DNA from: Candidatus Nitrososphaera gargensis Ga9.2
Lineage (GTDB): Archaea; Thermoproteota; Nitrososphaeria; Nitrososphaerales; Nitrososphaeraceae
Assembly (NCBI RefSeq): GCF_000303155.1
Contig: NC_018719.1
Coordinates: 1,612,001-1,676,000 of the forward strand
Direction: 5' to 3'
DNA: 64,000 bases
In this document: positions 1 through 64,000 of the stretch, piece after piece
Numbering within the stretch: the stretch's first letter is position 1
How the letters are laid out: every line of letters begins with the position of its first letter
The notes under the pieces: model-generated
Seen by the model: the letters and a program-made list of their open reading frames with translations, nothing else
What the model was told of the DNA's origin: nothing
The model's database searches: none
Position numbers and translations under genes: made by a program

Positions 1-834
1 GGTTCGCTCAGACTTGCAAGGTCATAGATTACTTTTGTCAGATCATTTGATGGTTGGACATTCTTCATTATTTCCATAACATGAGATTGCAATGTTTCGA
101 CCTGTTGCTTTGCTTTCTTTAGAATAACATCCTTATCCTGCTTGGGAAGTGGAACAAGAACATTATCTATGTCTTCTGATCGAATTGTTGGCGTAACAGA
201 CCCAGATATGAATCGCCTTGTCAAAGCCTGACCTAATCGAGAGTTCATAACCTGTACAATGTACGGTGCGTATTCAGCATACTCCTTGTTGAGCTGTATG
301 CGATAAACATGAGAAGAACATGCAACTTTTTCGTGTTTAAATTCATCTCTAAGTGTATCAATAAGCACCTTCGAGATGTAACAATAAGCTGCTGGCATAC
401 CATCTTTGGTCAAAAGAATATCATTTTCAATAACTATAAAATCATCAGGCTCCTTCATTTTCTGACATTGAAGTAAATTTCTCAAATAGCGGATAGACTA
501 CATTTGGTCTGATGTTGTTGCCCTCAATCAACGGTACATCGCCATCTTCAGTTGGCGAAGCTCCAGTTACTCTAAGTGAACATAGTTCTGAAAAGCGTTT
601 GACCTCAACCACATCTCTATCTTGTAGTGCCTTCAGTGTCTTTAAGGCATTGAAGTATGAAGCAGACCAATAGTTGTTATCCAGTCTTTCATCTAATCTC
701 TGAGTTAACGTAAACGACGAGTCCAGCCAGATGGGTAGTTTCTCTTCCAGTATTTTGACCTTGATTTTTTTCAGCTCGTCCTCAACATGATTTTTTGTTG
801 ATGCTGCCATTCTTTTCACCAAGGTGGTCTCCAT
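1..834 (-). pseudogene. Type I restriction specificity subunit (HsdS)-like, frameshifted and cut by window edge
   Basis: Read on the minus strand, residues from an ATG at 834 run 129 codons and stop at 445. A second frame opens at an ATG at 458 and continues to the window edge without a stop. The two frames join naturally: the first ends at FEKFTSMSENE and the second continues EPDDFIVIENDILLTKDG, the order seen in a target-recognition domain of HsdS, which directs a type I restriction-modification enzyme to its DNA site. The second part also holds the usual FISGSVTPTIRSEDI and VLVPLPK stretch before a helical C-terminal spacer. One indel near 445-458 therefore splits one gene. No HsdM or HsdR is visible. 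A complete HsdS is usually larger, so the end beyond the window may matter. AT-rich, consistent with acquired DNA. Confidence 0.6.
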
Positions 835-845
835 TTTTGCCAGTA

Positions 846-1019
846 TTGGTAAACTGTTGTAAGGTCAGCATATCAAATGAAAAGGACTGCATCAAGGTCT
901 ACTGCAAGGGATGGGTTGAAAAGCAGACTTGGCGCGAGATAAACGACATTCGCAGGATAAACGGCTTTGCGTGGCTGTCAAATGGCAAGGACTCATGCTG
1001 GATAAAACTCATTTCCTAG
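846..1019 (+). CDS. Small hypothetical protein, 57 aa
   Basis: Not a recognised family. The frame from a TTG at 846 gives a Cys- and Trp-containing peptide with the core WREINDIRRINGFAWLSNG followed by KDSCWIKLIS. It begins 11 bases from the start of the divergent HsdS-like gene and its stop TAG is directly followed by the ATG of the next small ORF, which suggests a translationally coupled pair. The frame stays open further upstream, so the start is uncertain. It could be the tail of a decayed gene. Confidence 0.35.
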   Translation: MVNCCKVSISNEKDCIKVYCKGWVEKQTWREINDIRRINGFAWLSNGKDSCWIKLIS

Positions 1020-1199
1020 ATGCAGGTGATTCTTGGCATGGTTGTATCAGACAAGGAAGTAGTCAGAAGATCGAGAGAAACGATAGAGTTCCTCAAGGTA
1101 GAATCTATTGGCGGCGTTTGGAATACGCCGCAGCTGATCGATATGTTAGAGGACTTGTTCAAGGAAGATTCCAAGATATACAAGAATAAAGAGCGATGA
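1020..1199 (+). CDS. Small hypothetical protein, 59 aa
   Basis: No family recognised. An ATG immediately follows the stop of the preceding ORF. The peptide is charged and helix-prone (MQVILGMVVSDKEVVRRSR near the N-terminus, LEDLFKEDSKIYKNKER at the end). The coupling and protein-like composition support a real gene. Function unknown. Confidence 0.35.
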   Translation: MQVILGMVVSDKEVVRRSRETIEFLKVESIGGVWNTPQLIDMLEDLFKEDSKIYKNKER

Positions 1200-1236
1200 A
1201 ATACTATTAGATCAGGATGCAGAGAACCCTTTTCCT

Positions 1237-1389
1237 CTATTTGTGAAATTCATTTCTGGCTATTTGCTCTATCTTCTTTATCTGCTCGCTAGTAAATCCA
1301 GCATCGTGAAGTCTCCATTTCATTCTGTTGATCCTATCATCTATGAACATCTGCAAGTACAACTCAGGCGGGAGAGATGCTTCTGGCAT
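1237..1389 (-). CDS. Small hypothetical protein, 50 aa
   Basis: A short minus-strand frame starting with ATG at 1389 encodes a peptide with the stretches LPPELYLQMFIDDRINRMK and AGFTSEQIKKIEQIARNEF. The composition (charged, helix-forming, no rare-residue clusters) looks coding. No family recognised. The rest of the interval from 1200 to 1626 shows no other gene. Confidence 0.35.
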   Translation of the reverse strand: MPEASLPPELYLQMFIDDRINRMKWRLHDAGFTSEQIKKIEQIARNEFHK

Positions 1390-1626
1390 AGAAGTAATAG
1401 CCTAAGTAGTGGCTCTTAACCATATCTGTATCACCCCTATCCTAACACCCACTTTTCCACGTCAGAAAATCAGCCGCAAGTTAACGCCCGGCTGGAAACC
1501 TGAAAATCAGCAGCCAACTTAACAGTGTCTATTAACGTTGTATTTTTATATTTGAACAGGCCTCTTTTTACCCATGGCAGCCAACAATGCGCCAAAAAGC
1601 AGGGTGGTTCCGATACCAAAAGGTAG

Positions 1627-1716
1627 CGGGCCCGGTGGGCTTCGATCCCACGACTTCCGGCTCTCTTCAATAGAATTTAGAAGGCAGGCGCTCTATCCAT
1701 GCTGAGCTACGAGCCC
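1627..1716 (-). tRNA. tRNA-Arg (UCU) with a short canonical intron
   Basis: The reverse strand folds as a tRNA: acceptor GGGCTCG pairs with CGGGCCC (one G-U pair), D stem GCTC/GAGC, T arm GTGGG-ATCGAAG-CCCAC, discriminator G. The anticodon loop reads CTTCTA, giving anticodon UCU. It is followed by about 15 extra bases and then A and the 3' stem GCCGG, so an intron lies at the usual 37/38 position. The anticodon stem CCTGC/GCCGG has a U-C mismatch in the middle. CCA is not encoded. It sits at the edge between AT-rich accessory DNA and core genes. Confidence 0.85.
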
Positions 1717-1992
1717 GCTCAGGAAACTGTCTTGCTGACAGACAGTTTGCATGGGCAGCAGAAAGGCGACCCGATCCTTTATAAAATGTTTATTGGATAT
1801 GGCTCTTCCGGGCAGACAGCCAATTGTTGACTGCACCTATTCGTTATCCCAATTTCCACATACAAGAGATGTTAATTATTCAATCATGAATGCAAAATCT
1901 GTACTAATGTTGCATGATTAATGTAAATTCCATACCAAGAAACTATAATAGCCAGTCGACGAAATTTTACTGGTGTTATCAAGTGAAATTTG

Positions 1993-2562
1993 ATGGCTGA
2001 AAATAACAACAAGGACTTACAGGGTTTTACCCAGGAACAGATGAACAAGATGTTTAGCTTTTGGACCGATGTCATGAAGCTGCCGACGATCGGACCGATG
2101 TACGCTTTTTCAAAGGATGTCAGCTCGTATGCCAACGACTTTGTCACTTTAGGCAGGGTGATGGCCGAGCTCAAGACAAACATGGACAGCTACTGGTCGC
2201 TCTTGAGCACCACATTCACAAGGGCGATGAAGGAAACGATGGAGCGGGCCCCAAAACAGCTGATCTCAAAGGACGATTTTGAAAATTACAGGCGCGCGGC
2301 GATAGAGGCGTTTGAAGACGCGTTCACCGACCTCTTTGCGTCGCCGGAATTCTCTTCAGTCTATGGCAAGCTGTTCAGCAGCCAGCTGGACGTGTCAAGG
2401 GCGATCCAGGGCATTGCAGAAAAGAATTCCAAGACGCTCAACCTGCCTACAAGGAGCGAAGTCGACGAGATCCTGAAGGACATTGCCGAGCTAAAAAGGA
2501 GCGTCCGAGATTTGAAAAGGAGTTTGGAGATAAGGAATGGCCAAGCAAGAGCTACGACCTGA
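1993..2562 (+). CDS. phaE: Poly(3-hydroxyalkanoate) synthase subunit PhaE
   Basis: PhaE is the non-catalytic partner of PhaC in class III polyhydroxyalkanoate synthases, which polymerise hydroxyacyl-CoA into storage granules. The 189-residue protein is mostly helical and carries the family's C-terminal signature, with LNLPTRSEVDEILKDI (about residues 155-170) followed by a charged coiled coil. The ATG at 1993 is preferred to a TTG one codon earlier. It overlaps phaC by 26 bases, so the two are translated together. A TATA-like ACTATAATA lies near 1942-1950. At 189 residues it is shorter than many bacterial PhaE proteins, as is common in haloarchaea and thaumarchaea. Confidence 0.85.
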   Translation: MAENNNKDLQGFTQEQMNKMFSFWTDVMKLPTIGPMYAFSKDVSSYANDFVTLGRVMAELKTNMDSYWSLLSTTFTRAMKETMERAPKQLISKDDFENYRRAAIEAFEDAFTDLFASPEFSSVYGKLFSSQLDVSRAIQGIAEKNSKTLNLPTRSEVDEILKDIAELKRSVRDLKRSLEIRNGQARATT

Positions 2563-3673
2563 TCAAAAACCAGAGGTCCAGCCGCCTGCTGCTGCAGCGG
2601 AGAAGGCGAAAGAAGCAAAAAAGAAAGAGCCGACGGTCCTCGAAGAATTCGAGGAAGCGTACCGCAAGCTCGAAAAGGCAAAGAACATCCTTCACACTGC
2701 CGGCAACATTGAAGTTGGCCAGACTCCCCATGAGATTCTTGCAGAGACAAGGACCTACAGGCTGCTGCACTACCAGCAGATGGTCAGCAAGACTGCCAAG
2801 ACGCCTATACTTGTCGTTTATGCGCTGATCAACAAGTCTTATGTCCTTGACCTCCAGCCTGACAAGAGCTGGATCAGGAGCCTGCTGAGCCAAGGCTTTG
2901 ATGTCTACCTGATCGACTGGAAGGCTCCAACTGCTGTGGACAAGTACGTGACATTCGACGACTATGTCAACTGCTACATTGATGACTGCGTCAATATTGT
3001 GCTGAAAAAGACCAAGGCAGACAAGCTGACGCTGCATGGCTACTGCATGGGCGCGACCATGTCGACGATGTATACGACTTTGCACCAAGAAAAGGTGAGG
3101 AACCTTGCAGTCATTGCCCCTGTCGTGGACACCGAGAAGGACACGACGGTCATTGGCAACCTTGCAAAGAACATAGACGTGGACAAGATGGTAAGCGTCA
3201 TCGGAAACCTGCCTGTCGAGCAGTTGTACGCGTGCTACTCTGCCCTCAAGCCATTCAAGCAAGGCGTCAACAAATATTTCAACTTGGTCCAGAACATCGA
3301 CAACGATCAATTTGTTGGCAACTTTTTGCGGCTCGAAAAGTGGCTATACGACACGCCTCCGATAGCGGGCGAAACATTTAGGCAGTGGATAGCCGACATT
3401 TACCAAAAGAACCTGTTCGTAAAGAACGAGCTAAAGCTAGGCAACGAGCTGATCGATCTGTCAAAGATCAAGGTCCCGCTGCTCAACATCGTGGCGGACG
3501 AGGACCACCTTGTGTCGCCTCAGTGCAGCGCGCCTCTCAACGACGTGGTGTCAAGCACAGACAAGCGCCTCATGAGGTTCCACACCGGTCACGTGGGGCT
3601 GATAGCGAGCCTCTACTCGCAGAACAATGTGCTGCCAAAAGTGGGGCAGTGGCTCAAGGCAAGGTCGCAATAG
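2537..3673 (+). CDS. phaC: Poly(3-hydroxyalkanoate) synthase, class III catalytic subunit PhaC
   Basis: An alpha/beta-hydrolase polymerase that links (R)-3-hydroxyacyl-CoA into polyester, working with PhaE. The 378-residue length fits class III. After a lysine/alanine-rich N-terminal segment (residues 1-50) comes the fold with the lipase-like box G168-Y-C170-M-G172, so Cys170 is the nucleophile. The likely catalytic Asp is D323 in ADEDHLVSP and the general base is H352 in TGHVGL. All three triad residues are present, so the enzyme should be active. The Trp in LIDWKAP (about 128) also matches the family. It starts inside phaE. No phaA, phaB or phasin gene is nearby. Confidence 0.93.
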   Translation: MAKQELRPDQKPEVQPPAAAAEKAKEAKKKEPTVLEEFEEAYRKLEKAKNILHTAGNIEVGQTPHEILAETRTYRLLHYQQMVSKTAKTPILVVYALINKSYVLDLQPDKSWIRSLLSQGFDVYLIDWKAPTAVDKYVTFDDYVNCYIDDCVNIVLKKTKADKLTLHGYCMGATMSTMYTTLHQEKVRNLAVIAPVVDTEKDTTVIGNLAKNIDVDKMVSVIGNLPVEQLYACYSALKPFKQGVNKYFNLVQNIDNDQFVGNFLRLEKWLYDTPPIAGETFRQWIADIYQKNLFVKNELKLGNELIDLSKIKVPLLNIVADEDHLVSPQCSAPLNDVVSSTDKRLMRFHTGHVGLIASLYSQNNVLPKVGQWLKARSQ

Positions 3674-3729
3674 CAAATAAAAAAGAGTACTCTGGATTTT
3701 ATTTATAATTCCTTGGCTCATTATGAATC

Positions 3730-3870
3730 ATGAGTAACAACAAACTCTGGTTTGGTTGTCCAAAGTGCTTCCTTGCCTTTTACAGCAAAAATGAATATGA
3801 GCATCATTACAAAAGCGAGCACCCCAAGAGCGAGCTCAGGGATGCCGAGCTGGTAGAGTCAAAGGGATAG
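3730..3870 (+). CDS. C2H2 zinc-finger mini-protein, 46 aa
   Basis: The peptide contains one classical C2H2 finger: C10-x2-C13-x12-H26-x4-H31, with an aromatic residue (F17) between the pairs, and a short acidic tail. Such one-finger proteins are common in thaumarchaea and are presumed nucleic-acid or protein binders. It lies 56 bases after phaC on the same strand with its own ATG, between phaC and the leaderless gene at 3914. Specific role unknown. Confidence 0.7.
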   Translation: MSNNKLWFGCPKCFLAFYSKNEYEHHYKSEHPKSELRDAELVESKG

Positions 3871-3882
3871 CCTACAACTACC

Positions 3883-3890
3883 TTTTAATA
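3883..3890 (+). promoter_or_regulatory. TATA box of a leaderless transcript
   Basis: TTTTAATA is centred about 27 bases before the ATG at 3914. That spacing places the transcription start at or next to the start codon, the usual archaeal leaderless arrangement. Confidence 0.5.
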
Positions 3891-3913
3891 TCCTATTTTC
3901 GTTTTCCTAGGGC

Positions 3914-4222
3914 ATGGCCCTATTTGGAATATTCGCAACTCATAGCCCAGAGTCATGTCCGCTCAACAACAAGCAGAGCAGGGACACGTTTGTGCAAATA
4001 GACGAAAAACTCAAGGCGGCAACTGCAAAGCACAATATCACAAACATAGTCGGCTTTTACATGTCAGTCCTTGAGCACCAATGGGTGATCATTGTGGAGG
4101 CGAACAACGCACACGACATAGAGACCATGTGCATCGAAGCCGGCATCTCTGCCTTCAACACCGTCAAGATAGTGCCGCTCAACAACTTTGATGTTGTGAT
4201 GAAGAGGATCAAAGGCAGTTGA
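3914..4222 (+). CDS. Hypothetical protein, 102 aa, ferredoxin-like alpha/beta fold likely
   Basis: I do not recognise a named function. The pattern of strand (ITNIVGFYMSVLEHQWVIIV), helix (NNAHDIETMCIEAGI) and strand (TVKIVPLN) resembles small dimeric alpha/beta-barrel proteins such as the GYD or muconolactone-isomerase-like families. That is inference from predicted secondary structure only. The gene has its own TATA box and no operon partner. Confidence 0.6.
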   Translation: MALFGIFATHSPESCPLNNKQSRDTFVQIDEKLKAATAKHNITNIVGFYMSVLEHQWVIIVEANNAHDIETMCIEAGISAFNTVKIVPLNNFDVVMKRIKGS

Positions 4223-4628
4223 GCTGAACCATACCGTAACTGTCGGTAGAGCACATAAGATCCAGTTGAAAAGAAGATGCCCCATTGTTTTTTATCATAG
4301 TTATAAGAAAGAAGGATGGTGAAGAGCCCATACGCCAGCATCCACTAGCTATCTGACAGGAATAGCATATAATAATGAGAAACAAGCCCTACTTACCCTT
4401 TTGCAGGCTTTCGGGCCTGAATGAACAACGCAATTGCTTGCGATTGCATATGCTTGCTATTGGTCCTATTAAAGGAAAGTATGTCAATTTTGCTCACAAA
4501 AAGGTGAAAAAAGCTACCGAACACAATGCAGCAGCTTGCAGAAAATCAAACGCAGTTACAACAGCATCTGAAACTATGGTTTAAATTAGATGTTCAGCGT
4601 CAGTTAGGTTTGCCTAACGGTTTTGCAA
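4223..4628. other. Intergenic stretch without a convincing gene
   Basis: About 400 bases separate the 102-aa gene from the hydantoinase-like gene. Short frames exist on both strands but none has protein-like composition. TATA-like AT-rich patches near 4467-4476 and 4583-4590 may be promoters for the downstream gene. Confidence 0.4.
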
Positions 4629-6749
4629 ATGAGGAGAATCAGGGTCGGGATCGATGTTGGCGGCACATTCACCAAGGCCGTCGCGATAGACATGGTGCAG
4701 GGCAAGATAATAGGCAAGGTCACCGTTCCAACCACCCACTCTTCAAGCGAGGGTGTGTCGACCGGCATCGTTCAGGCGCTCAAGTCGCTGATGGAAAAGC
4801 ATTCGATCCAGAACTCTGAGATCGAGCTGATATCGCACAGCACCACCCAGGCGGTCAACGCGCTGCTTGAAGGCGACACTGCCAAGGTTGGGATCATTGG
4901 CATGGGAGTTGGGCTTGAAAAATCTAATGTTATCAAGCGCACGAACGTCAAGGACGTCGAGCTTGCGCCAAACAAGTATCTGCACACGTGCTACCGATTC
5001 CTTGACACATCTAAATATCTTGATGACAAAGAAGTAGAGCAGGCAATAGGCGAGCTCAAAGAGGAAGGCGCAGAGGTTATAGTCGTCAGCGAGGCTTATG
5101 GCGTAGACGACCCAAGCAACGAAAAATTTGTGATGGAAAAATCGGACATACCCGCAACAGCCGGCCACGAGCTGACCGGCATCTATGGCCTTGAAATAAG
5201 GACGCTCACTGCAGCTATCAACGCTGGCATCCTGCCCAAGGCAACCAGCACGGCAAGGTTCGTCGAGTCTGCCGTGCGCAACGAAAAGATCGCCGCTCCG
5301 GTCCTGATTATGAAAGGCGACGGAGGTGTGACTGACATGGGCACTTTCCAGAGCAAGCCCATCATCACAGTACTGTCGGGGCCGGCGGCAAGCGTGGCAG
5401 GAGCCCTTTTGCATCTGCGGGTGATCGACGGCGTCTTTATCGAGGTTGGAGGCACCTCTACCAACGTCTGCGTGATAAAGGACGGAAGGCCGGAGGTCCG
5501 CTACGTCACGATAATGCAGCATCCAACGTGCATACGGTCGCTTGATGTCAGGGTCGCAGGGGTCGCAGGCGGGTCTCTTGTCAGGTGGTCGGGCAGAAAG
5601 ATAACAGATGTTGGTCCCCGGTCCGCGCACATAGCCGGCCTACCCTATTCCTGCTTTGCCGCGCCTGAAGAGCTTGAGGGCGGCCAGATAATCACGTTCA
5701 AGCCAAAGGATGGTGACCCGATAGACTATGTAGCGATAGAGTCCGCCGGCGGCAAGCGCTTTGCTATTACAAACACGTGCGCCGCCAACGCCCTTGGGCT
5801 TGTACCCGAAGGCGATTATGCAAGGGCGAACCAGGCTTCTGCCAAGATGGCGCTTTCAATCCTTGCAAACAGGCTTGGCACGACGATGGAGCAGGCCGCC
5901 ACGATGGTTCTGGACATTTCTGCCAAAAAGGTGCTTGAAATAGTCGAGCCCATGATAAAGGAGTACAAGCTTAAAAAAGAGAGAATAGTGTTCATCGGGG
6001 GCGGGGGCGGCGCATCGGTGCTCGTGCCTCATATTGCGAGAAAACTGCAGCTGCAGTGGAAGATAGCCGAGCACGCCGAAGTCATCTCGTCCATCGGGGT
6101 TGCGGCGGCAATGATACACGAAGAGGCAGAGAAGACAATCAACAACCCCAAGCCCGAAGACATCTCCACTCTGGCAGAGCAGGTGAAAAAGGCGGCGCTT
6201 GACCGCGGCGCGCTGCCCGAGTCGATAACCATCCAGTCAGAGTATGTCAGCGAGCGGTCGCTTTTGCGTGTGACTGCGATGGGCAATGTTTCGCTTGATA
6301 TAGGCACTGCAAACGCGCAGGAGATAAACGAAGAGGAGGCCCACGTGCTTGCGTGCGAGCTCTTTGGCATAAACGAGGGCGTGCAGCGCATCTTTGATAT
6401 GAAGAACTACCACATCTTTGCGTGCGAGCTGAGCAAGAAAAAGCTGTTCTTGAAATCCAAGAAGCAGCCAGTGCTCGTGCTTGACAAGTACGGCAGGGTC
6501 AGGCTTTCCGTAGACAATGCGGCCATCTTTAACGGCTCGCCTGAGCAGGTCGCAGAGGAGATTGAAAAACTCTTGAAGCAGCACTCGGCCAGCGGAAACG
6601 ACCTTGCGCCGCAGGTGCACATCCTCGATGGTGTAAAGCTGATGGACTTTTCAAGCCTCACAGCGCCAGAGCACGTTTCAAAGGCAGTCCGCGACGAACT
6701 GAAAAAGTCCGCCACCAGAGATGTTGCCGCAATAGTAAGGCTTGGCTAG
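4629..6749 (+). CDS. Hydantoinase/oxoprolinase (HyuA-like) family protein
   Basis: The family contains ATP-dependent N-methylhydantoinase A, 5-oxoprolinase and acetone carboxylase subunits, which activate a cyclic amide or ketone by phosphorylation. The N-terminal [16 protein letters not shown] (about residues 6-21) is the actin-like phosphate-binding loop. [14 protein letters not shown] near residue 275 is the second nucleotide motif and [12 protein letters not shown] near 455 the third. The 706-residue length is typical of the A subunit. No hyuB partner is adjacent, so the substrate is unknown. The start is ATG 4629, or a TTG two codons earlier. The Sua5 gene begins 3 bases after the stop, suggesting cotranscription. 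Confidence 0.8.
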
Positions 6750-6752
6750 CAT

Positions 6753-7388
6753 ATGAAGAAGAACAGGCAGAAGATTGTTTTCAAGTGCACTGGCGACGCG
6801 GTGGCAAGGTGTGCGTCTGTGATCAAGAGTGGTGGAGTGGTAGTGTTCCCAACAGATACCATCTACGGCATCGGCTGCGACCCTTACAACGACCGTGCAG
6901 TCAAGCGGATATTTGCGATAAAAGGCAGGGATGAAAAAAAGCCGCTCCCGGTTCTTGCACACAGCATGTCAGATGCAGAGAAAATAGTGTCGCTTGGCAA
7001 GGCCGGCAGAACCCTTGCAAAAAAATACTGGCCCGGCGCCCTTACAATAGTTGCCCCGATTACTGACAGCAGGATATCTCGTAGAGTCACCGCAGGAAGT
7101 GGCAGCCTTGCCGTGCGCGTCCCGGCAAACAAATGCGTCCTGTCGCTCCTTGAGCAATGTAAGTACCTTGTGGGCACGAGCGCAAACCCATCTGGCGGCA
7201 GGCCGCTAAAGAGCGCGCAGGAAGTACTCGAATCGCCACTTCATGGCTATGACGCACTGATGGACGGAGGCCTGGTTGAAAGGGGAATCGAATCCACCAT
7301 AGTCGACGTTACGGGCAGCAGTCCTAAGATCCTGCGCGAGGGAGCGATAAGGTCAAGTGAGGTCCTGGAGGCCCTTGGCGAACTTTAA
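6753..7388 (+). CDS. L-threonylcarbamoyladenylate synthase (Sua5/YrdC/TsaC family)
   Basis: Makes threonylcarbamoyl-AMP from threonine, bicarbonate and ATP, the first step of the universal t6A37 modification of ANN-decoding tRNAs. The YrdC fold is clear: GGVVVFPTDTIYGIGCDP (residues 27-44), the K-x-R motif in AIKGRDEKKPLPV, SLAVRVP, and the SxN motif in VGTSANPSGG. At 211 residues it is the short form without the extra Sua5 C-terminal domain. KEOPS, which uses its product, includes Cgi121, and a Cgi121-like gene lies about 1 kb downstream on the other strand. Confidence 0.93.
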   Translation: MKKNRQKIVFKCTGDAVARCASVIKSGGVVVFPTDTIYGIGCDPYNDRAVKRIFAIKGRDEKKPLPVLAHSMSDAEKIVSLGKAGRTLAKKYWPGALTIVAPITDSRISRRVTAGSGSLAVRVPANKCVLSLLEQCKYLVGTSANPSGGRPLKSAQEVLESPLHGYDALMDGGLVERGIESTIVDVTGSSPKILREGAIRSSEVLEALGEL

Positions 7389-7899
7389 CCTCATAGTCTC
7401 TACATCCCGGTTCAGTGAGGAAGAGGCGCAGGACGAAATTCTGGATCTGCTTGACATGTTTGGCGACCCGGATGCAGAGTCTGAGATCACAGAAATCAAA
7501 GGACTCTTGCTTGCGCAGACCGCGCTCGATCCATTTGAAGTCATTGAAAAACTAAAAGAATTGATAGCTTCAGAGCCGTGGGAGGTGCGCTACATCCTGC
7601 GTGTTCTTCCGGTGGAGCGAGTCGTTCCCACTGAGCTTGACGCGATCAGGCAGGCGGCAAGAGATCTGGCAGTAGCCAAGATAGGCAATAATGAAAGTTT
7701 CAGGATAACCGTCGAAAAGAGGCACAGTGCGCTAGAATCGATAGAGGTGATAAAGGCGATCGCAGGCGAGATCGAAAGCAAGGTGGATCTTGAAAACCCC
7801 AGCTGGATCGTCCTTGTCGAGATAATCGGAGGCGAGGCAGGCCTGTCGGTGCTCAGGCCCGAACAGATTTTCAGCTCTGTTATCGAAAAGCGCAAGTGA
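7357..7899 (+). CDS. THUMP-domain RNA-binding protein (TAN1-like)
   Basis: The protein begins NFNLIVSTSRFSEEEAQDE and later has ITVEKRHSAL...EIIGGEAGLSVLRPEQIFS, the start and end of a stand-alone THUMP domain like that of yeast Tan1. Tan1 helps place N4-acetylcytidine in tRNA; archaeal relatives are presumed tRNA-binding adaptors. The frame opens with GTG at 7357, inside the end of the Sua5 gene. A TTG at 7375 gives a start closer to the domain boundary (MANFNLIVSTSR). Both starts overlap Sua5, so the two are probably coupled and form a tRNA-modification pair. Confidence 0.8.
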   Translation: MRSWRPLANFNLIVSTSRFSEEEAQDEILDLLDMFGDPDAESEITEIKGLLLAQTALDPFEVIEKLKELIASEPWEVRYILRVLPVERVVPTELDAIRQAARDLAVAKIGNNESFRITVEKRHSALESIEVIKAIAGEIESKVDLENPSWIVLVEIIGGEAGLSVLRPEQIFSSVIEKRK

Positions 7900-7942
7900 C
7901 AAGGTTAAGATACAAGCTTGCCGACAGTTAGTTATAACGTAT

Positions 7943-8314
7943 ATGAGTGCAGACAACAACAGGCTTGAAGAGCTTGCAAAGCACAAGTACATCAACCTAG
8001 AGACGTACAGGAAGAATGGGCAGCCAGTCAGCACGCCGGTATGGTTCATGATCGATAACGGCTTGGTTTATGTCGTAACTTCTGCAGATACTGGCAAGGC
8101 AAAGCGTTTGCGCAATAATCCTGCTGTCCGGATAATGCCAAGCGGCTTTAGGGGAGAGCCCAAAGGCGAATGGATCGAGGGCAAGGCAAGATTTGCAGAA
8201 GGTGCCGAAGCCGAGCGCGCAATACAGCTGCGCAAGAAAAAGTACGGCCTGCAGGCAAGGTTAGCTGGCATGATAAGAGGAGCGTCCACAGTTATCGCGA
8301 TCGAACTTGTTTAG
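7943..8314 (+). CDS. PPOX-class (pyridoxamine-phosphate-oxidase fold) F420/FMN-dependent protein
   Basis: A 123-residue split-barrel protein of the PNPOx-like superfamily. Visible signatures are KYINLETYRKNGQPVSTPVWF near the N-terminus (cofactor-contacting strands), VTSADTGKAKRLRNNPAVRI in the middle, and GWIEGKARF-type strand EWIEGKARFAEG. Short archaeal and actinobacterial members of this type are often F420-dependent reductases. The substrate cannot be read from sequence. It has its own promoter region and converges with the Cgi121 fusion gene 6 bases away. Confidence 0.78.
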   Translation: MSADNNRLEELAKHKYINLETYRKNGQPVSTPVWFMIDNGLVYVVTSADTGKAKRLRNNPAVRIMPSGFRGEPKGEWIEGKARFAEGAEAERAIQLRKKKYGLQARLAGMIRGASTVIAIELV

Positions 8315-8320
8315 TAATAG

Positions 8321-9091
8321 TTATTTTACAAGTATGGCTGCCCTTTCGAGAAGGTACTGCAGGAATTCATGATCGTCAAATTTTGCTTTCAGCTCGAGCA
8401 TGCCAGTAAGCAGGTCCCTCTTTTGCCTGCTTGGCTCCAACACCGAGTCGTCAACCTCAAATCTGTTCTTTATGCTTTCAGAAAAGTGGCGAAGCTCTTC
8501 ATTTTCCTGTGAAATAGCAATAAGGCAGCCTGCAGATCCATTTTTCAAACCTGCTTTTTTCATGGCGTCAGAGATCTGGTCCGTGCGCGCAAGCCTCAGC
8601 AGAAGCTCTGTTTCGCGCCTGTTTGCAAGCATCACTTTTCTTTTCTCGGCTTCAAGCGTTACCCTCAGCACTCCAAGCAGGTGATCAATGCCATAGACTG
8701 CGTCTGCGTTTACGGCCTGTATCGACACGCCAGGGTGTTCTGAGCGCAGCCTGTCCACGAGTTTCCCGGCATCCTCTGTGATCCTGCGGATTCCAATGAT
8801 CGACACGCGGTGGTTGCTATCGATCATGTAGTAGTCCGTGCCGCCATGGACTACGGTAACAATGGTTACTGTGTCGCCGCTCTTTGCCACTGTGCCCTGC
8901 CCCTGCAGCGCTGCCGAATCGACGCCGTTCACCGCTACTATCAGGTTGTTTGGTTGCAAAAGGCGTGCGTCAGTTGAAATGCCTGTCAAAAACTGGAGAA
9001 TTTCCGCGACAGACGCGCTCTGCCTGTCAAGGTCGACTGCGGGCTTGCCTACTGCCTTTTTGGCTCCCCCGAGCAGCCTTATAGTTATCAT
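8321..9091 (-). CDS. ThiS/MoaD/ubiquitin-like domain fused to KEOPS subunit Cgi121
   Basis: Two domains are visible in 256 residues. Residues 1-84 form a beta-grasp domain: MITIRLLGGAKKAVG, VAEILQFL, NLIVAVNG, then SGDTVTIVTVVHGG, ending in Gly83-Gly84 as in ThiS, MoaD and archaeal SAMP modifiers. Residues from about 92 to 256 match Cgi121/TPRKB, the KEOPS subunit that binds tRNA for t6A synthesis: IIGIRRI, IQAVNADAVYGIDHLLG, then RETELLLRLARTDQISDAM. The start ATG overlaps the S17e stop by 4 bases, so it is translated right after a ribosomal protein. Whether the Gly-Gly is cleaved, conjugated or only structural cannot be read here. Confidence 0.8.
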   Translation of the reverse strand: MITIRLLGGAKKAVGKPAVDLDRQSASVAEILQFLTGISTDARLLQPNNLIVAVNGVDSAALQGQGTVAKSGDTVTIVTVVHGGTDYYMIDSNHRVSIIGIRRITEDAGKLVDRLRSEHPGVSIQAVNADAVYGIDHLLGVLRVTLEAEKRKVMLANRRETELLLRLARTDQISDAMKKAGLKNGSAGCLIAISQENEELRHFSESIKNRFEVDDSVLEPSRQKRDLLTGMLELKAKFDDHEFLQYLLERAAILVK

Positions 9092-9339
9092 TCTTCCGCT
9101 TCTTCTTCTGACTCTTGCTCTTCTTCAGTTTCCCCGGCAGCGGCTGCCATCGAAGCCTTTGCCTGCGCCTCCTGCTTGCGCAAGTGAGCGGTGATGTATC
9201 CTGCCAGCTCGTTCCTCAGCACTTTAGACCTGACAACTGCCAGATCGTTGAGAGCCTTCTTATTAGCATCAAACTCTAGCCCAAACCTGTCTGGGTACTT
9301 TTGCAAGAGCTCCGTAGAGATGCGCTTTATCCTATTCAT
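9088..9339 (-). CDS. rps17e: Small ribosomal subunit protein eS17 (S17e)
   Basis: A component of the archaeal and eukaryotic 30S/40S subunit, absent from bacteria. MNRIKRISTELLQKYPDRF and the later SKVLRNELAGYITAHLRK are the family core. The 83-residue length fits archaeal S17e with an unusually acidic, Ala/Glu-rich C-terminal tail of about 20 residues. Its stop codon overlaps the start of the Cgi121 fusion (ATGA), so both come from one mRNA. Confidence 0.93.
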   Translation of the reverse strand: MNRIKRISTELLQKYPDRFGLEFDANKKALNDLAVVRSKVLRNELAGYITAHLRKQEAQAKASMAAAAGETEEEQESEEEAEE

Positions 9340-9377
9340 CTAGAATGGAAGGCGATTTCAAGGATATTTTATCTTTG

Positions 9378-10133
9378 TTATGCACCACCTGAAAGGTAGG
9401 CTTTTGAGTTCTGCTCAAGCAGGCCAGCGGCTTCGTCGTAGGTCATGCCAAGGGTGCGGGCTGCGGACGCGACGACGCTCACGAGGAACCCGGTAGAGAC
9501 AGCAGGTAGGTTCCCGAAGCACCGCGAGTATCTCACAGGGCCATCTGTCTCCACAAGGAACCGGTTCCTGTCCGTGTTTTTCAGGAGCACCTGCTTGTCC
9601 TCTAAATACACGAGCGCCGGGCCGTACGATACGTAAAGCCCCATGTCCATCGACTTTGCCAGTTGCTTCTTGCTGCCTGCAAACCAGTGCAAGAGCGCGC
9701 CCTTGATCCTGTAGGATGGCAGCATCTGCAATACATCATCAAGGGCCTTTCTAGAGTGGATCGACACCGGCTTTTTCGCTGATTCGGCAAGGGCGAGCAT
9801 TGAGCCAAAGACCTGCTTTTGCCTGTCGTATGGAACATCATAAGTGCCGTCAAGCCCGATCTCGCCTACGCCGTCTATCGATTGAAGGTTGGAATCAAAG
9901 ATCTCTTTGAACTTGTCCAGATCCTCCCTTGCCGCCGCTTCAGGGTGTATCCCTACGAACTGCCTGACGATGTCGTGGTGTGAATTGAAAAGGCGGAAGC
10001 TTCTGAACGCGGTTTCGCTGTCGACCGTAACAGAGCACGCTACTATCTTCATTGCCCGGAGGCTCGTTAATACGTGCTCTATGTAGCCTGAATATTCATT
10101 ATCCGTGAGGTGTATGTGGGCATCGAACAGCAA
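9378..10133 (-). CDS. TatD-family metal-dependent hydrolase
   Basis: TatD proteins are TIM-barrel phosphoesterases with DNase or deacylase activity. Signatures: LFDAHIHLTD at the N-terminus (metal-binding HxH), VGIHPEAA, GVGEIGLDGTYD with the bridging Glu, KPVSIHSRKALDD, ALLHWFAGSKKQ and the metal-binding FLVETDGP. The strong motif set suggests a working enzyme. A TTG at 10133 gives the standard MLFDAHIHL start; a GTG at 10157 would add eight residues. It is divergent from the histone gene. Confidence 0.88.
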   Translation of the reverse strand: MLFDAHIHLTDNEYSGYIEHVLTSLRAMKIVACSVTVDSETAFRSFRLFNSHHDIVRQFVGIHPEAAAREDLDKFKEIFDSNLQSIDGVGEIGLDGTYDVPYDRQKQVFGSMLALAESAKKPVSIHSRKALDDVLQMLPSYRIKGALLHWFAGSKKQLAKSMDMGLYVSYGPALVYLEDKQVLLKNTDRNRFLVETDGPVRYSRCFGNLPAVSTGFLVSVVASAARTLGMTYDEAAGLLEQNSKAYLSGGA

Positions 10134-10172
10134 GATGTATATACTTACTGTGGACACTGCAGGACAGAAAAT

Positions 10173-10183
10173 AAACTTTTAAC
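10173..10183 (+). promoter_or_regulatory. TATA box of the histone gene
   Basis: AAACTTTTAAC lies 27-37 bases before the histone ATG, the spacing of a leaderless archaeal promoter. Confidence 0.5.
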
Positions 10184-10209
10184 ATGGTGTCTGGCAGGTA
10201 ACACTGCAT

Positions 10210-10437
10210 ATGTCTTCTTCCGGTCCCGAGTTTGGCCTTGCCGCAATGTACCGTGTCATGAAAAAGTCCGGCGCAGAACGGGTAAGCGACGACGCCGCAG
10301 ACGAGCTGAGAAAAGTGCTTGAAGAGGTTGCAGAGAGGATTGCAAAGCAGGCAGTCGACCTGTCGGTGCATGCAGGCAGAAAGACAATAAAACCAGAAGA
10401 CATTAGGTTCGCAGCCAAAAATGTGATAAGGCTCTAG
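10210..10437 (+). CDS. Archaeal histone
   Basis: A 75-residue single histone fold that wraps DNA. The helix-strand-helix order is visible: FGLAAMYRVMKKSG (helix 1), RVSDDAADELRKVLEEVAER (loop and long helix 2), and HAGRKTIKPEDIRFAAKN (loop 2 and helix 3). Its length exceeds methanogen histones slightly because of an N-terminal extension. The stop codon overlaps the stop codon of the convergent zinc-finger mini-gene. Confidence 0.95.
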   Translation: MSSSGPEFGLAAMYRVMKKSGAERVSDDAADELRKVLEEVAERIAKQAVDLSVHAGRKTIKPEDIRFAAKNVIRL

Positions 10438-10568
10438 GAAAGGTCTATTTCGTGGATCTGCCGGTGCCCGTACATTCTGAAATGGTCCTCTACATCGGAC
10501 TGGAAAAGAAACGTTGCACGGCACCTTTCACAGCAGTACAGCTTATCGAGTTTAGGCGTCTGGCCCAT
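10434..10568 (-). CDS. C2H2 zinc-finger mini-protein, 44 aa
   Basis: A single C2H2 finger is visible: C13-x2-C16-x12-H29-x5-H35, with F20 and V26 in core positions. The gene runs toward the histone and the two stop codons share two bases (10435-10436). The finger resembles the one encoded after phaC at 3730, suggesting a family of small regulators or RNA binders. Function unknown. Confidence 0.7.
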   Translation of the reverse strand: MGQTPKLDKLYCCERCRATFLFQSDVEDHFRMYGHRQIHEIDLS

Positions 10569-10636
10569 TTAAGTGTCCAATATCGGACAATACAATGTTA
10601 TAAACACGATGTATTGCAATGGTAGAAAATTCTTAG

Positions 10637-10816
10637 CTAGCGCGACCGGTACTTTGCGTAAAGCCACCCGCCGCCGACCACAATTATGATCAGTATTATT
10701 ATCGCTGCGATAACTGGCGCCAAGAGCTGGATCAAAAAGCCAGCTATTGCAAAGAACACGACGAGCACGATCACGGCTATGAGTATGGCCGCTATTGCGC
10801 CAAGTACCATACGCAT
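10637..10816 (-). CDS. Small integral membrane protein, 59 aa
   Basis: The peptide is almost entirely hydrophobic, with two membrane helices (about residues 4-25 and 32-52) rich in Ile, Val and Ala, then a basic tail YAKYRSR that should face the cytoplasm. No family recognised. The hydrophobic pattern over the whole length and ATG start support a real gene. Confidence 0.55.
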   Translation of the reverse strand: MRMVLGAIAAILIAVIVLVVFFAIAGFLIQLLAPVIAAIIILIIIVVGGGWLYAKYRSR

Positions 10817-10870
10817 ACTTTGGTCGCGTGCAGTAATTCTAGACTTTAGCAGATACTTCTAGTAGATGCA

Positions 10871-11026
10871 CTATTCCTGCTTTGTCTTTCTTACATGCGA
10901 AAAGCTTGTTTCAATGCCCGTGTTTCCAGTGTGAGGGTCGGACGCTATCTCTTGCACGTTTACATCGTCGGCGCTCCCTTCTTCTTCCTCCTTGCCCATC
11001 TCCCTGCCAAGGCCTTGGTTTGGCAT
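10871..11026 (-). CDS. Small acidic hypothetical protein, 51 aa
   Basis: A hydrophilic peptide with an acidic patch (GKEEEEGSADD) and no predicted domain. It precedes the membrane mini-gene on the same strand by 54 bases, so the two may be cotranscribed. Function unknown; support is only the frame and composition. Confidence 0.35.
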   Translation of the reverse strand: MPNQGLGREMGKEEEEGSADDVNVQEIASDPHTGNTGIETSFSHVRKTKQE

Positions 11027-11553
11027 CTTGTGTGGATTATTGTTGACCAGGCCAGATAATGTAGATTATCGCTTATAACTGAAAGAATCGCCCTGCCAGA
11101 AAAATGGCTCTAGCACTGAAACTGTTGGCAGGGCGTATGTATGGTCAGACGTTTTTACCCTTGGGTCTTTACGACCCAATCGAATTAGCAAGTGGCAAGG
11201 ATAAAAGGCTCGTTGATCAATCGTCCACTGGTAGTAGCAGTAGTAGCTGTTAAGTAGTATGTTGTCCATATAACAGTCCCTGTGTGGGAAAAGTTGCAGG
11301 TATACGCAGGTTTCGGCTTGCGCACCGGCCACTAACCTGCACAGGGATTTCTATATTCGAATGTCACTAAAGCTAGATATCTCACGGCTGCTAATGATCA
11401 TAGGGAGCAGATCAGCCTCGGAGGATACAGTCCACCATGCTACGCGAATCGACTAACCTATGGCCATTGTGTGTATAATACAACCCTCATGCACACCGTG
11501 GCTAGAGGTGACCTGCTCCTTCATTTTAGAGCTTCTGCAAAAGTGGCATCAGG
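11027..11553. other. Intergenic stretch, no gene seen
   Basis: About 530 bases without a convincing ORF on either strand and no tRNA-like fold. It could hold promoters for flanking genes or a non-coding RNA, but I see no specific motif. Confidence 0.4.
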
Positions 11554-11865
11554 CTACAGAAATCGCCGCGGCCTGTGCAGGTCGTAGAACGCGGAATTGA
11601 TCTGCTTGAGCAGCTTTGCTTTTGATTTGTTGGCCTTCTTGTTGTCTCCATAGTCCTTTGCCTGCAGCAATACCCGCAGCCTTTCCAGCTCAACCACATC
11701 CAGGGTTTTCAATCCTTTGTCAGAGACAACCCCAAGCAGTCTTTTGAGCTCCATTTCATCATCGTCGCTGTCTTCGTCGTGGCTCAAGCTTCTTACAAAT
11801 CGCCTTTTTGTGCTTATTAAAATTGTGGACACGATCTCATGACACACCAGCGCAAGCGCCTGCAT
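11554..11865 (-). CDS. Hypothetical protein, up to 103 aa
   Basis: Not a recognised family. The conserved-looking part is the C-terminal 65 residues, starting at an internal ATG (MELKRLLGVVSDKGL) and continuing through a charged helical region to YDLHRPRRFL. The upstream part includes an acidic run DEDSDDDE. Translation may begin at 11865 or at that internal ATG near 11751. Confidence 0.5.
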   Translation of the reverse strand: MQALALVCHEIVSTILISTKRRFVRSLSHDEDSDDDEMELKRLLGVVSDKGLKTLDVVELERLRVLLQAKDYGDNKKANKSKAKLLKQINSAFYDLHRPRRFL

Positions 11866-11952
11866 ATATTATTGTTCATAATGGATCATGATAAAACTGA
11901 CTGGCAAGTCAGTTATATTTATTAGATACTGGGTCGTCTACTTTTACTGTCC

Positions 11953-13021
11953 TTGAACTCGGGCTTGTTGCTTGCTGCATTGCTCGTAGCCACTGCAGGC
12001 GGGATCCTGCAGATAGGCGGCGCGAGCTGGGACGTCACGTCGCACATCCTGAGGTAGCCAGAGACGTTCTTCACTCCCTCTCACACCATGCTTTATACAG
12101 GCGTCGGCCTGACAACAATTGCAGCAGCAATTGGCGTGTTTGTCTCCCTGAAAAACAGGCAGGAGATCCAGACCAAGTCGTTTTACACTGCTTTCAAGTT
12201 ATTGATAATAGGCGCGGCCATTCAGCTCGTTTCAGGGCCGGGCGACTTTATGTGGCATTCGGTGTTTGGCGTCGATGGCCTAATGAGCCCACCCCACTTG
12301 GCGCTTGCCACAGGCATTTTGGTCAACGCCGTCGCTGTCGTAGTAGGGCTTGCAAGGATATTGCCGCACATGCAGTCGTCGGAGTAGAGCCAGATACTTG
12401 TCCGAACTGCGCTAGTTCCGGCGTTTGCAGTCCTCTGGTTTTCAGTCATCTGGTACATCTATGTTCGTGCTTCCGCTCTCAAATGGCGAGAACTTTAGGT
12501 TCAACCCTGACCCGGCGGCAGCGGTGGTAATCGCCACTACAGCTCTCCCATTCATGAGCGCATTGATATTCCTCGTTTCAGCCAGAGCGGTAGGCAAGCA
12601 GGGCGCGGCAAGCACGGCGGCTGGAGTTGTGATCGGCATGAACGTGCTTGCAAACATTGTCCCGGCGTACCAATTTCTAGGGGCGTTACTTCCTTGGCAG
12701 CTGCTCGCAGTCATTCCAGCCATTGTTGGCGCTGATATCGCGATTCACAGGACAGGGCCACGAGCCGGCATGATAGTCGCAGGGGCCTTGATCGGCGTTA
12801 CATTCCATATCTTTAACTTTCCAATGCTCCCGATGGCGTTTGCAGAGCTGCTGGGCCAGCCCAATGAAACCATTGGTGACATTTTGCCAAGCATATACGC
12901 CACCCTTTCGCAGGTCACAGCCGTGACAGCAGCCCCAAGCGTGCTTGCCGGCATCGTTGGCGCGATCATGGGCTCAAAGAAGATAGAAGTGCCGCAGGTC
13001 AATGTGGCGATATCAAGATAA
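11953..13021 (+). pseudogene. Decayed polytopic membrane protein gene
   Basis: A single membrane protein can be followed through three broken pieces. The first frame starts at TTG 11953 (LNSGLLLAALLVATAGG), meets an in-frame TAG after HILR, and continues PETFFTPSHTMLYTGVG for another 99 residues to a second TAG at 12385. Beyond it the same frame still encodes membrane-like sequence (LVPAFAVLWFSVIWYIYVRA) until a +1 shift near 12470-12500. The second frame then carries the rest (FNPDPAAAVVIATTALPFM onward) to 13021. Conserved-looking His, Pro and Trp residues between helices suggest a former metal or transport role. Function unknown. Confidence 0.7.
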
Positions 13022-13036
13022 GTTTATGAAATAAAG

Positions 13037-13166
13037 CGCCGGGAGAGGGACTCGAACCCTCGAGTCCCGAAGGACATCAGCTAGCGCGTCCACCCTGCAC
13101 CTGTGTGATCTCGAGGCTGACCCCTTTTAGGGTCTACCATGACTTACCTAGCTTGGGTACCCCGGC
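13037..13166 (-). tRNA. tRNA-Ser (CGA) with two apparent introns
   Basis: Reverse strand: acceptor GCCGGGG with CTCCCGGC end, D-stem CCC with AAGCTAGGTAA loop, anticodon stem TCAGC/GCTGA around CTCGAG..A (anticodon CGA), a long variable arm GTCCTTCGGGAC typical of class II tRNAs, and T arm GAGGG-TTCGAGT-CCCTC. About 27 bases sit after CTCGAG, an intron at position 37/38. A further stretch of about 18-19 bases lies between the D loop and the GGG that closes the D stem, so a second, non-canonical intron is inferred. Discriminator G. Confidence 0.85.
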
Positions 13167-13274
13167 GCTCTACTTTGTGAACAGATAATGCAATTTATGC
13201 CTTTATCAGCTGCGCGAGCAACTTGTATAAAAGAACTAATCATTCTTGGACTGGAAGCGCGCATGTTTGAAATT

Positions 13275-13365
13275 GCATCATTTTTTCACGGGAAGCACGC
13301 CTGTAAACATTCCCAAATTGTAGCATTTTTCATGCGTAAAATGCTACATGCTGCATCATTTTTTC
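13275..13365. repeat. Inverted repeat flanked by 13-base direct repeats
   Basis: GTAGCATTTT at 13320-13329 pairs perfectly with AAAATGCTAC at 13338-13347 (10-base arms, 8-base loop). The sequence GCATCATTTTTTC occurs on both sides, at 13275-13287 and 13353-13365. The unit lies between the start of the tRNA-Ser and the next plus-strand gene. It may be an operator, a terminator-like hairpin or a small mobile remnant. Confidence 0.6.
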
Positions 13366-13454
13366 TCCACACGTACATGCTCCACTAGAAACGCACACAC
13401 ATACACATACGCAATACTCAAAAATTATATAATCATGCCGGCGCAATAACACCC

Positions 13455-13886
13455 GTGCTGGCTACAACAGGGACACCATCCATAGAAGCGATAAGAAAAT
13501 TATCAATGGCAGACATTGCGATTGCAGCGGGGCTTGCAGACGAACTGCGCGACAGGCTCCGCGAACATGTGCACATTGACCCGTACTGCCTGCCAGACCC
13601 GTTTGGCGACAAGGACGACTGCACCTACTTTGTGGTGCTTGACAGGGAGAATCTGAACAGGGTGGTGGCGATGTTTGTCAACAAGAAAGAGAATAATCTT
13701 CCGCAGCTGCCGTGGTCCAGCATCCTTGGCGAGCGGCTTGCCAAGGTGTCGATCTCAAAGGAAGATGCGTTTGCGCTCAAGCACGAGCTGATGCCAAAGG
13801 AGACGAACAACTTTTATCCGTACAGGCGCAACGGCAGGATAGCAGGCTATGCCATGTTTGCGTTTCAGATCTGCGGGCAGCGCTAG
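13455..13886 (+). CDS. Hypothetical protein, 143 aa
   Basis: No family recognised. The protein is soluble, with MADIAIAAGLADELRDRLRE near the N-terminus, a region DPYCLPDPFGDKDDCTYFVV and a C-terminal strand-rich half. A GTG at 13455 or the ATG of MADIAIAA may be the start. It converges with the PqqD-like gene 8 bases away. Confidence 0.6.
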   Translation: MLATTGTPSIEAIRKLSMADIAIAAGLADELRDRLREHVHIDPYCLPDPFGDKDDCTYFVVLDRENLNRVVAMFVNKKENNLPQLPWSSILGERLAKVSISKEDAFALKHELMPKETNNFYPYRRNGRIAGYAMFAFQICGQR

Positions 13887-13893
13887 TTATTAG

Positions 13894-14178
13894 TTAGTCG
13901 CGCAGTTCAATGACAGATATCTTTTGGAACTGCTTTATCATCTGCTCAAGCGACTTTTTCACTTCGCTTTCGCTGTCGCTTGAAATGCGGAGCACTTCTA
14001 AAAACAAGTCATCAAACGTGATGCCGTTGCACATGTTCCAGAGCGACACGGCGGTATCGTTCACCCGGTAGGCCTCACCCCTGTCGTTTATCAAGAGTGG
14101 TGTGCCGTCTTGGTCGTTGCCAACCGAGCCCCTCCGAAGAATTATCTTGTCGCTGCTGCTCTCTTTCTTTAATAACAT
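13894..14178 (-). CDS. PqqD-family peptide-binding protein
   Basis: PqqD domains bind precursor peptides and present them to radical-SAM enzymes (RiPP recognition element); many archaeal members are of unknown role. The family pattern is visible: LLINDRGEAYRVNDTAVSLW, then MCNGITFDDL and a C-terminal helix. Length 94 residues is standard. No radical-SAM maturase is adjacent, so the partner is unclear. Confidence 0.7.
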   Translation of the reverse strand: MLLKKESSSDKIILRRGSVGNDQDGTPLLINDRGEAYRVNDTAVSLWNMCNGITFDDLFLEVLRISSDSESEVKKSLEQMIKQFQKISVIELRD

Positions 14179-14323
14179 GTCGTCGTCATCATCTTCATTA
14201 TTAAGCTGCCCCTCCTATGCACCAGCCGGTTATTATCCATATCTGTAAATTGCTATAACATAATTTAGTAGAACGTTGACGCGCCCACCAATGTTAAAAT
14301 AAAAGCCGCGGGTAGAATTATTT

Positions 14324-14737
14324 TTGCTAGTGTTCAAAAAGCGGGAGAAGGTGCAGAGGCACGTCATCATCACAAGGCAGGCGGCAGACGGCATAATTAC
14401 ATGGTCCAAGACGCACCACCCAAACGAGGCGATACTCATCCTGCAGGGCCGGAATACAAGGGACGCAGTGATTGTTGACGGGCTTGTGATCCCGCCCTTT
14501 GCTCAAAGCGGCCCGTTTTTCTCAGGGTTTTCGGTGCATGACCTGCCATATACGATACCCAACGTCGGCACGGCGCACTCGCACCCTGGCGGCTCGAACA
14601 GACCGTCGCTTGAGGACCTCAACCACTTTTCCGGCTATGTGTCCATAATCATCAGCCACCCTTATGAAGACGAGAATATAGGGGCATACGACAGAAGCGG
14701 CAACAGCTTGGAAATCAAGATCGTCGATTCAGTATGA
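14324..14737 (+). CDS. JAMM/MPN+ metalloprotease
   Basis: JAMM enzymes cleave isopeptide or peptide bonds after ubiquitin-like modifiers; archaeal ones remove SAMPs. The complete zinc site is visible: E35 in NEAILIL, H85-S-H87-P, and S95-L-E-D98 in PSLED, fitting the H-x-H-x(10)-D pattern. At 137 residues it is a minimal domain. The start is TTG 14324 or GTG 14330. A zinc-ribbon gene converges 2 bases after its stop. Its presence is relevant because a Gly-Gly-ending ubiquitin-like domain is encoded at 8321-9091. Confidence 0.85.
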   Translation: MLVFKKREKVQRHVIITRQAADGIITWSKTHHPNEAILILQGRNTRDAVIVDGLVIPPFAQSGPFFSGFSVHDLPYTIPNVGTAHSHPGGSNRPSLEDLNHFSGYVSIIISHPYEDENIGAYDRSGNSLEIKIVDSV

Positions 14738-14739
14738 TC

Positions 14740-14919
14740 TCATTTCCGGCGGCCAAAATCCAGCTCGATTCCTCGCTTTGCATCGTAGCTAAAGACAAAC
14801 GACTCGTCAGGCATTATCGGAAAGCTGGACATGACGGTTGCAGAGCATAGCGGGCACTTGTCGACGACCTTGGTCTTGTCAAGATACGTAGCGCACCAGT
14901 AGCATGTCTCGCACAACAT
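14740..14919 (-). CDS. Zinc-ribbon protein, about 59 aa
   Basis: The peptide begins MLCETCYWCATYLD and continues to VDKCPLCSATV, giving C-x2-C-x2-C and C-x2-C knuckles for one zinc ribbon, followed by an acidic strand-rich tail. The ATG at 14919 is preferred over an upstream alternative start at 14952. Role unknown; likely a nucleic-acid- or protein-binding accessory factor. Confidence 0.6.
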   Translation of the reverse strand: MLCETCYWCATYLDKTKVVDKCPLCSATVMSSFPIMPDESFVFSYDAKRGIELDFGRRK

Positions 14920-15042
14920 GAAGATTGATGGCAAGACGGAGGATTTTAGCAATACGCGTATTGTTATTGTGTAGTAGTTAATTACATTTTATGGTGCTGA
15001 AGTTGGAAAACTTAATAAAAGAACAATCCCAATAAGCATTGT

Positions 15043-15345
15043 TTGAACTGGATAGGTCAACAGATGGCGTGGATTATGGTATCACTTGCCATAAGCCTGG
15101 TTCTAACTTACTTTCTCGGCTGGTACGGCATCATCCCGGCAATTGGGATTTTCTTGTTTATTTCCTATTACATGCGCAAGCGCGCGATGGCCCGCATGGG
15201 AATGGGCGGAGGTGGCGGATTTGGAGGCATGCTGGGCGGAGGTGGCGGGGGAGGAGTCAACTACGTCTGCATCGCCTGCGGCCACAGGTTCAAGGGCGGG
15301 GCATGCCCCCGCTGCGGAAGCAAGATGCGCAGGGTAGATTTCTAG
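15043..15345 (+). CDS. Membrane-anchored zinc-ribbon protein, 100 aa
   Basis: Two membrane helices (about residues 9-25 and 28-43) are followed by a basic turn, a glycine-rich linker (residues 53-71) and a C-terminal zinc ribbon with YVCIACGHRF and GACPRCGSKM. Start is a TTG at 15043. The topology suggests a cytoplasmic zinc domain tethered to the membrane, as in several uncharacterised archaeal proteins. The next gene starts 4 bases after the stop. Confidence 0.7.
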   Translation: MNWIGQQMAWIMVSLAISLVLTYFLGWYGIIPAIGIFLFISYYMRKRAMARMGMGGGGGFGGMLGGGGGGGVNYVCIACGHRFKGGACPRCGSKMRRVDF

Positions 15346-15349
15346 GCAC

Positions 15350-15667
15350 ATGACGCTTGAAGAGCTGCGCCAGAAGGCGTTCTTTCAGAACACCATAGAT
15401 GTATGGATAATGTACTGCGCAGAGCGCAACCGGAACTGGTATGACATCGACGCCTATCGGCGCTTTATAAGTCATCTCAATGCAAAGGGCGTCAAAATGC
15501 AAAAGTTCCCCCTCTGCATCAAAGAGTCTGGAGGTATGTACGAGCGGGGCAAGGACAAGGCACAGTTCCTCGACCAGCTCTCAAAGATACCGTCGGACGA
15601 TGCGGCAGCTTATACGCTCAAGCTGAGCGGCGACGTGATAGCCGCCATACGGTCATTTTCCAACTAG
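15350..15667 (+). CDS. Hypothetical protein, 105 aa
   Basis: No family recognised. The sequence is soluble and mostly helical (TLEELRQKAFFQNTIDVW; DIDAYRRFISHLNAKG). It follows the membrane zinc-ribbon gene by 4 bases, which suggests cotranscription. Function unknown. Confidence 0.6.
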   Translation: MTLEELRQKAFFQNTIDVWIMYCAERNRNWYDIDAYRRFISHLNAKGVKMQKFPLCIKESGGMYERGKDKAQFLDQLSKIPSDDAAAYTLKLSGDVIAAIRSFSN

Positions 15668-15744
15668 AGTCTAGAAAGTTTCAGCTCATGGGCATCACAA
15701 TTTAGCAGGAACATCTAAAACCCAAATGTGGCAGCCACAACGTA

Positions 15745-16470
15745 GTGGTGTCTGCAGAAGAAGATGAGCTGCCAGTTGGCGTGCATGGAGAGCGCGTTAG
15801 CGAGCCAGTAGCAGAGAAACTGAGCAAGCAGGAGCCTCTCTTTGATAGCATTGTCGGCTATGACGATGTGAAAAGGCTCTTCCAGATGTCGCTGTCCTCC
15901 GACAAGCCAGTCCACATCCTGCTGGTTGGGCCGCCAGCGTCTGCCAAGACCCTGTTCATGCTCGAATGCATGAAGCTAGAGCGCTCTTATTTCACCCTTG
16001 GAAGCCACAGCACAAAATCAGGCATGATCGATTACCTATTTGAAAAGAGACCGCGCTACCTCATCGTCGACGAAATAGAGCATATGCCTATGAAGGATCA
16101 GACCGCGCTCCTAAGTCTCATGGAGACTGGAATCGTTTCGGAAACAAAGTTCCAAAAGACGCGCAACACGCAGCTGAAGACGTGGGTATTTGCTACAAGC
16201 AACGGCACTGACAGGATGCTGACCCCACTTTTGTCAAGGTTCGTGGTGCTCCACTTCAAGCAGTACTCCTTTGGCTCGTTTCAAAAAGTATGCATGCACA
16301 TCCTTGGCCGCGAAGGAGTCGCACCAGATATAGCTATCGCCATAGCTGAAGCGGTGTGGATGAGGTTAAAGTCAAAAGATATACGGGACTGCATCAAGAT
16401 TGGGCGGCTGGCAAAGACAAAGCAGGACGTCGAGTGGATAGCCCAGACGCTCAAGACCTACAAGCAATAA
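15745..16470 (+). CDS. AAA+ ATPase, RuvB/MoxR-like
   Basis: A 241-residue AAA+ module. Walker A GPPASAKT is at 62-69, Walker B YLIVDEIEHM has D109-E110, sensor 1 is FATSNG, and LLSRFVVLHF provides an arginine-finger region. A small C-terminal helical lid follows. The single-ATPase architecture and short length resemble RuvB-like or MoxR-like clamp/helicase loaders. The start is GTG at 15745. The flap endonuclease gene follows 42 bases later on the same strand, so a role in replication or repair is inferred from context. Confidence 0.8.
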   Translation: MVSAEEDELPVGVHGERVSEPVAEKLSKQEPLFDSIVGYDDVKRLFQMSLSSDKPVHILLVGPPASAKTLFMLECMKLERSYFTLGSHSTKSGMIDYLFEKRPRYLIVDEIEHMPMKDQTALLSLMETGIVSETKFQKTRNTQLKTWVFATSNGTDRMLTPLLSRFVVLHFKQYSFGSFQKVCMHILGREGVAPDIAIAIAEAVWMRLKSKDIRDCIKIGRLAKTKQDVEWIAQTLKTYKQ

Positions 16471-16512
16471 TAATAAGCAAGAGTTAAAAGTTTTTGTGGT
16501 GCCACCTATAGC

Positions 16513-17538
16513 GTGGGCCTAGACCTCAAGCCTCTCGTCACGCCCGCCTCGCTAAAGCTGCCAGAGCTTACAGGCAAGGTGGTTGCAATTGACGCCTACA
16601 ATACGATATACCAGTTCCTCAGCATTATCAGGGGGCCGACTGGCGAGCCACTGGCAAACAGCAAGGGCGAGATAACCAGCCACCTGAGCGGCCTTTTCTA
16701 CCGGAATGCCAACCTGCTGGGCGACAACATCAAGCTAGTCTATGTTTTTGACGGCAAGGCAAACGAGCTCAAGATGGCAGAGATACAGAGGAGGAGCCAG
16801 CTAAAGAAAGAGGCGACTGAAAAGTACCAGCTGGCTGTAGAAGAGGGCAGGATTGAAGATGCGCGCAAGTACGGCATCCGCACTGCCGTTCTGACCGACA
16901 AGATGGTCGAGGAGTCGAAAAAGCTGCTCTCGTACCTTGGCATTCCCTACATACAGGCACCGTCCGACGGCGAAGCGGCTGCCGCATATCTGACAAGGCG
17001 CGAACTTGCTTTTGCAGCCGCAAGTCAGGATTATGATTCGATACTATTTGGAGCGAAAAAGCTAGTGCGCAATCTGGCAATAAGCGGCAAGCGCAAGGTG
17101 CCAAACCGCAATGTCTACATCGATGTCGAGCCGGAGATATTCGAGCATGATAAAGTGTTGCAAGAGATAGGGCTTACGCACGAACAGCTGATAGATGTCG
17201 GCATACTGATTGGCACCGATTTCAACCCCGGTGGTTTTCCGGGCATCGGGCCCAAGACAGCACTCAAGCTGATAAAGGAGAATGGTAAGCTTGAGAATGT
17301 TGAAAAGATCAAGCACCTGCTTCCCAAGATGCCATACCAGGAAATACGTGACATCTTTCTCAAGCCAGAGGTCCCAAAAGTAGACAGGATAGACTTTGGC
17401 GAGGTCAACCGCGAGAAGGTGCTCGACTTTCTCTGTGTAGATAAGAGCTTCTCAGCAGACAGAGTAAGCAGCACACTGGATAAACTGCAAAAGTCGATAG
17501 CAAACCGCAGTCAGTCCCTTGAGCAGTGGTTCGGCTAG
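16513..17538 (+). CDS. fen: Flap endonuclease 1 (FEN1)
   Basis: Removes 5' flaps during Okazaki-fragment maturation and base-excision repair. The N and I nuclease domains are clear: VVAIDAYNTIYQFL (Asp27), VYVFDGKANELK, PYIQAPSDGEAAAAYL with the metal-binding Glu/Asp pair, ASQDYDSILFG, and the helix-hairpin-helix NPGGFPGIGPKTAL. The C-terminus QSLEQWFG is a PIP box for binding PCNA. Length 341 residues is standard for archaea. GTG start. Confidence 0.95.
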   Translation: MGLDLKPLVTPASLKLPELTGKVVAIDAYNTIYQFLSIIRGPTGEPLANSKGEITSHLSGLFYRNANLLGDNIKLVYVFDGKANELKMAEIQRRSQLKKEATEKYQLAVEEGRIEDARKYGIRTAVLTDKMVEESKKLLSYLGIPYIQAPSDGEAAAAYLTRRELAFAAASQDYDSILFGAKKLVRNLAISGKRKVPNRNVYIDVEPEIFEHDKVLQEIGLTHEQLIDVGILIGTDFNPGGFPGIGPKTALKLIKENGKLENVEKIKHLLPKMPYQEIRDIFLKPEVPKVDRIDFGEVNREKVLDFLCVDKSFSADRVSSTLDKLQKSIANRSQSLEQWFG

Positions 17539-17556
17539 TAGCAGCATATTCGATGC

Positions 17557-17565
17557 TTTTATATA
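17557..17565 (+). promoter_or_regulatory. TATA box of the aquaporin gene
   Basis: TTTTATATA lies 27-35 bases before the TTG at 17592 and after the FEN1 stop. It supports that downstream TTG as the start instead of the ATG at 17553, which the box overlaps. Confidence 0.5.
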
Positions 17566-17591
17566 CAAATCCTAAGGCTAATGGGCATATA

Positions 17592-18311
17592 TTGGTAAAT
17601 CCACGAGCTTGGCTTGCTGAATCGATAGCTACTTTTGCACTTGTGTTCTTTGGCCCTCTTTCGGTGACAATGGCGGCGGTGTTGTTTGGCACAGGGTTGT
17701 CGCTCGAAGGCATCATCATGATCTCGCTTGGCCACGGCGCAGCCATCGGCATCATGATCTATACTTTTGGCCACATCTCTGGCGCGCACATCAATCCTGC
17801 TGTCACGATAGCAATGATGGTAACGAGGAATATCAATATCAAGGACGGCGCGGCATACATTGGCTTTCAGATTATTGGCGCAATAGCCGCGGCGGTTGCC
17901 CACATGGCAATCTTGCCCGAAGCCGGTAAACAGGTGAACTTTGGTACTCAGGGCGGCCCAAGCGAGCTTCTCAATTTCAGCGCGGCTTCTGGCGTCGGAG
18001 TAGAGATAATCCTCACGTTCTTCTTGGTCACTACGATATTCATGGCGGCAGTCCATAGAAAGGCCACTGCAGGTATGGCAGGCATCGCAATCGGTGGCAT
18101 GATATTCCTGCTCCACCTTGTTGGCGTGCCGCTTACAGGCGCTAGCATGAACCCAGCCAGGACCCTCGGTCCGGCAATCGTTTCAGGCTACTGGGACTTT
18201 CACTGGATATACTGGGTCGGCCCAATAGTCGGCGCGATAATCGCTGGCCTGATAATGCAGTACGTCTACGTCAAAAAGGCAGAAAAAGAAGAAAAGAAGA
18301 CGGCAGCCTAG
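17592..18311 (+). CDS. Aquaporin / MIP-family channel
   Basis: Conducts water, glycerol or possibly ammonia across the membrane. Six helices and both half-helices are visible, with the first NPA motif in GHISGAHINPAVT and the second as ASMNPARTLGPA. The Arg after the second NPA is the selectivity-filter arginine. The C-terminal tail is lysine/glutamate-rich. The preferred start (TTG 17592, MVNPRAWLAES) fits the promoter and removes a non-conserved N-terminus. It converges with the Dps-like gene and overlaps it by 4 bases. Confidence 0.9.
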   Translation: MVNPRAWLAESIATFALVFFGPLSVTMAAVLFGTGLSLEGIIMISLGHGAAIGIMIYTFGHISGAHINPAVTIAMMVTRNINIKDGAAYIGFQIIGAIAAAVAHMAILPEAGKQVNFGTQGGPSELLNFSAASGVGVEIILTFFLVTTIFMAAVHRKATAGMAGIAIGGMIFLLHLVGVPLTGASMNPARTLGPAIVSGYWDFHWIYWVGPIVGAIIAGLIMQYVYVKKAEKEEKKTAA

Positions 18312-18886
18312 CCGAGCGCTCGGGAATGTTTTTGTGTATGCGGGCGCTCGCCGGGGAACTTTCTCCTCATGTGCCCTGACGGCCTGCCGTAGAGCAGTTC
18401 CAAGAACCACGACTCGTGCTCGATCTCTTCCTTTAGGATATCCTTTGCAATGTCATAGGTCGCCGGATCTTTGCCTATTGTAAGGTTGCACATCTTATTC
18501 CAGTTCACAATCGCACCCTGCTCTGCAATCAAGCACTTCTTCAAGATCTCTTTTAGGTTTGTGGAAGGCGTCGGCAGCTGCAAAAACGTGCAGCCAGACA
18601 TCCGGACAAACTCTATCGCGTCGTTTGGCAGGCTGCCGCCAAGCTCGTGGATCCTCTGTATGCACGATTCAAAGTGGCTCAGGTCCTCCAGGCGCGCATC
18701 TTCAATGACTCCCTTGGCCCCCTCGCCTTCAAGGCCGGTGCAATGTGTGCGCAGATTGGTAAAATAATAGTATGCTGTAAATTCCACCGACGCGTTGTAT
18801 ATCAACCCATTTAGTATTTCGTCAACGTTAGCACCATTCTGCTTTAGAACGTTCACTCCTACAACATTCGGCTTTTCTTCTGTCAT
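18308..18886 (-). CDS. Dps-like ferritin-fold protein
   Basis: Ferritin-like four-helix proteins of this kind oxidise iron with peroxide and protect DNA. The helices carry ligand candidates: VEFTAYYYFTNLRTHC, DARLEDLSHFESCIQRIHELGG (E-x-x-H pattern) and ILKEEIEHESWFLELL. Two conserved Cys (C81, C105 approximately) in the middle resemble the thiol pair of archaeal Dps-like (DpsL) proteins. The C-terminal tail is basic. Length 192 residues fits. Confidence 0.8.
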   Translation of the reverse strand: MTEEKPNVVGVNVLKQNGANVDEILNGLIYNASVEFTAYYYFTNLRTHCTGLEGEGAKGVIEDARLEDLSHFESCIQRIHELGGSLPNDAIEFVRMSGCTFLQLPTPSTNLKEILKKCLIAEQGAIVNWNKMCNLTIGKDPATYDIAKDILKEEIEHESWFLELLYGRPSGHMRRKFPGERPHTQKHSRALG

Positions 18887-18924
18887 AATGTTCTATGCGT
18901 TTCTTACTGCGCTAATAACTTTTC

Positions 18925-19362
18925 TCAGAGGTCGAGAAGGAATTTTACCGTGGCTTTTCCCTTTTCCTGCCGGATCTCCATCTCGTGGTATGTTACTGCC
19001 TTGATCTCCACCTTGTAGTGGTGCCGGTCAAGGTTCAGTTTTTCACCCTTTGCAATGCCTGTTAGCGAATAGCCATCGCCATTATCATCATGCTGCCGGA
19101 TCTTGACTGAAAACTCGGACATCACGATGCCATCGGCTACAAGCAGGAGCAGGACCTTGTCCAGCCAGTCAAAAAGGAGCGAGTAGAGATCATGTCCTTG
19201 CGCGGTAATCTTGAGATCCTCATTTGGCATGACAGTCTTTAGGTCGACCATAGTATCGTTGAGGCCCTTTGCTGCATTTTCAAAGGCTTCCTCTAGCGTT
19301 TCGCCGTATGCTTCAATGACGGCGTCTGTCATGTGGTCAAGAAAACAGTAGCCGCCTGCCAA
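18925..19362 (-). CDS. Archease
   Basis: A chaperone-like cofactor of the RNA ligase RtcB, which joins tRNA exons after intron removal. The family pattern is present: YCFLDHMTDAVIEAYG, TLEEAFENAAKGL, YSLLFDWLDKVLLLL and the C-terminal YHEMEIRQEKGKATVKFLLDL-like end with the metal-binding Asp. The start is a TTG at 19362. It is divergent from hisS. The intron-containing tRNAs in this window give it clear substrates. Confidence 0.9.
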   Translation of the reverse strand: MAGGYCFLDHMTDAVIEAYGETLEEAFENAAKGLNDTMVDLKTVMPNEDLKITAQGHDLYSLLFDWLDKVLLLLVADGIVMSEFSVKIRQHDDNGDGYSLTGIAKGEKLNLDRHHYKVEIKAVTYHEMEIRQEKGKATVKFLLDL

Positions 19363-19439
19363 TGCTTGCTCTAAGCCAGCAGACTGTTATTATACGTTCA
19401 TCGCAAAATCTAAATGCTAACGCACTGCTGGCTACTGGT

Positions 19440-20732
19440 GTGGTCAAGCTAGAGCTTCCCCGTGGCATGAGGGATCTGGAAGCAGACGAGTTTGCCAACA
19501 TCAGTTATGTCCGGGACAAGTTCTTTGAAACTGCGCGGCTGTTCAATTTCCAGCTTGCAGAGCCGTCGCCCCTTGAAATGCTTGCAACGCTAGAAGCTAA
19601 AAGTGGCGCCGCGATTTCAAACGAAATTTACGCTTTCAAGGACAAGGGAGGCAGGGACGTTGCCCTGCGCTTTGACCTCACTATTGGTCTGACGCGCTAT
19701 GTTGCCTCAAGGCGCGACCTAAAGATGCCGGTCAAGATGGCGGCTTTTGCCGGCGTATGGCGGTATGACGAGCCGCAGGCCGGGCGCTACCGCTACTTCC
19801 ACCAGTGGGATGTTGAAGTGTATGGTCCCTTCAGCCAAGAATCGGACGCTGAAGTGATTGAGTTTGTATCCATATTTTTCAAAAGGCTGGGCCTAAAGGT
19901 TGTGATAGAGGTGAACGACAGGCAACTGATCGAGCAGTACATCAAGACAAAACTTAGAATCACAAACGAAGAGGCCATGCTTGAAATGTTCCGCGCGGTG
20001 GACAAGGTGCCAAAAAAGGGCGCACAGGCAGTCTTGCAAGAATACAAGGACAGGATAGAACCTGCCAAGCTGCAAGCGCTGATAGAGCTTTCCAAAGTAA
20101 AGGGCACTGCCGACGAGGTGGCAGGCAAGGCAGAAGATGTCAGAGGGCTTGAAAGTTGGCAGAAATTTGCCGGCTTGATGGACTCGCTCAAGACAAGGAA
20201 GGTCGAAGAGGCGCGTGTCAACCTTGGCATCGTCCGCGGCCTGGATTATTATTCTGGCGTGGTCTTTGAAGCGTTTGACCCGTCGTCCGATTCTGGCGCG
20301 CTCGTCGGCGGCGGCAGGTACGATAGACTCACCGAGGTGTTTGGCAGAAAAGACATTGGCGCAACTGGCGTCGCAGGAGGAGTGGAGCGGATAGTTATGG
20401 CGCTCCAGAGGCACAGTATACTAAAGCAGCAGGCAAAGGCGCTTGTATACGTGGTGTACGCTTCAGACGATGTCCGAAATAAAGCTGTAGAGATTGCCTC
20501 AGCATTGCGATCGGCCGACATTACTACCGACTATGACATACTTGGCAGGGCCCTTAGAAAGCAGCTGGACGATGCATCGATGAAAGGCGCCGCGCTTGCA
20601 ATCATTGTCGCGTCAAATGAAATCGCGGCCGGCCAAGTTATCGTCAGGTCAATGAGAGATGGAACAGAAAACAAGTACCCGGCAAGCAACCTTGCAGAGA
20701 TGCTTCACAAAATGCTCAGAGCCGGATCATAG
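19440..20732 (+). CDS. hisS: Histidyl-tRNA synthetase
   Basis: Class II synthetase that charges tRNA-His. Motif 1 region LELPRGMRDLE, motif 2 FAGVWRYDEPQAGRYRYFHQ with the ATP-binding Arg, the histidine-binding GIVRGLDYYSGVVFEA and motif 3 GGVERIVMAL are all visible, followed by a C-terminal anticodon-binding domain (YVVYASDDVRNKAVEIA). The GTG at 19440 gives the standard MVKLELPRGMRDL start; an open frame extends further upstream without homology. Length 430 residues is normal. Confidence 0.95.
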   Translation: MVKLELPRGMRDLEADEFANISYVRDKFFETARLFNFQLAEPSPLEMLATLEAKSGAAISNEIYAFKDKGGRDVALRFDLTIGLTRYVASRRDLKMPVKMAAFAGVWRYDEPQAGRYRYFHQWDVEVYGPFSQESDAEVIEFVSIFFKRLGLKVVIEVNDRQLIEQYIKTKLRITNEEAMLEMFRAVDKVPKKGAQAVLQEYKDRIEPAKLQALIELSKVKGTADEVAGKAEDVRGLESWQKFAGLMDSLKTRKVEEARVNLGIVRGLDYYSGVVFEAFDPSSDSGALVGGGRYDRLTEVFGRKDIGATGVAGGVERIVMALQRHSILKQQAKALVYVVYASDDVRNKAVEIASALRSADITTDYDILGRALRKQLDDASMKGAALAIIVASNEIAAGQVIVRSMRDGTENKYPASNLAEMLHKMLRAGS

Positions 20733-21003
20733 CAGCGCTCTTCATCTTGACTATGCCACTTGGCTTTTTTTCATAGACTACTCTGACAACAAGGTCTGGC
20801 GGGTCATAGCTAATGTACAAGTCGCCAGTGCCCAGCATCTGCATGTCATAGTTGATCTCTATTCTGTCCTGTTGTATGCCGTTTTCTGCAAGCCTCTTTT
20901 TCGCCCTGTCTACAAGCTCTTGATCGGACGTGTTGGGAGCCAGAAAGATCCTTGAAGCGCTTGCAAGGTACGGCGACAGGTCGACCATCAGGGTTGTCGC
21001 CAA
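20716..21003 (-). CDS. Hypothetical protein, 95 aa
   Basis: No family recognised. Soluble, with alternating strands and helices (DQELVDRAKKRLAENG; GDLYISYDPPDLVVRVVYE). It converges with hisS and overlaps its end by 17 bases. The membrane-protein gene on the same strand stops 12 bases before it begins in transcription order. Confidence 0.5.
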   Translation of the reverse strand: MATTLMVDLSPYLASASRIFLAPNTSDQELVDRAKKRLAENGIQQDRIEINYDMQMLGTGDLYISYDPPDLVVRVVYEKKPSGIVKMKSAAMIRL

Positions 21004-21015
21004 GCCAAAAGGCTA

Positions 21016-21384
21016 TTAACTTTTGCCCGGGTCTGTGATCCCGACAACTTTGAACCGATACTGGTACCCAAAATTGTCCCGGTACATTCTAGCATAGCTT
21101 TCAGCCGCGTCGTGCGTTGCAAAGGTCTGCCGCACGCCATCTATCGAAACCTGTTCCCCGTACAGGTCTATGATTTCGATGGCATAAGACTTTGGCAGTT
21201 TTTTGGCCTGCTTTAGCAGAAGGAAGACGCTTATTGCAAAAAAGAGTGCTGCAGCCATAAATACTACGGCGAACTCAAAGCCTCGAGTAAACGCCATGAA
21301 AGGAGCGATCAGGTTTTCGTTTAGCCATGAATATGTGAGCCCAAAAGACTGGGCGAATATGGCTAAAACACCCTCTAGCAACAT
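21016..21384 (-). CDS. Hypothetical membrane protein, 122 aa
   Basis: The N-terminal half contains one amphipathic and one strong membrane helix (GFEFAVVFMAAALFFAISVF region, about residues 35-56), followed by a soluble domain of about 60 residues with YGEQVSIDGVRQTFATHDA. No family recognised. Its stop lies 12 bases upstream of the 95-aa gene on the same strand, so the two may form a unit. Confidence 0.55.
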   Translation of the reverse strand: MLLEGVLAIFAQSFGLTYSWLNENLIAPFMAFTRGFEFAVVFMAAALFFAISVFLLLKQAKKLPKSYAIEIIDLYGEQVSIDGVRQTFATHDAAESYARMYRDNFGYQYRFKVVGITDPGKS

Positions 21385-21581
21385 CTACGTTTTAATGCAG
21401 GTTGCAACAAAGATAAGCCTTTTGGTGTCCTGTTTAATACAGATGTTCCACATCAGCATGACTGTGTAAAATCATCATGCAGCGTTATGAAAAGTTAAGC
21501 ATGCGAATTGCAAGCAACAATACGTGAAAGATATTTATGAGAATGATTCGCCCTTCCCAAGTGAAAGGGGTGCTTTAATAA

Positions 21582-23294
21582 TTGGCTGACGTGATCTCTC
21601 ATGATGTTTTGATAATAGGTTCCGGTCTTGCCGGCCTCCGCGCGGCAATCTCTGCGGCTGCTATCGACAAGAAGCTCAGCATTGCGGTCATTTCCAAGGT
21701 TCAGGTCATGCGATCCCACTCGGTGTCTGCAGAAGGTGGGACGGCGGCGGTTCTCTATGAGGAAGAGGGCGATAACCAAGAGTCTCACATCTACGATACA
21801 ATCAAGGGGAGCGACTTTCTTGCAGACCAAGACGTCGCAGAGCGCCTCGTGCAGAACATGCCCTATGAGATCTACCAGATGGACCACTGGGGCATGCCGT
21901 GGTCAAGGCGCAAGGACGGAAGGATTGCCCAGCGTAAGTTCGGCGGGTACTCGTTCCCGCGTGCCACTTTTGCTCAGGATAAGGTAGGGTTCTACCTGAT
22001 GCAGACCCTCTACGATACGTGCCAGAAGTATGACAACATCCACTTTTACAACGAGTGGTTCTGCACCTCGATACTGCATGAGAACAACACGTTCCAAGGC
22101 ATCACTGCAATTGAGTTGAAGACAGGCAACTTTACAGTATTCAAGGCGCCGGCAGGAATAATATGTACCGGAGGGGCTGGCAGGATCTATAGCTTTTCCA
22201 CATACGCGTATTCATCCACGCCAGACGGGTTGGACATGGCGTATCGCGCCGGCCTTGCGCTCAAGGACATGGAATTTGTGCAGTTCCACCCGACAGGCAT
22301 ACTACCCTCAGGCATACTCATAACAGAGGGTGCAAGGGGTGAAGGCGGTTACTTGATAAACAGCAATGGCGAGCGCTTTATGCAGAAATACGCGCCCGGC
22401 AAGCTCGAGCTTGCGCCGAGAGACGTGGTATCCCGCTCCATGATAAAAGAGATTCAAGAAGGCAGAGGGTTCAAGCATGAAACAGGCGTTGATTGCCTAA
22501 AGCTTGACCTGACGCACCTTGGAGCAGAGCGCATAAAGGAGGTGCTTGCAGGCATCCGCGAAATCGGTATCAAATTCTCCGGAATCGACATCATCGACGA
22601 GCCCATAGAAGTGAGGCCAGTGTGCCACTACATGATGGGAGGCATTCATGCCAACGTTGACGGCGCGACAGAGATGGTGGGCCTCTGGGCGGCCGGCGAA
22701 GCCGCGTGCAACAGCACTCATGGCGCAAACAGGCTTGGTGCCAATTCTACATCAGAGTGCATAGTATGGGGAAGGATTACCGGCGAGCTGGCTGCAAAGC
22801 ACGCTCAAGAACGCAAGGCGGGTTCTGTGCAGGAGCAGCAGGTGCTTGATGAGGAAAAGCGCATCTACGACGGGATCTTTCGCGGCAGGGGCGACGTGAA
22901 CCCCTACGAGGTGAGGAAACAGCTGACCGATACGATGGACGCCAAGGCATACGTTTTCAGGAATGAGCAGGGACTGACAGAAGCCTTGAAGAAGACAAGG
23001 GAGCTCAAGGCCGCAATGTGGAAGCATGTTGACGATAAGGCCAAGGAATACAACACCAACTTTGTAAACGTGATGGAGATAGACTCGATGCTTAGGACTG
23101 CCGAAGTGGTGCTTGTAGGAGCACTCAACAGGCGCGAGTCAAGGGGCGCGCACGCCAGGACAGACTACCCCTACCGTGACGACGCCAACTTTTTGAAGCA
23201 TACGCTAGCATACTTTACCGGCAACGGCGGACCCAAGATGACTTGGTATCCGGTGACATTTACGCGCTATGCGCCAGTGGAGAGGAAGTACTGA
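21582..23294 (+). CDS. sdhA: Succinate dehydrogenase flavoprotein subunit
   Basis: Oxidises succinate to fumarate with covalently bound FAD. N-terminal FAD loop IIGSGLAGLRAAI, and MRSHSVSAEGGT places His46 as the flavin-linked histidine. The active-site segments QFHPTGILPSGILITEGARGEGG and HYMMGGIHAN are present, with GLWAAGEAACNSTHGANRLGANS as the second FAD motif. Length 570 residues is typical. TTG start (21582). First gene of an A-C-D-B operon with overlapping or nearly adjacent junctions. Confidence 0.96.
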   Translation: MADVISHDVLIIGSGLAGLRAAISAAAIDKKLSIAVISKVQVMRSHSVSAEGGTAAVLYEEEGDNQESHIYDTIKGSDFLADQDVAERLVQNMPYEIYQMDHWGMPWSRRKDGRIAQRKFGGYSFPRATFAQDKVGFYLMQTLYDTCQKYDNIHFYNEWFCTSILHENNTFQGITAIELKTGNFTVFKAPAGIICTGGAGRIYSFSTYAYSSTPDGLDMAYRAGLALKDMEFVQFHPTGILPSGILITEGARGEGGYLINSNGERFMQKYAPGKLELAPRDVVSRSMIKEIQEGRGFKHETGVDCLKLDLTHLGAERIKEVLAGIREIGIKFSGIDIIDEPIEVRPVCHYMMGGIHANVDGATEMVGLWAAGEAACNSTHGANRLGANSTSECIVWGRITGELAAKHAQERKAGSVQEQQVLDEEKRIYDGIFRGRGDVNPYEVRKQLTDTMDAKAYVFRNEQGLTEALKKTRELKAAMWKHVDDKAKEYNTNFVNVMEIDSMLRTAEVVLVGALNRRESRGAHARTDYPYRDDANFLKHTLAYFTGNGGPKMTWYPVTFTRYAPVERKY

Positions 23295-23734
23295 TGGAAG
23301 TAGCTGATCGCAACAACCGCGAAGGGATGAAGGGATGGCTTAATCCTGGCCGCTACGGATGGGAGCGGGTGTCCTACTGGCTGCAAAGACTGACAGGCGT
23401 CGGGCTTCTTGCGTATTTTGTAGCTCACATCTACGAGACAAGCTCGCTTACACATGGTCCGGACGCGTGGGCTGCAATGCTCGAGCTGACGCAGACCCCG
23501 ATGGGCCACTTGATATTGATACTGGTAATTGGCATGAGCACTTTTCACTCTGCCAACGGCATCAGACTCATATTCACGCACGGTGGCAAAGGGCTTGGCA
23601 AACCTGGCAGGCCGGACTATCCATATGACGCGGTTTCACTCAATTACAGGCAGAAATCGGGCATCTGGATAGCGCTGATACTTGCGGCTGTAGCAATGCT
23701 ATATGGCGCTTCGGTGCTCTTTGGAGGCGAATAG
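23294..23734 (+). CDS. sdhC: Succinate dehydrogenase membrane anchor subunit C
   Basis: A 146-residue three-helix membrane anchor that binds quinone and heme. The ATG at 23294 shares one base with the sdhA stop. SYWLQRLTGVGLLAYFVAHIYETS has the Arg and His expected at the first helix, and MSTFHSANGIRLIF carries a further His at the second. A soluble loop then precedes the final helix (GIWIALILAAVAMLYGASV). Confidence 0.9.
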   Translation: MEVADRNNREGMKGWLNPGRYGWERVSYWLQRLTGVGLLAYFVAHIYETSSLTHGPDAWAAMLELTQTPMGHLILILVIGMSTFHSANGIRLIFTHGGKGLGKPGRPDYPYDAVSLNYRQKSGIWIALILAAVAMLYGASVLFGGE

Positions 23735-23737
23735 AAG

Positions 23738-24094
23738 ATGTCAATGCTTCGTGAAAGCCAGATAATGAAGATACACTACATTACAGGCATCGCCGCGCTT
23801 TTTGTAGTAGCAGTGCACATCATGATGCGCCTGATAATGCCGTATAACATGAGCCTCGAGTACGAGAACGTGATAGCCAACTACCATAACTTGCCGTATG
23901 CCATATTGCTCGAGTCAATATTGGTGCTGATTGCCATCCACGGCTTTAATGGGCTTCGCATAATCCTGCTTGAACTGCGCCAGAGCAAGTCGTGGGAGGA
24001 TGGCGTGACAATACTGACGATAGCTGCAATGATGGCCGTGATAGCGTACGGGACGCGCACTATCATTGTCGCAAATGGGCTGGGGTTTGAATAA
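23738..24094 (+). CDS. sdhD: Succinate dehydrogenase membrane anchor subunit D
   Basis: A short (118-residue) second anchor with three membrane helices: HYITGIAALFVVAVHIMMRL (conserved His in a heme-ligand position), LPYAILLESILVLIAIHGFNGLRI (His-Gly-x-Asn-Gly-x-Arg) and DGVTILTIAAMMAVIAY. It starts 3 bases after sdhC and ends 1 base before the sdhB ATG. Confidence 0.88.
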   Translation: MSMLRESQIMKIHYITGIAALFVVAVHIMMRLIMPYNMSLEYENVIANYHNLPYAILLESILVLIAIHGFNGLRIILLELRQSKSWEDGVTILTIAAMMAVIAYGTRTIIVANGLGFE

Positions 24095-24095
24095 A

Positions 24096-24932
24096 ATGAC
24101 TGAACAGGTAATAGAAAAAATAGAAAAGATGGAGAAAAAACATGAAAAGAAGGAGAAAGAGATTATCAGGAGCTCGGTTGTCCTCAAGGTATATAGGGCG
24201 AACCGGCGCGCCGGCGAATCCGCGCACTATGACAGCATTGAGGTGCCGGTGCAGCGATGGACAACAGTCCTTGATGCGCTGCTGTACGCCAAGGCATACA
24301 AGGATCCAAGCATCGGCATACGCTATTCGTGTAGGATGGCATCCTGCGGCTCGTGCGGCATGAAGATAAACGGGATCCCGCGGCTTGCCTGTTACACCAA
24401 GGTGTCAGAGCTGGAAGGCTCCACTATAACGGTCGAGCCGCTTGCCAACTTTCCACATATACGTGATCTGGTCACAGACTTTTCCCAATTCTTTGCCCAC
24501 CACCGCAGCGTGCAGCCATACATACAAAACGATCAGGCAGATATCAAGGACATGAAAAAGCTGTCAGAGTTCATGCAGAGCCCAGAAGATCTGGACAAGT
24601 TCCTGCAGTTTTCATATTGTATCAAATGCGGCCTGTGCTATTCTGCGTGCCCAACAGTTGCGACTGACACAAAGTTCCCCGGGCCCCAAGCGCTTTCACA
24701 AGCCTATCGCTATTTCATAGACAACAGAGACACTGGAAGCAAGCAGAGGATGAACATCGTTGACGACAGGCACGGCATATGGCGGTGCCACTTTGCCGGC
24801 TCGTGCAGCTCGGTCTGCCCCAAGGGCGTCGACCCGGCGCTTGGCATCCAGCTGTTGAGAGGGCATCTGCTGGGATTCTCAAACAACGAAAAGAAAATAG
24901 CGGATCTGCAGGAAAGGCTGAAAAAAGACTAG
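24096..24932 (+). CDS. sdhB: Succinate dehydrogenase iron-sulfur subunit
   Basis: Carries electrons from FAD to the membrane anchors. All three clusters can be assigned: [2Fe-2S] ligands C79, C84, C87 and C99; [4Fe-4S] ligands C175, C178, C181 (and C185 for the next cluster); and the third set C231, C237, C241 in CHFAGSCSSVC. A lysine/glutamate-rich N-terminal extension of about 24 residues is unusual. ATG 24096 is preferred to an upstream ATG inside sdhD. The stop overlaps the convergent DUF59 gene by 4 bases. Confidence 0.94.
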   Translation: MTEQVIEKIEKMEKKHEKKEKEIIRSSVVLKVYRANRRAGESAHYDSIEVPVQRWTTVLDALLYAKAYKDPSIGIRYSCRMASCGSCGMKINGIPRLACYTKVSELEGSTITVEPLANFPHIRDLVTDFSQFFAHHRSVQPYIQNDQADIKDMKKLSEFMQSPEDLDKFLQFSYCIKCGLCYSACPTVATDTKFPGPQALSQAYRYFIDNRDTGSKQRMNIVDDRHGIWRCHFAGSCSSVCPKGVDPALGIQLLRGHLLGFSNNEKKIADLQERLKKD

Positions 24933-25288
24933 GTCGTCGTTGACGACGGCTTGTTGCTCTCTGCCGGCTTGGCAGGGTACTTGCTCTCGTTGACCTGCTT
25001 GTTTATCGCGTCAGCCATAAAGTGGTTGCTGACGTTGACCTTGACCTCATTTATTCCGGGCAGCTTGTAGATATTGTCCCGGACGTCCTGGGCTATCTTG
25101 AATCCAAAGACTGCAGGACAGAAGGGGCTTGTCAGGTGCAGGTCCACGTTAACCTTGCCTGAATTGATGTCGACCTTGTCCACCAGCTCTAGCTCCATTA
25201 TGGAGACTCCGATTTCAGGGTCGACTATCTTAGTCAGCTCGTCAAAGATCTTCCTGCGAGTCTGCTGCAGCTGCTCTTCCTGACTCAT
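24929..25288 (-). CDS. DUF59/MIP18-family iron-sulfur assembly protein
   Basis: This family (SufT, MIP18/CIA2) helps deliver Fe-S clusters to apoproteins. The core is clear: IFDELTKIVDPEIGVSIMEL, then VNVDLHLTSPFCPA with the conserved Cys, and helical KIAQDVRDNIYKLPGINEV. A low-complexity C-terminal tail follows. ATG 25288 is preferred over an upstream frame extension. Convergent neighbour of sdhB, itself a three-cluster protein. Confidence 0.88.
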   Translation of the reverse strand: MSQEEQLQQTRRKIFDELTKIVDPEIGVSIMELELVDKVDINSGKVNVDLHLTSPFCPAVFGFKIAQDVRDNIYKLPGINEVKVNVSNHFMADAINKQVNESKYPAKPAESNKPSSTTT

Positions 25289-25551
25289 ATACGATGTAGA
25301 GTTGCTGCGGATACCATATTTAACCATTGCAGAAACATGTGCGCGTATATATGCGCGTTTCCAATGGAGCATGTGGAAATTAGAATCAGTTCTTTTATAC
25401 TAGCGGTTTTGATGCATGCCAGTCTTTTTACCAAAAAACACACGGCCATTTTGAACCGAACTATCGCGGTAATCTTTCTCCGCAACTCTCTGTCGATAGG
25501 CGCGACAGGACGATCAATTATAATAAATAGCAATGTAAATGCAGGACTTTT

Positions 25552-26550
25552 GTGAGCAACAAGGTCTACGTGACAAGGAAGATTCTGGATCCGGCCCTGC
25601 CCATGCTCTCGAAGGAATGCCAAGTAACCCTGAACAAAAAGCCCAACCCTCCAAGCAGGGCAGAGGTATTGAAAAACGTCGCCGGCAAGGACGGCATCCT
25701 CTGCATGCTCTCTGACAGGATTGACTCGCAGGTGATGGATGCTGCCGGGCCGAGCCTGAAGGTCGTCAGCTCGTACAGCACAGGCTTTGAGCACATTGAC
25801 ATCAGAGAAGCGACGGCAAGGGGAATTTATGTCACCTACACGGCAAACATTCTGGCCGAGGCGACGGCAGACCTGACGTTTGCGCTCATCCTTGCCTGCG
25901 CACGCAACATTGTCAAGGCAGACAGGTATGTCAGGGAAAACAAATGGAAGGTGGGATGGTCCCCGGACCTGATGCTCGGCTACAACGTGCACGGAGCCAC
26001 CCTTGGCATAATCGGCCTTGGCAGGATAGGAGCCGCAGTGGCGCGGAGGGCGAAAGGATTCAACATGAAAATACTCTATCATAATCGCAGCAGGAACCAG
26101 CAGCTAGGGTCGGAGCTTGGTGCCAGATATGTAGATCTTGACGATCTGCTGGCCCAGAGTGACTTTGTGTCGATACACACCAGTCTGAATAGTACGAGCC
26201 GCCACCTGATAGACAGTAGTAAGCTCTCGCTGATGAAAAAGACTGCATTTCTTGTAAACACGGCTCGAGGGCAGGTGGTGAAAGAAGCCGACCTTGTCAG
26301 AGCGCTAAAGGGCAGCCGGATCGCCGGCGCGGCCCTTGACGTGTTTGAAAATGAGCCCCTGTCGAGAACAAGCCCACTCTTGAAGATGAAAAATGTGGTG
26401 CTGCTGCCTCACATCGGGAGCGCGACGTACCAGACCCGCTCCAAGATGGCAGAAGTGGCAGCCAGGAACCTGTTGGACGTTCTGGCTGGAAAAGAGCCTG
26501 ATCCCAGATTCTTGGTCAACCCGGAAGTAAAGAGCGTGCGGCCGCTATGA
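25552..26550 (+). CDS. D-isomer-specific 2-hydroxyacid dehydrogenase
   Basis: NAD(P)H-dependent reductase of 2-keto acids such as glyoxylate or hydroxypyruvate. N-terminal substrate half, then the Rossmann motif LGIIGLGRIGAAVARRAKG, LVNTARGQVVKEADLVRAL with the catalytic Arg, LDVFENEPL with the catalytic Glu, and LLPHIGSATYQTR with the catalytic His. The set fits glyoxylate/hydroxypyruvate reductases. Length 332 residues. GTG start at 25552. Confidence 0.9.
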   Translation: MSNKVYVTRKILDPALPMLSKECQVTLNKKPNPPSRAEVLKNVAGKDGILCMLSDRIDSQVMDAAGPSLKVVSSYSTGFEHIDIREATARGIYVTYTANILAEATADLTFALILACARNIVKADRYVRENKWKVGWSPDLMLGYNVHGATLGIIGLGRIGAAVARRAKGFNMKILYHNRSRNQQLGSELGARYVDLDDLLAQSDFVSIHTSLNSTSRHLIDSSKLSLMKKTAFLVNTARGQVVKEADLVRALKGSRIAGAALDVFENEPLSRTSPLLKMKNVVLLPHIGSATYQTRSKMAEVAARNLLDVLAGKEPDPRFLVNPEVKSVRPL

Positions 26551-26744
26551 CGATCTCTTGTTTGTCCTCAGGTGCCACTGGCCCGTCTCATCTATCCACG
26601 CCTTGCAGTCCAGCTTTTTTCTATCTCGGCCAGCAGTTCTTCAGTCATCAGGTCCTTTGCCAGAGAAATCTTTGTAGTCTTTAGTTTTTCAAGAAACTCG
26701 GGGGTTTCGTCCTCTATTATCACAACTACTTCTTTGACTCCCAC
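26545..26744 (-). pseudogene. Small gene with one-base frameshift in an A6 run
   Basis: From a GTG at 26744 the frame reads MGVKEVVVIIEDETPEFLEK...LLAEIEK and then ends early at 26592. Adding one A to the AAAAAA run near 26620 joins it to a protein-like second frame, LDCKAWIDETGQWHLRTNKRSS, that stops at 26547. The intact product would be about 66 residues, with no family recognised. It is the last gene of the minus-strand operon and starts inside the acyltransferase gene. Real decay and a homopolymer assembly error are both possible. Confidence 0.5.
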
Positions 26745-27238
26745 TCTTTTTTCTTCCTATTGTATTCCGCGCGGCTGTAAACTCGTCTTGCGGGATGGCC
26801 CATTACGACGGTGTCTGGTGGGACATCCCTTGTGACGACCGCGGCCATTGCGACGACGCTGTTCTTGCCGACCCGGACGCCGGGCTTGAATACAGACCTC
26901 CCGCCTATTATCGCGCCGTCCTCTACCACAACTCCGACCATCTTGGGGCTCATCGGGTACGGGTCGTTTGTAAACGCTGCCGCCGGCCCAATGAACACGT
27001 TCTTGCCAATCACCGTGAGTGGAGGGATATAGACTGACCCCTCGATTCTGGTGTTGTCACCTATCTTGACCTTGTAGTCGACGTGTGTCAGCGAACCTAT
27101 CATGACATTGTCGCCTATCTCCGCTTCGCTTCCAACATACGCAAAATGCCATATCTTGACGTTCTTGCCTATCTTGGCATTCTTGGCGACATAGTTTGTC
27201 ACGCCGGGTGGAGCAGTATAGTTATTGTTGTTGCTCAT
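26726..27238 (-). CDS. Left-handed beta-helix acyltransferase (WbpD-like)
   Basis: A hexapeptide-repeat transferase of 170 residues. Repeats such as AKIGKNVKIWHFAYVGSEA, AEIGDNVMIGS and GKNVFIGPAAAFTND form the helix, and the C-terminal VVMGHPARRVYSR cap matches sugar N-acetyltransferases like WbpD, which acetylate UDP-3-amino sugars. With the oxidoreductase at 27515 (WbpB-like) it suggests synthesis of a modified nucleotide sugar for glycans. No matching aminotransferase is next to them. Confidence 0.8.
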   Translation of the reverse strand: MSNNNNYTAPPGVTNYVAKNAKIGKNVKIWHFAYVGSEAEIGDNVMIGSLTHVDYKVKIGDNTRIEGSVYIPPLTVIGKNVFIGPAAAFTNDPYPMSPKMVGVVVEDGAIIGGRSVFKPGVRVGKNSVVAMAAVVTRDVPPDTVVMGHPARRVYSRAEYNRKKKEWESKK

Positions 27239-27242
27239 TGAT

Positions 27243-27518
27243 TCACAGATGCCATGGATTTCCTTGCTTTATAACTTTGTCAGGGATCTTGCTCTGCCAT
27301 TTCTTCAGGAAGTCGAGGTCCCTGTTCTTGTCCTTCTCCCGCAGTTCGTCAGGCAGCATGACGGGTATCTCGTCGATTATCGGGTAGTAGCGGCTGCATT
27401 TTGTGCAAAAGAGCACGCCCTCCTTGACGGTCTGGCCTTCCGAGACAATCTCGAACAATTCCAGCGGGTAGTGCTTGTCTATGGGACATGCTAGTATGTC
27501 GAGCATTGATTTCTTCAT
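27243..27518 (-). CDS. Trm112-like zinc protein
   Basis: Trm112 stabilises several methyltransferases that act on tRNA, rRNA and translation factors. The family pattern is clear: MLDILACPIDKHYPLEL with one Cys, VLFCTKCSRYYPIIDEIPVML with the Cys pair and the ordered I-D-x-I-P. Length 91 residues. It overlaps the oxidoreductase stop (ATGA) and precedes the acyltransferase by 4 bases. Confidence 0.85.
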   Translation of the reverse strand: MKKSMLDILACPIDKHYPLELFEIVSEGQTVKEGVLFCTKCSRYYPIIDEIPVMLPDELREKDKNRDLDFLKKWQSKIPDKVIKQGNPWHL

Positions 27519-28462
27519 TTTAGATCTAGATATACAGGCGAGCCAGTATTACTTGACAATATCGCCGCTTCGGCCACCCTTGTCACGTTGGTCGCGTCGG
27601 CTGCCGTCACCACTATCTTGGCCTTGCCTTCTATTGCGGCTACGAAATTCTGCAACTCTAGCGTAAGCGGCTCTTGGAACTGCCTGCGGGGCGTTATTGT
27701 CGCCTCGGCATGGTCTATCCTGATCTCCTGTGTTAAAAAGTCGCCCGTGATTATGCCGTCTGTGCATACGGCGCTAAAAGTTCTGACCTTCTTTGGAGTG
27801 AGCCAGTTGGACGCAATGATGGCGACCTTGTGCCCATCAAACCCGAGCATGATCGTCGCAAAGTCTTCAAATGCATGAAAGCGCTTGCCGGCGCGGGCAA
27901 AGACGACGTTTGGCCGGCTGCCAAAAAGGAACATCGCCGCGTCGATGTCATGTACTGACGTGTCGTATATCACGCCCACGTCCTTGATGTGCAGTGGCAT
28001 CCTGTTTTCTCTATGAAATTCGATCATCATCGGGTCGCCGTACATGCCACCCTCTATGAGCTTGCGAGCGTCGCTTACAGCAGGGTTGAACCGCTCGACG
28101 TAGCCTGACGTCAGGACGACCTTTTTCTTTTCTGCCATCTGCATCATCTCTTCGCATTCCTTGGACGAAAACGACATCGGCTTTTCAACAAATGTATTGA
28201 TGTTGTGCTCCATCATTTTCTTTGCAATGGCGGCATGGGTCTTTGTCGGAGTGCACACGAGACAGCCGTCGAGCCGCTCCTTGCTAAGCATCTCGTCTAT
28301 AGACGAATACGCCTGCGCGCCGTGCTTGCCGGCTATCTCTTTTGCCCTAGCTGCGTCAAGGTCGCAGATCGCGGCAAGGCAGCCAAGATCTTTTAACACC
28401 CTTGCATGATTCTTGCCCCACCCGCCAACTCCAATGACTGCTATTTTTGTTGTGTCTGCCAT
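27515..28462 (-). CDS. Gfo/Idh/MocA-family oxidoreductase
   Basis: NAD(P)-dependent sugar dehydrogenase family. Rossmann GVGGWGKNHARVL at residues 11-23, the catalytic Lys in VEKPMSF, and a beta-sheet domain with DTSVHDIDAAMFLFG carrying the usual His. Proteins of this type next to a hexapeptide acyltransferase are often UDP-GlcNAcA 3-dehydrogenases (WbpB type). Overlaps the IlvE gene by 22 bases upstream and Trm112 by 4 bases downstream. Confidence 0.85.
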   Translation of the reverse strand: MADTTKIAVIGVGGWGKNHARVLKDLGCLAAICDLDAARAKEIAGKHGAQAYSSIDEMLSKERLDGCLVCTPTKTHAAIAKKMMEHNINTFVEKPMSFSSKECEEMMQMAEKKKVVLTSGYVERFNPAVSDARKLIEGGMYGDPMMIEFHRENRMPLHIKDVGVIYDTSVHDIDAAMFLFGSRPNVVFARAGKRFHAFEDFATIMLGFDGHKVAIIASNWLTPKKVRTFSAVCTDGIITGDFLTQEIRIDHAEATITPRRQFQEPLTLELQNFVAAIEGKAKIVVTAADATNVTRVAEAAILSSNTGSPVYLDLK

Positions 28463-29376
28463 ACAGGGGTCAACCAGTTCATGTATTCCTTGGCACCGGC
28501 AGAAACTATCTTTTCATACATTTCGCGAATTCCCTTTGTAACCGGGCCTTCCTTCCCGTTGTTGCCCACTACATGGCCGTCGACGCTGCTCACCGAGACG
28601 ATTTCTGCCGCAGTGCCGGTAAGGAATATCTCGTCCGCCATGTACAGCTCTGTCCGTGAGATAGGGCGCTCTGTGACTTCGTATCCAAGGTCCTTTGCTA
28701 TCTTGATCGCGCTTTCACGTGTAATGCCCTCAAGCGCAGAATCGGCAAGATGCGGCGTGTAGATCTTGCCGCGTCTTACAAGGAATATGTTCTCGCCTGA
28801 AGCCTCACTCACGTTGCCTGACAGGTCAAGCAGGATCGATTCGTCGTAGCCGTTGCGCTTGCTTTCCTGCGTGGCCATGATTGAATTGAGGTAGTTGCCT
28901 GCTGCCTTGGCAAGCGGCGGGGTCGTGCTGTCGTTGATGCGCCTCCACGAAGAGACGCATACTTTGATGCCTTCGCCCTTGAAATACTTTGCAAATGGAA
29001 AAGTGATAATGACAGTGTGGGTTGGCGAGCTCTTGGTCACGTTCAGGTCTATGCCATGCAGACCCACGAACGTCAGCGGGCGAATGTAGCACGACTCTTT
29101 CATCTTGTTCTTTTGCAAGAGCTCGACTGTGGCGCTTGCAAGCTCTTTAGCAGAGTAGTTGAGCGAGATCGAGTAGACGCCGGCTGACCTGTGGAGCCTC
29201 TCCATGTGATCCTGCAGCCTGAAAATGTAGAGGTTGTTCTTGGCTGCATACCCGCGGATACCTTCAAAGACAGCGGTCCCATAGTGGAGAGCGTGCGTAA
29301 ATACGGGCACTTTTGCGTCTTCCCATTTGACAAACTTGCCGTCGAACCATACAAACTCGCCGCCCTTCTCTTTCAT
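28441..29376 (-). CDS. ilvE: Branched-chain amino-acid aminotransferase
   Basis: PLP enzyme for the last step of Val, Leu and Ile synthesis. HALHYGTAVFEGIRGY, YIRPLTFVG, and LAKAAGNYLNSIMA with the PLP-binding Lys157 mark fold type IV, followed by DESILLDLSGNVSEASGENIF. Length 311 residues is standard. First gene of the IlvE, oxidoreductase, Trm112, acyltransferase operon, all joined by overlaps or short gaps. Confidence 0.92.
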   Translation of the reverse strand: MKEKGGEFVWFDGKFVKWEDAKVPVFTHALHYGTAVFEGIRGYAAKNNLYIFRLQDHMERLHRSAGVYSISLNYSAKELASATVELLQKNKMKESCYIRPLTFVGLHGIDLNVTKSSPTHTVIITFPFAKYFKGEGIKVCVSSWRRINDSTTPPLAKAAGNYLNSIMATQESKRNGYDESILLDLSGNVSEASGENIFLVRRGKIYTPHLADSALEGITRESAIKIAKDLGYEVTERPISRTELYMADEIFLTGTAAEIVSVSSVDGHVVGNNGKEGPVTKGIREMYEKIVSAGAKEYMNWLTPVWQTQQK

Positions 29377-29687
29377 ATATATACGAATGCAGAATCCCTC
29401 TCTGGCTTATAAAAATCTTGAACTAATCTTTGGTTAACCAATAGCAAGTCACACTGTACTCAAGTGCAGATGTTTAGCGACTGCACCCAATTGGGAAGAT
29501 TTAAGGATAAATAGTCTTGTCAAAAGTCTGTCATAAAATCCATCATTGTCTAGATTGCTCAAATAGTGGTCAAAATCTGATAAAGCCTTACGCTGCAACA
29601 ACATCGCTGTGGTTGTTGGAGGGATGAGCCATGCATCGCGTCATTTGGCTTCAAGCCTACTAATAATTAAACTAAAAGTAGGAAAAT
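29377..29687. other. Intergenic stretch with a short inverted repeat
   Basis: No gene is convincing between ilvE and the V4R gene. CAACAAC near 29596 pairs with GTTGTTG near 29611, a 7-base arm hairpin. Confidence 0.4.
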
Positions 29688-29698
29688 CTTATATAAAA
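29688..29698 (+). promoter_or_regulatory. TATA box of the V4R gene
   Basis: CTTATATAAAA lies 25-35 bases before the ATG at 29723, consistent with a leaderless transcript. Confidence 0.6.
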
Positions 29699-29722
29699 GA
29701 ATTCTATACTCAAAATTCTCTA

Positions 29723-30298
29723 ATGGCGGAATCATCAAACGTGCCAAGAAAAGAAGCCTCAGAACACGATTCTACTGTGTATCTTAATCCATACTTTCAT
29801 TTTGACCCTAAAGCAAACATAACAGAGGACCTGGTATTCAAGTGCAAGGCTATTCTGACAAATGAGCAATTCTGGAATGCAATACAGGATGGACTTGACG
29901 TTCTTCTGAAAGAAGCTGGAGCTGTGATCTTGTTCCAGATGGGATTGAGGTATGGCGTTGAGGTCGGCTCAAAGGCCAAGGAGGCCATACCTGATGTACA
30001 TCAAGCAGTCAAGTTCTTGGAAACTTATGGCTTGTTTTCAGGCTGGGGCAAGTTTACTACATCTCCTTTCTCATTGTCAATGGGTCACCTTACAGACAGT
30101 GTCACCGTAAAAGTAGAAAACAGTTTTTTTGCAACCATGGGCAAGAAAAAGTGGGAAACACCTAGGTGCTTTTTGATCTCCGGCTTGCTTGCAGGCATAA
30201 CAGAAGGACTTCTTGGAGAAGGTCATAACTGCATCGAGACAAAGTGCATGGCTACTGGCTCGAAATATTGTGAATTTCTGATAACAAGAAGAAAGTAA
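29723..30298 (+). CDS. V4R (4-vinyl reductase) domain protein
   Basis: V4R domains bind small hydrophobic ligands and occur in regulators and enzymes. The C-terminal signature is visible: GLLAGITEGLLGEGHNCIETKCMATG followed by KYCEFLI, with the conserved Cys and Gly residues. The N-terminal part is helical. The protein has no DNA-binding domain, so it is a stand-alone sensor or binding protein. ATG 29723 is chosen because the TATA box lies just upstream. Confidence 0.75.
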   Translation: MAESSNVPRKEASEHDSTVYLNPYFHFDPKANITEDLVFKCKAILTNEQFWNAIQDGLDVLLKEAGAVILFQMGLRYGVEVGSKAKEAIPDVHQAVKFLETYGLFSGWGKFTTSPFSLSMGHLTDSVTVKVENSFFATMGKKKWETPRCFLISGLLAGITEGLLGEGHNCIETKCMATGSKYCEFLITRRK

Positions 30299-30907
30299 CT
30301 ACTTGTAGCCTTCCTTCGGGAACTTCATGCCCACCTTCCTCATTGTGCCGTCTTCCATTCTGGCAAACTTTTCAATGACATCCCAGTTCTTCTTTATGAT
30401 CTCTGCCACAGGCTCTGGCACCTTGTCGCGCCATTTTTCGTCGTTGCCGCCTTCGATGGCTTGCCGGTAGAGTTCTTCCTTGACCGACGATGCGGAAATT
30501 TCAAGCCTGTCGGCCTTGAGCGGATTGAGCCTGTATGCCTTTAGCATGAGCCGCTCCGCCTTGTCGCCGGTGTACGATACAAATTTTTCTTCTTTTATCT
30601 GTGCTATTATCTGGTTGCGCAGTTTCCACGAACGTGATGATAGGAGCGGCGGCATGTACTTGATGTATGGCGCGTAGAAGGTATAATCAGGAAGCACCGA
30701 CACGGAATCCCCAAAGACAGACTCGACCATTGACTTGCGCAGCTCGTACGAAAACGGAAAGCTCTTTGTGTTTATCTCGCGCCCGTCCTTGATAAAGCGC
30801 ACCGGGAAAACATAGACGCGGTGCTCCTGCTTGAGCATAGAGATTATCGACTCGTGCGCCCTTGTCATGGGGTTCAGGTGCGCAAGGTAGATTGCCGCGG
30901 TGGTCAT
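30299..30907 (-). CDS. Cytidylyltransferase-fold nucleotidyltransferase
   Basis: The N-terminal AHLNPMTRAHE (about residues 9-19) is an altered form of the F-x-P-x-x-x-GH signature of nucleotidyltransferases such as NMN adenylyltransferase, and ISASSVKEELYR resembles the ISSTxIR motif. Length 202 residues. The substrate is not clear, because the HxGH pair is changed to R-A-H. The stop is directly followed by the V4R stop (convergent). Confidence 0.6.
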   Translation of the reverse strand: MTTAAIYLAHLNPMTRAHESIISMLKQEHRVYVFPVRFIKDGREINTKSFPFSYELRKSMVESVFGDSVSVLPDYTFYAPYIKYMPPLLSSRSWKLRNQIIAQIKEEKFVSYTGDKAERLMLKAYRLNPLKADRLEISASSVKEELYRQAIEGGNDEKWRDKVPEPVAEIIKKNWDVIEKFARMEDGTMRKVGMKFPKEGYK

Positions 30908-30948
30908 GTATGCCTACATTGTATGCAGGGCTATAATAAGAGGTTCTG

Positions 30949-31872
30949 TCAAGGCTTCGGTTGATGAACAACCTGACTTATCGGATCGTAAAAATCTGTC
31001 CGATTTTCGCACTGGAACCCTACAATGCCGTTGATGAAGATGTGCCCCATCAACCTATTTCCAAGATTGACTGCTCCATTGTAGTCAGCGTTGCAAGAGT
31101 AACCACAGGCATGACACACGAACAAGCCCTGATGTGGCCTTGACGTATTATCACTGCAGCATCTGTGGCAAATTTGGAGCTGTACCATTCTTTCGTGGTC
31201 AGAACAGGTACGCTTTCCCATGATGCTTTGTACGTGACGTACTGCATCAGTTTGAAGAAGGGCATGTTTGCAACTATCCTGTTCATCCTTCTACCTCTTG
31301 ACCTGTCTCTAATACCTGTTAGGTCACCAAGCAGAATATACAGGTGTTGTTCTGCTTTGCTATGTTGACCAGCTCTCTCTTTCTCTCTTTCTTTTTCTCT
31401 TTCTTTTTCTCTCTCTCTCGCTCTGCTGATCTTGTGTAGAGTATGTCATTCACCTTGCGCTGTTCAGTATTGCCGACCTTCCTTATCATCTGGAGCAGAG
31501 TTTCTTTCTTTTCACCGAGCACTTTGCGAAGGTACGCATAGTGATGTCTCAATCCTCTTTCTTACCTCTCTCCCTCTACCCATGATAAACATTGGGGTCT
31601 GTCTACCTACTACTTTTGTAAGTTCGGAAGAACTAAGACTTGCGATCAGCACAGCAGTCGCAATGTTTTTTCCTCTTTTGCCCATGTCCACAGCTATTAT
31701 GGCACAGAGGGATGGGTGTTTTAAAATCTCCACTTCTTTCGATACGGAAAGGTGGAGCTTGTAATGCCCATCACGCTTGACGAGTTTGGAATCATTTATT
31801 ATTATTATTATCTTGCCTTCAATGGTCTCTGCTTGGTTTGCAGCAGCAGCGGAGGCAGTAAAAATATCCTAT
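30949..31872 (-). pseudogene. TnpB (IS605 OrfB/IS1341-type) relic
   Basis: TnpB is the RNA-guided nuclease encoded by IS200/IS605 elements. The C-terminal domain is visible in fragments across frames: IIAVDMGKRGKNIATAV (first RuvC Asp), MRHHYAYLRKVLGEKK, DLTGIRDRSRGRRMNRIV, then ICHRCCSDN...GLFVCHACGYSCNADYNGAVN with the zinc finger and last Asp. The expected Glu of the EDLTGIR motif is Gly here (LLGDLTGIR). At least two frame breaks occur, and the N-terminal half is missing. No TnpA or element ends are visible. Inactive. Confidence 0.85.
31373..31429 (+). repeat. 57-base pure pyrimidine (CT) tract inside the TnpB relic
   Basis: Every base from 31373 to 31429 is C or T on the plus strand, in CTCT and CTTTTT units. 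On the coding strand it adds a run of Glu, Arg and Lys codons between conserved TnpB blocks, which looks like slippage expansion in a dead gene. Confidence 0.85.
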
Positions 31873-32270
31873 AATAATTCCTTTTGCAATCCTGATGTCA
31901 AGGAAATATCTGGCAAATTTTTGTAATTCGTTTCAACGATGCCAAAACCTGCTCATTTAGGTAGAGTGGGTCGTTTGGCTCAGCTCTTGACACCATTGCT
32001 GCATATATATATATACATCGAATAAAAACCTCTTGATGCATCTTGCGGTTTTCTGCATATAAGAAGGCTTCTTGACCTTTATCATGTCTTGCCATGCAGC
32101 ATAAAAACCTCATCAAGTAATGCCTGTTTTCTCTTTGTCAGTCGAAACAGGCAGCAGATTACCACCTTCCAGATTTCCAACCACTATTTATGATGAATAG
32201 TATCTAAAATACCCCCATCAAGCGAGGACTTGATAGAACCTAATAAGAAAAAGTAAAAGAAGCAGCAGGC
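31873..32270. other. Intergenic stretch, no gene seen
   Basis: About 400 AT-rich bases between the TnpB relic and alba, with a TATATATATATA run near 32003. No convincing ORF or RNA gene. Confidence 0.4.
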
Positions 32271-32591
32271 TTAGCTCTTCTTTATCTCAATTTCAATCGT
32301 GGAAACGTTCCTTGTCCTGCCGTCCTCCGACTGCACGGTCTCGGAGCCTATCCTTACGTCGCCTATCTTGTAGCCGGCGCTTTCCATCCTCTTCAGCGTG
32401 ATCTGTGACACGTCGACTGCCCGTCCAATGCTCAGGCCTCTTGCCTTGATTGTAACTGTTGGTTGGTTGGCTAGTTGGATCAGCGTTGACGTCACGTATG
32501 TCATCAGCGGCTTTTTGCCAATGTATATTGTGTCATGGGGACCCTCTTTTTGTTGGGATGTCTGTTCTTGTGATGGTTGTGGTTCTGACAT
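32271..32591 (-). CDS. albA: Alba-family DNA/RNA-binding protein
   Basis: A chromatin and RNA-binding protein common in archaea. After a hydrophilic N-terminal tail the fold reads IYIGKKPLMTYVTSTLIQL, VTIKARGLSIGRAVDVSQI, and the long hairpin YKIGDVRIGSETVQSEDGRTRNVSTIEI. Length 106 residues. The Lys acetylated in Sso10b lies near the first strand (K26-K27 region here). With the histone at 10210 the chromosome has both kinds of archaeal chromatin protein. Confidence 0.9.
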   Translation of the reverse strand: MSEPQPSQEQTSQQKEGPHDTIYIGKKPLMTYVTSTLIQLANQPTVTIKARGLSIGRAVDVSQITLKRMESAGYKIGDVRIGSETVQSEDGRTRNVSTIEIEIKKS

Positions 32592-32731
32592 GAATTGGTT
32601 AAGCCCTCAGGGATAATTTAAGTCAACGGTCAATAAAGCATCAATTATCCGTGTCTCAGTTTCTGGCTGCTATCACTGGCGATACCTATTTACATATACA
32701 AATATGCCGGGAGACAAAACGATCATGCTAG

Positions 32732-33214
32732 TTGTTTGGTAAGAGCGGCAGCAAGTGGAAGGCGGAATATGACGACACGCTCTACAAGATTTACGACTGG
32801 GACGGCAATCTGGCAGGATACCTGTTTCCGCAGTACGGCGACATCGAGCCAAAAGAACAGGAAGATGAAATCATTGACGAGCTGAACAAGACGCACTCGG
32901 AGGTCCCGGAAGCGACACTTTTGCTCCCCATGGTCAAGCTTGACCTTCTTGACAAGCAGGAAGGGCTAGATATCGACTACGTCATTTTGTCACTTGAAGC
33001 AAACGCAGAACGCACTATTGTCTGGAAAAAGTGGCTGCACGATAACGCCAAGTCGTTCAAGATAGTCGGCGCGGCGGTATACACGGCAAGGGAAGACCGC
33101 AATATGCTTTCAATTGCGCTTGGTATCGTTACGACAATAAGGCTGGGCGAAAAAGAAGTGCGCGACTTTTTATCGCCTCTGCTGGATAAACTGCACGAAG
33201 ACGGACTTCTCTGA
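32732..33214 (+). CDS. Hypothetical protein, 160 aa
   Basis: No family recognised. Soluble protein with FGKSGSKWKAEYDDTLYKIYD at the start, then DYVILSLEANAERTIVWKKWL and a C-terminal helical part. TTG start at 32732. It is followed 33 bases later by the Trm112-methyltransferase gene on the same strand. Confidence 0.55.
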   Translation: MFGKSGSKWKAEYDDTLYKIYDWDGNLAGYLFPQYGDIEPKEQEDEIIDELNKTHSEVPEATLLLPMVKLDLLDKQEGLDIDYVILSLEANAERTIVWKKWLHDNAKSFKIVGAAVYTAREDRNMLSIALGIVTTIRLGEKEVRDFLSPLLDKLHEDGLL

Positions 33215-33247
33215 TATTTATATGAGGTTATCCACTGATATGCAAGC

Positions 33248-34225
33248 ATGAAGGTCCAGTTTGCGCACCACCTTGTCTGCCTGCATCACACCGACAAGCA
33301 GCTGCGCCTCAACCTCGAAAGCCTCGCCATGGAGGGGGCAAATGAGTGTGCCGAAGGGTTCCTAAAGTGCAAAGAGTGCGACGCAACCTACCCGATAATT
33401 CAGGGCGTGGCAATAGTGGTCAAGGACTTTGCTTCCTATGCTGCAGGCAGGTCGCAGATGTATGGAAAATGGCTGCTGGACAGCAAAACAAAGGAAATGA
33501 AGGAGTTCCTGAAGAAAAGTGGATCGAAACTCTCGCCAAGCACTGCCGCAAACGACAGGTACGAGGAGGGAGGCAGCTGGTTTGTTCCCTATAGGTGGAC
33601 GCAGTACGACCACTCGCCAGAGGACAGGTTGCTAAAATCGCTCAGGTGGCGCCTAAAGCCCAATGAGGTTTACAACCGCGTCGTGCACGGCATTAACCCA
33701 AAGATGGACGGGGTCGCGCTGGACATGGCCTGCTCGATGGGCTACAGTACCATGCTCCTTGCGCAAAAGTACGCCTTTGCAATCGGCATCGATCTTTCAT
33801 TTTCATTCATCAAAGAAGCCAGAAAAAAGATGTACGAGGGCAAGCGTGGAAACATAGAGTTCTGCGTTGCAGACTCGCTCAATGCTCCGTTCAACCCCGG
33901 CAAGTTTGACCTGATACTTGCTCTCAACCTGCTTGAGCTTGTAGACCATGATAAACTGCTGGCGTCGGTGCACAGGCTGCTCAAGCCGCACAGCGACGTG
34001 ATAATTGCCGACCCATACGACTATAACCGCGACCCTCCAGCGAAAAAGATCTACGACGGCCAGTCCTTCCGCAAGCTTATCGAGAACTCGGGCTTTGAGA
34101 TAGGCGAGAAGAGCAGCAAGACTGAGTCGTTCATCCCTTGGGTCCTTAAGGTGAACGAGCGGGCGTACCTGTTCTACTTTGTAGACTATATCAAGGCAAA
34201 AAAGATCTCTAAGGAAAAGTTCTAG
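33248..34225 (+). CDS. Trm112-like domain fused to a SAM-dependent methyltransferase
   Basis: Residues 1-60 form a Trm112-like zinc domain ([13 protein letters not shown]...[21 protein letters not shown]), lacking one of the four Cys. From about residue 100 a class I methyltransferase follows: [18 protein letters not shown] (SAM motif I), [38 protein letters not shown] and a C-terminal cap. The natural fusion implies that the zinc domain serves this enzyme directly. Substrate unknown. Confidence 0.85.
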
Positions 34226-34276
34226 GTGCATAAATTTTTCAAACTTTTAAGGGCCTTCTGATTTTTGTGATATATC

Positions 34277-35194
34277 GTGAATGCCATAGAGGCAATGCAG
34301 GAAGAGATAGGATGCCAGGTGGAAGGCCTGTCAAGGCAGGAGCTGCTGCCGCGGCGTGACGAGAATTGCCTGTTTGTTGGCTCTGGCGACTCGTACGTCG
34401 CAGGGCTTGTAGCGCAGCATGTTTCTGGCGGCCGCGCCATTTGCTGCTACCCGACTGATTTGATCCAGAATCCGTTGTCAGTTGCAAGTGGCCGCAGCGT
34501 GTACATCGTTTCTATTTCTGGCAGCACAAAGGCCAACATACTTGCAGCCAAGGTTGCCAAAAGGCGAGGTGTTTGCACTACTGCAATCACCGCAAGGCTG
34601 GCGAGCCCACTTGCCAGAGCATGCGACCGCACGATAGAGCTGAAATACAAAAGTACGGGCGTCACTACCTCAGGAACCATCAGCTTTACATCCAGCATGC
34701 TCACCTGCATCTCACTTGTCACAAAAGTGACGCTGCCAGATCTTACAAAAATCTACAGGCATGCAGAAAAGCAGGCAGGACAAATAGCCGGCGAGATCGG
34801 CACCAAAAAGAGTAACTATTTCATTCTTGGCAATGGCGTGCTGCATCCAATCGCGATTTATGGCGCGCTCAAGTTCAACGAAGTTTTCGGTGCAAAGGCT
34901 ATGCCATATCAGGCCGAGGAGTTTTGCCATTCTCCTTTATTCAGCGCAAAAAATGGCGACCAGATGATAGTGATGGGAAGCGACGGCAAGCGGCTGAGTG
35001 ATCGGCTTATGCAAGAAGGGTTTTCTTCAGTTCATGTAGATTTCAAAGGTACAGGCATTGAATTGCTGCTGCAATCAACCTTCTTTATGCAACTGTTGGT
35101 GCTAAGGCTGGCGCAGAGGCGCAGGATGACCAGTTGCTACTTTTTGAACAACAAAAGACTGCTCAGGACAAGCTCTGACTTTATTTACGGCTAG
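34277..35194 (+). CDS. SIS-domain sugar isomerase-like protein
   Basis: SIS domains bind phosphosugars. Two tandem SIS units are visible: LFVGSGDSYVAGLVAQHV with YIVSISGSTKANILAAKVA, then YFILGNGVLHPIAIYGALKFNEV with CHSPLFSAKNGDQMIVM. The arrangement resembles the C-terminal half of glucosamine-6-phosphate synthase (GlmS). Length 305 residues without a glutaminase domain. GTG start at 34277. It overlaps the convergent sulfurtransferase by 14 bases. Confidence 0.8.
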   Translation: MNAIEAMQEEIGCQVEGLSRQELLPRRDENCLFVGSGDSYVAGLVAQHVSGGRAICCYPTDLIQNPLSVASGRSVYIVSISGSTKANILAAKVAKRRGVCTTAITARLASPLARACDRTIELKYKSTGVTTSGTISFTSSMLTCISLVTKVTLPDLTKIYRHAEKQAGQIAGEIGTKKSNYFILGNGVLHPIAIYGALKFNEVFGAKAMPYQAEEFCHSPLFSAKNGDQMIVMGSDGKRLSDRLMQEGFSSVHVDFKGTGIELLLQSTFFMQLLVLRLAQRRRMTSCYFLNNKRLLRTSSDFIYG

Positions 35195-35969
35195 ATGTTT
35201 CCACTGGCAGGTCCAGCCTGTTGCCCCACTCGCCCCATGATCCAAGATACATTCTTGCGTTCTTGAACCCAAGCATCTTTAGCACGACAAAGCTGTTGGC
35301 CGCGCGGTAGCCGCCCTGGCAGTATGTTATCACTTCGACGTCCTTTGGAATTTTGTACATCTGTTCCAGCTTGTCCAAGCTCTTGAAGGCGTCCTGCTCC
35401 AAGTTGTCTTTCCAGTCGATGTTGATGGCTGTCGGGATATGGCCGGCGTGCGCTGCCCTGACGGCCGAACCATCGTATTCTTCCTTTGAGCGGGCATCGA
35501 TAATGATGACTGTCTTTTTCTTTTTTATCGCAGACTTGATGTGCGAAAAATCGGCCAGAATGCGTGGATCGGGCTTGCCGTTAAAGTTGGAGTGCACAAA
35601 CGGATGGGTCTTAGTTTCTGTCTTGAACCCTTCTGCCTTCCACTTGTTGAACCCACCATCCAGCATTGCAACCTTGTCATGCGAAAAGTACAGTAAAAGC
35701 CACACTCCCCTTGCGGCAGATGAGCCTGAAACGTCATCGTAAAACACCACCATCTTGTCCTTTGAAACCCCGATGTTTGAGAGCAGAAGCGTGGCCTGCT
35801 TGTTGAACTGCGCCATGCCCTGCTTTGACGTGTCTATCCAGTGGAATTGCATGAGGTCTATGTTGACCGCGCCGGGTATGTGCGAATCGGCATAGCTTGA
35901 GAATGGCCTCGTATCCACGAGAAGGAGGTTCCTGTTCCCAAGCATCCGGCGCAGTTCCGGGGCTGACAT
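35181..35969 (-). CDS. Two-domain sulfurtransferase (rhodanese family)
   Basis: Transfers sulfur from thiosulfate or 3-mercaptopyruvate. The N-terminal rhodanese domain is catalytically inactive; the C-terminal one has the loop ITYCQGGYRAAN with the catalytic Cys. Signatures LLVDTRPFSSY, HIPGAVNIDL, VVFYDDVSGSSAAR and IIIDARSKEEYDGS are visible. ATG 35969 is preferred to a TTG at 35981. Length 262 residues is typical. Confidence 0.9.
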   Translation of the reverse strand: MSAPELRRMLGNRNLLLVDTRPFSSYADSHIPGAVNIDLMQFHWIDTSKQGMAQFNKQATLLLSNIGVSKDKMVVFYDDVSGSSAARGVWLLLYFSHDKVAMLDGGFNKWKAEGFKTETKTHPFVHSNFNGKPDPRILADFSHIKSAIKKKKTVIIIDARSKEEYDGSAVRAAHAGHIPTAINIDWKDNLEQDAFKSLDKLEQMYKIPKDVEVITYCQGGYRAANSFVVLKMLGFKNARMYLGSWGEWGNRLDLPVETSSRK

Positions 35970-36074
35970 TACGAGGCTCAAGATGCTGCAAGATTTTTTT
36001 AACTGTATTATAATATTTATTGCTTTGACGCTTCACCCGAGTACTTGATAGAAAGACCTAGCCAGCTAACTAAC

Positions 36075-36380
36075 TCAATAACCGAGGTTAAACAAGTCGG
36101 CCCAAATCTCGGACTTGTTGCCATAAAAGAAATGCTTCATTTCCATGTCCAGAAGGCTCGTAAACTTTTTCAAATCTTGCCTTGTCAACACTCCTTCGTA
36201 ATAAGCAAACCAAAGCAAATTGCTCTTTTCAGAGATTAAATCACATAGCTTGCTTTCTTGCTTGTTTTTGCTCAGACTCTTGGCATGGTCTGCGAATTCT
36301 TTTGCATGGTCTCTATAACGGTCGAGAAAAATTACTGCCTTGGGAAGTGACACCGAACTGATCCAGTAAATACTATTCAT
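36075..36380 (-). CDS. Hypothetical protein, 101 aa
   Basis: No family recognised. Mostly helical and charged (FLDRYRDHAKEFADHAKS; LISEKSNLLWFAYYEGVL). Codon use is AT-richer than the neighbouring core genes. The frame looks coding, but its role is unknown. Confidence 0.5.
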   Translation of the reverse strand: MNSIYWISSVSLPKAVIFLDRYRDHAKEFADHAKSLSKNKQESKLCDLISEKSNLLWFAYYEGVLTRQDLKKFTSLLDMEMKHFFYGNKSEIWADLFNLGY

Positions 36381-36905
36381 TACTCGAAATTCTATAGATA
36401 TATCCCTTATCGATAAAGATCGCTATGAGACAGGCAGTATGCGATCAGGCAATGTTAATTCGCTTCTGTAGAACATCCAATCTTGGTTTTATCAAGCCTT
36501 GTTCTAAGCTCTCGATTACTGACAACACCCTGACAAGTGTGGTCTCTTGATGGCTACTTATCATCAGGTGTCAATTGCTTAGAAATTAAAGTGCTAGTAT
36601 CTTTCTAAATAAGAGCTGTCAGTAATTAACCGCACTTGCAGCTATATATGCATAGGCTGAAAAGCAGGTCTTACGATGCATGGCGGAGTCCTCGGATATC
36701 GGGCTTTGCCTTCTATGAATCTTCTATGTTTCTACACCTCCTATTGCCCCCGGTCACGCGCAATGTAATGCCAACAGTGGCAAAAATCCAATTCGAATGT
36801 TCCAAACAATGTAGAAGAAGATGCACATACATACCGCGCAATAAAAATAAGGAAGATACCTTTACTAATCGGTTGTAAACTTTATTGCTATGAACCGCGG
36901 AGCTA
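36381..36905. other. Intergenic stretch, no gene seen
   Basis: About 525 bases without a convincing gene on either strand. TATA-like AACTTTATT near 36878-36886 may drive the DtxR-family gene, since it lies 20-28 bases before its TTG. Confidence 0.4.
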
Positions 36906-37394
36906 TTGCGATTGGCAAAGAAAGTAAAGGCTAGGCCCGACGCACAGCATGGAAACCGCCTCGAGTCTATCCGGGACGCCCACAATGCGCAAAAGATGGG
37001 CAGGACGACCCGCATGGAGGACTATCTCGAAGTCATTTACGAGCTCATTAACCAGAAGGGCTACGCCACCACGGTCGACATTTCCAGCTATCTCAATGTC
37101 AGCTCACCCAGCGTCACCAAGATGTTGCAGAGGCTGAACGAGAGCGGTCATGTCAACTATGAAAAGTACAGGGGCATCAGCCTTACAGAATCAGGGACGG
37201 CGGTGGCAAAGAACATCCATGACAGGCACGGGGTTCTGGCCGAGTTTCTCAGGATAATAGGGGTCGACGAGGACACTGCCAACCGCGACGCAGAGGGCAT
37301 CGAGCACCATCTACACCCAGAGACGCTGAAAAAGCTTGAAGAGTTTATCAGGCTTGTAAAGAGCCAGGGGCTTGGTGGCCTCAACGCCGGCTGA
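36906..37394 (+). CDS. DtxR/MntR-family metal-dependent repressor
   Basis: Winged-helix regulators that sense manganese or iron. The core runs from TTRMEDYLEVIYELI through TVDISSYLNVSSPSVTKML (recognition helix) and GHVNYEKYRGISLTESG, with the metal-binding region DRHGVLAEFLRIIG and EGIEHHLHPETLKKLEEF. The family N-terminus corresponds to MGRTTRMEDYL at 36996; coding-like codons before it and a TATA box support the TTG at 36906. Its stop overlaps the convergent PINA gene. Confidence 0.85.
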   Translation: MRLAKKVKARPDAQHGNRLESIRDAHNAQKMGRTTRMEDYLEVIYELINQKGYATTVDISSYLNVSSPSVTKMLQRLNESGHVNYEKYRGISLTESGTAVAKNIHDRHGVLAEFLRIIGVDEDTANRDAEGIEHHLHPETLKKLEEFIRLVKSQGLGGLNAG

Positions 37395-39213
37395 GGAACA
37401 CTCTTACTTCCTGGCCGGAGATTATGGCGTTCACTATCTTTCTTCCAGATTCGCTGCGCTTGTCTATCTTTACTCTCGCCTTCTTGCCGACCTGGCTGCT
37501 GAGGATGTATTCGTCTTCGACGTAGACGTCGACCGTGCGGCCGATTACGTCGTCGTCAAGCAGGATGTTGACCGATGATCCAGTTTCGCTGATGTCAAAC
37601 TCGATCTCTTTTCCAAGGGTCGGGATCTTGGCCTCGATGTCTATCTTGACGCCCAGCATTTCCTCAAGTTCTGAAACGGTGGCACCGCCCTTGCCTATTA
37701 TCCGGGGCGCGGCTTCCTTGCTTACCCGCACCTGCACCTTGTTGTCTGAAATGACGTTCACTTCGGCGTGCGGGTCGAACCTGCGCACGATGTCCATTAT
37801 CTTGGACTGCGCCAGCTTGCGCACGCCGCTGTCCGGCTGGCCGCCGGCCTCGGCGATCTTGGACACTGGCACCACCACGTTCTCCTCTCCAAACGTATAG
37901 ATCTCGTATTCTATCGCGCCTGTTTCAAAGTCGCGCACTTCGACCAGCGGCCTTGCCAGATCCTCTTCCGTCATGCCAGTCGGCACCTTGACTGTCAGGC
38001 TCAGTTCATAGACCTTTTTGATGCCGCCGTCACGGACAAAGATTATCGTGTCCAGGATGTGCGGTATCATGCCAAGCTCTACGCGGCCCATGAAGCGCTG
38101 GATTGCGTCAAGAGGGCTGCTTGCGTGCACGACCCCCACCATCCCTACACCGGCGAGCCTCATGTCGGCAAACACTTCAAAATCCTGCCGCCTTCTGACC
38201 TCATCAAATATTGTATAGTCTGGCCTCACTAAAAGCAGGATGTCGACAGCCTTTTCAAAGCTGCCTTCAAGGGGGCTGTACTGGGTCACCTCTTCGGGCA
38301 CCTGAAGATCCCGGGGCGATTCGAATGTCTTGACTATCTTGCCCCTTTCAGAATAAAACTGCGCCAGACTGCTTGCAAGCGTGCTCTTACCCGACCCCGG
38401 CGGCCCGGCGATAATGATCCCTTCTGCCTTGCCAGACAGCCGCTCCATCAGTTTTTTGCTTGCATTGTAGTCTGCAAGAATCAGCCGGACGATTGGCCGG
38501 ACGATTGTCACTTCAAGCCCGTCAGAAAACGGCGGCCTTGTTATTGCGATCCTAAAGTTGCCAAACTGGATGACAGTCGCGCCGCTCCGGCTTATTTCGA
38601 CAGAGCCTGTGCCGGTGACCCTGCTGGCTTCGGACACCTCCTTTATTATGTTTGACAGCTGGGCGTATGTGCTCCTCTCCTCACCTATCTTCACAAGCTG
38701 GAACTCGCCGGGCTTGCCCCTCTTTGCCATGGGGAACGTGCCCTCTTTCAGGTGCACGCTCATAGTGGTGTCGTCAAAGTATTTTTCAAACTCTAGGTCG
38801 GTCGTCTTGGTTGGCGCGCGTATATGCATCGCCTTTATCCCCTGCGCCTCTGCAACAAGTGCCTGCACATAATCGGCCGTAATGAGCGTAGCCGATTCGT
38901 GCATCGCGACGTCCTTGATTATCGCGTCTATCCTGCCATGCTTTGCCAGCCGGATGTCGTCTAGATCTGGGCGTTGGCCCACAAACTTGAGCCCTATCCT
39001 TTTTGCCAGGGCAAGCTCGCGCATCTTCTTTATTTCTTCAAGGCCCACAAAGCCGTGCTCCTTGTTGGTTGACGCCTGCGACTGGAGCTCATCAAGCACC
39101 GCCAGCGGGATTATGATCTCGCTCCCCTCCTCTAGGTCGCCTGCTTCAAGCATCTTTGTTATTTCGCCGTCAATGATTATGCTGGTGTCAAGGACGAATT
39201 TCTTGTTGCTCAA
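37381..39213 (-). CDS. PIN-domain / PilT-like ATPase with KH domain (PINA)
   Basis: A conserved archaeal ATPase that in Sulfolobus interacts with the Holliday-junction resolvase Hjc. In order: PIN domain (about 1-135) with VLDTSIIIDG, D9 and D96 as metal-ligand candidates; an ATPase domain with Walker A GPPGSGKST at 270-278 and Walker B YTIFDEVR (D337, E338); and a C-terminal KH domain around PRIIGKGGATVSELEEML (GxxG at 507-510). Length 610 residues is standard. Stop overlaps the DtxR-type gene by 14 bases. Confidence 0.92.
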   Translation of the reverse strand: MSNKKFVLDTSIIIDGEITKMLEAGDLEEGSEIIIPLAVLDELQSQASTNKEHGFVGLEEIKKMRELALAKRIGLKFVGQRPDLDDIRLAKHGRIDAIIKDVAMHESATLITADYVQALVAEAQGIKAMHIRAPTKTTDLEFEKYFDDTTMSVHLKEGTFPMAKRGKPGEFQLVKIGEERSTYAQLSNIIKEVSEASRVTGTGSVEISRSGATVIQFGNFRIAITRPPFSDGLEVTIVRPIVRLILADYNASKKLMERLSGKAEGIIIAGPPGSGKSTLASSLAQFYSERGKIVKTFESPRDLQVPEEVTQYSPLEGSFEKAVDILLLVRPDYTIFDEVRRRQDFEVFADMRLAGVGMVGVVHASSPLDAIQRFMGRVELGMIPHILDTIIFVRDGGIKKVYELSLTVKVPTGMTEEDLARPLVEVRDFETGAIEYEIYTFGEENVVVPVSKIAEAGGQPDSGVRKLAQSKIMDIVRRFDPHAEVNVISDNKVQVRVSKEAAPRIIGKGGATVSELEEMLGVKIDIEAKIPTLGKEIEFDISETGSSVNILLDDDVIGRTVDVYVEDEYILSSQVGKKARVKIDKRSESGRKIVNAIISGQEVRVFLSRR

Positions 39214-39460
39214 CTATAATACTAGCTCCGCCACAACAATTTAAAAAGCATTTTTAATAAAACTAACTGCTGCTCTTCAATAACAAAAGGCAGTCAAAGA
39301 TGTGTTGTTGTCAACAAGGTTGCGAGCTTGCCCGGACAAGAGACGACATGCAAAATAGAATTAATTAACTATATTGAGCTTCTCTCGCTGCGCCTGTATT
39401 GTTGTATTTTTTATTTTTACAGCCTATGCTCTTTATTCGCCATGGTGCTCAATATACCTG

Positions 39461-39591
39461 ATGCCAAAACAGTACTGCCATCTTTGCAGAGAAGGCGGAA
39501 AGGGTGCATTGAAGTTACTGATGAGCGCAAGATAGCCCTACCGAAATTCCACATAAAGTGCGCAGTATGTGGAAAGCTGCTGGCCGGATAA
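39461..39591 (+). pseudogene. Small zinc-ribbon gene with a frameshift
   Basis: An ATG at 39461 starts MPKQYCHLCREGGKG with one Cys pair; this frame soon stops. A neighbouring frame then continues CIEVTDERKIALPKFHIKCAVCGKLLAG with the second pair. Joined near 39502-39506 the product would be about 43 residues, with C-x2-C and C-x2-C knuckles like many thaumarchaeal mini zinc ribbons. Decay or a sequencing error is possible. Confidence 0.5.
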
Positions 39592-39724
39592 TAGCATACT
39601 GAATGCCAAAGCTCGTTCAGACGGTATTTTTTTCAATAGCAGCTCCCAAAGGGCTCTAGCAGCTCTGTTTGGGGAGGGAGGAGACAATAACAATTTATGG
39701 GTGATGATGCGCAATATTAGCCGA

Positions 39725-40066
39725 ATGAAGAAGGTAGAAGCCATTGTCAGGGCCGAAAGGATGCCTATAGTGAAGGAAAAGCTGAGGCAGATGGGGATCG
39801 GGGGCATGACGATTTCTACAGTATCTGGATGGAGCAAGCAGCGAGAGCTTCACCTGCAGTGGCGCGGCCAGCCCGTTGCGTATGATCTTTTGCCAAGGGT
39901 CAAGTTTGAGATAGTGGTTCCGGACGAACAGACCGACAAGGTTGTGCAGACGGTGATCGAATCTGCAAGAACCGGCGAGCACGGCGACGGCGTGGTGTTT
40001 GTAAGCACAATAGAACAGGCATTCAACATCGCTACGCTTGACAAGGGCGAAAAAGTAATCATTTGA
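39725..40066 (+). CDS. PII-family nitrogen-regulatory protein (GlnK-like)
   Basis: PII trimers sense 2-oxoglutarate and ATP/ADP and control nitrogen transport. The start MKKVEAIVRAERMPIVKEKL is typical. The T-loop runs from GWSKQRELHLQWRGQPVAYD to LLPRVKFEIVV; position 51, normally the uridylylated Tyr, is Val. The B-loop ARTGEHGDGVVFV is intact, so nucleotide binding is likely. No amtB gene is adjacent. The secreted metalloprotease gene starts 4 bases after the stop. Confidence 0.88.
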   Translation: MKKVEAIVRAERMPIVKEKLRQMGIGGMTISTVSGWSKQRELHLQWRGQPVAYDLLPRVKFEIVVPDEQTDKVVQTVIESARTGEHGDGVVFVSTIEQAFNIATLDKGEKVII

Positions 40067-40070
40067 AAAA

Positions 40071-40754
40071 ATGTATAGGAAACTGTCGCTTTTTGCACTG
40101 GCAGCGGCGTTTCTTGTCGCAGCCTTTAATTTTTCTCCTGCTCTGGCGGCCAGGTACTACGAAGACCAGACTGACTTTACAGAGACTTCTGTCCCGGTGA
40201 CAAGGTACAGCTGGGATCAGGGCACCATAGAGGGCTGCATATACAAGGAAGACGGCATTGACAACTCGTACTACGTGTGGACAAAGCTTGCCGTGCAAAA
40301 GTGGCGGCAGGCCCTCCGCGAATACACCTCCAATCTGGAAGCATGGAGCTTTACAGCCCGCTACGTTAGGTCAGAAGCGGCACTTGTGTCATGTGATGTC
40401 AAGTTCTACATCTATGACACGTACAAGGACTTTCCCGACTATCCCGCCCAGTCAGGCGCATACACTTCTGTGAGGTTTAGCGAGGGCGAGAGCGGTCTTG
40501 ACGCAAGAGTCTACCTTTCGCCGTTCGTGCTACACGGCGACGGCAAAACAGAGATCGACCTTCCCACGTACGCCTTTAGGAACTCGGCGGTGCACGAAGT
40601 GGGACACGTGCTAGGGCTTGGGCACATGCAGTCGCAAAAGGGGTACCTGATGTCGCCGCAGTTTGACTACTGGGAACAGGACGACCAGCTGCCAATAACC
40701 ACGCTTGAGCTTGATGCACTGGTAGGCGTGTACGGCGACGACGGCTTTGATTGA
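40071..40754 (+). CDS. Secreted metzincin-type zinc metalloprotease
   Basis: Residues 1-27 form a signal peptide ending in ALA. The zinc site HEVGHVLGLGH (H175, E176, H179, H185) is followed by a Met-turn YLMSP at about 192-196, which defines a matrixin-like metzincin. The rest of the domain carries YSWDQGTIEGCIY and a Cys pair (C56, C108). It should act outside the cell. Operon position directly after PII is unusual. Confidence 0.88.
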   Translation: MYRKLSLFALAAAFLVAAFNFSPALAARYYEDQTDFTETSVPVTRYSWDQGTIEGCIYKEDGIDNSYYVWTKLAVQKWRQALREYTSNLEAWSFTARYVRSEAALVSCDVKFYIYDTYKDFPDYPAQSGAYTSVRFSEGESGLDARVYLSPFVLHGDGKTEIDLPTYAFRNSAVHEVGHVLGLGHMQSQKGYLMSPQFDYWEQDDQLPITTLELDALVGVYGDDGFD

Positions 40755-40779
40755 ATCCGCAAAAAATGTTAGCTAGCTG

Positions 40780-40956
40780 CTAGGCGACCAGCAGCATTTC
40801 CTCTATACGGTACAGTGCCTGGTACACATAATCGTTGGTGATAAGCGACGGTATCTTTAGCCGCCGTGATTTTGGGAGCATCGAGTTTATCGCATAGAGC
40901 ATCTGGATTTTCCTGTCAAGATCGGGCTCGACTTTGCATTCCTCTAACAGCTTCAT
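40780..40956 (-). CDS. Hypothetical protein, 58 aa
   Basis: A short helical peptide, MKLLEECKVEPDLDRKIQML followed by LPKSRRLKIPSLITNDYVYQ. ATG 40956 is chosen over an alternative start 33 bases upstream. No family recognised. It converges with the metalloprotease gene. Confidence 0.45.
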   Translation of the reverse strand: MKLLEECKVEPDLDRKIQMLYAINSMLPKSRRLKIPSLITNDYVYQALYRIEEMLLVA

Positions 40957-41087
40957 AATGCTCACTTGTTTATGGTTCAACATCGGCATAGATGAAATGA
41001 CTCTGCTAGCTTATAACGACTGTAGAGATTATACCAGTGGAAAGTATATCGAACAATTATTTAGATCCAGCCTTGCGCCGCACAATC

Positions 41088-41097
41088 TCTATATAAT
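41088..41097 (+). promoter_or_regulatory. TATA box of the methionine aminopeptidase gene
   Basis: TCTATATAAT lies 26-35 bases before ATG 41123. Its position argues against starts at 41096 and 41102, which overlap or immediately follow it. Confidence 0.5.
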
Positions 41098-41122
41098 GAG
41101 CATGAGCACAAAAAAACACAGG

Positions 41123-42019
41123 ATGAATTTTGTTGAGCGCTATCTTCAGGCCGGCAGGATAGCAGCCGAAGTGAGGGAGAGTGCCCGCAAAAAGTACCAT
41201 GTGGGCTCGACCCTTTTTGAGATTTGTGAGTCGGTCGAAGCGCAGATCCGCAGTATGAACGGCCAGCCGGCCTTCCCCGTCAACACCAGCCTCAATGAGA
41301 TTGCCGCTCACTACACAGCCGAGCCAAACGACGCCACAGTGGTGAAGGAGGGCGATGTGCTCAAGATAGACATCGGGGTTCATATTGACGGCTACATCGC
41401 AGACACGGCCGTCACCGTGTGCTATGACCCAAAGTATGAAGCGCTTGTCAAGGCCGCCGAGGCGGCGCTTGGAGAGGCCGTGCGGATGGCAAGGGCCAAC
41501 ACCAAGGCAAGCGACATTGGAAGGGTCATAGAAAGCACGATAACAAAGTTTGGGCTCAGGCCGATCCAGAACCTGAGCGGCCACTCGCTCCAGCAATATA
41601 CCATCCATGCGGGCAAGTCGATACCAAACATCTGGACCATAGGGTCTTCATTTACGCTGGTCCCGAACGAAGCGTACGCCATAGAGCCCTTTGTCACGAC
41701 AAAGGACGGGCAGGGAGCGGTCCACGAGGGAAAGATCAAAAACATCTTTGGGATAACGTCAAGAAAGCCTGTCAAGGACAAGGAGGCAGACAATCTTCTG
41801 GAGCTCATCTGGAGCAGGTTCCGGACGTTGCCGTTTGCCCTGCGGTGGCTCACCGACAAGTACGATGAAAAAGATCTGCGCCGGCTGGTCGACGTCCTGA
41901 TCAAGAAAAGAAACGTGCACGCGTACCCTATACTTGTAGAGGGACACAGTAGAATAGTCGCTCAGGCAGAGCACACGCTCATCCCAACCGAGTCAGGCGT
42001 TAACGTCATCACGCTCTAG
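41123..42019 (+). CDS. map: Methionine aminopeptidase, type II
   Basis: Removes N-terminal Met from new proteins. The five metal ligands can be traced: two Asp in LKIDIGVHIDGYIADTAVT, His in LSGHSLQQY, Glu in YAIEPFVTT and Glu in VAQAEHT. The insert after the His (about 60 residues, from VKDKEADNLLELIWSRF) marks type II. Length 298 residues from ATG 41123. The stop overlaps the convergent zinc-ribbon gene by 11 bases. Confidence 0.93.
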   Translation: MNFVERYLQAGRIAAEVRESARKKYHVGSTLFEICESVEAQIRSMNGQPAFPVNTSLNEIAAHYTAEPNDATVVKEGDVLKIDIGVHIDGYIADTAVTVCYDPKYEALVKAAEAALGEAVRMARANTKASDIGRVIESTITKFGLRPIQNLSGHSLQQYTIHAGKSIPNIWTIGSSFTLVPNEAYAIEPFVTTKDGQGAVHEGKIKNIFGITSRKPVKDKEADNLLELIWSRFRTLPFALRWLTDKYDEKDLRRLVDVLIKKRNVHAYPILVEGHSRIVAQAEHTLIPTESGVNVITL

Positions 42020-42224
42020 TAGAAGAGCTTTTGTCGTCTGGAGGGTACTCGCCATAGATGGCAGTGACAAGCGTGTTTGAAGACGAGCACTTCTTGCACT
42101 GCAATCCAGTCCCGTACACATAATCGCCTTCCTCAAACTGGCGCTTTGTGTTCTCGCCGCACGACTGACATGTGTCTTCCGAGTAGATTTCAGGCTTGAT
42201 CTCTTTTTTCTTGCCAAACAGCAT
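42009..42224 (-). CDS. Zinc-ribbon protein, 71 aa
   Basis: A basic N-terminus is followed by CQSCGENTKRQFEEGDYVYG and LQCKKCSSSN, two C-x2-C knuckles of one zinc ribbon. No more specific family recognised. It is followed upstream in the same orientation by DUF1512 with a 5-base gap, so they are probably cotranscribed. Confidence 0.65.
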   Translation of the reverse strand: MLFGKKKEIKPEIYSEDTCQSCGENTKRQFEEGDYVYGTGLQCKKCSSSNTLVTAIYGEYPPDDKSSSTRA

Positions 42225-42229
42225 ATTTT

Positions 42230-43396
42230 TTACTGCCCGACCCCCATCGTGTTTCCAACGCCTATTACCATGACAGACTGCCCTTCAGATGTCTTGTCCT
42301 CGATGACAGAATATACAGTATTTGTTACCTTGTCAAACGCGTCGGCTATTTCTTTCCGCATGATGGTAATCGCGTCCTGCACCGATTGCTTGACAATGAC
42401 TGCATACACGGGTATGTCCAATCTGGTGGCCACCTCCTCTATCTGGTACTTTTCAACACCGATGCCTCCTATGGCGGCGCCGATGCCCTCTGCCACCTCG
42501 CCTGTCCTTTCGCCTTCAAGCTTGAGCGCCGCGTCAATCATAATTATAGCGTCTATCTTGATGCCCATGTCGCCGGCGAGCCTCGTTATCGCTTCGCCTG
42601 GCCTTCCCACGGTCCCTGCGGGCCCTTCGGCCTTGAGCAGGTACAGTTTCCTTCCCTTGTATTCGTCTTCGCTATAGACCGTTTCCCTTGCGGCCAGCTT
42701 TTTTTCCTTGCCAAGCATCATCTTGCCGACCACCATCGGGCCGATGCCGTCGCCTATTGGCTGGCCGCGCTTGAATGCATTTATCGCTTTCTGCAGCGCT
42801 TCGGCTTCTTCAAGCAGGAGCGGCATCACCATCTGGAGCTGTACGAGGACAAACATGCTGGTGGTGCGCTTGCCCATCAGGTAAAAGTGCCTGACGATCT
42901 TGTAGATCATGTTAAGAGCGGTCGCCGCTTCCAGAATGTTCTCGATCTTTGAAACTTCCTGGTCACTTGCGCCAGCGCACAGTTTTCTGACCTCGGCGCG
43001 CAGGCGGTCGTCCCTGACCCTCATGATATGGTCCAGCTTGCGCACTATGCCGTTTGGGTCAAGGTCCACCGGCATTATCGCGAAATATTCCAAAAACCTG
43101 TCGACCCCTGCAGCAGGGTCGCTTGACGGCGATGTCGTCGTCTTTACAGTAGTTTTGATGTAGTCGACCGCTTCCTTCCTTGCACCCTCCTTCATTGTTT
43201 TTAGCTTGACAAGCGACTTTGATATTTCTCCCAAAATGACACGGGACTGGAATTTTTGCGCATACATCATGAAAAAGGGGATTATTGCGATAGAGATGAT
43301 GTATACCCACATCCATGGGCTGTTAGGATCAAATTCTGAACCATCGCCACCAAGCAGGCCGCCAAGTTGAGATAGAAATGGGGAGAAACCTAACAT
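42230..43396 (-). CDS. DUF1512-family membrane protein
   Basis: A conserved archaeal protein of unknown function. One membrane helix near the N-terminus (WMWVYIISIAIIPFFMMYA) is followed by a large soluble domain with HIMRVRDDRLRAEVRKLCAGA, VVGKMMLGKEKKLAARETV, AGTVGRPGEAITRLAGDMG and IGAAIGGIGVEKYQIEEVA, typical of the family. Length 388 residues is normal. Role not known. Confidence 0.85.
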   Translation of the reverse strand: MLGFSPFLSQLGGLLGGDGSEFDPNSPWMWVYIISIAIIPFFMMYAQKFQSRVILGEISKSLVKLKTMKEGARKEAVDYIKTTVKTTTSPSSDPAAGVDRFLEYFAIMPVDLDPNGIVRKLDHIMRVRDDRLRAEVRKLCAGASDQEVSKIENILEAATALNMIYKIVRHFYLMGKRTTSMFVLVQLQMVMPLLLEEAEALQKAINAFKRGQPIGDGIGPMVVGKMMLGKEKKLAARETVYSEDEYKGRKLYLLKAEGPAGTVGRPGEAITRLAGDMGIKIDAIIMIDAALKLEGERTGEVAEGIGAAIGGIGVEKYQIEEVATRLDIPVYAVIVKQSVQDAITIMRKEIADAFDKVTNTVYSVIEDKTSEGQSVMVIGVGNTMGVGQ

Positions 43397-43444
43397 TTGA
43401 TGCCTTTATCCAAGATCGGATTGGCCTATAAGCTCAATTAAAGG

Positions 43445-43588
43445 TTACTTTCCTTTATGGCACGCGCACTGGCACTTGACCATCTTCATGTCAAACGAGC
43501 AGTCATGGTCCAGCCCACACGCTTCGCCCACTGGCCACTCGCCGGGGCAGTCGCCGTGCCGTTCACGTTTGCAAAAGAACGTCAGCAT
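43445..43588 (-). CDS. Cys-rich mini-protein, 47 aa
   Basis: Six cysteines and several histidines occur in CKRERHGDCPGE, EACGLDHDCSFD and KCQCACHKGK, strong enough to suggest a metal-binding peptide. ATG start at 43588. It lies between DUF1512 and the 43632 gene on the same strand. Confidence 0.6.
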   Translation of the reverse strand: MLTFFCKRERHGDCPGEWPVGEACGLDHDCSFDMKMVKCQCACHKGK

Positions 43589-43631
43589 CCGCAATGAACT
43601 TGTATGTGTACAGAAGATTTAATGTTTTGGA

Positions 43632-43895
43632 TCACATCTGGATGTTGAACAGCTGAGGTGCGTAGATGGAACCTTGCCTCACCCGCTTGACCTTTGCGAC
43701 TGATAGGTAGTGCGGCCACACAGTAACCATTATGCACCCTTCCGGCACGCCCTCGGGCACTTCGATAACCTCAATGTCCCCTTCATTGACGCCGTATTCG
43801 CCCAGCTTTTCCTTTGCAAGCTGGACGTGGTCTGCAGGCATGCCGCTGCTATAGACGTAGACCTTGCCAGTGTATTCTATCCTGTCTTCTTCCAT
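43632..43895 (-). CDS. Hypothetical protein, 87 aa
   Basis: No family recognised. Alternating strands and a helix (YTGKVYVYSSGMPADHVQLA; GDIEVIEVPEGVPEG) suggest a small alpha/beta domain. ATG 43895 is preferred to a TTG ten codons upstream. The coiled-coil gene precedes it on the same strand by 47 bases. Confidence 0.5.
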   Translation of the reverse strand: MEEDRIEYTGKVYVYSSGMPADHVQLAKEKLGEYGVNEGDIEVIEVPEGVPEGCIMVTVWPHYLSVAKVKRVRQGSIYAPQLFNIQM

Positions 43896-43942
43896 CTGGA
43901 GCAGTTGTACATATGTCTGGCACAAAAACGTATCTCAGTCAG

Positions 43943-44923
43943 TCAATCAGAGGCCGAGTCGCCGAATATCAGCTTCATTTCGTCAAACGTCAGCTTTTCG
44001 CCGCTTGACATCTTTTTGAGCGCCGCTTCCTTTAGCGCGTTCCACCTTTCCTGATATTCCTTGTCCCTCTTGGCGCGCTCTTGAATTGCCTCCTGCCTTG
44101 CCACGCGCCGCTCGTCCATTTCCTTCTGCTTCCTGTGCCGGTGCTCTGCGGCCTGCATGCGCGATTTCTTGAACGCAATGGCGTTCAGCTGGGTCTCTAT
44201 CATTTCCAGCTTTGCGTTGGCCTCCCTCACAGTGTGGATGAACTTTCTGCGCTCTTCATAAAGGCTCTCCCTCTGGTTTATCAGGGTATCGAGGCTCGCC
44301 TTCAGCTTGCCTATCTTATTGCCATATTCCTCCTTTAGCTTGAAAATCCTGTTGACCTGATCCTTCAGTTGGTCGTACTGCGTCGACATCGTACGATACT
44401 GATCCTCCTTTTTGTGCATCATTTTCAGTGCGTGCAGCTTTGTCGCGATCTCCTTGGATCTTGCGACCAATTTGCGCTCTTCGTCTTTTGACAGTTTTTT
44501 TGTCTGTATATCGCGCTCTATCTGCTCAAGCGTCTTTTGCAGGTTGTGCATGTCGCTGCGTTCCTTTCTGGACTTGGCCGCCGCAGGGCTGACCTTGTCG
44601 TCAAGGCTCCTCATCTGGTTCTTGGCCTCGATGAGGCTGTTGCGAAGCTCCATGAACTTGGGATATTCGGCGTCCTTTTCCTCGTTGACCTGCTTTAGCT
44701 TTGACCTGAGCTCGTCCAGTTGGATCCTCTCTTCATCTATCTGCTTCTTGACGCTTTCCAGCTGGTTGTTTATATCCTCAATCTTCTTCTCGCCTGCCTT
44801 TTGCTCTTCCAGAACCGCCTTTTTGAAATCAAGAAGAGTCTTGAGATTGGGATCGTCAGGGTTGTTGTTAGCCGTTGTTGCTGTCAATATTGCGCTGCCA
44901 CCACTGTCACTGTCTCGTACCAC
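43943..44923 (-). CDS. Long coiled-coil protein, 326 aa
   Basis: After a short low-complexity N-terminus, residues from about 25 to 300 form almost continuous heptads rich in Glu, Lys, Gln and Leu (DINNQLESVKKQIDEERIQL; IERDIQTKKLSKDEERKLVA). It resembles archaeal coiled-coil proteins of the COG1340 type, often called phosphoserine-phosphatase-like without evidence. No enzymatic motif is visible. It may be structural or a chromosome- or membrane-associated organiser. Confidence 0.75.
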   Translation of the reverse strand: MVRDSDSGGSAILTATTANNNPDDPNLKTLLDFKKAVLEEQKAGEKKIEDINNQLESVKKQIDEERIQLDELRSKLKQVNEEKDAEYPKFMELRNSLIEAKNQMRSLDDKVSPAAAKSRKERSDMHNLQKTLEQIERDIQTKKLSKDEERKLVARSKEIATKLHALKMMHKKEDQYRTMSTQYDQLKDQVNRIFKLKEEYGNKIGKLKASLDTLINQRESLYEERRKFIHTVREANAKLEMIETQLNAIAFKKSRMQAAEHRHRKQKEMDERRVARQEAIQERAKRDKEYQERWNALKEAALKKMSSGEKLTFDEMKLIFGDSASD

Positions 44924-45060
44924 GTCGCTTACGGACTGTTATAACATCAAAAATATATTTTTTGTTATTCTATAGCCCTGCATATCGGTAATGAGCATCC
45001 ATTTTGCAATGGTGCAACAATTGCAATCGTCCCACATCTTTATAAGATCAGAGTACGTAA

Positions 45061-45465
45061 ATGCTGCCGATGGATGATTTTGAACGGGATTTTCCAGACT
45101 TTGACTGGAAAAACACCCCAGCCTACAAGCATCCGGGTGGCAAGGACTGCCCCTGCCCAAAGCATGAATACATCAGGGAACAGATCAATGTTGCAAAAAC
45201 CGTGAGCGAAAACAACAAGGACGTTTCGCCAGAGTTCCGGCAGCGGGCTCAGGTCACGCTCAAGTTCTGCCCTGATCACTATGACGTATATTTTAACGAA
45301 GTCGTACCATCTATGCCGCTAAAGTACCGCTTCATGACTAAGGTCGCGCTCAAGCTGGGGGCCATATCGATACAAAAGCTGACGTACATGCAATCCGACC
45401 AGTGCTTTTACTGCAAGTTCGGCTCGGGCGGCTTTGACAAGAAGGCCGAGCTCCCTCCCATCTAA
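45061..45465 (+). CDS. Hypothetical Cys-containing protein, 134 aa
   Basis: No family recognised. The N-terminus has GGKDCPCPKHEYIREQI and the C-terminus SDQCFYCKFGSGG, so two Cys pairs may hold one metal. A TATA-like TTTATAA lies near 45036-45044, about 20 bases before the ATG. It converges with the kinase-like gene and overlaps it by 4 bases. Confidence 0.55.
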   Translation: MLPMDDFERDFPDFDWKNTPAYKHPGGKDCPCPKHEYIREQINVAKTVSENNKDVSPEFRQRAQVTLKFCPDHYDVYFNEVVPSMPLKYRFMTKVALKLGAISIQKLTYMQSDQCFYCKFGSGGFDKKAELPPI

Positions 45466-46163
45466 GCGTCTATCAGCATCGTAGCGTCAAGAACCATGTT
45501 CTTGAACATCATCTTGCTGTCGGATGAAAAACCTAGCGAGATGATGTTGCGAAGGATTATCGAAAGATAGGAAAATTTGCACCCTGACTCTGAAACATAC
45601 CCGTCAAAAAACGCCTTTTCAATTTCCCGGTACCTGCCCAGATCCATGACGCTTGCAAGGAACGAGCCGATGTCCATGCTCCTTGCATAATGCGAGCTGC
45701 TTTTTTGTATGAACCCGAGGTCGGTCCTGACTACTGAGTCGCCCCTGACGAGGTAGTTCTGTGCCTTGTTGTCAACAAACGCATAGCCGGCCTTATGCAG
45801 CCTGCCTGTCAGGCATCCGGCTCCAAAAGCCAGCGCAGCAGGCTGGCCCGAAGCAAGGGCAACATAGAGGTTGCCGCCTTCGATGTATTCTTCAATCAAG
45901 TCGATATCTGAAATTGAAATCAGCTTTGGCGTCGATATCCCTATTTTTTCCAATTGCTTTCGCATGTCGCGGCCCTCATTTCTCATGATCTCGCTAAACG
46001 TCGGTGGTGCCGAGGGATGAATAAGGATCATCGAGATCAAAGAATACACATAAATAAGCAGGAATTCATGGAACTCTTTTGTAGGCTTGTTCCGCTTTAC
46101 CACCACTTTCTGACCGTTCAATTCCTCCACTGACACTTTGCGCTGCCAGTTTACGAAATACAA
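45462..46163 (-). CDS. Atypical protein-kinase-like (RIO/Bud32-type) protein
   Basis: The central LHKAGYAFVDNKAQNYLVRG and VRTDLGFIQ resemble the catalytic loop and metal-binding loop of atypical kinases (D-x-K-x-x-N and D-x-G), and VVVKRN provides a possible ATP-binding Lys. The C-terminal half is helical. At 233 residues or fewer it is small. Start is TTG 46163 or GTG 46136. It lies head-to-head with the methyltransferase of the aromatic-biosynthesis-like operon, so a related role is possible, as UbiB is kinase-like too. Confidence 0.6.
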   Translation of the reverse strand: MYFVNWQRKVSVEELNGQKVVVKRNKPTKEFHEFLLIYVYSLISMILIHPSAPPTFSEIMRNEGRDMRKQLEKIGISTPKLISISDIDLIEEYIEGGNLYVALASGQPAALAFGAGCLTGRLHKAGYAFVDNKAQNYLVRGDSVVRTDLGFIQKSSSHYARSMDIGSFLASVMDLGRYREIEKAFFDGYVSESGCKFSYLSIILRNIISLGFSSDSKMMFKNMVLDATMLIDA

Positions 46164-46206
46164 GCCAAGTAATATTGGCGCTAGGCCATTGATTTACTTT
46201 TATTCA

Positions 46207-46920
46207 ATGCATAATAGCAAGTATGGTTATATCAGTACTACCTATATGCTGTTGGTCCATGAAGGCCACGCAAGCGCAAGGAGGTTCTTTACTCCGGCCA
46301 ATGCAGGCAGTTATGATTCTGTCGTCCGGCTGGCGACCTTTGGCCAAGATTCTGTGTGGAAGCGTAAAGTCGTAAAGGCAGTGGGCAGCCGCAAGTCTGT
46401 GCTCGAACTTGCCTGCGGGACTGGCGTCCTGTCATCAATGTTTTTGGGCGCAGGCAGAAGCGTGGTTGGCATCGACCTTACCTTTGAGTACCTGCGCGCT
46501 TCAAGGCGCAAGCCGCAGATGGCTGCAGTTGCACAGGGCACGGCCGAAGTCTTGCCTTACAGAAATGAGTCATTTGACGCAGTTGCGTCGTCGTACCTGG
46601 CAAAATATGTCGACATCGAGAAGGTGATCGACGAATGCTGGCGGGTGCTCAAGCCAGGCGGCATTATAATATTTCATGATTTTACCTATCCAAGTGGCAT
46701 TATGCGCAGCCTGTGGAATGCGCACTTTGCGGTGTTGCGGCTAGCAGGAAGGCTCGTTACATCGTGGAGGACGGTCTTTGATCAACTTGACAGCGTAATC
46801 AAAAACTCGGACTGGGTCAACAAGACATCAGACGTTCTATATATCAGAGGGTTCCAGAATGTTGATTGCAAATATTATACTGCAGGCACAGCTGCCATAG
46901 TATCTGCTGAAAAGCCATGA
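46207..46920 (+). CDS. SAM-dependent methyltransferase, UbiE-like
   Basis: Class I methyltransferase with LELACGTGVLSSMFLGAG (motif I), VVGIDLTFEYLRAS (motif II), AEVLPYRNESFDAVASSY (motif III region) and ECWRVLKPGGIIIFHDF (motif V), the pattern of the UbiE/MenG group that methylates quinone rings, although many other substrates are possible. Start ATG 46207 or 46246. Its stop overlaps the start of the next gene (ATGA). Confidence 0.75.
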   Translation: MHNSKYGYISTTYMLLVHEGHASARRFFTPANAGSYDSVVRLATFGQDSVWKRKVVKAVGSRKSVLELACGTGVLSSMFLGAGRSVVGIDLTFEYLRASRRKPQMAAVAQGTAEVLPYRNESFDAVASSYLAKYVDIEKVIDECWRVLKPGGIIIFHDFTYPSGIMRSLWNAHFAVLRLAGRLVTSWRTVFDQLDSVIKNSDWVNKTSDVLYIRGFQNVDCKYYTAGTAAIVSAEKP

Positions 46921-47633
46921 CAGCAGCAAATGAGACGCGCATCAATGAATGGTTTGTGCCCAAGTTTGGCCCTATAAGGTTCCGCGTCTTTGTGGGCCTG
47001 CTGTTCCTGCCTTATACTGGCATGTGCATTTCATTCACGATCATTGGCTCGATGCTTGCCGGCGAAATAGCTTGGGATAGGGTCGGCGCGATCGCGCTCA
47101 TTTACGCCCTCGCCTTAGGGGTCTCTGCGCACGTGGCAGATAGCCTAGGGTCAAAAAAGACAAAGCCGTGGGGCAGCTACTTTACAAGGGCTCAGCTTCT
47201 GGCGCTGATGGTGGCCACTCTGGCAGCGGCCTATGCCATTGGCATCTATTACATTGCGTTCTTTGTCCCGCTCTTGGCAGTAATTGCGGCACTCGAGGGG
47301 TTCTTTTTATTTGCATACAACTTTGAAGCGTTTGGCGGCCGCTTCCACAACAACTTTTGGTTTGCCGTATCGTGGGGAACCCTGCCCGCGCTGGCAGGAT
47401 ACGTCATGCAGACAGATTCAATCAACAACATTCTAGCATTGGCAGTGTCGGGCCTTACAGGACTTGTCAGCTATGCCGAGATCAGGATGTCCCGGCCCTA
47501 CAAGAAGCTAAAGCAGAACGGCAACAATCCAGAGCAGGCGAAAAAGCTTGAAAACGGGCTCAAAATCATCAGCCTTGCCACCATAGCGTTCGCCTTGGCA
47601 CTGGTTGCATACAGGATGATAATCTTTTCATGA
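46917..47633 (+). CDS. Polytopic membrane protein, possibly degenerate UbiA-like
   Basis: About seven membrane helices in 238 residues. Between helices 2 and 3 lies HVADSLGSKKTKPW, a position where UbiA prenyltransferases carry an Asp-rich substrate motif; the standard NDxxDxxxD is absent, so UbiA membership is only a suggestion. It is translationally coupled to both neighbours by overlapping stop/start codons. Confidence 0.5.
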   Translation: MTAANETRINEWFVPKFGPIRFRVFVGLLFLPYTGMCISFTIIGSMLAGEIAWDRVGAIALIYALALGVSAHVADSLGSKKTKPWGSYFTRAQLLALMVATLAAAYAIGIYYIAFFVPLLAVIAALEGFFLFAYNFEAFGGRFHNNFWFAVSWGTLPALAGYVMQTDSINNILALAVSGLTGLVSYAEIRMSRPYKKLKQNGNNPEQAKKLENGLKIISLATIAFALALVAYRMIIFS

Positions 47634-48157
47634 TGCCTGTGGATACATATACACACACTGGCAGGCACATGATTCTGGGAAAGGGCGACTTTGGCAGTTT
47701 TATGCTGCAGAAAATTGCCGAGCTTGAGGCGAGGTCGGGCATCCAGCTTGGGCTGGCCCAGAAAATCTTGTTGGCAGAAACAGGGACGGTTGAGCAGGTC
47801 CTGAGCATACTGACCAATTCGACGATCAGGGTCAAGGTGCTAGAACAAAAAGAAAATGCAAGGACAATCACCCGGCAATCTATTATCACGAACGATGCGG
47901 GCAGGGTGCTCATCAAGGCTCACAGCAAGGTTTTCAAACGTAACCTGCCGGCAAAAGTTGTGAGCCAGATAAAGCGCAAGGAATCAGGTATTGGCACGAT
48001 AATCGCAACTCACGGTCTTGAAACATTCAGAAAGATAGTGCAGGTCGGATATGACCCGGTAAGTAAGTCGGTTTTCAGGAAGTATCAGATCATTTGCAGG
48101 AAAAAAGTTGCCTTTGAGATCAGGGAAGAGTTAGTAGGCGAGTTTACCAAATACTGA
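47630..48157 (+). CDS. Chorismate-lyase-like (DUF98 family) protein
   Basis: Chorismate lyases make 4-hydroxybenzoate from chorismate. LLAETGTVEQVLSILTNSTI, TITRQSIITNDAGRVLIKAH and ESGIGTIIATHGLETFRKI follow the DUF98/UbiC pattern, with the candidate active-site Arg in ITRQS and a late Glu in FEIREEL. Length 175 residues. Last gene of a tight three-gene operon. The family assignment is from pattern memory; a profile search is needed. Confidence 0.65.
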   Translation: MMPVDTYTHTGRHMILGKGDFGSFMLQKIAELEARSGIQLGLAQKILLAETGTVEQVLSILTNSTIRVKVLEQKENARTITRQSIITNDAGRVLIKAHSKVFKRNLPAKVVSQIKRKESGIGTIIATHGLETFRKIVQVGYDPVSKSVFRKYQIICRKKVAFEIREELVGEFTKY

Positions 48158-48278
48158 CTGAAAATTTTACAGTGTCAAATACCTCTGATCTAATTATCTC
48201 AAAAACTTGCGTGTGTATCGTAGCTAAGGCATGTATTTGAAAAGATTTTACTAGAAGAATAATTAGCCGAACTTTTAT

Positions 48279-48587
48279 ATGCAGCAAGCATACAGACAGC
48301 CATTGACACCAGAAGAGATAGCCCTTTTCTTTGCAGGTATCATCGCTACATGGTTATTTGCGCGCCTGTACTACCAAAAGAGCTCAAGCGAGATTAACCG
48401 CAATTTTGCGCGTGTCGAAAGCCAAGTTATTGCACTTGACAGGAAATTATCAGATGTAGAAAGTGCAAAGACCTTTAAAGACGCAAGAATCGGCGGGCAT
48501 TACGATCTGATGACTCGCGTGGCACCTGACGAAAATAATACTCGATCTAACGATATCGTTCCGGCTATCAAGAACTTTCAGAAGTAA
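48279..48587 (+). CDS. Small membrane-anchored hypothetical protein, 102 aa
   Basis: One N-terminal membrane helix (EEIALFFAGIIATWLFARLY) is followed by a short coiled coil (FARVESQVIALDRKLSDVES) and an unstructured tail. No family recognised. Own promoter region; AT-richer than neighbours. Confidence 0.55.
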   Translation: MQQAYRQPLTPEEIALFFAGIIATWLFARLYYQKSSSEINRNFARVESQVIALDRKLSDVESAKTFKDARIGGHYDLMTRVAPDENNTRSNDIVPAIKNFQK

Positions 48588-48708
48588 ATAAACTGAAACA
48601 TAGCAGTAGTAGATGCGTTGAACTCATGCAGCAAAAGCTTGCAAAACCAATGAGGACTAGCAAGAATGCAAATAGGAGTTCACATCAGTGCTAGAAAGAC
48701 AAGATGAG

Positions 48709-48782
48709 TGGACCGGGTGGGATTTGAACCCACGACCTCAGCAATGCCAATGCCGTATCCTACCGGACTAGACGACCGGCCC
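48709..48782 (-). tRNA. tRNA-Ala (GGC)
   Basis: Reverse strand folds as a 74-base tRNA: acceptor GGGCCGG/CCGGTCC with the G3-U70 pair that identifies tRNA-Ala, anticodon stem CGGCA/TGCTG with loop TTGGCAT (anticodon GGC), and T arm GTGGG-TTCAAAT-CCCAC. Discriminator A. No intron. Confidence 0.93.
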
Positions 48783-48882
48783 CTCACACTTCAGGTTGTA
48801 GAACGATATTAAAATGATACGTTTGACCATTGACCAGAAAAACAATATTATAATTGCCATTGGTTCCTGATGTAGGTATAAC

Positions 48883-49311
48883 GTGGCTCTTGAACAATCT
48901 ATAGGTGCAGTGATCAAGTACAGGAATTCGCTTGAAGATGGTGGTGCCTCTTCCGAATTTCTACTATTGAAGAACAGGAGAGGCTTTTGGGGCTTTCCTC
49001 AGGGTCACAAGGAAAAAGGCGAGAGCGAAATCCAGACGCTTATCCGCGAAGTGCTAGAAGAGACGGGCATCAAGGAGCTTGATATCCATTCCTACATTGG
49101 CAAGATAAATTACTCTTATTTCAAGGGCGACGGGATGAAATCAGAGAAAGAGGTCACATTCTACTTTGCAACGACGCCCACAAGGGAGGTCAGGATCTCT
49201 GAGGAGCACGCTGACTTTCGCTGGGTGACGCTTGCCGACGCTCTCAACATGCTAGACCACGCCAAGCTAAAGCTCATACTGTCAAAGGGTCATAGAAAGG
49301 GCCTATACTAG
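48883..49311 (+). CDS. Nudix hydrolase
   Basis: Hydrolyses nucleoside diphosphate derivatives such as Ap4A. The complete Nudix box is present: G41-x5-E47-x7-R55-E56-x2-E59-E60-x-G62. The N-terminal QSIGAVIKYRN and FWGFPQGHKEKGE fit the bis(5'-nucleosyl)tetraphosphatase-like subgroup. GTG start. Length 142 residues. Confidence 0.9.
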   Translation: MALEQSIGAVIKYRNSLEDGGASSEFLLLKNRRGFWGFPQGHKEKGESEIQTLIREVLEETGIKELDIHSYIGKINYSYFKGDGMKSEKEVTFYFATTPTREVRISEEHADFRWVTLADALNMLDHAKLKLILSKGHRKGLY

Positions 49312-49420
49312 GGGAATCATACAATAGAGAAAAATATCATTACAACAGCATTGCAAGTTGGTTACAAGACATAGAAATTTGTCGGTAAACCCTTATCTCA
49401 TTTGCAATGCAGCCTCGAGC

Positions 49421-49552
49421 ATGTCTTCGAAAGCAAACTTTGATCCACGCTCTGACCTACTATATCCAGAAGAAACAATAGAGAGAGAAGACAAAGAAGG
49501 AGTTACAGGCGATATCATGGAAAAAGCAGAAAGGGCAGCAAAAATTAAGTGA
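49421..49552 (+). CDS. Small acidic hypothetical protein, 43 aa
   Basis: An ATG at 49421 gives a hydrophilic peptide with DPRSDLLYPEETIEREDKEG and a charged helical end. No family recognised; support is the start context and composition. Confidence 0.4.
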   Translation: MSSKANFDPRSDLLYPEETIEREDKEGVTGDIMEKAERAAKIK

Positions 49553-49845
49553 CGGCCGCAAGATCAGTTCCAGCCGAAAATACTGAGAAAAAATAATACT
49601 ACTCGCACCTGTATGCGATGTCTTTCTTGTCAGATCGTTGTCGCTTCTTTAACTCACAGAAGCTCAGATATAACACATTCTCCGAAGCTTCATGCGACTC
49701 TGACAACATCAATCACACATATCACATCATCATTTCACTACTTATCTTTTATCTGTCTGACCGCAGAGACAAAGCATTACTCGCCGGCTAAGATAGAGAA
49801 CAATCTGCAGTTCTTTTAATATGCTATGTTTTTGTATCAACACAT

Positions 49846-50007
49846 ATGCCCAGAGGGGTAAAGAAGGGAGTTAGCGAGAAAAAGTTCGAAAGAGCAGTAC
49901 GCAAGATAAAACGTAAAGGTGGTGCAAAGAATCCTTATGCAGTAGCGAATGCAAAGCTCGGGCGCAAGGGCAGCAGAGGAAGAAAGATGAAAGAATCACG
50001 CAAGTAA
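49846..50007 (+). CDS. Small basic protein, 53 aa
   Basis: Very Lys/Arg-rich (MPRGVKKGVSEKKFERAVRK; AKLGRKGSRGRKMKESRK), suggesting nucleic-acid binding. A TATA-like TTTTAATATGC lies about 25-30 bases before the ATG. No family recognised. Confidence 0.55.
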   Translation: MPRGVKKGVSEKKFERAVRKIKRKGGAKNPYAVANAKLGRKGSRGRKMKESRK

Positions 50008-50254
50008 TTCCATAGCTTCCCCCGTCAAACAGTCAAAAACTTGTGTCCACCTTTAGCACATGCCGTTGTGCTTGAACGAGAGGAATTTGCAAACATTTGC
50101 AAGCACTAAAAGTTAAGTCATAGAGTTATCTCTAGAGAAAGTGTTAATGTCTTTTTCGATTTTTTGGTGACAATTGAAAAACGTATAATCACCGTCTTAA
50201 AGAGTAAGAAATAGATTTATAGCCATATGCCATCGAATAACTGATACACGTAGC

Positions 50255-51838
50255 ATGGTAGAATCAGGCGGCAAACGAATAGTTTTGACTGCTGACCGCA
50301 GTTTAATGACAAACTACAGGGGCAATTTCCTCTACGGCTTCATTGCCTGCGGCCCATATGAACTTGTTCCAGAATTTGTTTTTGACAAGCTGTTCTGCCC
50401 GAGCGTCGAGACCGACCCGAACACCGGTGAAGTCAAGGTCGCGCAGTGCGGCCTGAGAAGAATTGAAGGTGCGCTGCTGAAGGAGTACAAGCGCGACGAG
50501 GTCTTCCTTGCACATCCAGAGATGCTGGATAAGTGTGTGGGCCCCGACACAAAAGTTGTGGGCATCAACGTGATGGACCCGCTTGGCATGGCTCCTGTGA
50601 CGACTACAATGTCACCAGAAAAATTGTCGTACGTCGCCATGAAGTTCAAGAAAATGTGTGCTTCCATTATCCAGTTGAAAAAGAAACATAATTTCAAGGT
50701 GGTCGTCGGAGGCAATGGCTCGTGGGAGCTTGCCAAGCCCGACAGGATGAAGATACACGGCATTGACACGGTGGTCATTGGAGAGGCTGACGAGCTTGCG
50801 CTTGACCTGTTCCATGACCTTGAGGCCGGCGATGCACCAGAGCTACTGCACACGTTTGTCCGCAACATCGAGAACGTGCCGATGATGCAGGGGCCAACTG
50901 TCAACTCGCTCATTGAAGCAATGCGCGGCTGCGGACGCGGCTGCGACTTTTGCGATGTCAACAAGCGCTCCAAAAAGGACTTTCCGCTCGAGAGGCTGCA
51001 AAAAGAGGCCAAGCTCAACCTGGACTATGGCTTTGACTCGATATGGCTCCAGTCAGACGAAATGTTGCTCTATGGCTGTGACAACAAGGACTTTGTGCCA
51101 AACGCCGACGCCATTCTCCACCTCTGGAGCGGTCTAAAGTCAACAGGCGCGCGCTTTGTAGGCACGACCCACATGACGCTTTCTGCCGTTGCGTCTTCTC
51201 CCGACCTTATCAAAAAGATGTCAGAGATAAATGAAATGCATGTCGCCGGCGGCAGGTGGCTTGCAACCAACCTTGGAGTCGAGACGGTCGCGCCAAGAAT
51301 GGTCAAGAAGCACCTCGGCGTCAAGACAAAGCCATTCCAGCCAGAGGAATGGGGCGCGGTGGTAAGAGAAGGCTGCAAGATTCTTAACCAGAACAACTGG
51401 TTCCCGGCGCTCACGCTCATAATTGGGTGGCCGGACGAGACGCCTGACGAGACCCAGTACACGATTGACCTGATTGACGACTTTAAGCAGACGAACATGA
51501 GAGGCCTTGTGGCACCGCTGCTCTACCAGGACTTCTCAGAAAAGAACTCGATGCACTTTGGCAACCTCAACGAGGCGCAGTTCACGCTATTCTGGAGGTG
51601 CTGGGAGCACAACCTGCGCGTGATAAACGACATCATACCGATAATCATCAGGAACAAGACCTATGGCCCGGCAATGAAGGTGTTCATGGCTGCGCTCATC
51701 AAGGCAGGCACGTGGGCTATCATGCGCTACCTCCGCGGCCTATCAAAGGAGCTGTTCAACGGCCAGGTTCCAGAAGACATTGTCGAAAGGTATTCGCGCA
51801 AGAAATCCGTGACGGCAGCAGCGTCGCCGCGGCTCTAA
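50255..51838 (+). CDS. B12-binding-type radical-SAM protein
   Basis: The N-terminal half is a Rossmann-like domain of the B12-binding group (TKVVGINVMDPLGMAPVTTT), and the second half a radical-SAM barrel with the [4Fe-4S] cysteines C226, C230, C233 in GCGRGCDFCDVNKRS. The protein is 527 residues. Such enzymes modify lipids, cofactors or RNA; archaeal relatives include GDGT ring synthases, which would fit a cyclised-lipid archaeon, but I cannot assign this one. The B12 His motif DxHxxG is not seen. It stands alone with its own promoter region. Confidence 0.8.
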   Translation: MVESGGKRIVLTADRSLMTNYRGNFLYGFIACGPYELVPEFVFDKLFCPSVETDPNTGEVKVAQCGLRRIEGALLKEYKRDEVFLAHPEMLDKCVGPDTKVVGINVMDPLGMAPVTTTMSPEKLSYVAMKFKKMCASIIQLKKKHNFKVVVGGNGSWELAKPDRMKIHGIDTVVIGEADELALDLFHDLEAGDAPELLHTFVRNIENVPMMQGPTVNSLIEAMRGCGRGCDFCDVNKRSKKDFPLERLQKEAKLNLDYGFDSIWLQSDEMLLYGCDNKDFVPNADAILHLWSGLKSTGARFVGTTHMTLSAVASSPDLIKKMSEINEMHVAGGRWLATNLGVETVAPRMVKKHLGVKTKPFQPEEWGAVVREGCKILNQNNWFPALTLIIGWPDETPDETQYTIDLIDDFKQTNMRGLVAPLLYQDFSEKNSMHFGNLNEAQFTLFWRCWEHNLRVINDIIPIIIRNKTYGPAMKVFMAALIKAGTWAIMRYLRGLSKELFNGQVPEDIVERYSRKKSVTAAASPRL

Positions 51839-52164
51839 CCTTTCATAGCCTTGATCGCTTCGTCAGCAAGCGTCGCAACTTTAGGCGTTAGGACGATAAA
51901 GTAATTCCTGTCTGCACGCTCGACTGCCGACACTGGCCTAAACTTTTTTGTCGAGACGTCAAACTCTACGAGACCCGGCTCAAGCTTGCCCTTTGTGTAT
52001 ATCATCATCAGGACTTCGCCTGAAAGCGGGGTTAGCGGCACGATGGAAAAGACATAGCCCTTGTACGAGCTGATGGGCATCACCTGCTTCATGTATGGCG
52101 CGACAGAGACAAGATAGAGGAAAACGTCCTCGATAGTCGCAAACTCTTCGAATTCAAACTTCAT
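51835..52164 (-). CDS. Hypothetical protein, 109 aa
   Basis: No family recognised. Strand-rich, with KFEFEEFATIEDVFLYLVS and YKGYVFSIVPLTPLSGEVL. The ATG at 52164 is preferred over an upstream frame extension. It converges with the radical-SAM gene and overlaps it by 4 bases. Confidence 0.55.
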   Translation of the reverse strand: MKFEFEEFATIEDVFLYLVSVAPYMKQVMPISSYKGYVFSIVPLTPLSGEVLMMIYTKGKLEPGLVEFDVSTKKFRPVSAVERADRNYFIVLTPKVATLADEAIKAMKG

Positions 52165-52207
52165 TAGTGTGTAGCTTAATTGACGAAAATATAAGGCTTT
52201 AAAAAAT

Positions 52208-53050
52208 CTAGCCGTATGATTCGAATTTGACGTCGTAGCTTCCATCCTTGCGCTTGTTGCGCTCGGTGACAAAGCCCTTCGGGATCAGGTAGTCCAGCGC
52301 ACCATCCACCGTTCCCTGCCAGCCGCAGATGTAGAACGATGTGTTCTCCGGCGTCACCTTCTCGCCCACCAGCTCTTCAAGCGGAGACAAGTCCTTGCCG
52401 GCCTTTGGCCTTAGGAACGACTCGACCCTACCCTTCTGGCCGTTCCAGGTCCTGTTGAACCATTCCTGCGGTCTGCTGATGCTTGCGCGGTAGCGGAAGT
52501 TCCACTTGTCTCTTCCCTTGTCAAGGCTCTCCTCTTCAAGCGAGGTCAGCAGGTCCTTGTAGCCAAGCTCGTCTACATAGCTGGCGCCGTGCAGCACCAC
52601 TATTTCGCGCTTGCTCCCTATGGCCTTCAGGTGCAAAGAGTATGACACAAAAGGCGCAAGTCCAGTTCCTCCGCCGATAAGCACCATCCTCCTGTTGTCT
52701 GGCCTGCCGTCGTGCATCTTTTCGTTTATGGTGAAAATGCCTGTCGGCTTGACCCACAGGATCTCGTCGCCTTCCTTCTTGTTGAATAGCTCTGTCGTGA
52801 GCCTGCCGGGCACCGGCTTGCGGACCCAGCGGATGTAAAGTTCAAAGCGCTTCTTTTGCTCCGGGGGCGACGCAATGGAATAAGCCCTGCGGATGATCTT
52901 GCCCTCACTTGGGACGTGCAGGCCGAGGGTGACGAACTGGCCCGCCTTAAAGTCAGGGATCGGGCCGTTCTCAGGCGTAATGTGGAAAATGCCAAGGTCT
53001 TCCTTGATTATCTGGATGTATGATATCTTGGCCTTGTTGTCAACTACCAT
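52208..53050 (-). CDS. Ferredoxin/flavodoxin-NADP reductase family flavoprotein
   Basis: FAD-binding IRRAYSIASPPEQ (residues 55-67) and NAD(P)-binding VLIGGGTGLAPFVSYSLHL plus the C-terminal SFYICGWQGTVDGAL identify the FNR family. It would pass electrons between NADPH and a small electron carrier. ATG 53050 is preferred to a TTG at 53077. Length 280 residues. The last recognisable core gene before the accessory region. Confidence 0.9.
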   Translation of the reverse strand: MVVDNKAKISYIQIIKEDLGIFHITPENGPIPDFKAGQFVTLGLHVPSEGKIIRRAYSIASPPEQKKRFELYIRWVRKPVPGRLTTELFNKKEGDEILWVKPTGIFTINEKMHDGRPDNRRMVLIGGGTGLAPFVSYSLHLKAIGSKREIVVLHGASYVDELGYKDLLTSLEEESLDKGRDKWNFRYRASISRPQEWFNRTWNGQKGRVESFLRPKAGKDLSPLEELVGEKVTPENTSFYICGWQGTVDGALDYLIPKGFVTERNKRKDGSYDVKFESYG

Positions 53051-53202
53051 ATGCCTGAGAAGTTCAGAAAATGGCAAATAAATACATTGTTACTACTGCA
53101 AATCAGCAAAGTAACAATCATGTTTCTTAAATACCACAGGTGACGATGTGCCAGCCGGTGTAACGAAACTGGCGGTCAACGGGCTTTTATACGCTAATTC
53201 GC

Positions 53203-54520
53203 ATGTGGGGTGCGACGCAGTGGTTTGACAGTACGGGTAAAGACATCAAGGTCGTTGGCAAGTCCCAGTAAGAGCTCAGACAGCTCTTGTCAGCCGGAGC
53301 TCCGGCAAAGGATAGGGGTATCAACATTGCCATCCAGGAAGGAGCCAAGGTGCGACATGAATGGAAAACAAAGTTCAAGCACAAGGCTCTGCCGAGTGCA
53401 GCTGACAGTGTCGTTTTCAACAACTTTTTGAACTCGATCAAGACTGTCAAGACCCTCGAACTGTATCACAAGGGGCTGCATAACCTCATGAAGGACGCCG
53501 GGATTACAAGTTACGAGTACCTTGCGACAGCCCCGGCATCAAAGATCGAGCAGGAAGTTATCAATTTCATTGCGAGAAGGGTCGCCAAGTCGCCATCTAT
53601 CACCGGGAATGGCATCTACAACTACACAAAACTCCTCCGACTTTTGTTAAATCAGAACAAGAGAAAGGACATCGACTGGGAGCGCATAGGCAGGGTCACT
53701 CCTGAATACAACAGCACTGCCGACGACGAAGCGTATTACATCGACCAGGTGCGGCTGGCGTTTGAATTTGCCAAGATACGTGGCAAAGTGACCATTGGAC
53801 TTATGTCAGGATCTGGGATGCGGCGTGGTGGCTTTGTAGGGCTGAACTTTCGGCATCTTGTAACGTCACCCAGGCTGGACAGGTACTGCATTTTCAAGGT
53901 GCGGGTGCATGCAGACACTGAGTATCACACGTTCACAACTCCCGAGACTAGGCGACTCATCGAGATATACTGGGAGCAGAGGATAAGGGACGGCGAGCCT
54001 GTTTCGCTTGACAGCCCGGTGATACGGGACGCATACAACCCCGAGGAGCCGGACAGTGTCAAGAACGTGGTTCCTGCAAACGAGAACATGATAAGCCATA
54101 TGATGATAAGGATACTGCAGGGGTGTGGTCTGCGGGTAAATATCCCGTCAGACCTGGAGAACGGCACATACGCAGGGTCTATTCGGCACGAGAAAGCTGG
54201 ATCACGGCTTTCGCAAGTTCTTCGAGACGACCTGCACCGACTGGGGACTCTCAGAGACCTACATGCGCCTTTTGCAGGGTCACAGGTCAAAGGGCTTGAA
54301 AACAAACTACTACCGACCAAAAGACGACGGCTACATTCTGGAAGGAAACGAGGCTGTCAGGGGCTATGTGCAGATGATATCGTATCTGACCATCAATAAT
54401 ACAACGCTTCTCGCATAGGAGAACGAGAAGCTGAAGGAAAAGCTGGAGAACATTGACATCTACATCGCTGATAAGGTAAAGGCAGAGGCAAAGAAGATGG
54501 TCGAAGAAGTGATGAGATGA
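53203..54520 (+). pseudogene. Tyrosine recombinase (integrase), decayed
   Basis: Tyrosine integrases insert genetic elements at attachment sites. ATG 53203 starts MWGATQWFDSTG, then an in-frame TAA occurs after 22 codons. The reading continues through the N-terminal DNA-binding half and the first catalytic Arg (SGMRRGGFVGL). Near 54190 a +1 shift is needed to read RKLDHGFRKFFETTCTDWG (H-x-x-R), LLQGHRSKG (His) and TNYYRPKDDG (Tyr). A TAG at 54416 then separates a coiled-coil tail. All catalytic residues survive across frames, so the gene was recently lost. Confidence 0.85.
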
Positions 54521-54685
54521 GAGCTGGACAGCGACTTCAAGCCTGAGAACATGACGCGGTAAGGAGCAAGTCTGCAAACTTTTTGCAATAGCCGCACTCA
54601 GGGTCGAGGGCTAGCACCCTACCCTGCAGGGTGGCATGCTTTTGATGTGGGTCAGGAGAGGCGAGGTCGCTTCCTTCACCACTTT

Positions 54686-54901
54686 TTATATCTCTGCAGC
54701 TAAGACTGGCTCGATTTCTTTGACAGCCTTGATCACTGCGGCGTCGGCGATCATTTGCTCGGTCTTCGTCAACTCCATTTGCACCCAACGCATGAAAATC
54801 AATGCGATAGAGACTTCTAGAATGATTGCAATGTTATTTTCTGATAACCCTGCTATTAACTGACCCATCCTTCCGACAGAAGCGATACCTACTGTTTTCA
54901 T
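54686..54901 (-). CDS. Small membrane protein, 71 aa
   Basis: One membrane helix in the middle (SENNIAIILEVSIALIFMRW) and a charged helical C-terminus (QMELTKTEQMIADAA). No family recognised. It shares an approximately 30-base intergenic region with the divergent gene at 54932. Confidence 0.45.
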   Translation of the reverse strand: MKTVGIASVGRMGQLIAGLSENNIAIILEVSIALIFMRWVQMELTKTEQMIADAAVIKAVKEIEPVLAAEI

Positions 54902-54931
54902 TTATTAATATGTGGAATTTTTCCAGATGGT

Positions 54932-55411
54932 ATGTCCTCCAACAGTATTGAGACAAGTTCTAAGCGCTATCCTGCAGACTTTATCCCTAATGGCAGACAC
55001 CAAGTATTGACACTACCTAGCGGTAAAGAAGTTTCAATACCTCTAGTTAATAATTTGACATTCAATCGTTGGACGGGTAGGCACGTCTACAATACTTTCG
55101 GATGTAAGCCAATTGTCGAATATGATGGCAGTTGGATGTTTGCAGAGCTAGCTATCATGAAGATGGTAGTAAAGGCAGGATGGTCTGCTAGGTGGGTGGA
55201 AGTTTATTATTTGAAAAAGAAAGAACCTTACTATCTAGTTGATTGGAATGATACACCATCTGGATTCCATCAGATATCTGTTCCACTAGACAGCCCGTTT
55301 CATATAGACCCGATGTCCAAAATTGATAAGAATTGTGCAATTGTCCATGCCAAGACTCTTGCCAATGTCAAGAATCCCAAAAAGAAAACCAAACCTTATT
55401 CAGGATGTTAG
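54932..55411 (+). CDS. Hypothetical protein, 159 aa
   Basis: No family recognised. AT-rich codon use. Features YPADFIPNGRHQVLTLPSG, FAELAIMKMVVKAGWSARWV and a lysine-rich tail. Followed one base after its stop by the next small ORF on the same strand. Confidence 0.55.
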   Translation: MSSNSIETSSKRYPADFIPNGRHQVLTLPSGKEVSIPLVNNLTFNRWTGRHVYNTFGCKPIVEYDGSWMFAELAIMKMVVKAGWSARWVEVYYLKKKEPYYLVDWNDTPSGFHQISVPLDSPFHIDPMSKIDKNCAIVHAKTLANVKNPKKKTKPYSGC

Positions 55412-55412
55412 G

Positions 55413-55583
55413 ATGTCCTTGTATAGAATAAAGAAGGTAGAACATTATTTATCGAATCCAAACATTGCAAAAAAGACAAGATTCAGGAGGGGTCAAACTA
55501 GATGGCTTGAAGCTAGTTTGATGACAGGTCTGCAGGAAGATAATTTTCTCATAGTTGAATGGAAATTTCCAGATGAAAGTTAG
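55413..55583 (+). CDS. Small basic hypothetical protein, 56 aa
   Basis: Begins one base after the stop of the upstream gene. MSLYRIKKVEHYLSNPNIAK and RFRRGQTRWLEASLM are basic and helical. No family recognised. Confidence 0.45.
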   Translation: MSLYRIKKVEHYLSNPNIAKKTRFRRGQTRWLEASLMTGLQEDNFLIVEWKFPDES

Positions 55584-55642
55584 GGTCCTCAAATGCGGAA
55601 TGGACGCCTTTCGCCTTTAGACCTGTGACTGTGCTATATCGA

Positions 55643-55903
55643 CTACCTAAAAACTACAAAGAAACATAATTGGTCCTTTGAGCTATCGATTACTGCTGAA
55701 AGCTCGGCATTGACTTCTTGCGCTGCTTTTTCCAATGGAGGAATATCTATCGCACTCACATTTTTTGTATTGAAAAAAATAAGACAGGTATTAAGGTCAT
55801 CATCAAAATCTAGCCTGTCGTAAATGATGCCATTAGCCATTAGAGAATGCTCTAACCGTCTGACTCTTTCATGTCCACTACTGTCAGAGACAGAATCATG
55901 CAT
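55643..55903 (-). CDS. Hypothetical protein, 86 aa
   Basis: No family recognised. Contains GIIYDRLDFDDDLNTCLIFF and PPLEKAAQEVNAELSAVI, an alpha/beta-like pattern. Neighbours are other unknown accessory ORFs. Confidence 0.45.
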   Translation of the reverse strand: MHDSVSDSSGHERVRRLEHSLMANGIIYDRLDFDDDLNTCLIFFNTKNVSAIDIPPLEKAAQEVNAELSAVIDSSKDQLCFFVVFR

Positions 55904-56415
55904 TAAGCTCTAGACACACTACCATGACTCTGCTTTTCGCTGAGAAAGTAATGATAAATGAGTTCTGAAGATTGGCTCTAGAGACAGATACTTTGGGTCA
56001 TGACTACAACAGCGGTGCAGGTGCTATCCTGTCAAATTCATTCAGTCTAATATACTGGACCACATACCTTGCAAATGTAAAGCGGGTCTGCAAAGTCACC
56101 CGTCATTTTGAATCTAGCAACAAGATAGCAGCGGGGACACCTGCCTTTGACTGTAGTGGACTTTGACCGATTGATTCTCTGGAAATACTTTCTTAGTTTT
56201 CCTTTGCCTTTACGCATCAGATAGGCTTGGCAGAGTCACATTATTGACTGCGACTACTGACAGAATCAAAACTCTGAAAGTTTTGCTAAAGTATTTTTGT
56301 GTAGCAATGTGTAATGCCCGCAGACATCAAAAGTGGTTGGGGTCAGGGAAAGTCAATTAAGTAAAGGCTTGACGTGAGTTTGTTTGCCCGCCCTTAGGGT
56401 CTGCGGGTATTTGAA

Positions 56416-57039
56416 TTATGAAGTCTGAACTTGCTTTTTGTTATTATCATACTTCATTAACTGTGCAACGGTGACAAAGGGTGAGTTCTGGTCAGCAAGC
56501 ATCCTATTTTGTCTCATAATTTTTTCTTCAGCTTCTACATATGCCATAACTAATAGCTCTTCAATCTCCTTCCTTTCTTCTACATCAGCAGGGTCCTCAT
56601 TACTGTCGCTGCTGGATTGTTTGCCACTTTTGCTTTTGACTGATTCAAACGATATTTTGTAAAATTTTGATTTTAGCCTAGATGCCTTTTCGTGTAACGG
56701 TATGACGCTCTTTGGCATTCGGCTTTCCGTGACTTGATGTGATGATGGATATGCTTCATCTAGCTGGGAAACCACAGACTTTGAACTGCTTTTTACAATA
56801 ATTATTTCATCTTGATAACCATGATGGATAAGCCATTGTAAAGCCCTTATCAAAGCAGTGTATGTAGCAATACTACTGCTAGCTATTGATGCTTGTGAAT
56901 TTGCTTTTTCAGCAAGTCCAAATGCTTCATGCGGCAAGTGACCTTCTTTATCTCTGATAACATAGGCGTAACATGCAAAGCCGCCAAAATCACTGCTCAT
57001 GGACGGACCTAGAATACGAACCGAGATTACTTGCTTCAT
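56416..57039 (-). CDS. RNase H-fold protein lacking catalytic residues
   Basis: FGGFACYAYVIRDKEG and SSSIATYTALIRALQWLI followed by DEIIIVKSSSKSVVSQL track the strands and helices of RNase HI. However the catalytic Glu (E-x-x-A position) is Thr in ATYTAL and the SDS motif is SSS, so nuclease activity is unlikely. A charged C-terminal extension of about 100 residues follows. Length about 207 residues from ATG 57039. It may be a degenerate or binding-only homologue. Confidence 0.55.
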   Translation of the reverse strand: MKQVISVRILGPSMSSDFGGFACYAYVIRDKEGHLPHEAFGLAEKANSQASIASSSIATYTALIRALQWLIHHGYQDEIIIVKSSSKSVVSQLDEAYPSSHQVTESRMPKSVIPLHEKASRLKSKFYKISFESVKSKSGKQSSSDSNEDPADVEERKEIEELLVMAYVEAEEKIMRQNRMLADQNSPFVTVAQLMKYDNNKKQVQTS

Positions 57040-57147
57040 CCGAAAGTTTTTGCATTTCACTCATTTAATGCAACTTACATACGGACTGACTTCTTTGGCT
57101 TTTTATGCATGCTTTTAGGTCAGGTTGACTCCATTTTAATTACTATC

Positions 57148-57353
57148 ATGTCTACAGAGCAAATCCTAGACCTTATAATCAATTACGCATATACAAGAAA
57201 GAAATTGAAAAACACAAAGCATTGTTTGGACCTGTGCAAAACCATGCTTAACAGATAGATGACGCAAAAATCAACGAGATTGACAAGTGGATAAGATTCT
57301 TGATTGAAGTTAAGCATGGTAAAGTGGACTTGTCAGGAGCAGCGCAGGCTTAA
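57148..57353 (+). pseudogene. Short gene with frameshift and stop
   Basis: ATG 57148 starts MSTEQILDLIINYAY. One base shift after that leads to KKEIEKHKALFGPVQNHA, an in-frame TAA, then QIDDAKINEIDKWIRFLIEVK, a coherent helical protein of about 67 residues. Decay of a small accessory gene is the simplest reading. Confidence 0.45.
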
Positions 57354-57442
57354 TTTCTGTCTCCGCATGGGCTTCCATCCCTGACTCTGTTACTCAGTTT
57401 TATAAGTTCAAAATGCCATAGTTTGACTGTAGAGATATCATT

Positions 57443-57544
57443 ATGATTAACAGATACAAACATCAGCAAAGACTAAACCACAAATGCGTCCACACTACAG
57501 GACCAAAATGCGCTATATGCAATAACCTATGTCATTGCAGATAA
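57443..57544 (+). CDS. Cys-rich mini-ORF, 33 aa
   Basis: Encodes HKCVHTTGPKCAICNNLCHC, five Cys and a His in a small space, possibly a metal-binding peptide. Only composition supports it. The sequence from 57545 to 57927 shows no other gene. Confidence 0.35.
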   Translation: MINRYKHQQRLNHKCVHTTGPKCAICNNLCHCR

Positions 57545-57927
57545 TTACAAAAGGAGAAAGTAAAGGAAAGAGAACCATCTAGCTTTCCCCCTGCTTCTTT
57601 TCATTTATGCGCTAGTATACATGTATCTCTATCTTGTGTGACCAAGCTCTTCGAAGATTCTAGAGAATTACAGATGTCACACTGCCAATGCACCAAGAGA
57701 TTCACACCGTTGTCATCTATAATTCGATTGACGATGTTTCTCTTTTTGGTCCTATTATTGTTTTTCATTGAGTTGCCGCGGACATTATCATTTTAATACT
57801 TTTTGAGAGCGATGTCCAGAACATGCAAATGCATGTTATGATATCCGACAGACGAAAAATTCTCTGCATGGTCATGATTGAAAAAATTAGAAAAGCAGGA
57901 CCGAATGCTAGCTGGTCTTTGCGACTT

Positions 57928-58588
57928 TCAGTCCATGTCTTTCTCTGCAAAGTAAATTACGAATCCAAATAGGCTAGCAAGTTGAATCGCTGTAATTAGA
58001 ATGTCAAAAACACCCGGTGAATACATCTCTGTCAAAAAGCCCTCTGCTACTATTTTCATGACAATGTCTACTGCAAAGGCTAACCTATCACTGACAGGAC
58101 CGCTTTTTTTCAGCAGCAACAGTCCTGTCAAAACTAGACCCACAGATGCTATCAATTCAGACAGTCCCCCTGCAAAGTTGTAAAGCAATTGGTTAGCAAC
58201 TTCGCCACTGCACATCTGATGTCCCCCTCTGATGTCAAAGGCTATGACTGATTGATAGCCTTCAGAGATGCAGACTAGACGATGGCCTATTTCGTGGATG
58301 GGTGTAAACAATGCTATTCCTGCAATGACATACAGTAGGAAAGAATAGACCGCAATTTTGATATACGCTGGCTGCTACTTTTGCTTGTTTACTGCAGACA
58401 TATACTTTGACATTAATAGAGAACATACGGTCAGCTATAAGCACAGTGTTGTATAGAAAAAAGAAAAGCAGCACCGCTAAGAGTAGTAGTCCAGTGCTCA
58501 GTAGTGCTTTTCGTTTCGGTCCGTCAGGTAGGACTCTGCAAGTCTGCTTGCAGTCGGACCTTAGATAATGGTGTGCTACCTTTGACAT
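57928..58588 (-). pseudogene. Membrane zinc-peptidase-like gene (M50-like), frameshifted
   Basis: The second piece has HEIGH in FTPIHEIGHRLVCISEGY, directly after membrane-helix sequence SFLLYVIAGIALF, and further helices (GGLSELIASVGLVLTGLLL), the layout of site-2 protease-like membrane metallopeptidases. The first helix and N-terminus (LLSTGLLLLAVLLFFFLY) lie in another frame and end around a TAG near 58380. One indel there would join them. Function unknown. No other M50 motif (such as NxxPxxxxDG) is seen, so the assignment is weak. Confidence 0.5.
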
Positions 58589-58731
58589 GGATTTAACACC
58601 TTCTAGGTCCTCAGTTCTGTGATGGCTTTACACTCTGGATACATCTCAATGCCATTGTCATAATACCTGCGCTAATTATCCGGGCTTTATCGAAGAGAAG
58701 GAAAGTAGTGGAAGCAGCTCAAGCAATCTGC

Positions 58732-59802
58732 CTAGCGATTTCGTCCTCTACTCTTTTCCTTCGCATTTCTTGACTTTACATAAAACACAACCGCACCGCT
58801 TCCAATTCCCGCTGCCAAAAGTCCAAACATTACCAACATCGAAGGATTTCCAAGTAACTCTATTTGCGTCCCTGACGGCGTATTTACCCTCCTACTCTGC
58901 TCTGTCATTATAGCCTGCTCTGAACACTTTTCTTCCTCTATCCCCAGCTCTTTGCACTCCTCTAGCATCTCGGGCGTGGGCGGTGCCAGCTTCGGTTGGA
59001 GCAACGAAGTATCAAAGGCAAAGATAGCCAGCGATGTCGTTTCGACATTTGTCTGGCTATCCTGCACAAAACCTGACCTGTAATGCGTGTAAACTCCACC
59101 GGTTTCTGCATCCTGCAACTTTGTCAGTATTTCATCTGCCTTACCTGCAACAATAACGTCCTCGTCGCCACCCCTTGCCAGCTCTGCAGCTATCTTCCAT
59201 AATGCTACTTTGTATGTGCTATAGCGGTTATCATCAGCCGCATAAGCCCTGTCTTTGAATCCAGTGCCATCAAACATCCTCTGACCAGCAAGATAGCACT
59301 CGGTGCTTTGCGCATAATCGCCAATCTTGTAATAATGAATGGCTTTTAGAAATGCAATATCGGCATAGTCTGCACACTGAAGTTCGGTATTACCTGTCGA
59401 AAAGTCAGTATACCACACCTTATCAGTGACGTTTTTGTTTAACGGAGCTAGAAATGACGTGTCCTTTCCCAGTATTGCCCCGTACGCTGACCTGAACGCA
59501 CCGTAATCCCCCATGTAGTTCAGTATAGACTTGGTAATGTTTTCTGATATGTTGGGAGTGTAGCCTCTTAGCGCAGCGGCAGCAAGCTCGTTATCAGACC
59601 AAAGCCAGTATTTTTCGATATGCTCGTTTTCTCTGACCAGCCCAAGTGACGGGTCGTATTGCGATAGTATGTAAGACTGTGCTTTCTGCAAGTCAAAGGC
59701 AATATCATCATTATTGGTAGAACCAGATGCATGAGCTTGAAATGGTACCAATGAAAGGAACTGCGTTGCTATCATCAGTGCGAAAAAACTAGTAGGATTC
59801 AC
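58732..59802 (-). CDS. Secreted membrane-anchored protein, 356 aa
   Basis: Residues 1-26 are a signal peptide (FFALMIATQFLSLVPFQAHA). The central domain is helical with many Trp, Tyr and Asp (YWLWSDNELAAAALRGY; GNTELQCADYADIAFLKAI), suggesting an alpha/alpha-toroid domain of the glycoside-hydrolase or lyase type. A C-terminal membrane helix (SMLVMFGLLAAGIGSGAVV) and basic tail anchor it. No specific family recognised. ATG start. Confidence 0.65.
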   Translation of the reverse strand: MNPTSFFALMIATQFLSLVPFQAHASGSTNNDDIAFDLQKAQSYILSQYDPSLGLVRENEHIEKYWLWSDNELAAAALRGYTPNISENITKSILNYMGDYGAFRSAYGAILGKDTSFLAPLNKNVTDKVWYTDFSTGNTELQCADYADIAFLKAIHYYKIGDYAQSTECYLAGQRMFDGTGFKDRAYAADDNRYSTYKVALWKIAAELARGGDEDVIVAGKADEILTKLQDAETGGVYTHYRSGFVQDSQTNVETTSLAIFAFDTSLLQPKLAPPTPEMLEECKELGIEEEKCSEQAIMTEQSRRVNTPSGTQIELLGNPSMLVMFGLLAAGIGSGAVVFYVKSRNAKEKSRGRNR

Positions 59803-59926
59803 AACCAGTGTTGAATATGATTTGCTAGTTTGGGGCTAATGAACATTTCCGTCTGTTGGCAAGATGTAATGAGCCTTTGTGGCTACTCGAGTATCCATCA
59901 AAAAAGATATGGAAGCAAATCAAGCC

Positions 59927-60178
59927 CTAAGCCTGTACTCGCTCGATATATTCCAGCTGAAGTTCTGCAAAGGTTTTATCCGCAGCAAGTTTGTCCGCAG
60001 CCCAGATCACGATTTGTTTCTTGCGTAAGATGTAGGCAAATGGTTGTACCGCAGTATGGCATTTAACAAAGTCTTGTGGCGTCTTGGCGGCATTTGTTTG
60101 TTCGATTAGATAGGATGATGATGACGACATCGCCATGTCAAAATACAAAAAATGAAAAATGCCCATAGCTAGCTGCAT
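59927..60178 (-). CDS. Hypothetical protein, about 83 aa
   Basis: No family recognised. KTPQDFVKCHTAVQPFAYIL and ADKTFAELQLEYIERVQA look protein-like. ATG 60178 or the one at 60166 may be the start. Confidence 0.4.
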   Translation of the reverse strand: MQLAMGIFHFLYFDMAMSSSSSYLIEQTNAAKTPQDFVKCHTAVQPFAYILRKKQIVIWAADKLAADKTFAELQLEYIERVQA

Positions 60179-60190
60179 TTTACTTTTCAA

Positions 60191-60826
60191 GCGACACAGG
60201 TAAGCTTACAATGACAGTTGTAGCTTGCTTGATATGGATGAATTTGGCGTTGTGATTCTTCAGCTACTTAGAATCGAAAAATAGTTGATTTCACAAAGAG
60301 TGGAGATGGTTTTTTACTCTTGCTCACCATCCAGTTTTTGTCCAGTTCGCTGAATCGCTCAAGTGTAGGATAGAATTGCCTCATTATTTGTGTGCTTACT
60401 TTTAGAAAGAGGTTCTCTAGGAGCAAGAACTGCTGGTGTACTGCAAAGCTAGGGAAAAGCTGGTGAACATGCAATGCAATAACACTTTATAAGGAATAAG
60501 CAGGATGAAGGCTGCCTGATCAGTCTGTCACTTTTGTGATATATATCATCTACCAAATTGAGATTTTGGTAACAGCCGGGATGTGCAAATGCAGGGTGTT
60601 GCGACGCTTTTTCCAATGCTCTTCGGTTAAATGCGAGGAGTTATAGAGAGCTACAATTGTTGTAATGGAGGTCGATGTCACAAGAATATATAGATGCAAC
60701 AGAGACAGACAATAAAAGGCATAAAAATTCATATTTTCTCTAAACAGCTATTGTTATAGTAAATTTTTCTCACCTCTTCAATAAGATTTTGTAACAGTAC
60801 ATAGCGTTTTTATAGTGATATATTTC
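60191..60826. other. Intergenic stretch, no gene seen
   Basis: About 640 AT-rich bases before the signalling genes. Short frames occur on both strands but none is convincing. TATA-like TTTTATAGTGATA lies about 16 bases before ATG 60827. Confidence 0.4.
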
Positions 60827-61629
60827 ATGAAGCGTGTGTGTGCACATGTCCACTCTCTCTGCCTTATTACGGATAGTGAAAGTAGGTATGAAATGCTGTA
60901 CCTAAAAGTAAAGGAGAGTCTGTCAAAGGATCATCCAGTCATTTATGCAGCAGAAGCGGATGCAAATTCTGTAATAAGAAAAATGGTCAATGCAGGTATT
61001 GAAGCTGAGAATTTTATAGAGAAGGGGATATTGAAAATTATCGATGCTCAAACTGCAAAACAATTGAAGGCGCAAATCAATTTAGAATCTATGGATCCAT
61101 GGTATCAAACTATTTGCAAGACAATCAAGCAAGCAAAAGCAAAGAACAGATTACTTATCATATGTAGAACAGAAGATTTTGAGCAGGCGAAACTTTTAAA
61201 ATTTGAAGAGATGGTCGATAGAGGGATTGCCAGCCTCCCAATAGAATTGATTTGCTGTTACCCAACAAAGTGGCTCACCAAACTTGATCTCAGCTCAATT
61301 ATCGGGATTCTGAATGCACATACTCTTTATACGGAGAGAAGCCTCAATACCTAGAGTGGCGTCGCCATAGAACAGAAGAACTGCTCAAATCGGCTATAGA
61401 GGCTGTGCTTGGAAATGAGACCTCAAAACTAATTTTCAAAACATTCAAGCTCGTGTACAAAATGGATGAACAGTCCATCATTTCTAATCCCATACAATTT
61501 GAAGATCGGCTAAAGAGATTGCTTGGAAGTCAGCAAGCGAAAATAATTTCAGAGCTACTAGTAAGACAGATAGAGAAAACCATAAAGACAATGATGGCAG
61601 TAAGAGGAGAAGATCAGAAGTGGATGTAA
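60827..61629 (+). pseudogene. MEDS-domain sensory protein, frameshifted
   Basis: MEDS domains (DcmR sensory) occur in archaeal and methylotroph signalling proteins. The first frame covers HSLCLITDSESRYEMLYLKV, NRLLIICRTEDFEQ and ELICCYPTKWLTKLDL to a stop at 61354. A second frame takes over near 61320 (SLYGEKPQYLEWRRHRTEEL) and runs to 61629 with a helical tail. The join is natural, so one gene is split by an indel. It ends just before the response-regulator gene. Confidence 0.7.
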
Positions 61630-61637
61630 GAAGAGAT

Positions 61638-62183
61638 ATGTCCCATACCCGTACTACTCCTATGAGAATTTTAATTGCCGAGGATGAGCTCGATATCGCC
61701 CGCACATATAGATTATCTCTTGAGGAAAGGGGTCACAAGGTAGTACTGACGTATGATGGCGAGGAGTGTCTTATCGGGTATCATGATGCGCTTGAAAGAG
61801 CTAAATCAGAAGGAGACCCTATCTTCTCATCACATCCATTTCATGCAGTAGTTCTAGACTATAGGATGCCCAAGATTGATGGAATTGAGGTAGCAAGAGA
61901 GATTCTTGCTGTAAATCCACGCCAAAGGATAATTTTTGCATCCGCTTATGTCAAAGAGACGTTAGAAAAGTCTGTCAAGGAGTTAAAGCAAGTTGTAGAA
62001 CTAATGCAGAAGCCATTTGGCGAACAAGCACTGATTGATACAATTGAAGACAACCAAATCTATGAAGAACTAAGAAAATTGGATGTAGATGTTGAAGCAT
62101 TCAAGATGGTAAGTCCTCCCCACGAGTACATTCAAAAGCTGCTTGAAGCATTGCGAACACTTCAGAAGGGCAGAACTTTCTGA
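61638..62183 (+). CDS. Response regulator receiver protein
   Basis: A single receiver domain: RILIAEDELDIARTYRLSL with the acidic pair, HAVVLDYRMPKIDGIEV with phospho-acceptor D74, FASAYV and the conserved Lys in LMQKPFG. A helical tail of about 45 residues has no DNA-binding domain. Start ATG 61638 (or ATG 61662). It is likely the partner of the histidine kinase that follows. Confidence 0.88.
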   Translation: MSHTRTTPMRILIAEDELDIARTYRLSLEERGHKVVLTYDGEECLIGYHDALERAKSEGDPIFSSHPFHAVVLDYRMPKIDGIEVAREILAVNPRQRIIFASAYVKETLEKSVKELKQVVELMQKPFGEQALIDTIEDNQIYEELRKLDVDVEAFKMVSPPHEYIQKLLEALRTLQKGRTF

Positions 62184-62227
62184 AAAGGTGAAAGATTACT
62201 GCACAGTCGATAGTGAACAATGCACAT

Positions 62228-64000
62228 ATGTCTGATGATATGAACGTTACAACAACAACGAGGACGACAATGACGACATCTGATACCAAAAGGATACTGC
62301 TAAAGTATACGATCATACCTTCTATTTTGCTATCAATCGTAGCAATTTTTGCCCTTGACTTGAATGCTTGGAAGACCTCAGATGTCCATCACTTTTATTT
62401 TGAAATGTTTGCTGTTGTACTGGCTGCAATATTCGCGTTTTACTGTCTTTTGAGGGCTTACAAACTTGATGACAGATTCTATCTCTTTTTTGGACTAGGC
62501 TTTCTCGCCAGTACTTCCTTTGACTTATTTCATGCCATAGTCGCGTTTAGCTCTGCAGGAAACCACCAATTTCTACAACACTTCATACCGCAAACATGGT
62601 TTGCGGGAAGGACGTTCATAAGTGCAATGATGGTTATAGCTATAGTAAAATATTCATATAATAATTCTCTACGCCCGCCATCATCACCAAATACATCTAG
62701 GACAGCAAGTCCCCATCATAATGATCATAATAATAAAAGACAGGTACTACCACTACCGCCATTTGAGGAAAAGAAAGAGTCAAATGCTTATGCCAATAGC
62801 GATAGTGCCTTCTCTTCTCATTCTTTCCCTTCACCTTCTCTTCGTTCGATTGTCTTTGCTATACTGCTACTCGTATTCACATCTTCAATAGTATTCATAC
62901 TATCTTTATTCACAATTCTTCCATTCGTCACAATTAGCAATGATCTTTTTCACAGACCTTATGAAATCCCAGCTATTGTACTGTTCTCTATTGCACTGCT
63001 TTTCTTTTACAAGAAAAGAGCATACCGGGCAAATGATGTTTTCTATAAGGGCTTGATACTATCTTTGATTGTTGACATATTTAGCCAAATTATAATGTCA
63101 TATTCTGCAGCATCATTTGATACTGCACACAATATAGCCCATATCCTAAAGGTCATCGCTTATTCCATAAATGTACTATCGCTTGCATCTTCGAATATCC
63201 AGTATAATGTGAAACTCAAGGAAAGAGAAGCAACAATTCGTCAACAATATGAATTGCTCCAAGCTCATGAAAAGATACAGCGTGAATTTATCAATATCGC
63301 AGCACACGAACTTAGAACGCCTATACAACCAATACTGATGAATTCAGAAGCACTCATGCGAAAATTGCCAGAGAATGAGCGTGTAAGCATTATTGCAAGA
63401 AATGCCGCCAGACTGCAGCAATTAACAAGCGATATACTAGATGTTGCAAGGATTGAAAGTCAAACACTAAAGCTCAATTTGGGGCGCTTTAGCCTCAAAC
63501 AAGTAACTTTACAACTAGTAAATGATTACAAGGAACATATCGTTGACAAGGACAAAGTGAAATTACATTGCCAGTTTGAAAGTGACCAAGATGATGGTAG
63601 TAGTAGTGATGGCAATGAAATTTATGTAGAGGGAGACAAAGCGAGAATAACTCAAGTCCTCTCTAACCTTTTGACCAATGCCATCAGCTTTACCAAGGAA
63701 GGAGCCATATTGGTCACCGTAGAAAAGAAAAAGGATGAAAAAGAACAAGATGCCGTTCTTGTTAGTGTAAAAGACACGGGAACTGGAATTGATACTGAGA
63801 TATTACCCCGGCTTTTTACTAAATTTGCTTCGAAGTCGCTTAGCGGAACAGGTCTTGGACTATTTATCTCCAAAAGTATAGTTGAAGCCCATGGGGGCAG
63901 GATATGGGCAGAGAATAACTCAAATGGCAAAGGAGCAACCTTTTCTTTTAGTTTGCCTGCCCACCAGACGCATATTCAAACACCAAGGTTTAATACGTAC
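62228..64000 (+). CDS. Membrane sensor histidine kinase, cut by window edge
   Basis: The 591 visible codons encode a multi-helix N-terminal membrane sensor region (residues 27-325, resembling MASE-type domains, with a low-complexity Ser/Pro/His/Asn insert at about 150-205), then HisKA with FINIAAHELRTPIQP (phospho-accepting H360), and HATPase: QVLSNLLTNAISFTKEG (N box), VKDTGTGIDTEI (G1) and SGTGLGLFISKSIVEAHGG (G2). It remains open at base 64000. Begins 44 bases after the response regulator, so the pair is a two-component system. Confidence 0.9.
   Translation, partial: MSDDMNVTTTTRTTMTTSDTKRILLKYTIIPSILLSIVAIFALDLNAWKTSDVHHFYFEMFAVVLAAIFAFYCLLRAYKLDDRFYLFFGLGFLASTSFDLFHAIVAFSSAGNHQFLQHFIPQTWFAGRTFISAMMVIAIVKYSYNNSLRPPSSPNTSRTASPHHNDHNNKRQVLPLPPFEEKKESNAYANSDSAFSSHSFPSPSLRSIVFAILLLVFTSSIVFILSLFTILPFVTISNDLFHRPYEIPAIVLFSIALLFFYKKRAYRANDVFYKGLILSLIVDIFSQIIMSYSAASFDTAHNIAHILKVIAYSINVLSLASSNIQYNVKLKEREATIRQQYELLQAHEKIQREFINIAAHELRTPIQPILMNSEALMRKLPENERVSIIARNAARLQQLTSDILDVARIESQTLKLNLGRFSLKQVTLQLVNDYKEHIVDKDKVKLHCQFESDQDDGSSSDGNEIYVEGDKARITQVLSNLLTNAISFTKEGAILVTVEKKKDEKEQDAVLVSVKDTGTGIDTEILPRLFTKFASKSLSGTGLGLFISKSIVEAHGGRIWAENNSNGKGATFSFSLPAHQTHIQTPRFNTY

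Follow-up and report, generated by a model that had tools for sequence, protein, structure and literature searches.

A ubiquitin-like protein (Ubl) of the Urm1 type is probably made in Candidatus Nitrososphaera gargensis as a precursor joined to Cgi121, and would be cut after Gly84 by a JAMM metalloprotease, probably JAMM1; we infer both the cut and the protease. This reading is favored by the retention of a His-Gly-Gly (HGG) motif at the end of the Ubl, by repeated switching between a stop codon and a fusion at this point, by a second fusion partner in other genomes, by the lack of a free Ubl in fused genomes and by the presence of an E1 enzyme. The gene lies in a stretch of 64,000 nucleotides (NC_018719.1, positions 1,612,001 to 1,676,000 of the forward strand), which is called the window here.

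Neither the fusion architecture nor its linkage to the gene for ribosomal protein S17e is new, both having been known since 2010. That work reported the Ubl-Cgi121 fusion from all thaumarchaeal genomes then available, noted its linkage to S17 in Nitrosopumilus maritimus, and proposed either regulation of KEOPS by sampylation or a joint function; in the sections consulted, no discussion of cleavage at the Gly-Gly was found (Makarova and Koonin, 2010; PMC2948915). Among the papers searched, there was no later treatment of the fusion. What is new here is comparative evidence on the role of the Gly-Gly. In contrast to the 2010 picture, the larger number of genomes reveals that the fusion is not universal, and that the Ubl and Cgi121 are encoded separately in many relatives, the break falling exactly after the HGG.

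The Fusion Gene and its Neighborhood

The genes for S17e and the fusion overlap by 4 nt, the TGA of the former running into the ATG of the latter (Table 1). A sequence-only reading of this DNA had correctly described a gene overlapping the S17e stop, but two small corrections are needed: the strand, which is minus, and the span it gave (8321-9339), which mixes the two genes. Its division of the protein, the first 84 residues being a beta-grasp domain ending in HGG and the remainder Cgi121, was borne out. It had also named a profile search for the beta-grasp domain as a test of itself, and the domain was found: the ThiS family of Pfam (PF02597) matches residues 5-84 of the whole protein above its cut-off (E 2.4e-7) and matches the Ubl domain alone with E 5.6e-8, the Urm1 profiles being weaker. 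The CGI-121 family (PF08617) matches residues 107-218, also above its cut-off (E 5e-9), and the NCBIfam Cgi121 model (NF011465) matches above its own cut-off with E 3.5e-23. This single PF08617 match makes the fusion the sole Cgi121 detected in the window's genome (G000). An AlphaFold2 model, built from a shallow alignment, has two confident domains with a mean pLDDT of 84.7, and pLDDT falls below 50 only in residues 81-86 (VHGGTD). In Foldseek comparisons, the Cgi121 fold matches 7kjt (E 1.5e-10) and the KEOPS complex 8unk (E 3.2e-10), and the beta-grasp fold matches Urm1, SAMP1 and MoaD with E values of 2e-4 to 6e-4 (2k9x, E 2e-4). The fusion is not a product of chance, because the architecture recurs in many genomes; an assembly artefact is ruled out as its source, since single-contig genomes are among those that have it.

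Table 1. Positions of the features discussed, in window numbering.
Feature	Position	Strand	Evidence or remark
S17e gene (83 aa)	9088..9339	-	PF00833 E 2.1e-14; S17e-Ubl adjacency kept across the order
Ubl-Cgi121 fusion gene, 256 aa + stop, ATG start	8321..9091	-	ORF, Pfam, NCBIfam
Urm1/SAMP/ThiS-type beta-grasp domain, residues 1-84	8840..9091	-	PF02597, Foldseek
His82-Gly83-Gly84; predicted cut after Gly84, between 8840 and 8839	8840..8848	-	Equals C-terminus of unfused orthologues
Residues 81-86 (VHGGTD), low-confidence segment	8834..8851	-	AlphaFold2 pLDDT
Variable linker, ~14 residues (13-24 in relatives)	8798..8839	-	Alignment of relatives
Cgi121 domain	8324..8797	-	NF011465 E 3.5e-23
AfJAMM-type JAMM metalloprotease, second-choice candidate for processing protease	14324..14737	+	PF14464 E 1.5e-9
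Sua5/YrdC, opposite-strand neighbor of the fusion	6753..7388	+	PF01300 E 4.8e-55

Near the fusion, positions 6753-7899 of the plus strand hold the Sua5/YrdC gene followed by an overlapping gene for a THUMP-domain protein. Sua5/YrdC catalyses the first step of t6A synthesis, a pathway to which KEOPS also belongs; Cgi121 is the KEOPS subunit that recruits tRNA for t6A, and a member of its family would be expected to bind Bud32 and the CCA end of tRNA. With these two genes beside the Cgi121 fusion, this is a neighborhood of t6A and tRNA modification.

Relation to Urm1

To which class does the Ubl belong? The window protein scores below the cut-offs of the Urm1 models (14.1 bits against 21.8 for PF09138; 16.7 against 70 for NF053661), and thus it is called Urm1-like here rather than Urm1; several of its orthologues pass PF09138. 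In Sulfolobales-like genomes (L190-L192), S17e is followed by a free Urm1 ending in NHGG, which matches NF053661 with E 1.5e-28 as compared with 0.0061 for the window protein. The HGG ending and the S17e neighborhood are shared by the two. The sequence-only reading had spoken of a SAMP-like unit; Urm1-like is the better label in view of the Urm1 profiles, the HGG and an S17e linkage like that of the Sulfolobales-like loci. Urm1 of S. acidocaldarius and S. islandicus likewise resembles the window Ubl in its HGG C-terminus, its Urm1/ThiS profile matches and its S17e neighbor, whereas Urm1 of Sulfolobales is free-standing and the window Ubl is fused to Cgi121 and has lower profile scores. In S. 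islandicus, 330 proteins are modified by Urm1, and His precedes the Gly-Gly in nearly all Urm1 homologues (PMC12625751).

A small ORF lies downstream of Urm1 and overlaps it in the Sulfolobales-like genomes (L190:2953-3351 and matching ORFs in L191 and L192). It has no match in Pfam, that to Cgi121 included; in one hhalign comparison with the Cgi121 profile, it gave a probability of 87% over 30 columns (P 4e-6). As far as this similarity goes, it may be a divergent Cgi121.

Conservation of the HGG Motif

A total of 151 genomes of the order were searched, and the loci were fetched and compared. The order S17e-Ubl-Cgi121 recurs in most of the 17 families seen; in genus g2 of the window's own family, Cgi121 has been relocated and S17e-Ubl stays together. 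The HGG ends the Ubl, fused or unfused, in 105 of 106 rows, among which two pairs of rows are from the same genome. An alignment of 32 diverse Ubls has four invariant columns, three of which are the H, G and G. Loss of the Gly-Gly from relatives that keep the fusion had been proposed as evidence against release, and 38 of the 39 Ubl-Cgi121 fusions turn out to retain the HGG. The sole fusion without it (L073:880-1605 of G015, reading LSTLHCSA) comes from an 82% complete metagenome-assembled genome, in which the JAMM1 profile gives no match.

In 44 of the 59 non-fused rows, the stop codon is the very next codon after the HGG, and most of the others have a short tail such as GGCL, GGDT, GGSPKPA, GGGTAF or GGMVGV. 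Thus, a stop codon makes the Gly-Gly a free C-terminus in most unfused orthologues; in the fusion, this would need cleavage. Because relatives place a stop codon at the same Gly-Gly where others read on into Cgi121, it is most likely, as judged from the sequences, that the fusion is cut there to free the modifier. As a stop codon after the HGG stands in for the cut in these relatives, stop codon and protease look interchangeable as means of exposing the Gly-Gly.

In the 32 genomes of the fused family f9, the two Gly residues are invariant and each is encoded by all four codons (counts of 13/7/7/5 and 16/8/7/1), and the 13 positions after the HGG have an entropy of 1.6-3.2 bits. The six Nitrososphaera fusions have the same pattern, a constant HGG followed by varying residues. 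As the codons of both Gly residues differ only by silent changes among these 32 genomes, the Gly-Gly inside the fusion is under selection. An HGG that stays constant whatever comes after it is expected of a tail that needs to be released, not of a mere linker. The linker of the fused family is partly conserved as [AS]-S-K-[KR].

One large family is fused almost throughout (32 of 33 genomes). A quick tree built from Ubl plus Cgi121, with some long branches, has at least seven changes of the fusion state, several of them within the window's own genus, and the HGG stayed. In two genomes, the Ubl with its HGG is fused to a phosphoribosyltransferase instead (L080:2802-3635 in G011 and L194:3404-4324 in G216, both between S17e and Cgi121), the Pfam match to this domain having been run on L080 only. 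A separate observation is an ORF of about 260-280 aa between S17e and the Ubl in several distant families (L088, L087, L063 and L080), with the motif VLDGxHR, which presumably resembles ParB-fold serine kinases. Internal restart of translation to make Cgi121 alone was also considered and set aside, since the Ubl tail would not be freed by it in any case; in the translations, a Met soon after the HGG is found in some Nitrososphaera fusions and is not regular in the large fused family.

Other Genes of the Proposed Modifier Pathway

Do fused genomes have another source of a free modifier? A PF02597 search of fused genomes gave no free-standing ThiS-family protein: each genome searched has at most two such domains, one in the Ubl-Cgi121 fusion and the other in a Ubl-E1 fusion. 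An Urm1 search of these genomes gave no further convincing gene, and the idea of a separate free Urm1 or ThiS elsewhere in them was dropped. Nearly all fused genomes searched encode an E1, and every one encodes an NcsA/TtuA-like PP-loop ATPase. No E1 match was obtained in G076 and G131; a gap in the assembly is the likely cause for G076, because its single Ubl match compares with two in G138, a related genome assembled as one contig.

In the Ubl-E1 fusion of the window's genome (L150:3897-5222; G000:2826396-2827721), a MoaD-like Ubl is joined to E1 with an internal AGG at the junction, and the C-terminal part has a weak TBP-like match. The Ubl-E1 fusion genes of family f8 (L036, L037 and L039) also have an internal AGG and lie near a JAMM gene; their sequence suggests a rhodanese-like C-terminus.

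Candidate Proteases

Which protease would make the cut? Two JAMM proteins are encoded in the window's genome, one in the window and the other at genome position 1462130-1462513. The former is a complete JAMM, as the sequence-only reading had it, with the full HxHPx6SxxD motif; it matches AfJAMM (1oi0/1r5x, E 1.9e-14). The latter matches PfJAMM1 (5lda, E 3.8e-17) and fits the desampylase model with E 2.1e-16 as against 8e-5 for the window JAMM. Judged by these matches, it is the orthologue of PfJAMM1 and a nearer relative of the SAMP-cleaving desampylases than the window JAMM, and it is the likeliest processing protease. The window JAMM, initially the prime candidate, was dropped in its favor after typing against PDB and NCBIfam. 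The earlier proposal of release at Gly84 by a JAMM thus survives in part: release is the better-supported reading, with the HGG kept in nearly all fusions, but the AfJAMM-type protein named for it is probably the wrong one. That the window JAMM does the processing after all is quite improbable. It has the complete catalytic motif, its gene is some 5 kb away from the fusion, and a counterpart in a sister genome (L109) shares a short contig with the fusion, a few kb apart; however, PfJAMM1 and the desampylase model are fitted far better by the JAMM1 orthologue, it is JAMM1 and not the AfJAMM type that adjoins S17e-Ubl in a tail-bearing clade, and AfJAMM-type proteins occur also where only a bare HGG is found.

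Counting strong matches to the JAMM1 profile only, 50 of 51 genomes with a fused or tailed Ubl have JAMM1, as compared with 26 of 49 with a bare HGG (Fisher p = 4e-8). This figure is confounded by ancestry: with ancestry controlled, only two supported independent pairs are left (sign test p = 1), and co-occurrence was dropped as proof. G055 has a tailed Ubl and no match to the JAMM1 profile. In one small clade, JAMM1 adjoins S17e-Ubl divergently in four records, all of them tail-bearing (L034, L035/G119 and G110), with the tails GGDT, GGDK and GGSPKPA. The JAMM1 genes beside S17e-Ubl are at L034:6524-6943, L035:6509-6952, L042:2257-2700 and L043:236-676.

Proposed Processing Pathway and Alternatives

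An outline of the proposed process is as follows: initially, the polyprotein would be translated together with S17e, a coupling suggested by the observed gene order and overlap. The cut after Gly84 would come next, made by one of the JAMM metalloproteases, with the JAMM1 orthologue as the most likely one. The freed Ubl with its HGG would be adenylated by E1 and then carry sulfur for tRNA thiolation, modify proteins or do both, which is drawn from the biology of Urm1 and from the encoded E1 and NcsA/TtuA-like ATPase. The freed Cgi121 would join KEOPS and recruit tRNA for t6A, as is known for its family. Several observations count against this precursor: JAMM1 is found in many genomes with a bare HGG as well, G015 has a fusion lacking the HGG and G055 a tail lacking JAMM1, two genomes have no E1 match, and the conserved linker residues would not be needed by a pure spacer.

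The main rival, and the weaker of the two, holds that the fusion stays uncut; an added binding surface had also been named as an alternative in the sequence-only reading. In that case, the Ubl would be a permanent cis-acting domain of Cgi121, either an additional surface for binding tRNA or a partner or a mimic of constitutively urmylated Cgi121, with the HGG kept for a non-covalent E1-like or tRNA-thiolation partner. A role in cis in tRNA modification is plausible for a tRNA-recruiting Cgi121 with Sua5 as a neighbor, and the near fixation of the fusion in one family, some conservation of the linker and the fused genome without the HGG point the same way. However, an HGG that is invariant and followed at once by variable residues, a junction predicted to be flexible, repeated toggling between stop and fusion, an unrelated second partner after the same HGG and the lack of any other free Ubl in fused genomes all argue against it, and this alternative is considered unlikely. 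Cleavage might also be partial and regulated, the uncut form being functional with the modifier parked on KEOPS, so that release couples the supply of Urm1 to tRNA modification or to the status of translation. The linkage to S17e and Cgi121 is conserved across the order, and a partly cut fusion is known from mycobacteria, where cleavage of MoaX is incomplete (PMC4326299); but simple complete processing accounts for the same data and no sign of regulation was seen here, which makes this alternative very doubtful, more so than either processing by the window JAMM or a fusion left uncut.

A Proposed Precursor Logic in Archaea

Precursors of the kind proposed here, in which an Urm1-like Ubl would be cut from Cgi121 after Gly84, have relatives in other pathways. 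MoaX of Mycobacterium tuberculosis is cut after Gly82 (PMC4326299), and JAMM proteins cut MoaD-MoaE and linear SAMP1 fusions (PMC8832034). Like the window protein, MoaX and MoaD-MoaE have a beta-grasp carrier ending in Gly-Gly on the N-terminal side of a partner; unlike it, they belong to the molybdenum-cofactor pathway, have MoaE as the partner and are demonstrably cleaved, whereas the partner in the window is a KEOPS subunit and its cleavage is predicted. The Caldiarchaeum ubiquitin precursor is cut by CsRpn11 (PMC6043591), and in it, as in eukaryotic fusions of ubiquitin to ribosomal proteins, a protease exposes the Gly-Gly, as proposed for the window precursor. The eukaryotic fusions and the window locus are both associated with a ribosomal protein; however, S17e is a separate overlapping gene outside the fusion, and the modifier is of the Urm1/SAMP class rather than ubiquitin.

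A wider reading, which we hold tentatively and at somewhat less than even chances, spans the ammonia-oxidising archaea and the Sulfolobales-like S17e-Urm1 loci with what may be a divergent Cgi121. S17e-Urm1-Cgi121 may be an ancient module in which a ribosomal protein and a KEOPS subunit are supplied along with the modifier and in which a stop codon and JAMM1 are interchangeable. It would then parallel, in archaea, the fusions of ubiquitin to ribosomal proteins and would couple the supply of the modifier to tRNA modification.

If the fusion is indeed cut, the ammonia-oxidising archaea that have it would obtain their Urm1-type modifier solely from a precursor in which it is attached to the tRNA-modification machinery, and a single transcript would link ubiquitin-like chemistry with tRNA modification and the synthesis of ribosomes. 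Archaea would then offer an example of the precursor logic familiar from ubiquitin. This also bears on why archaeal Urm1-like genes adjoin S17e and on which JAMM serves which modifier.
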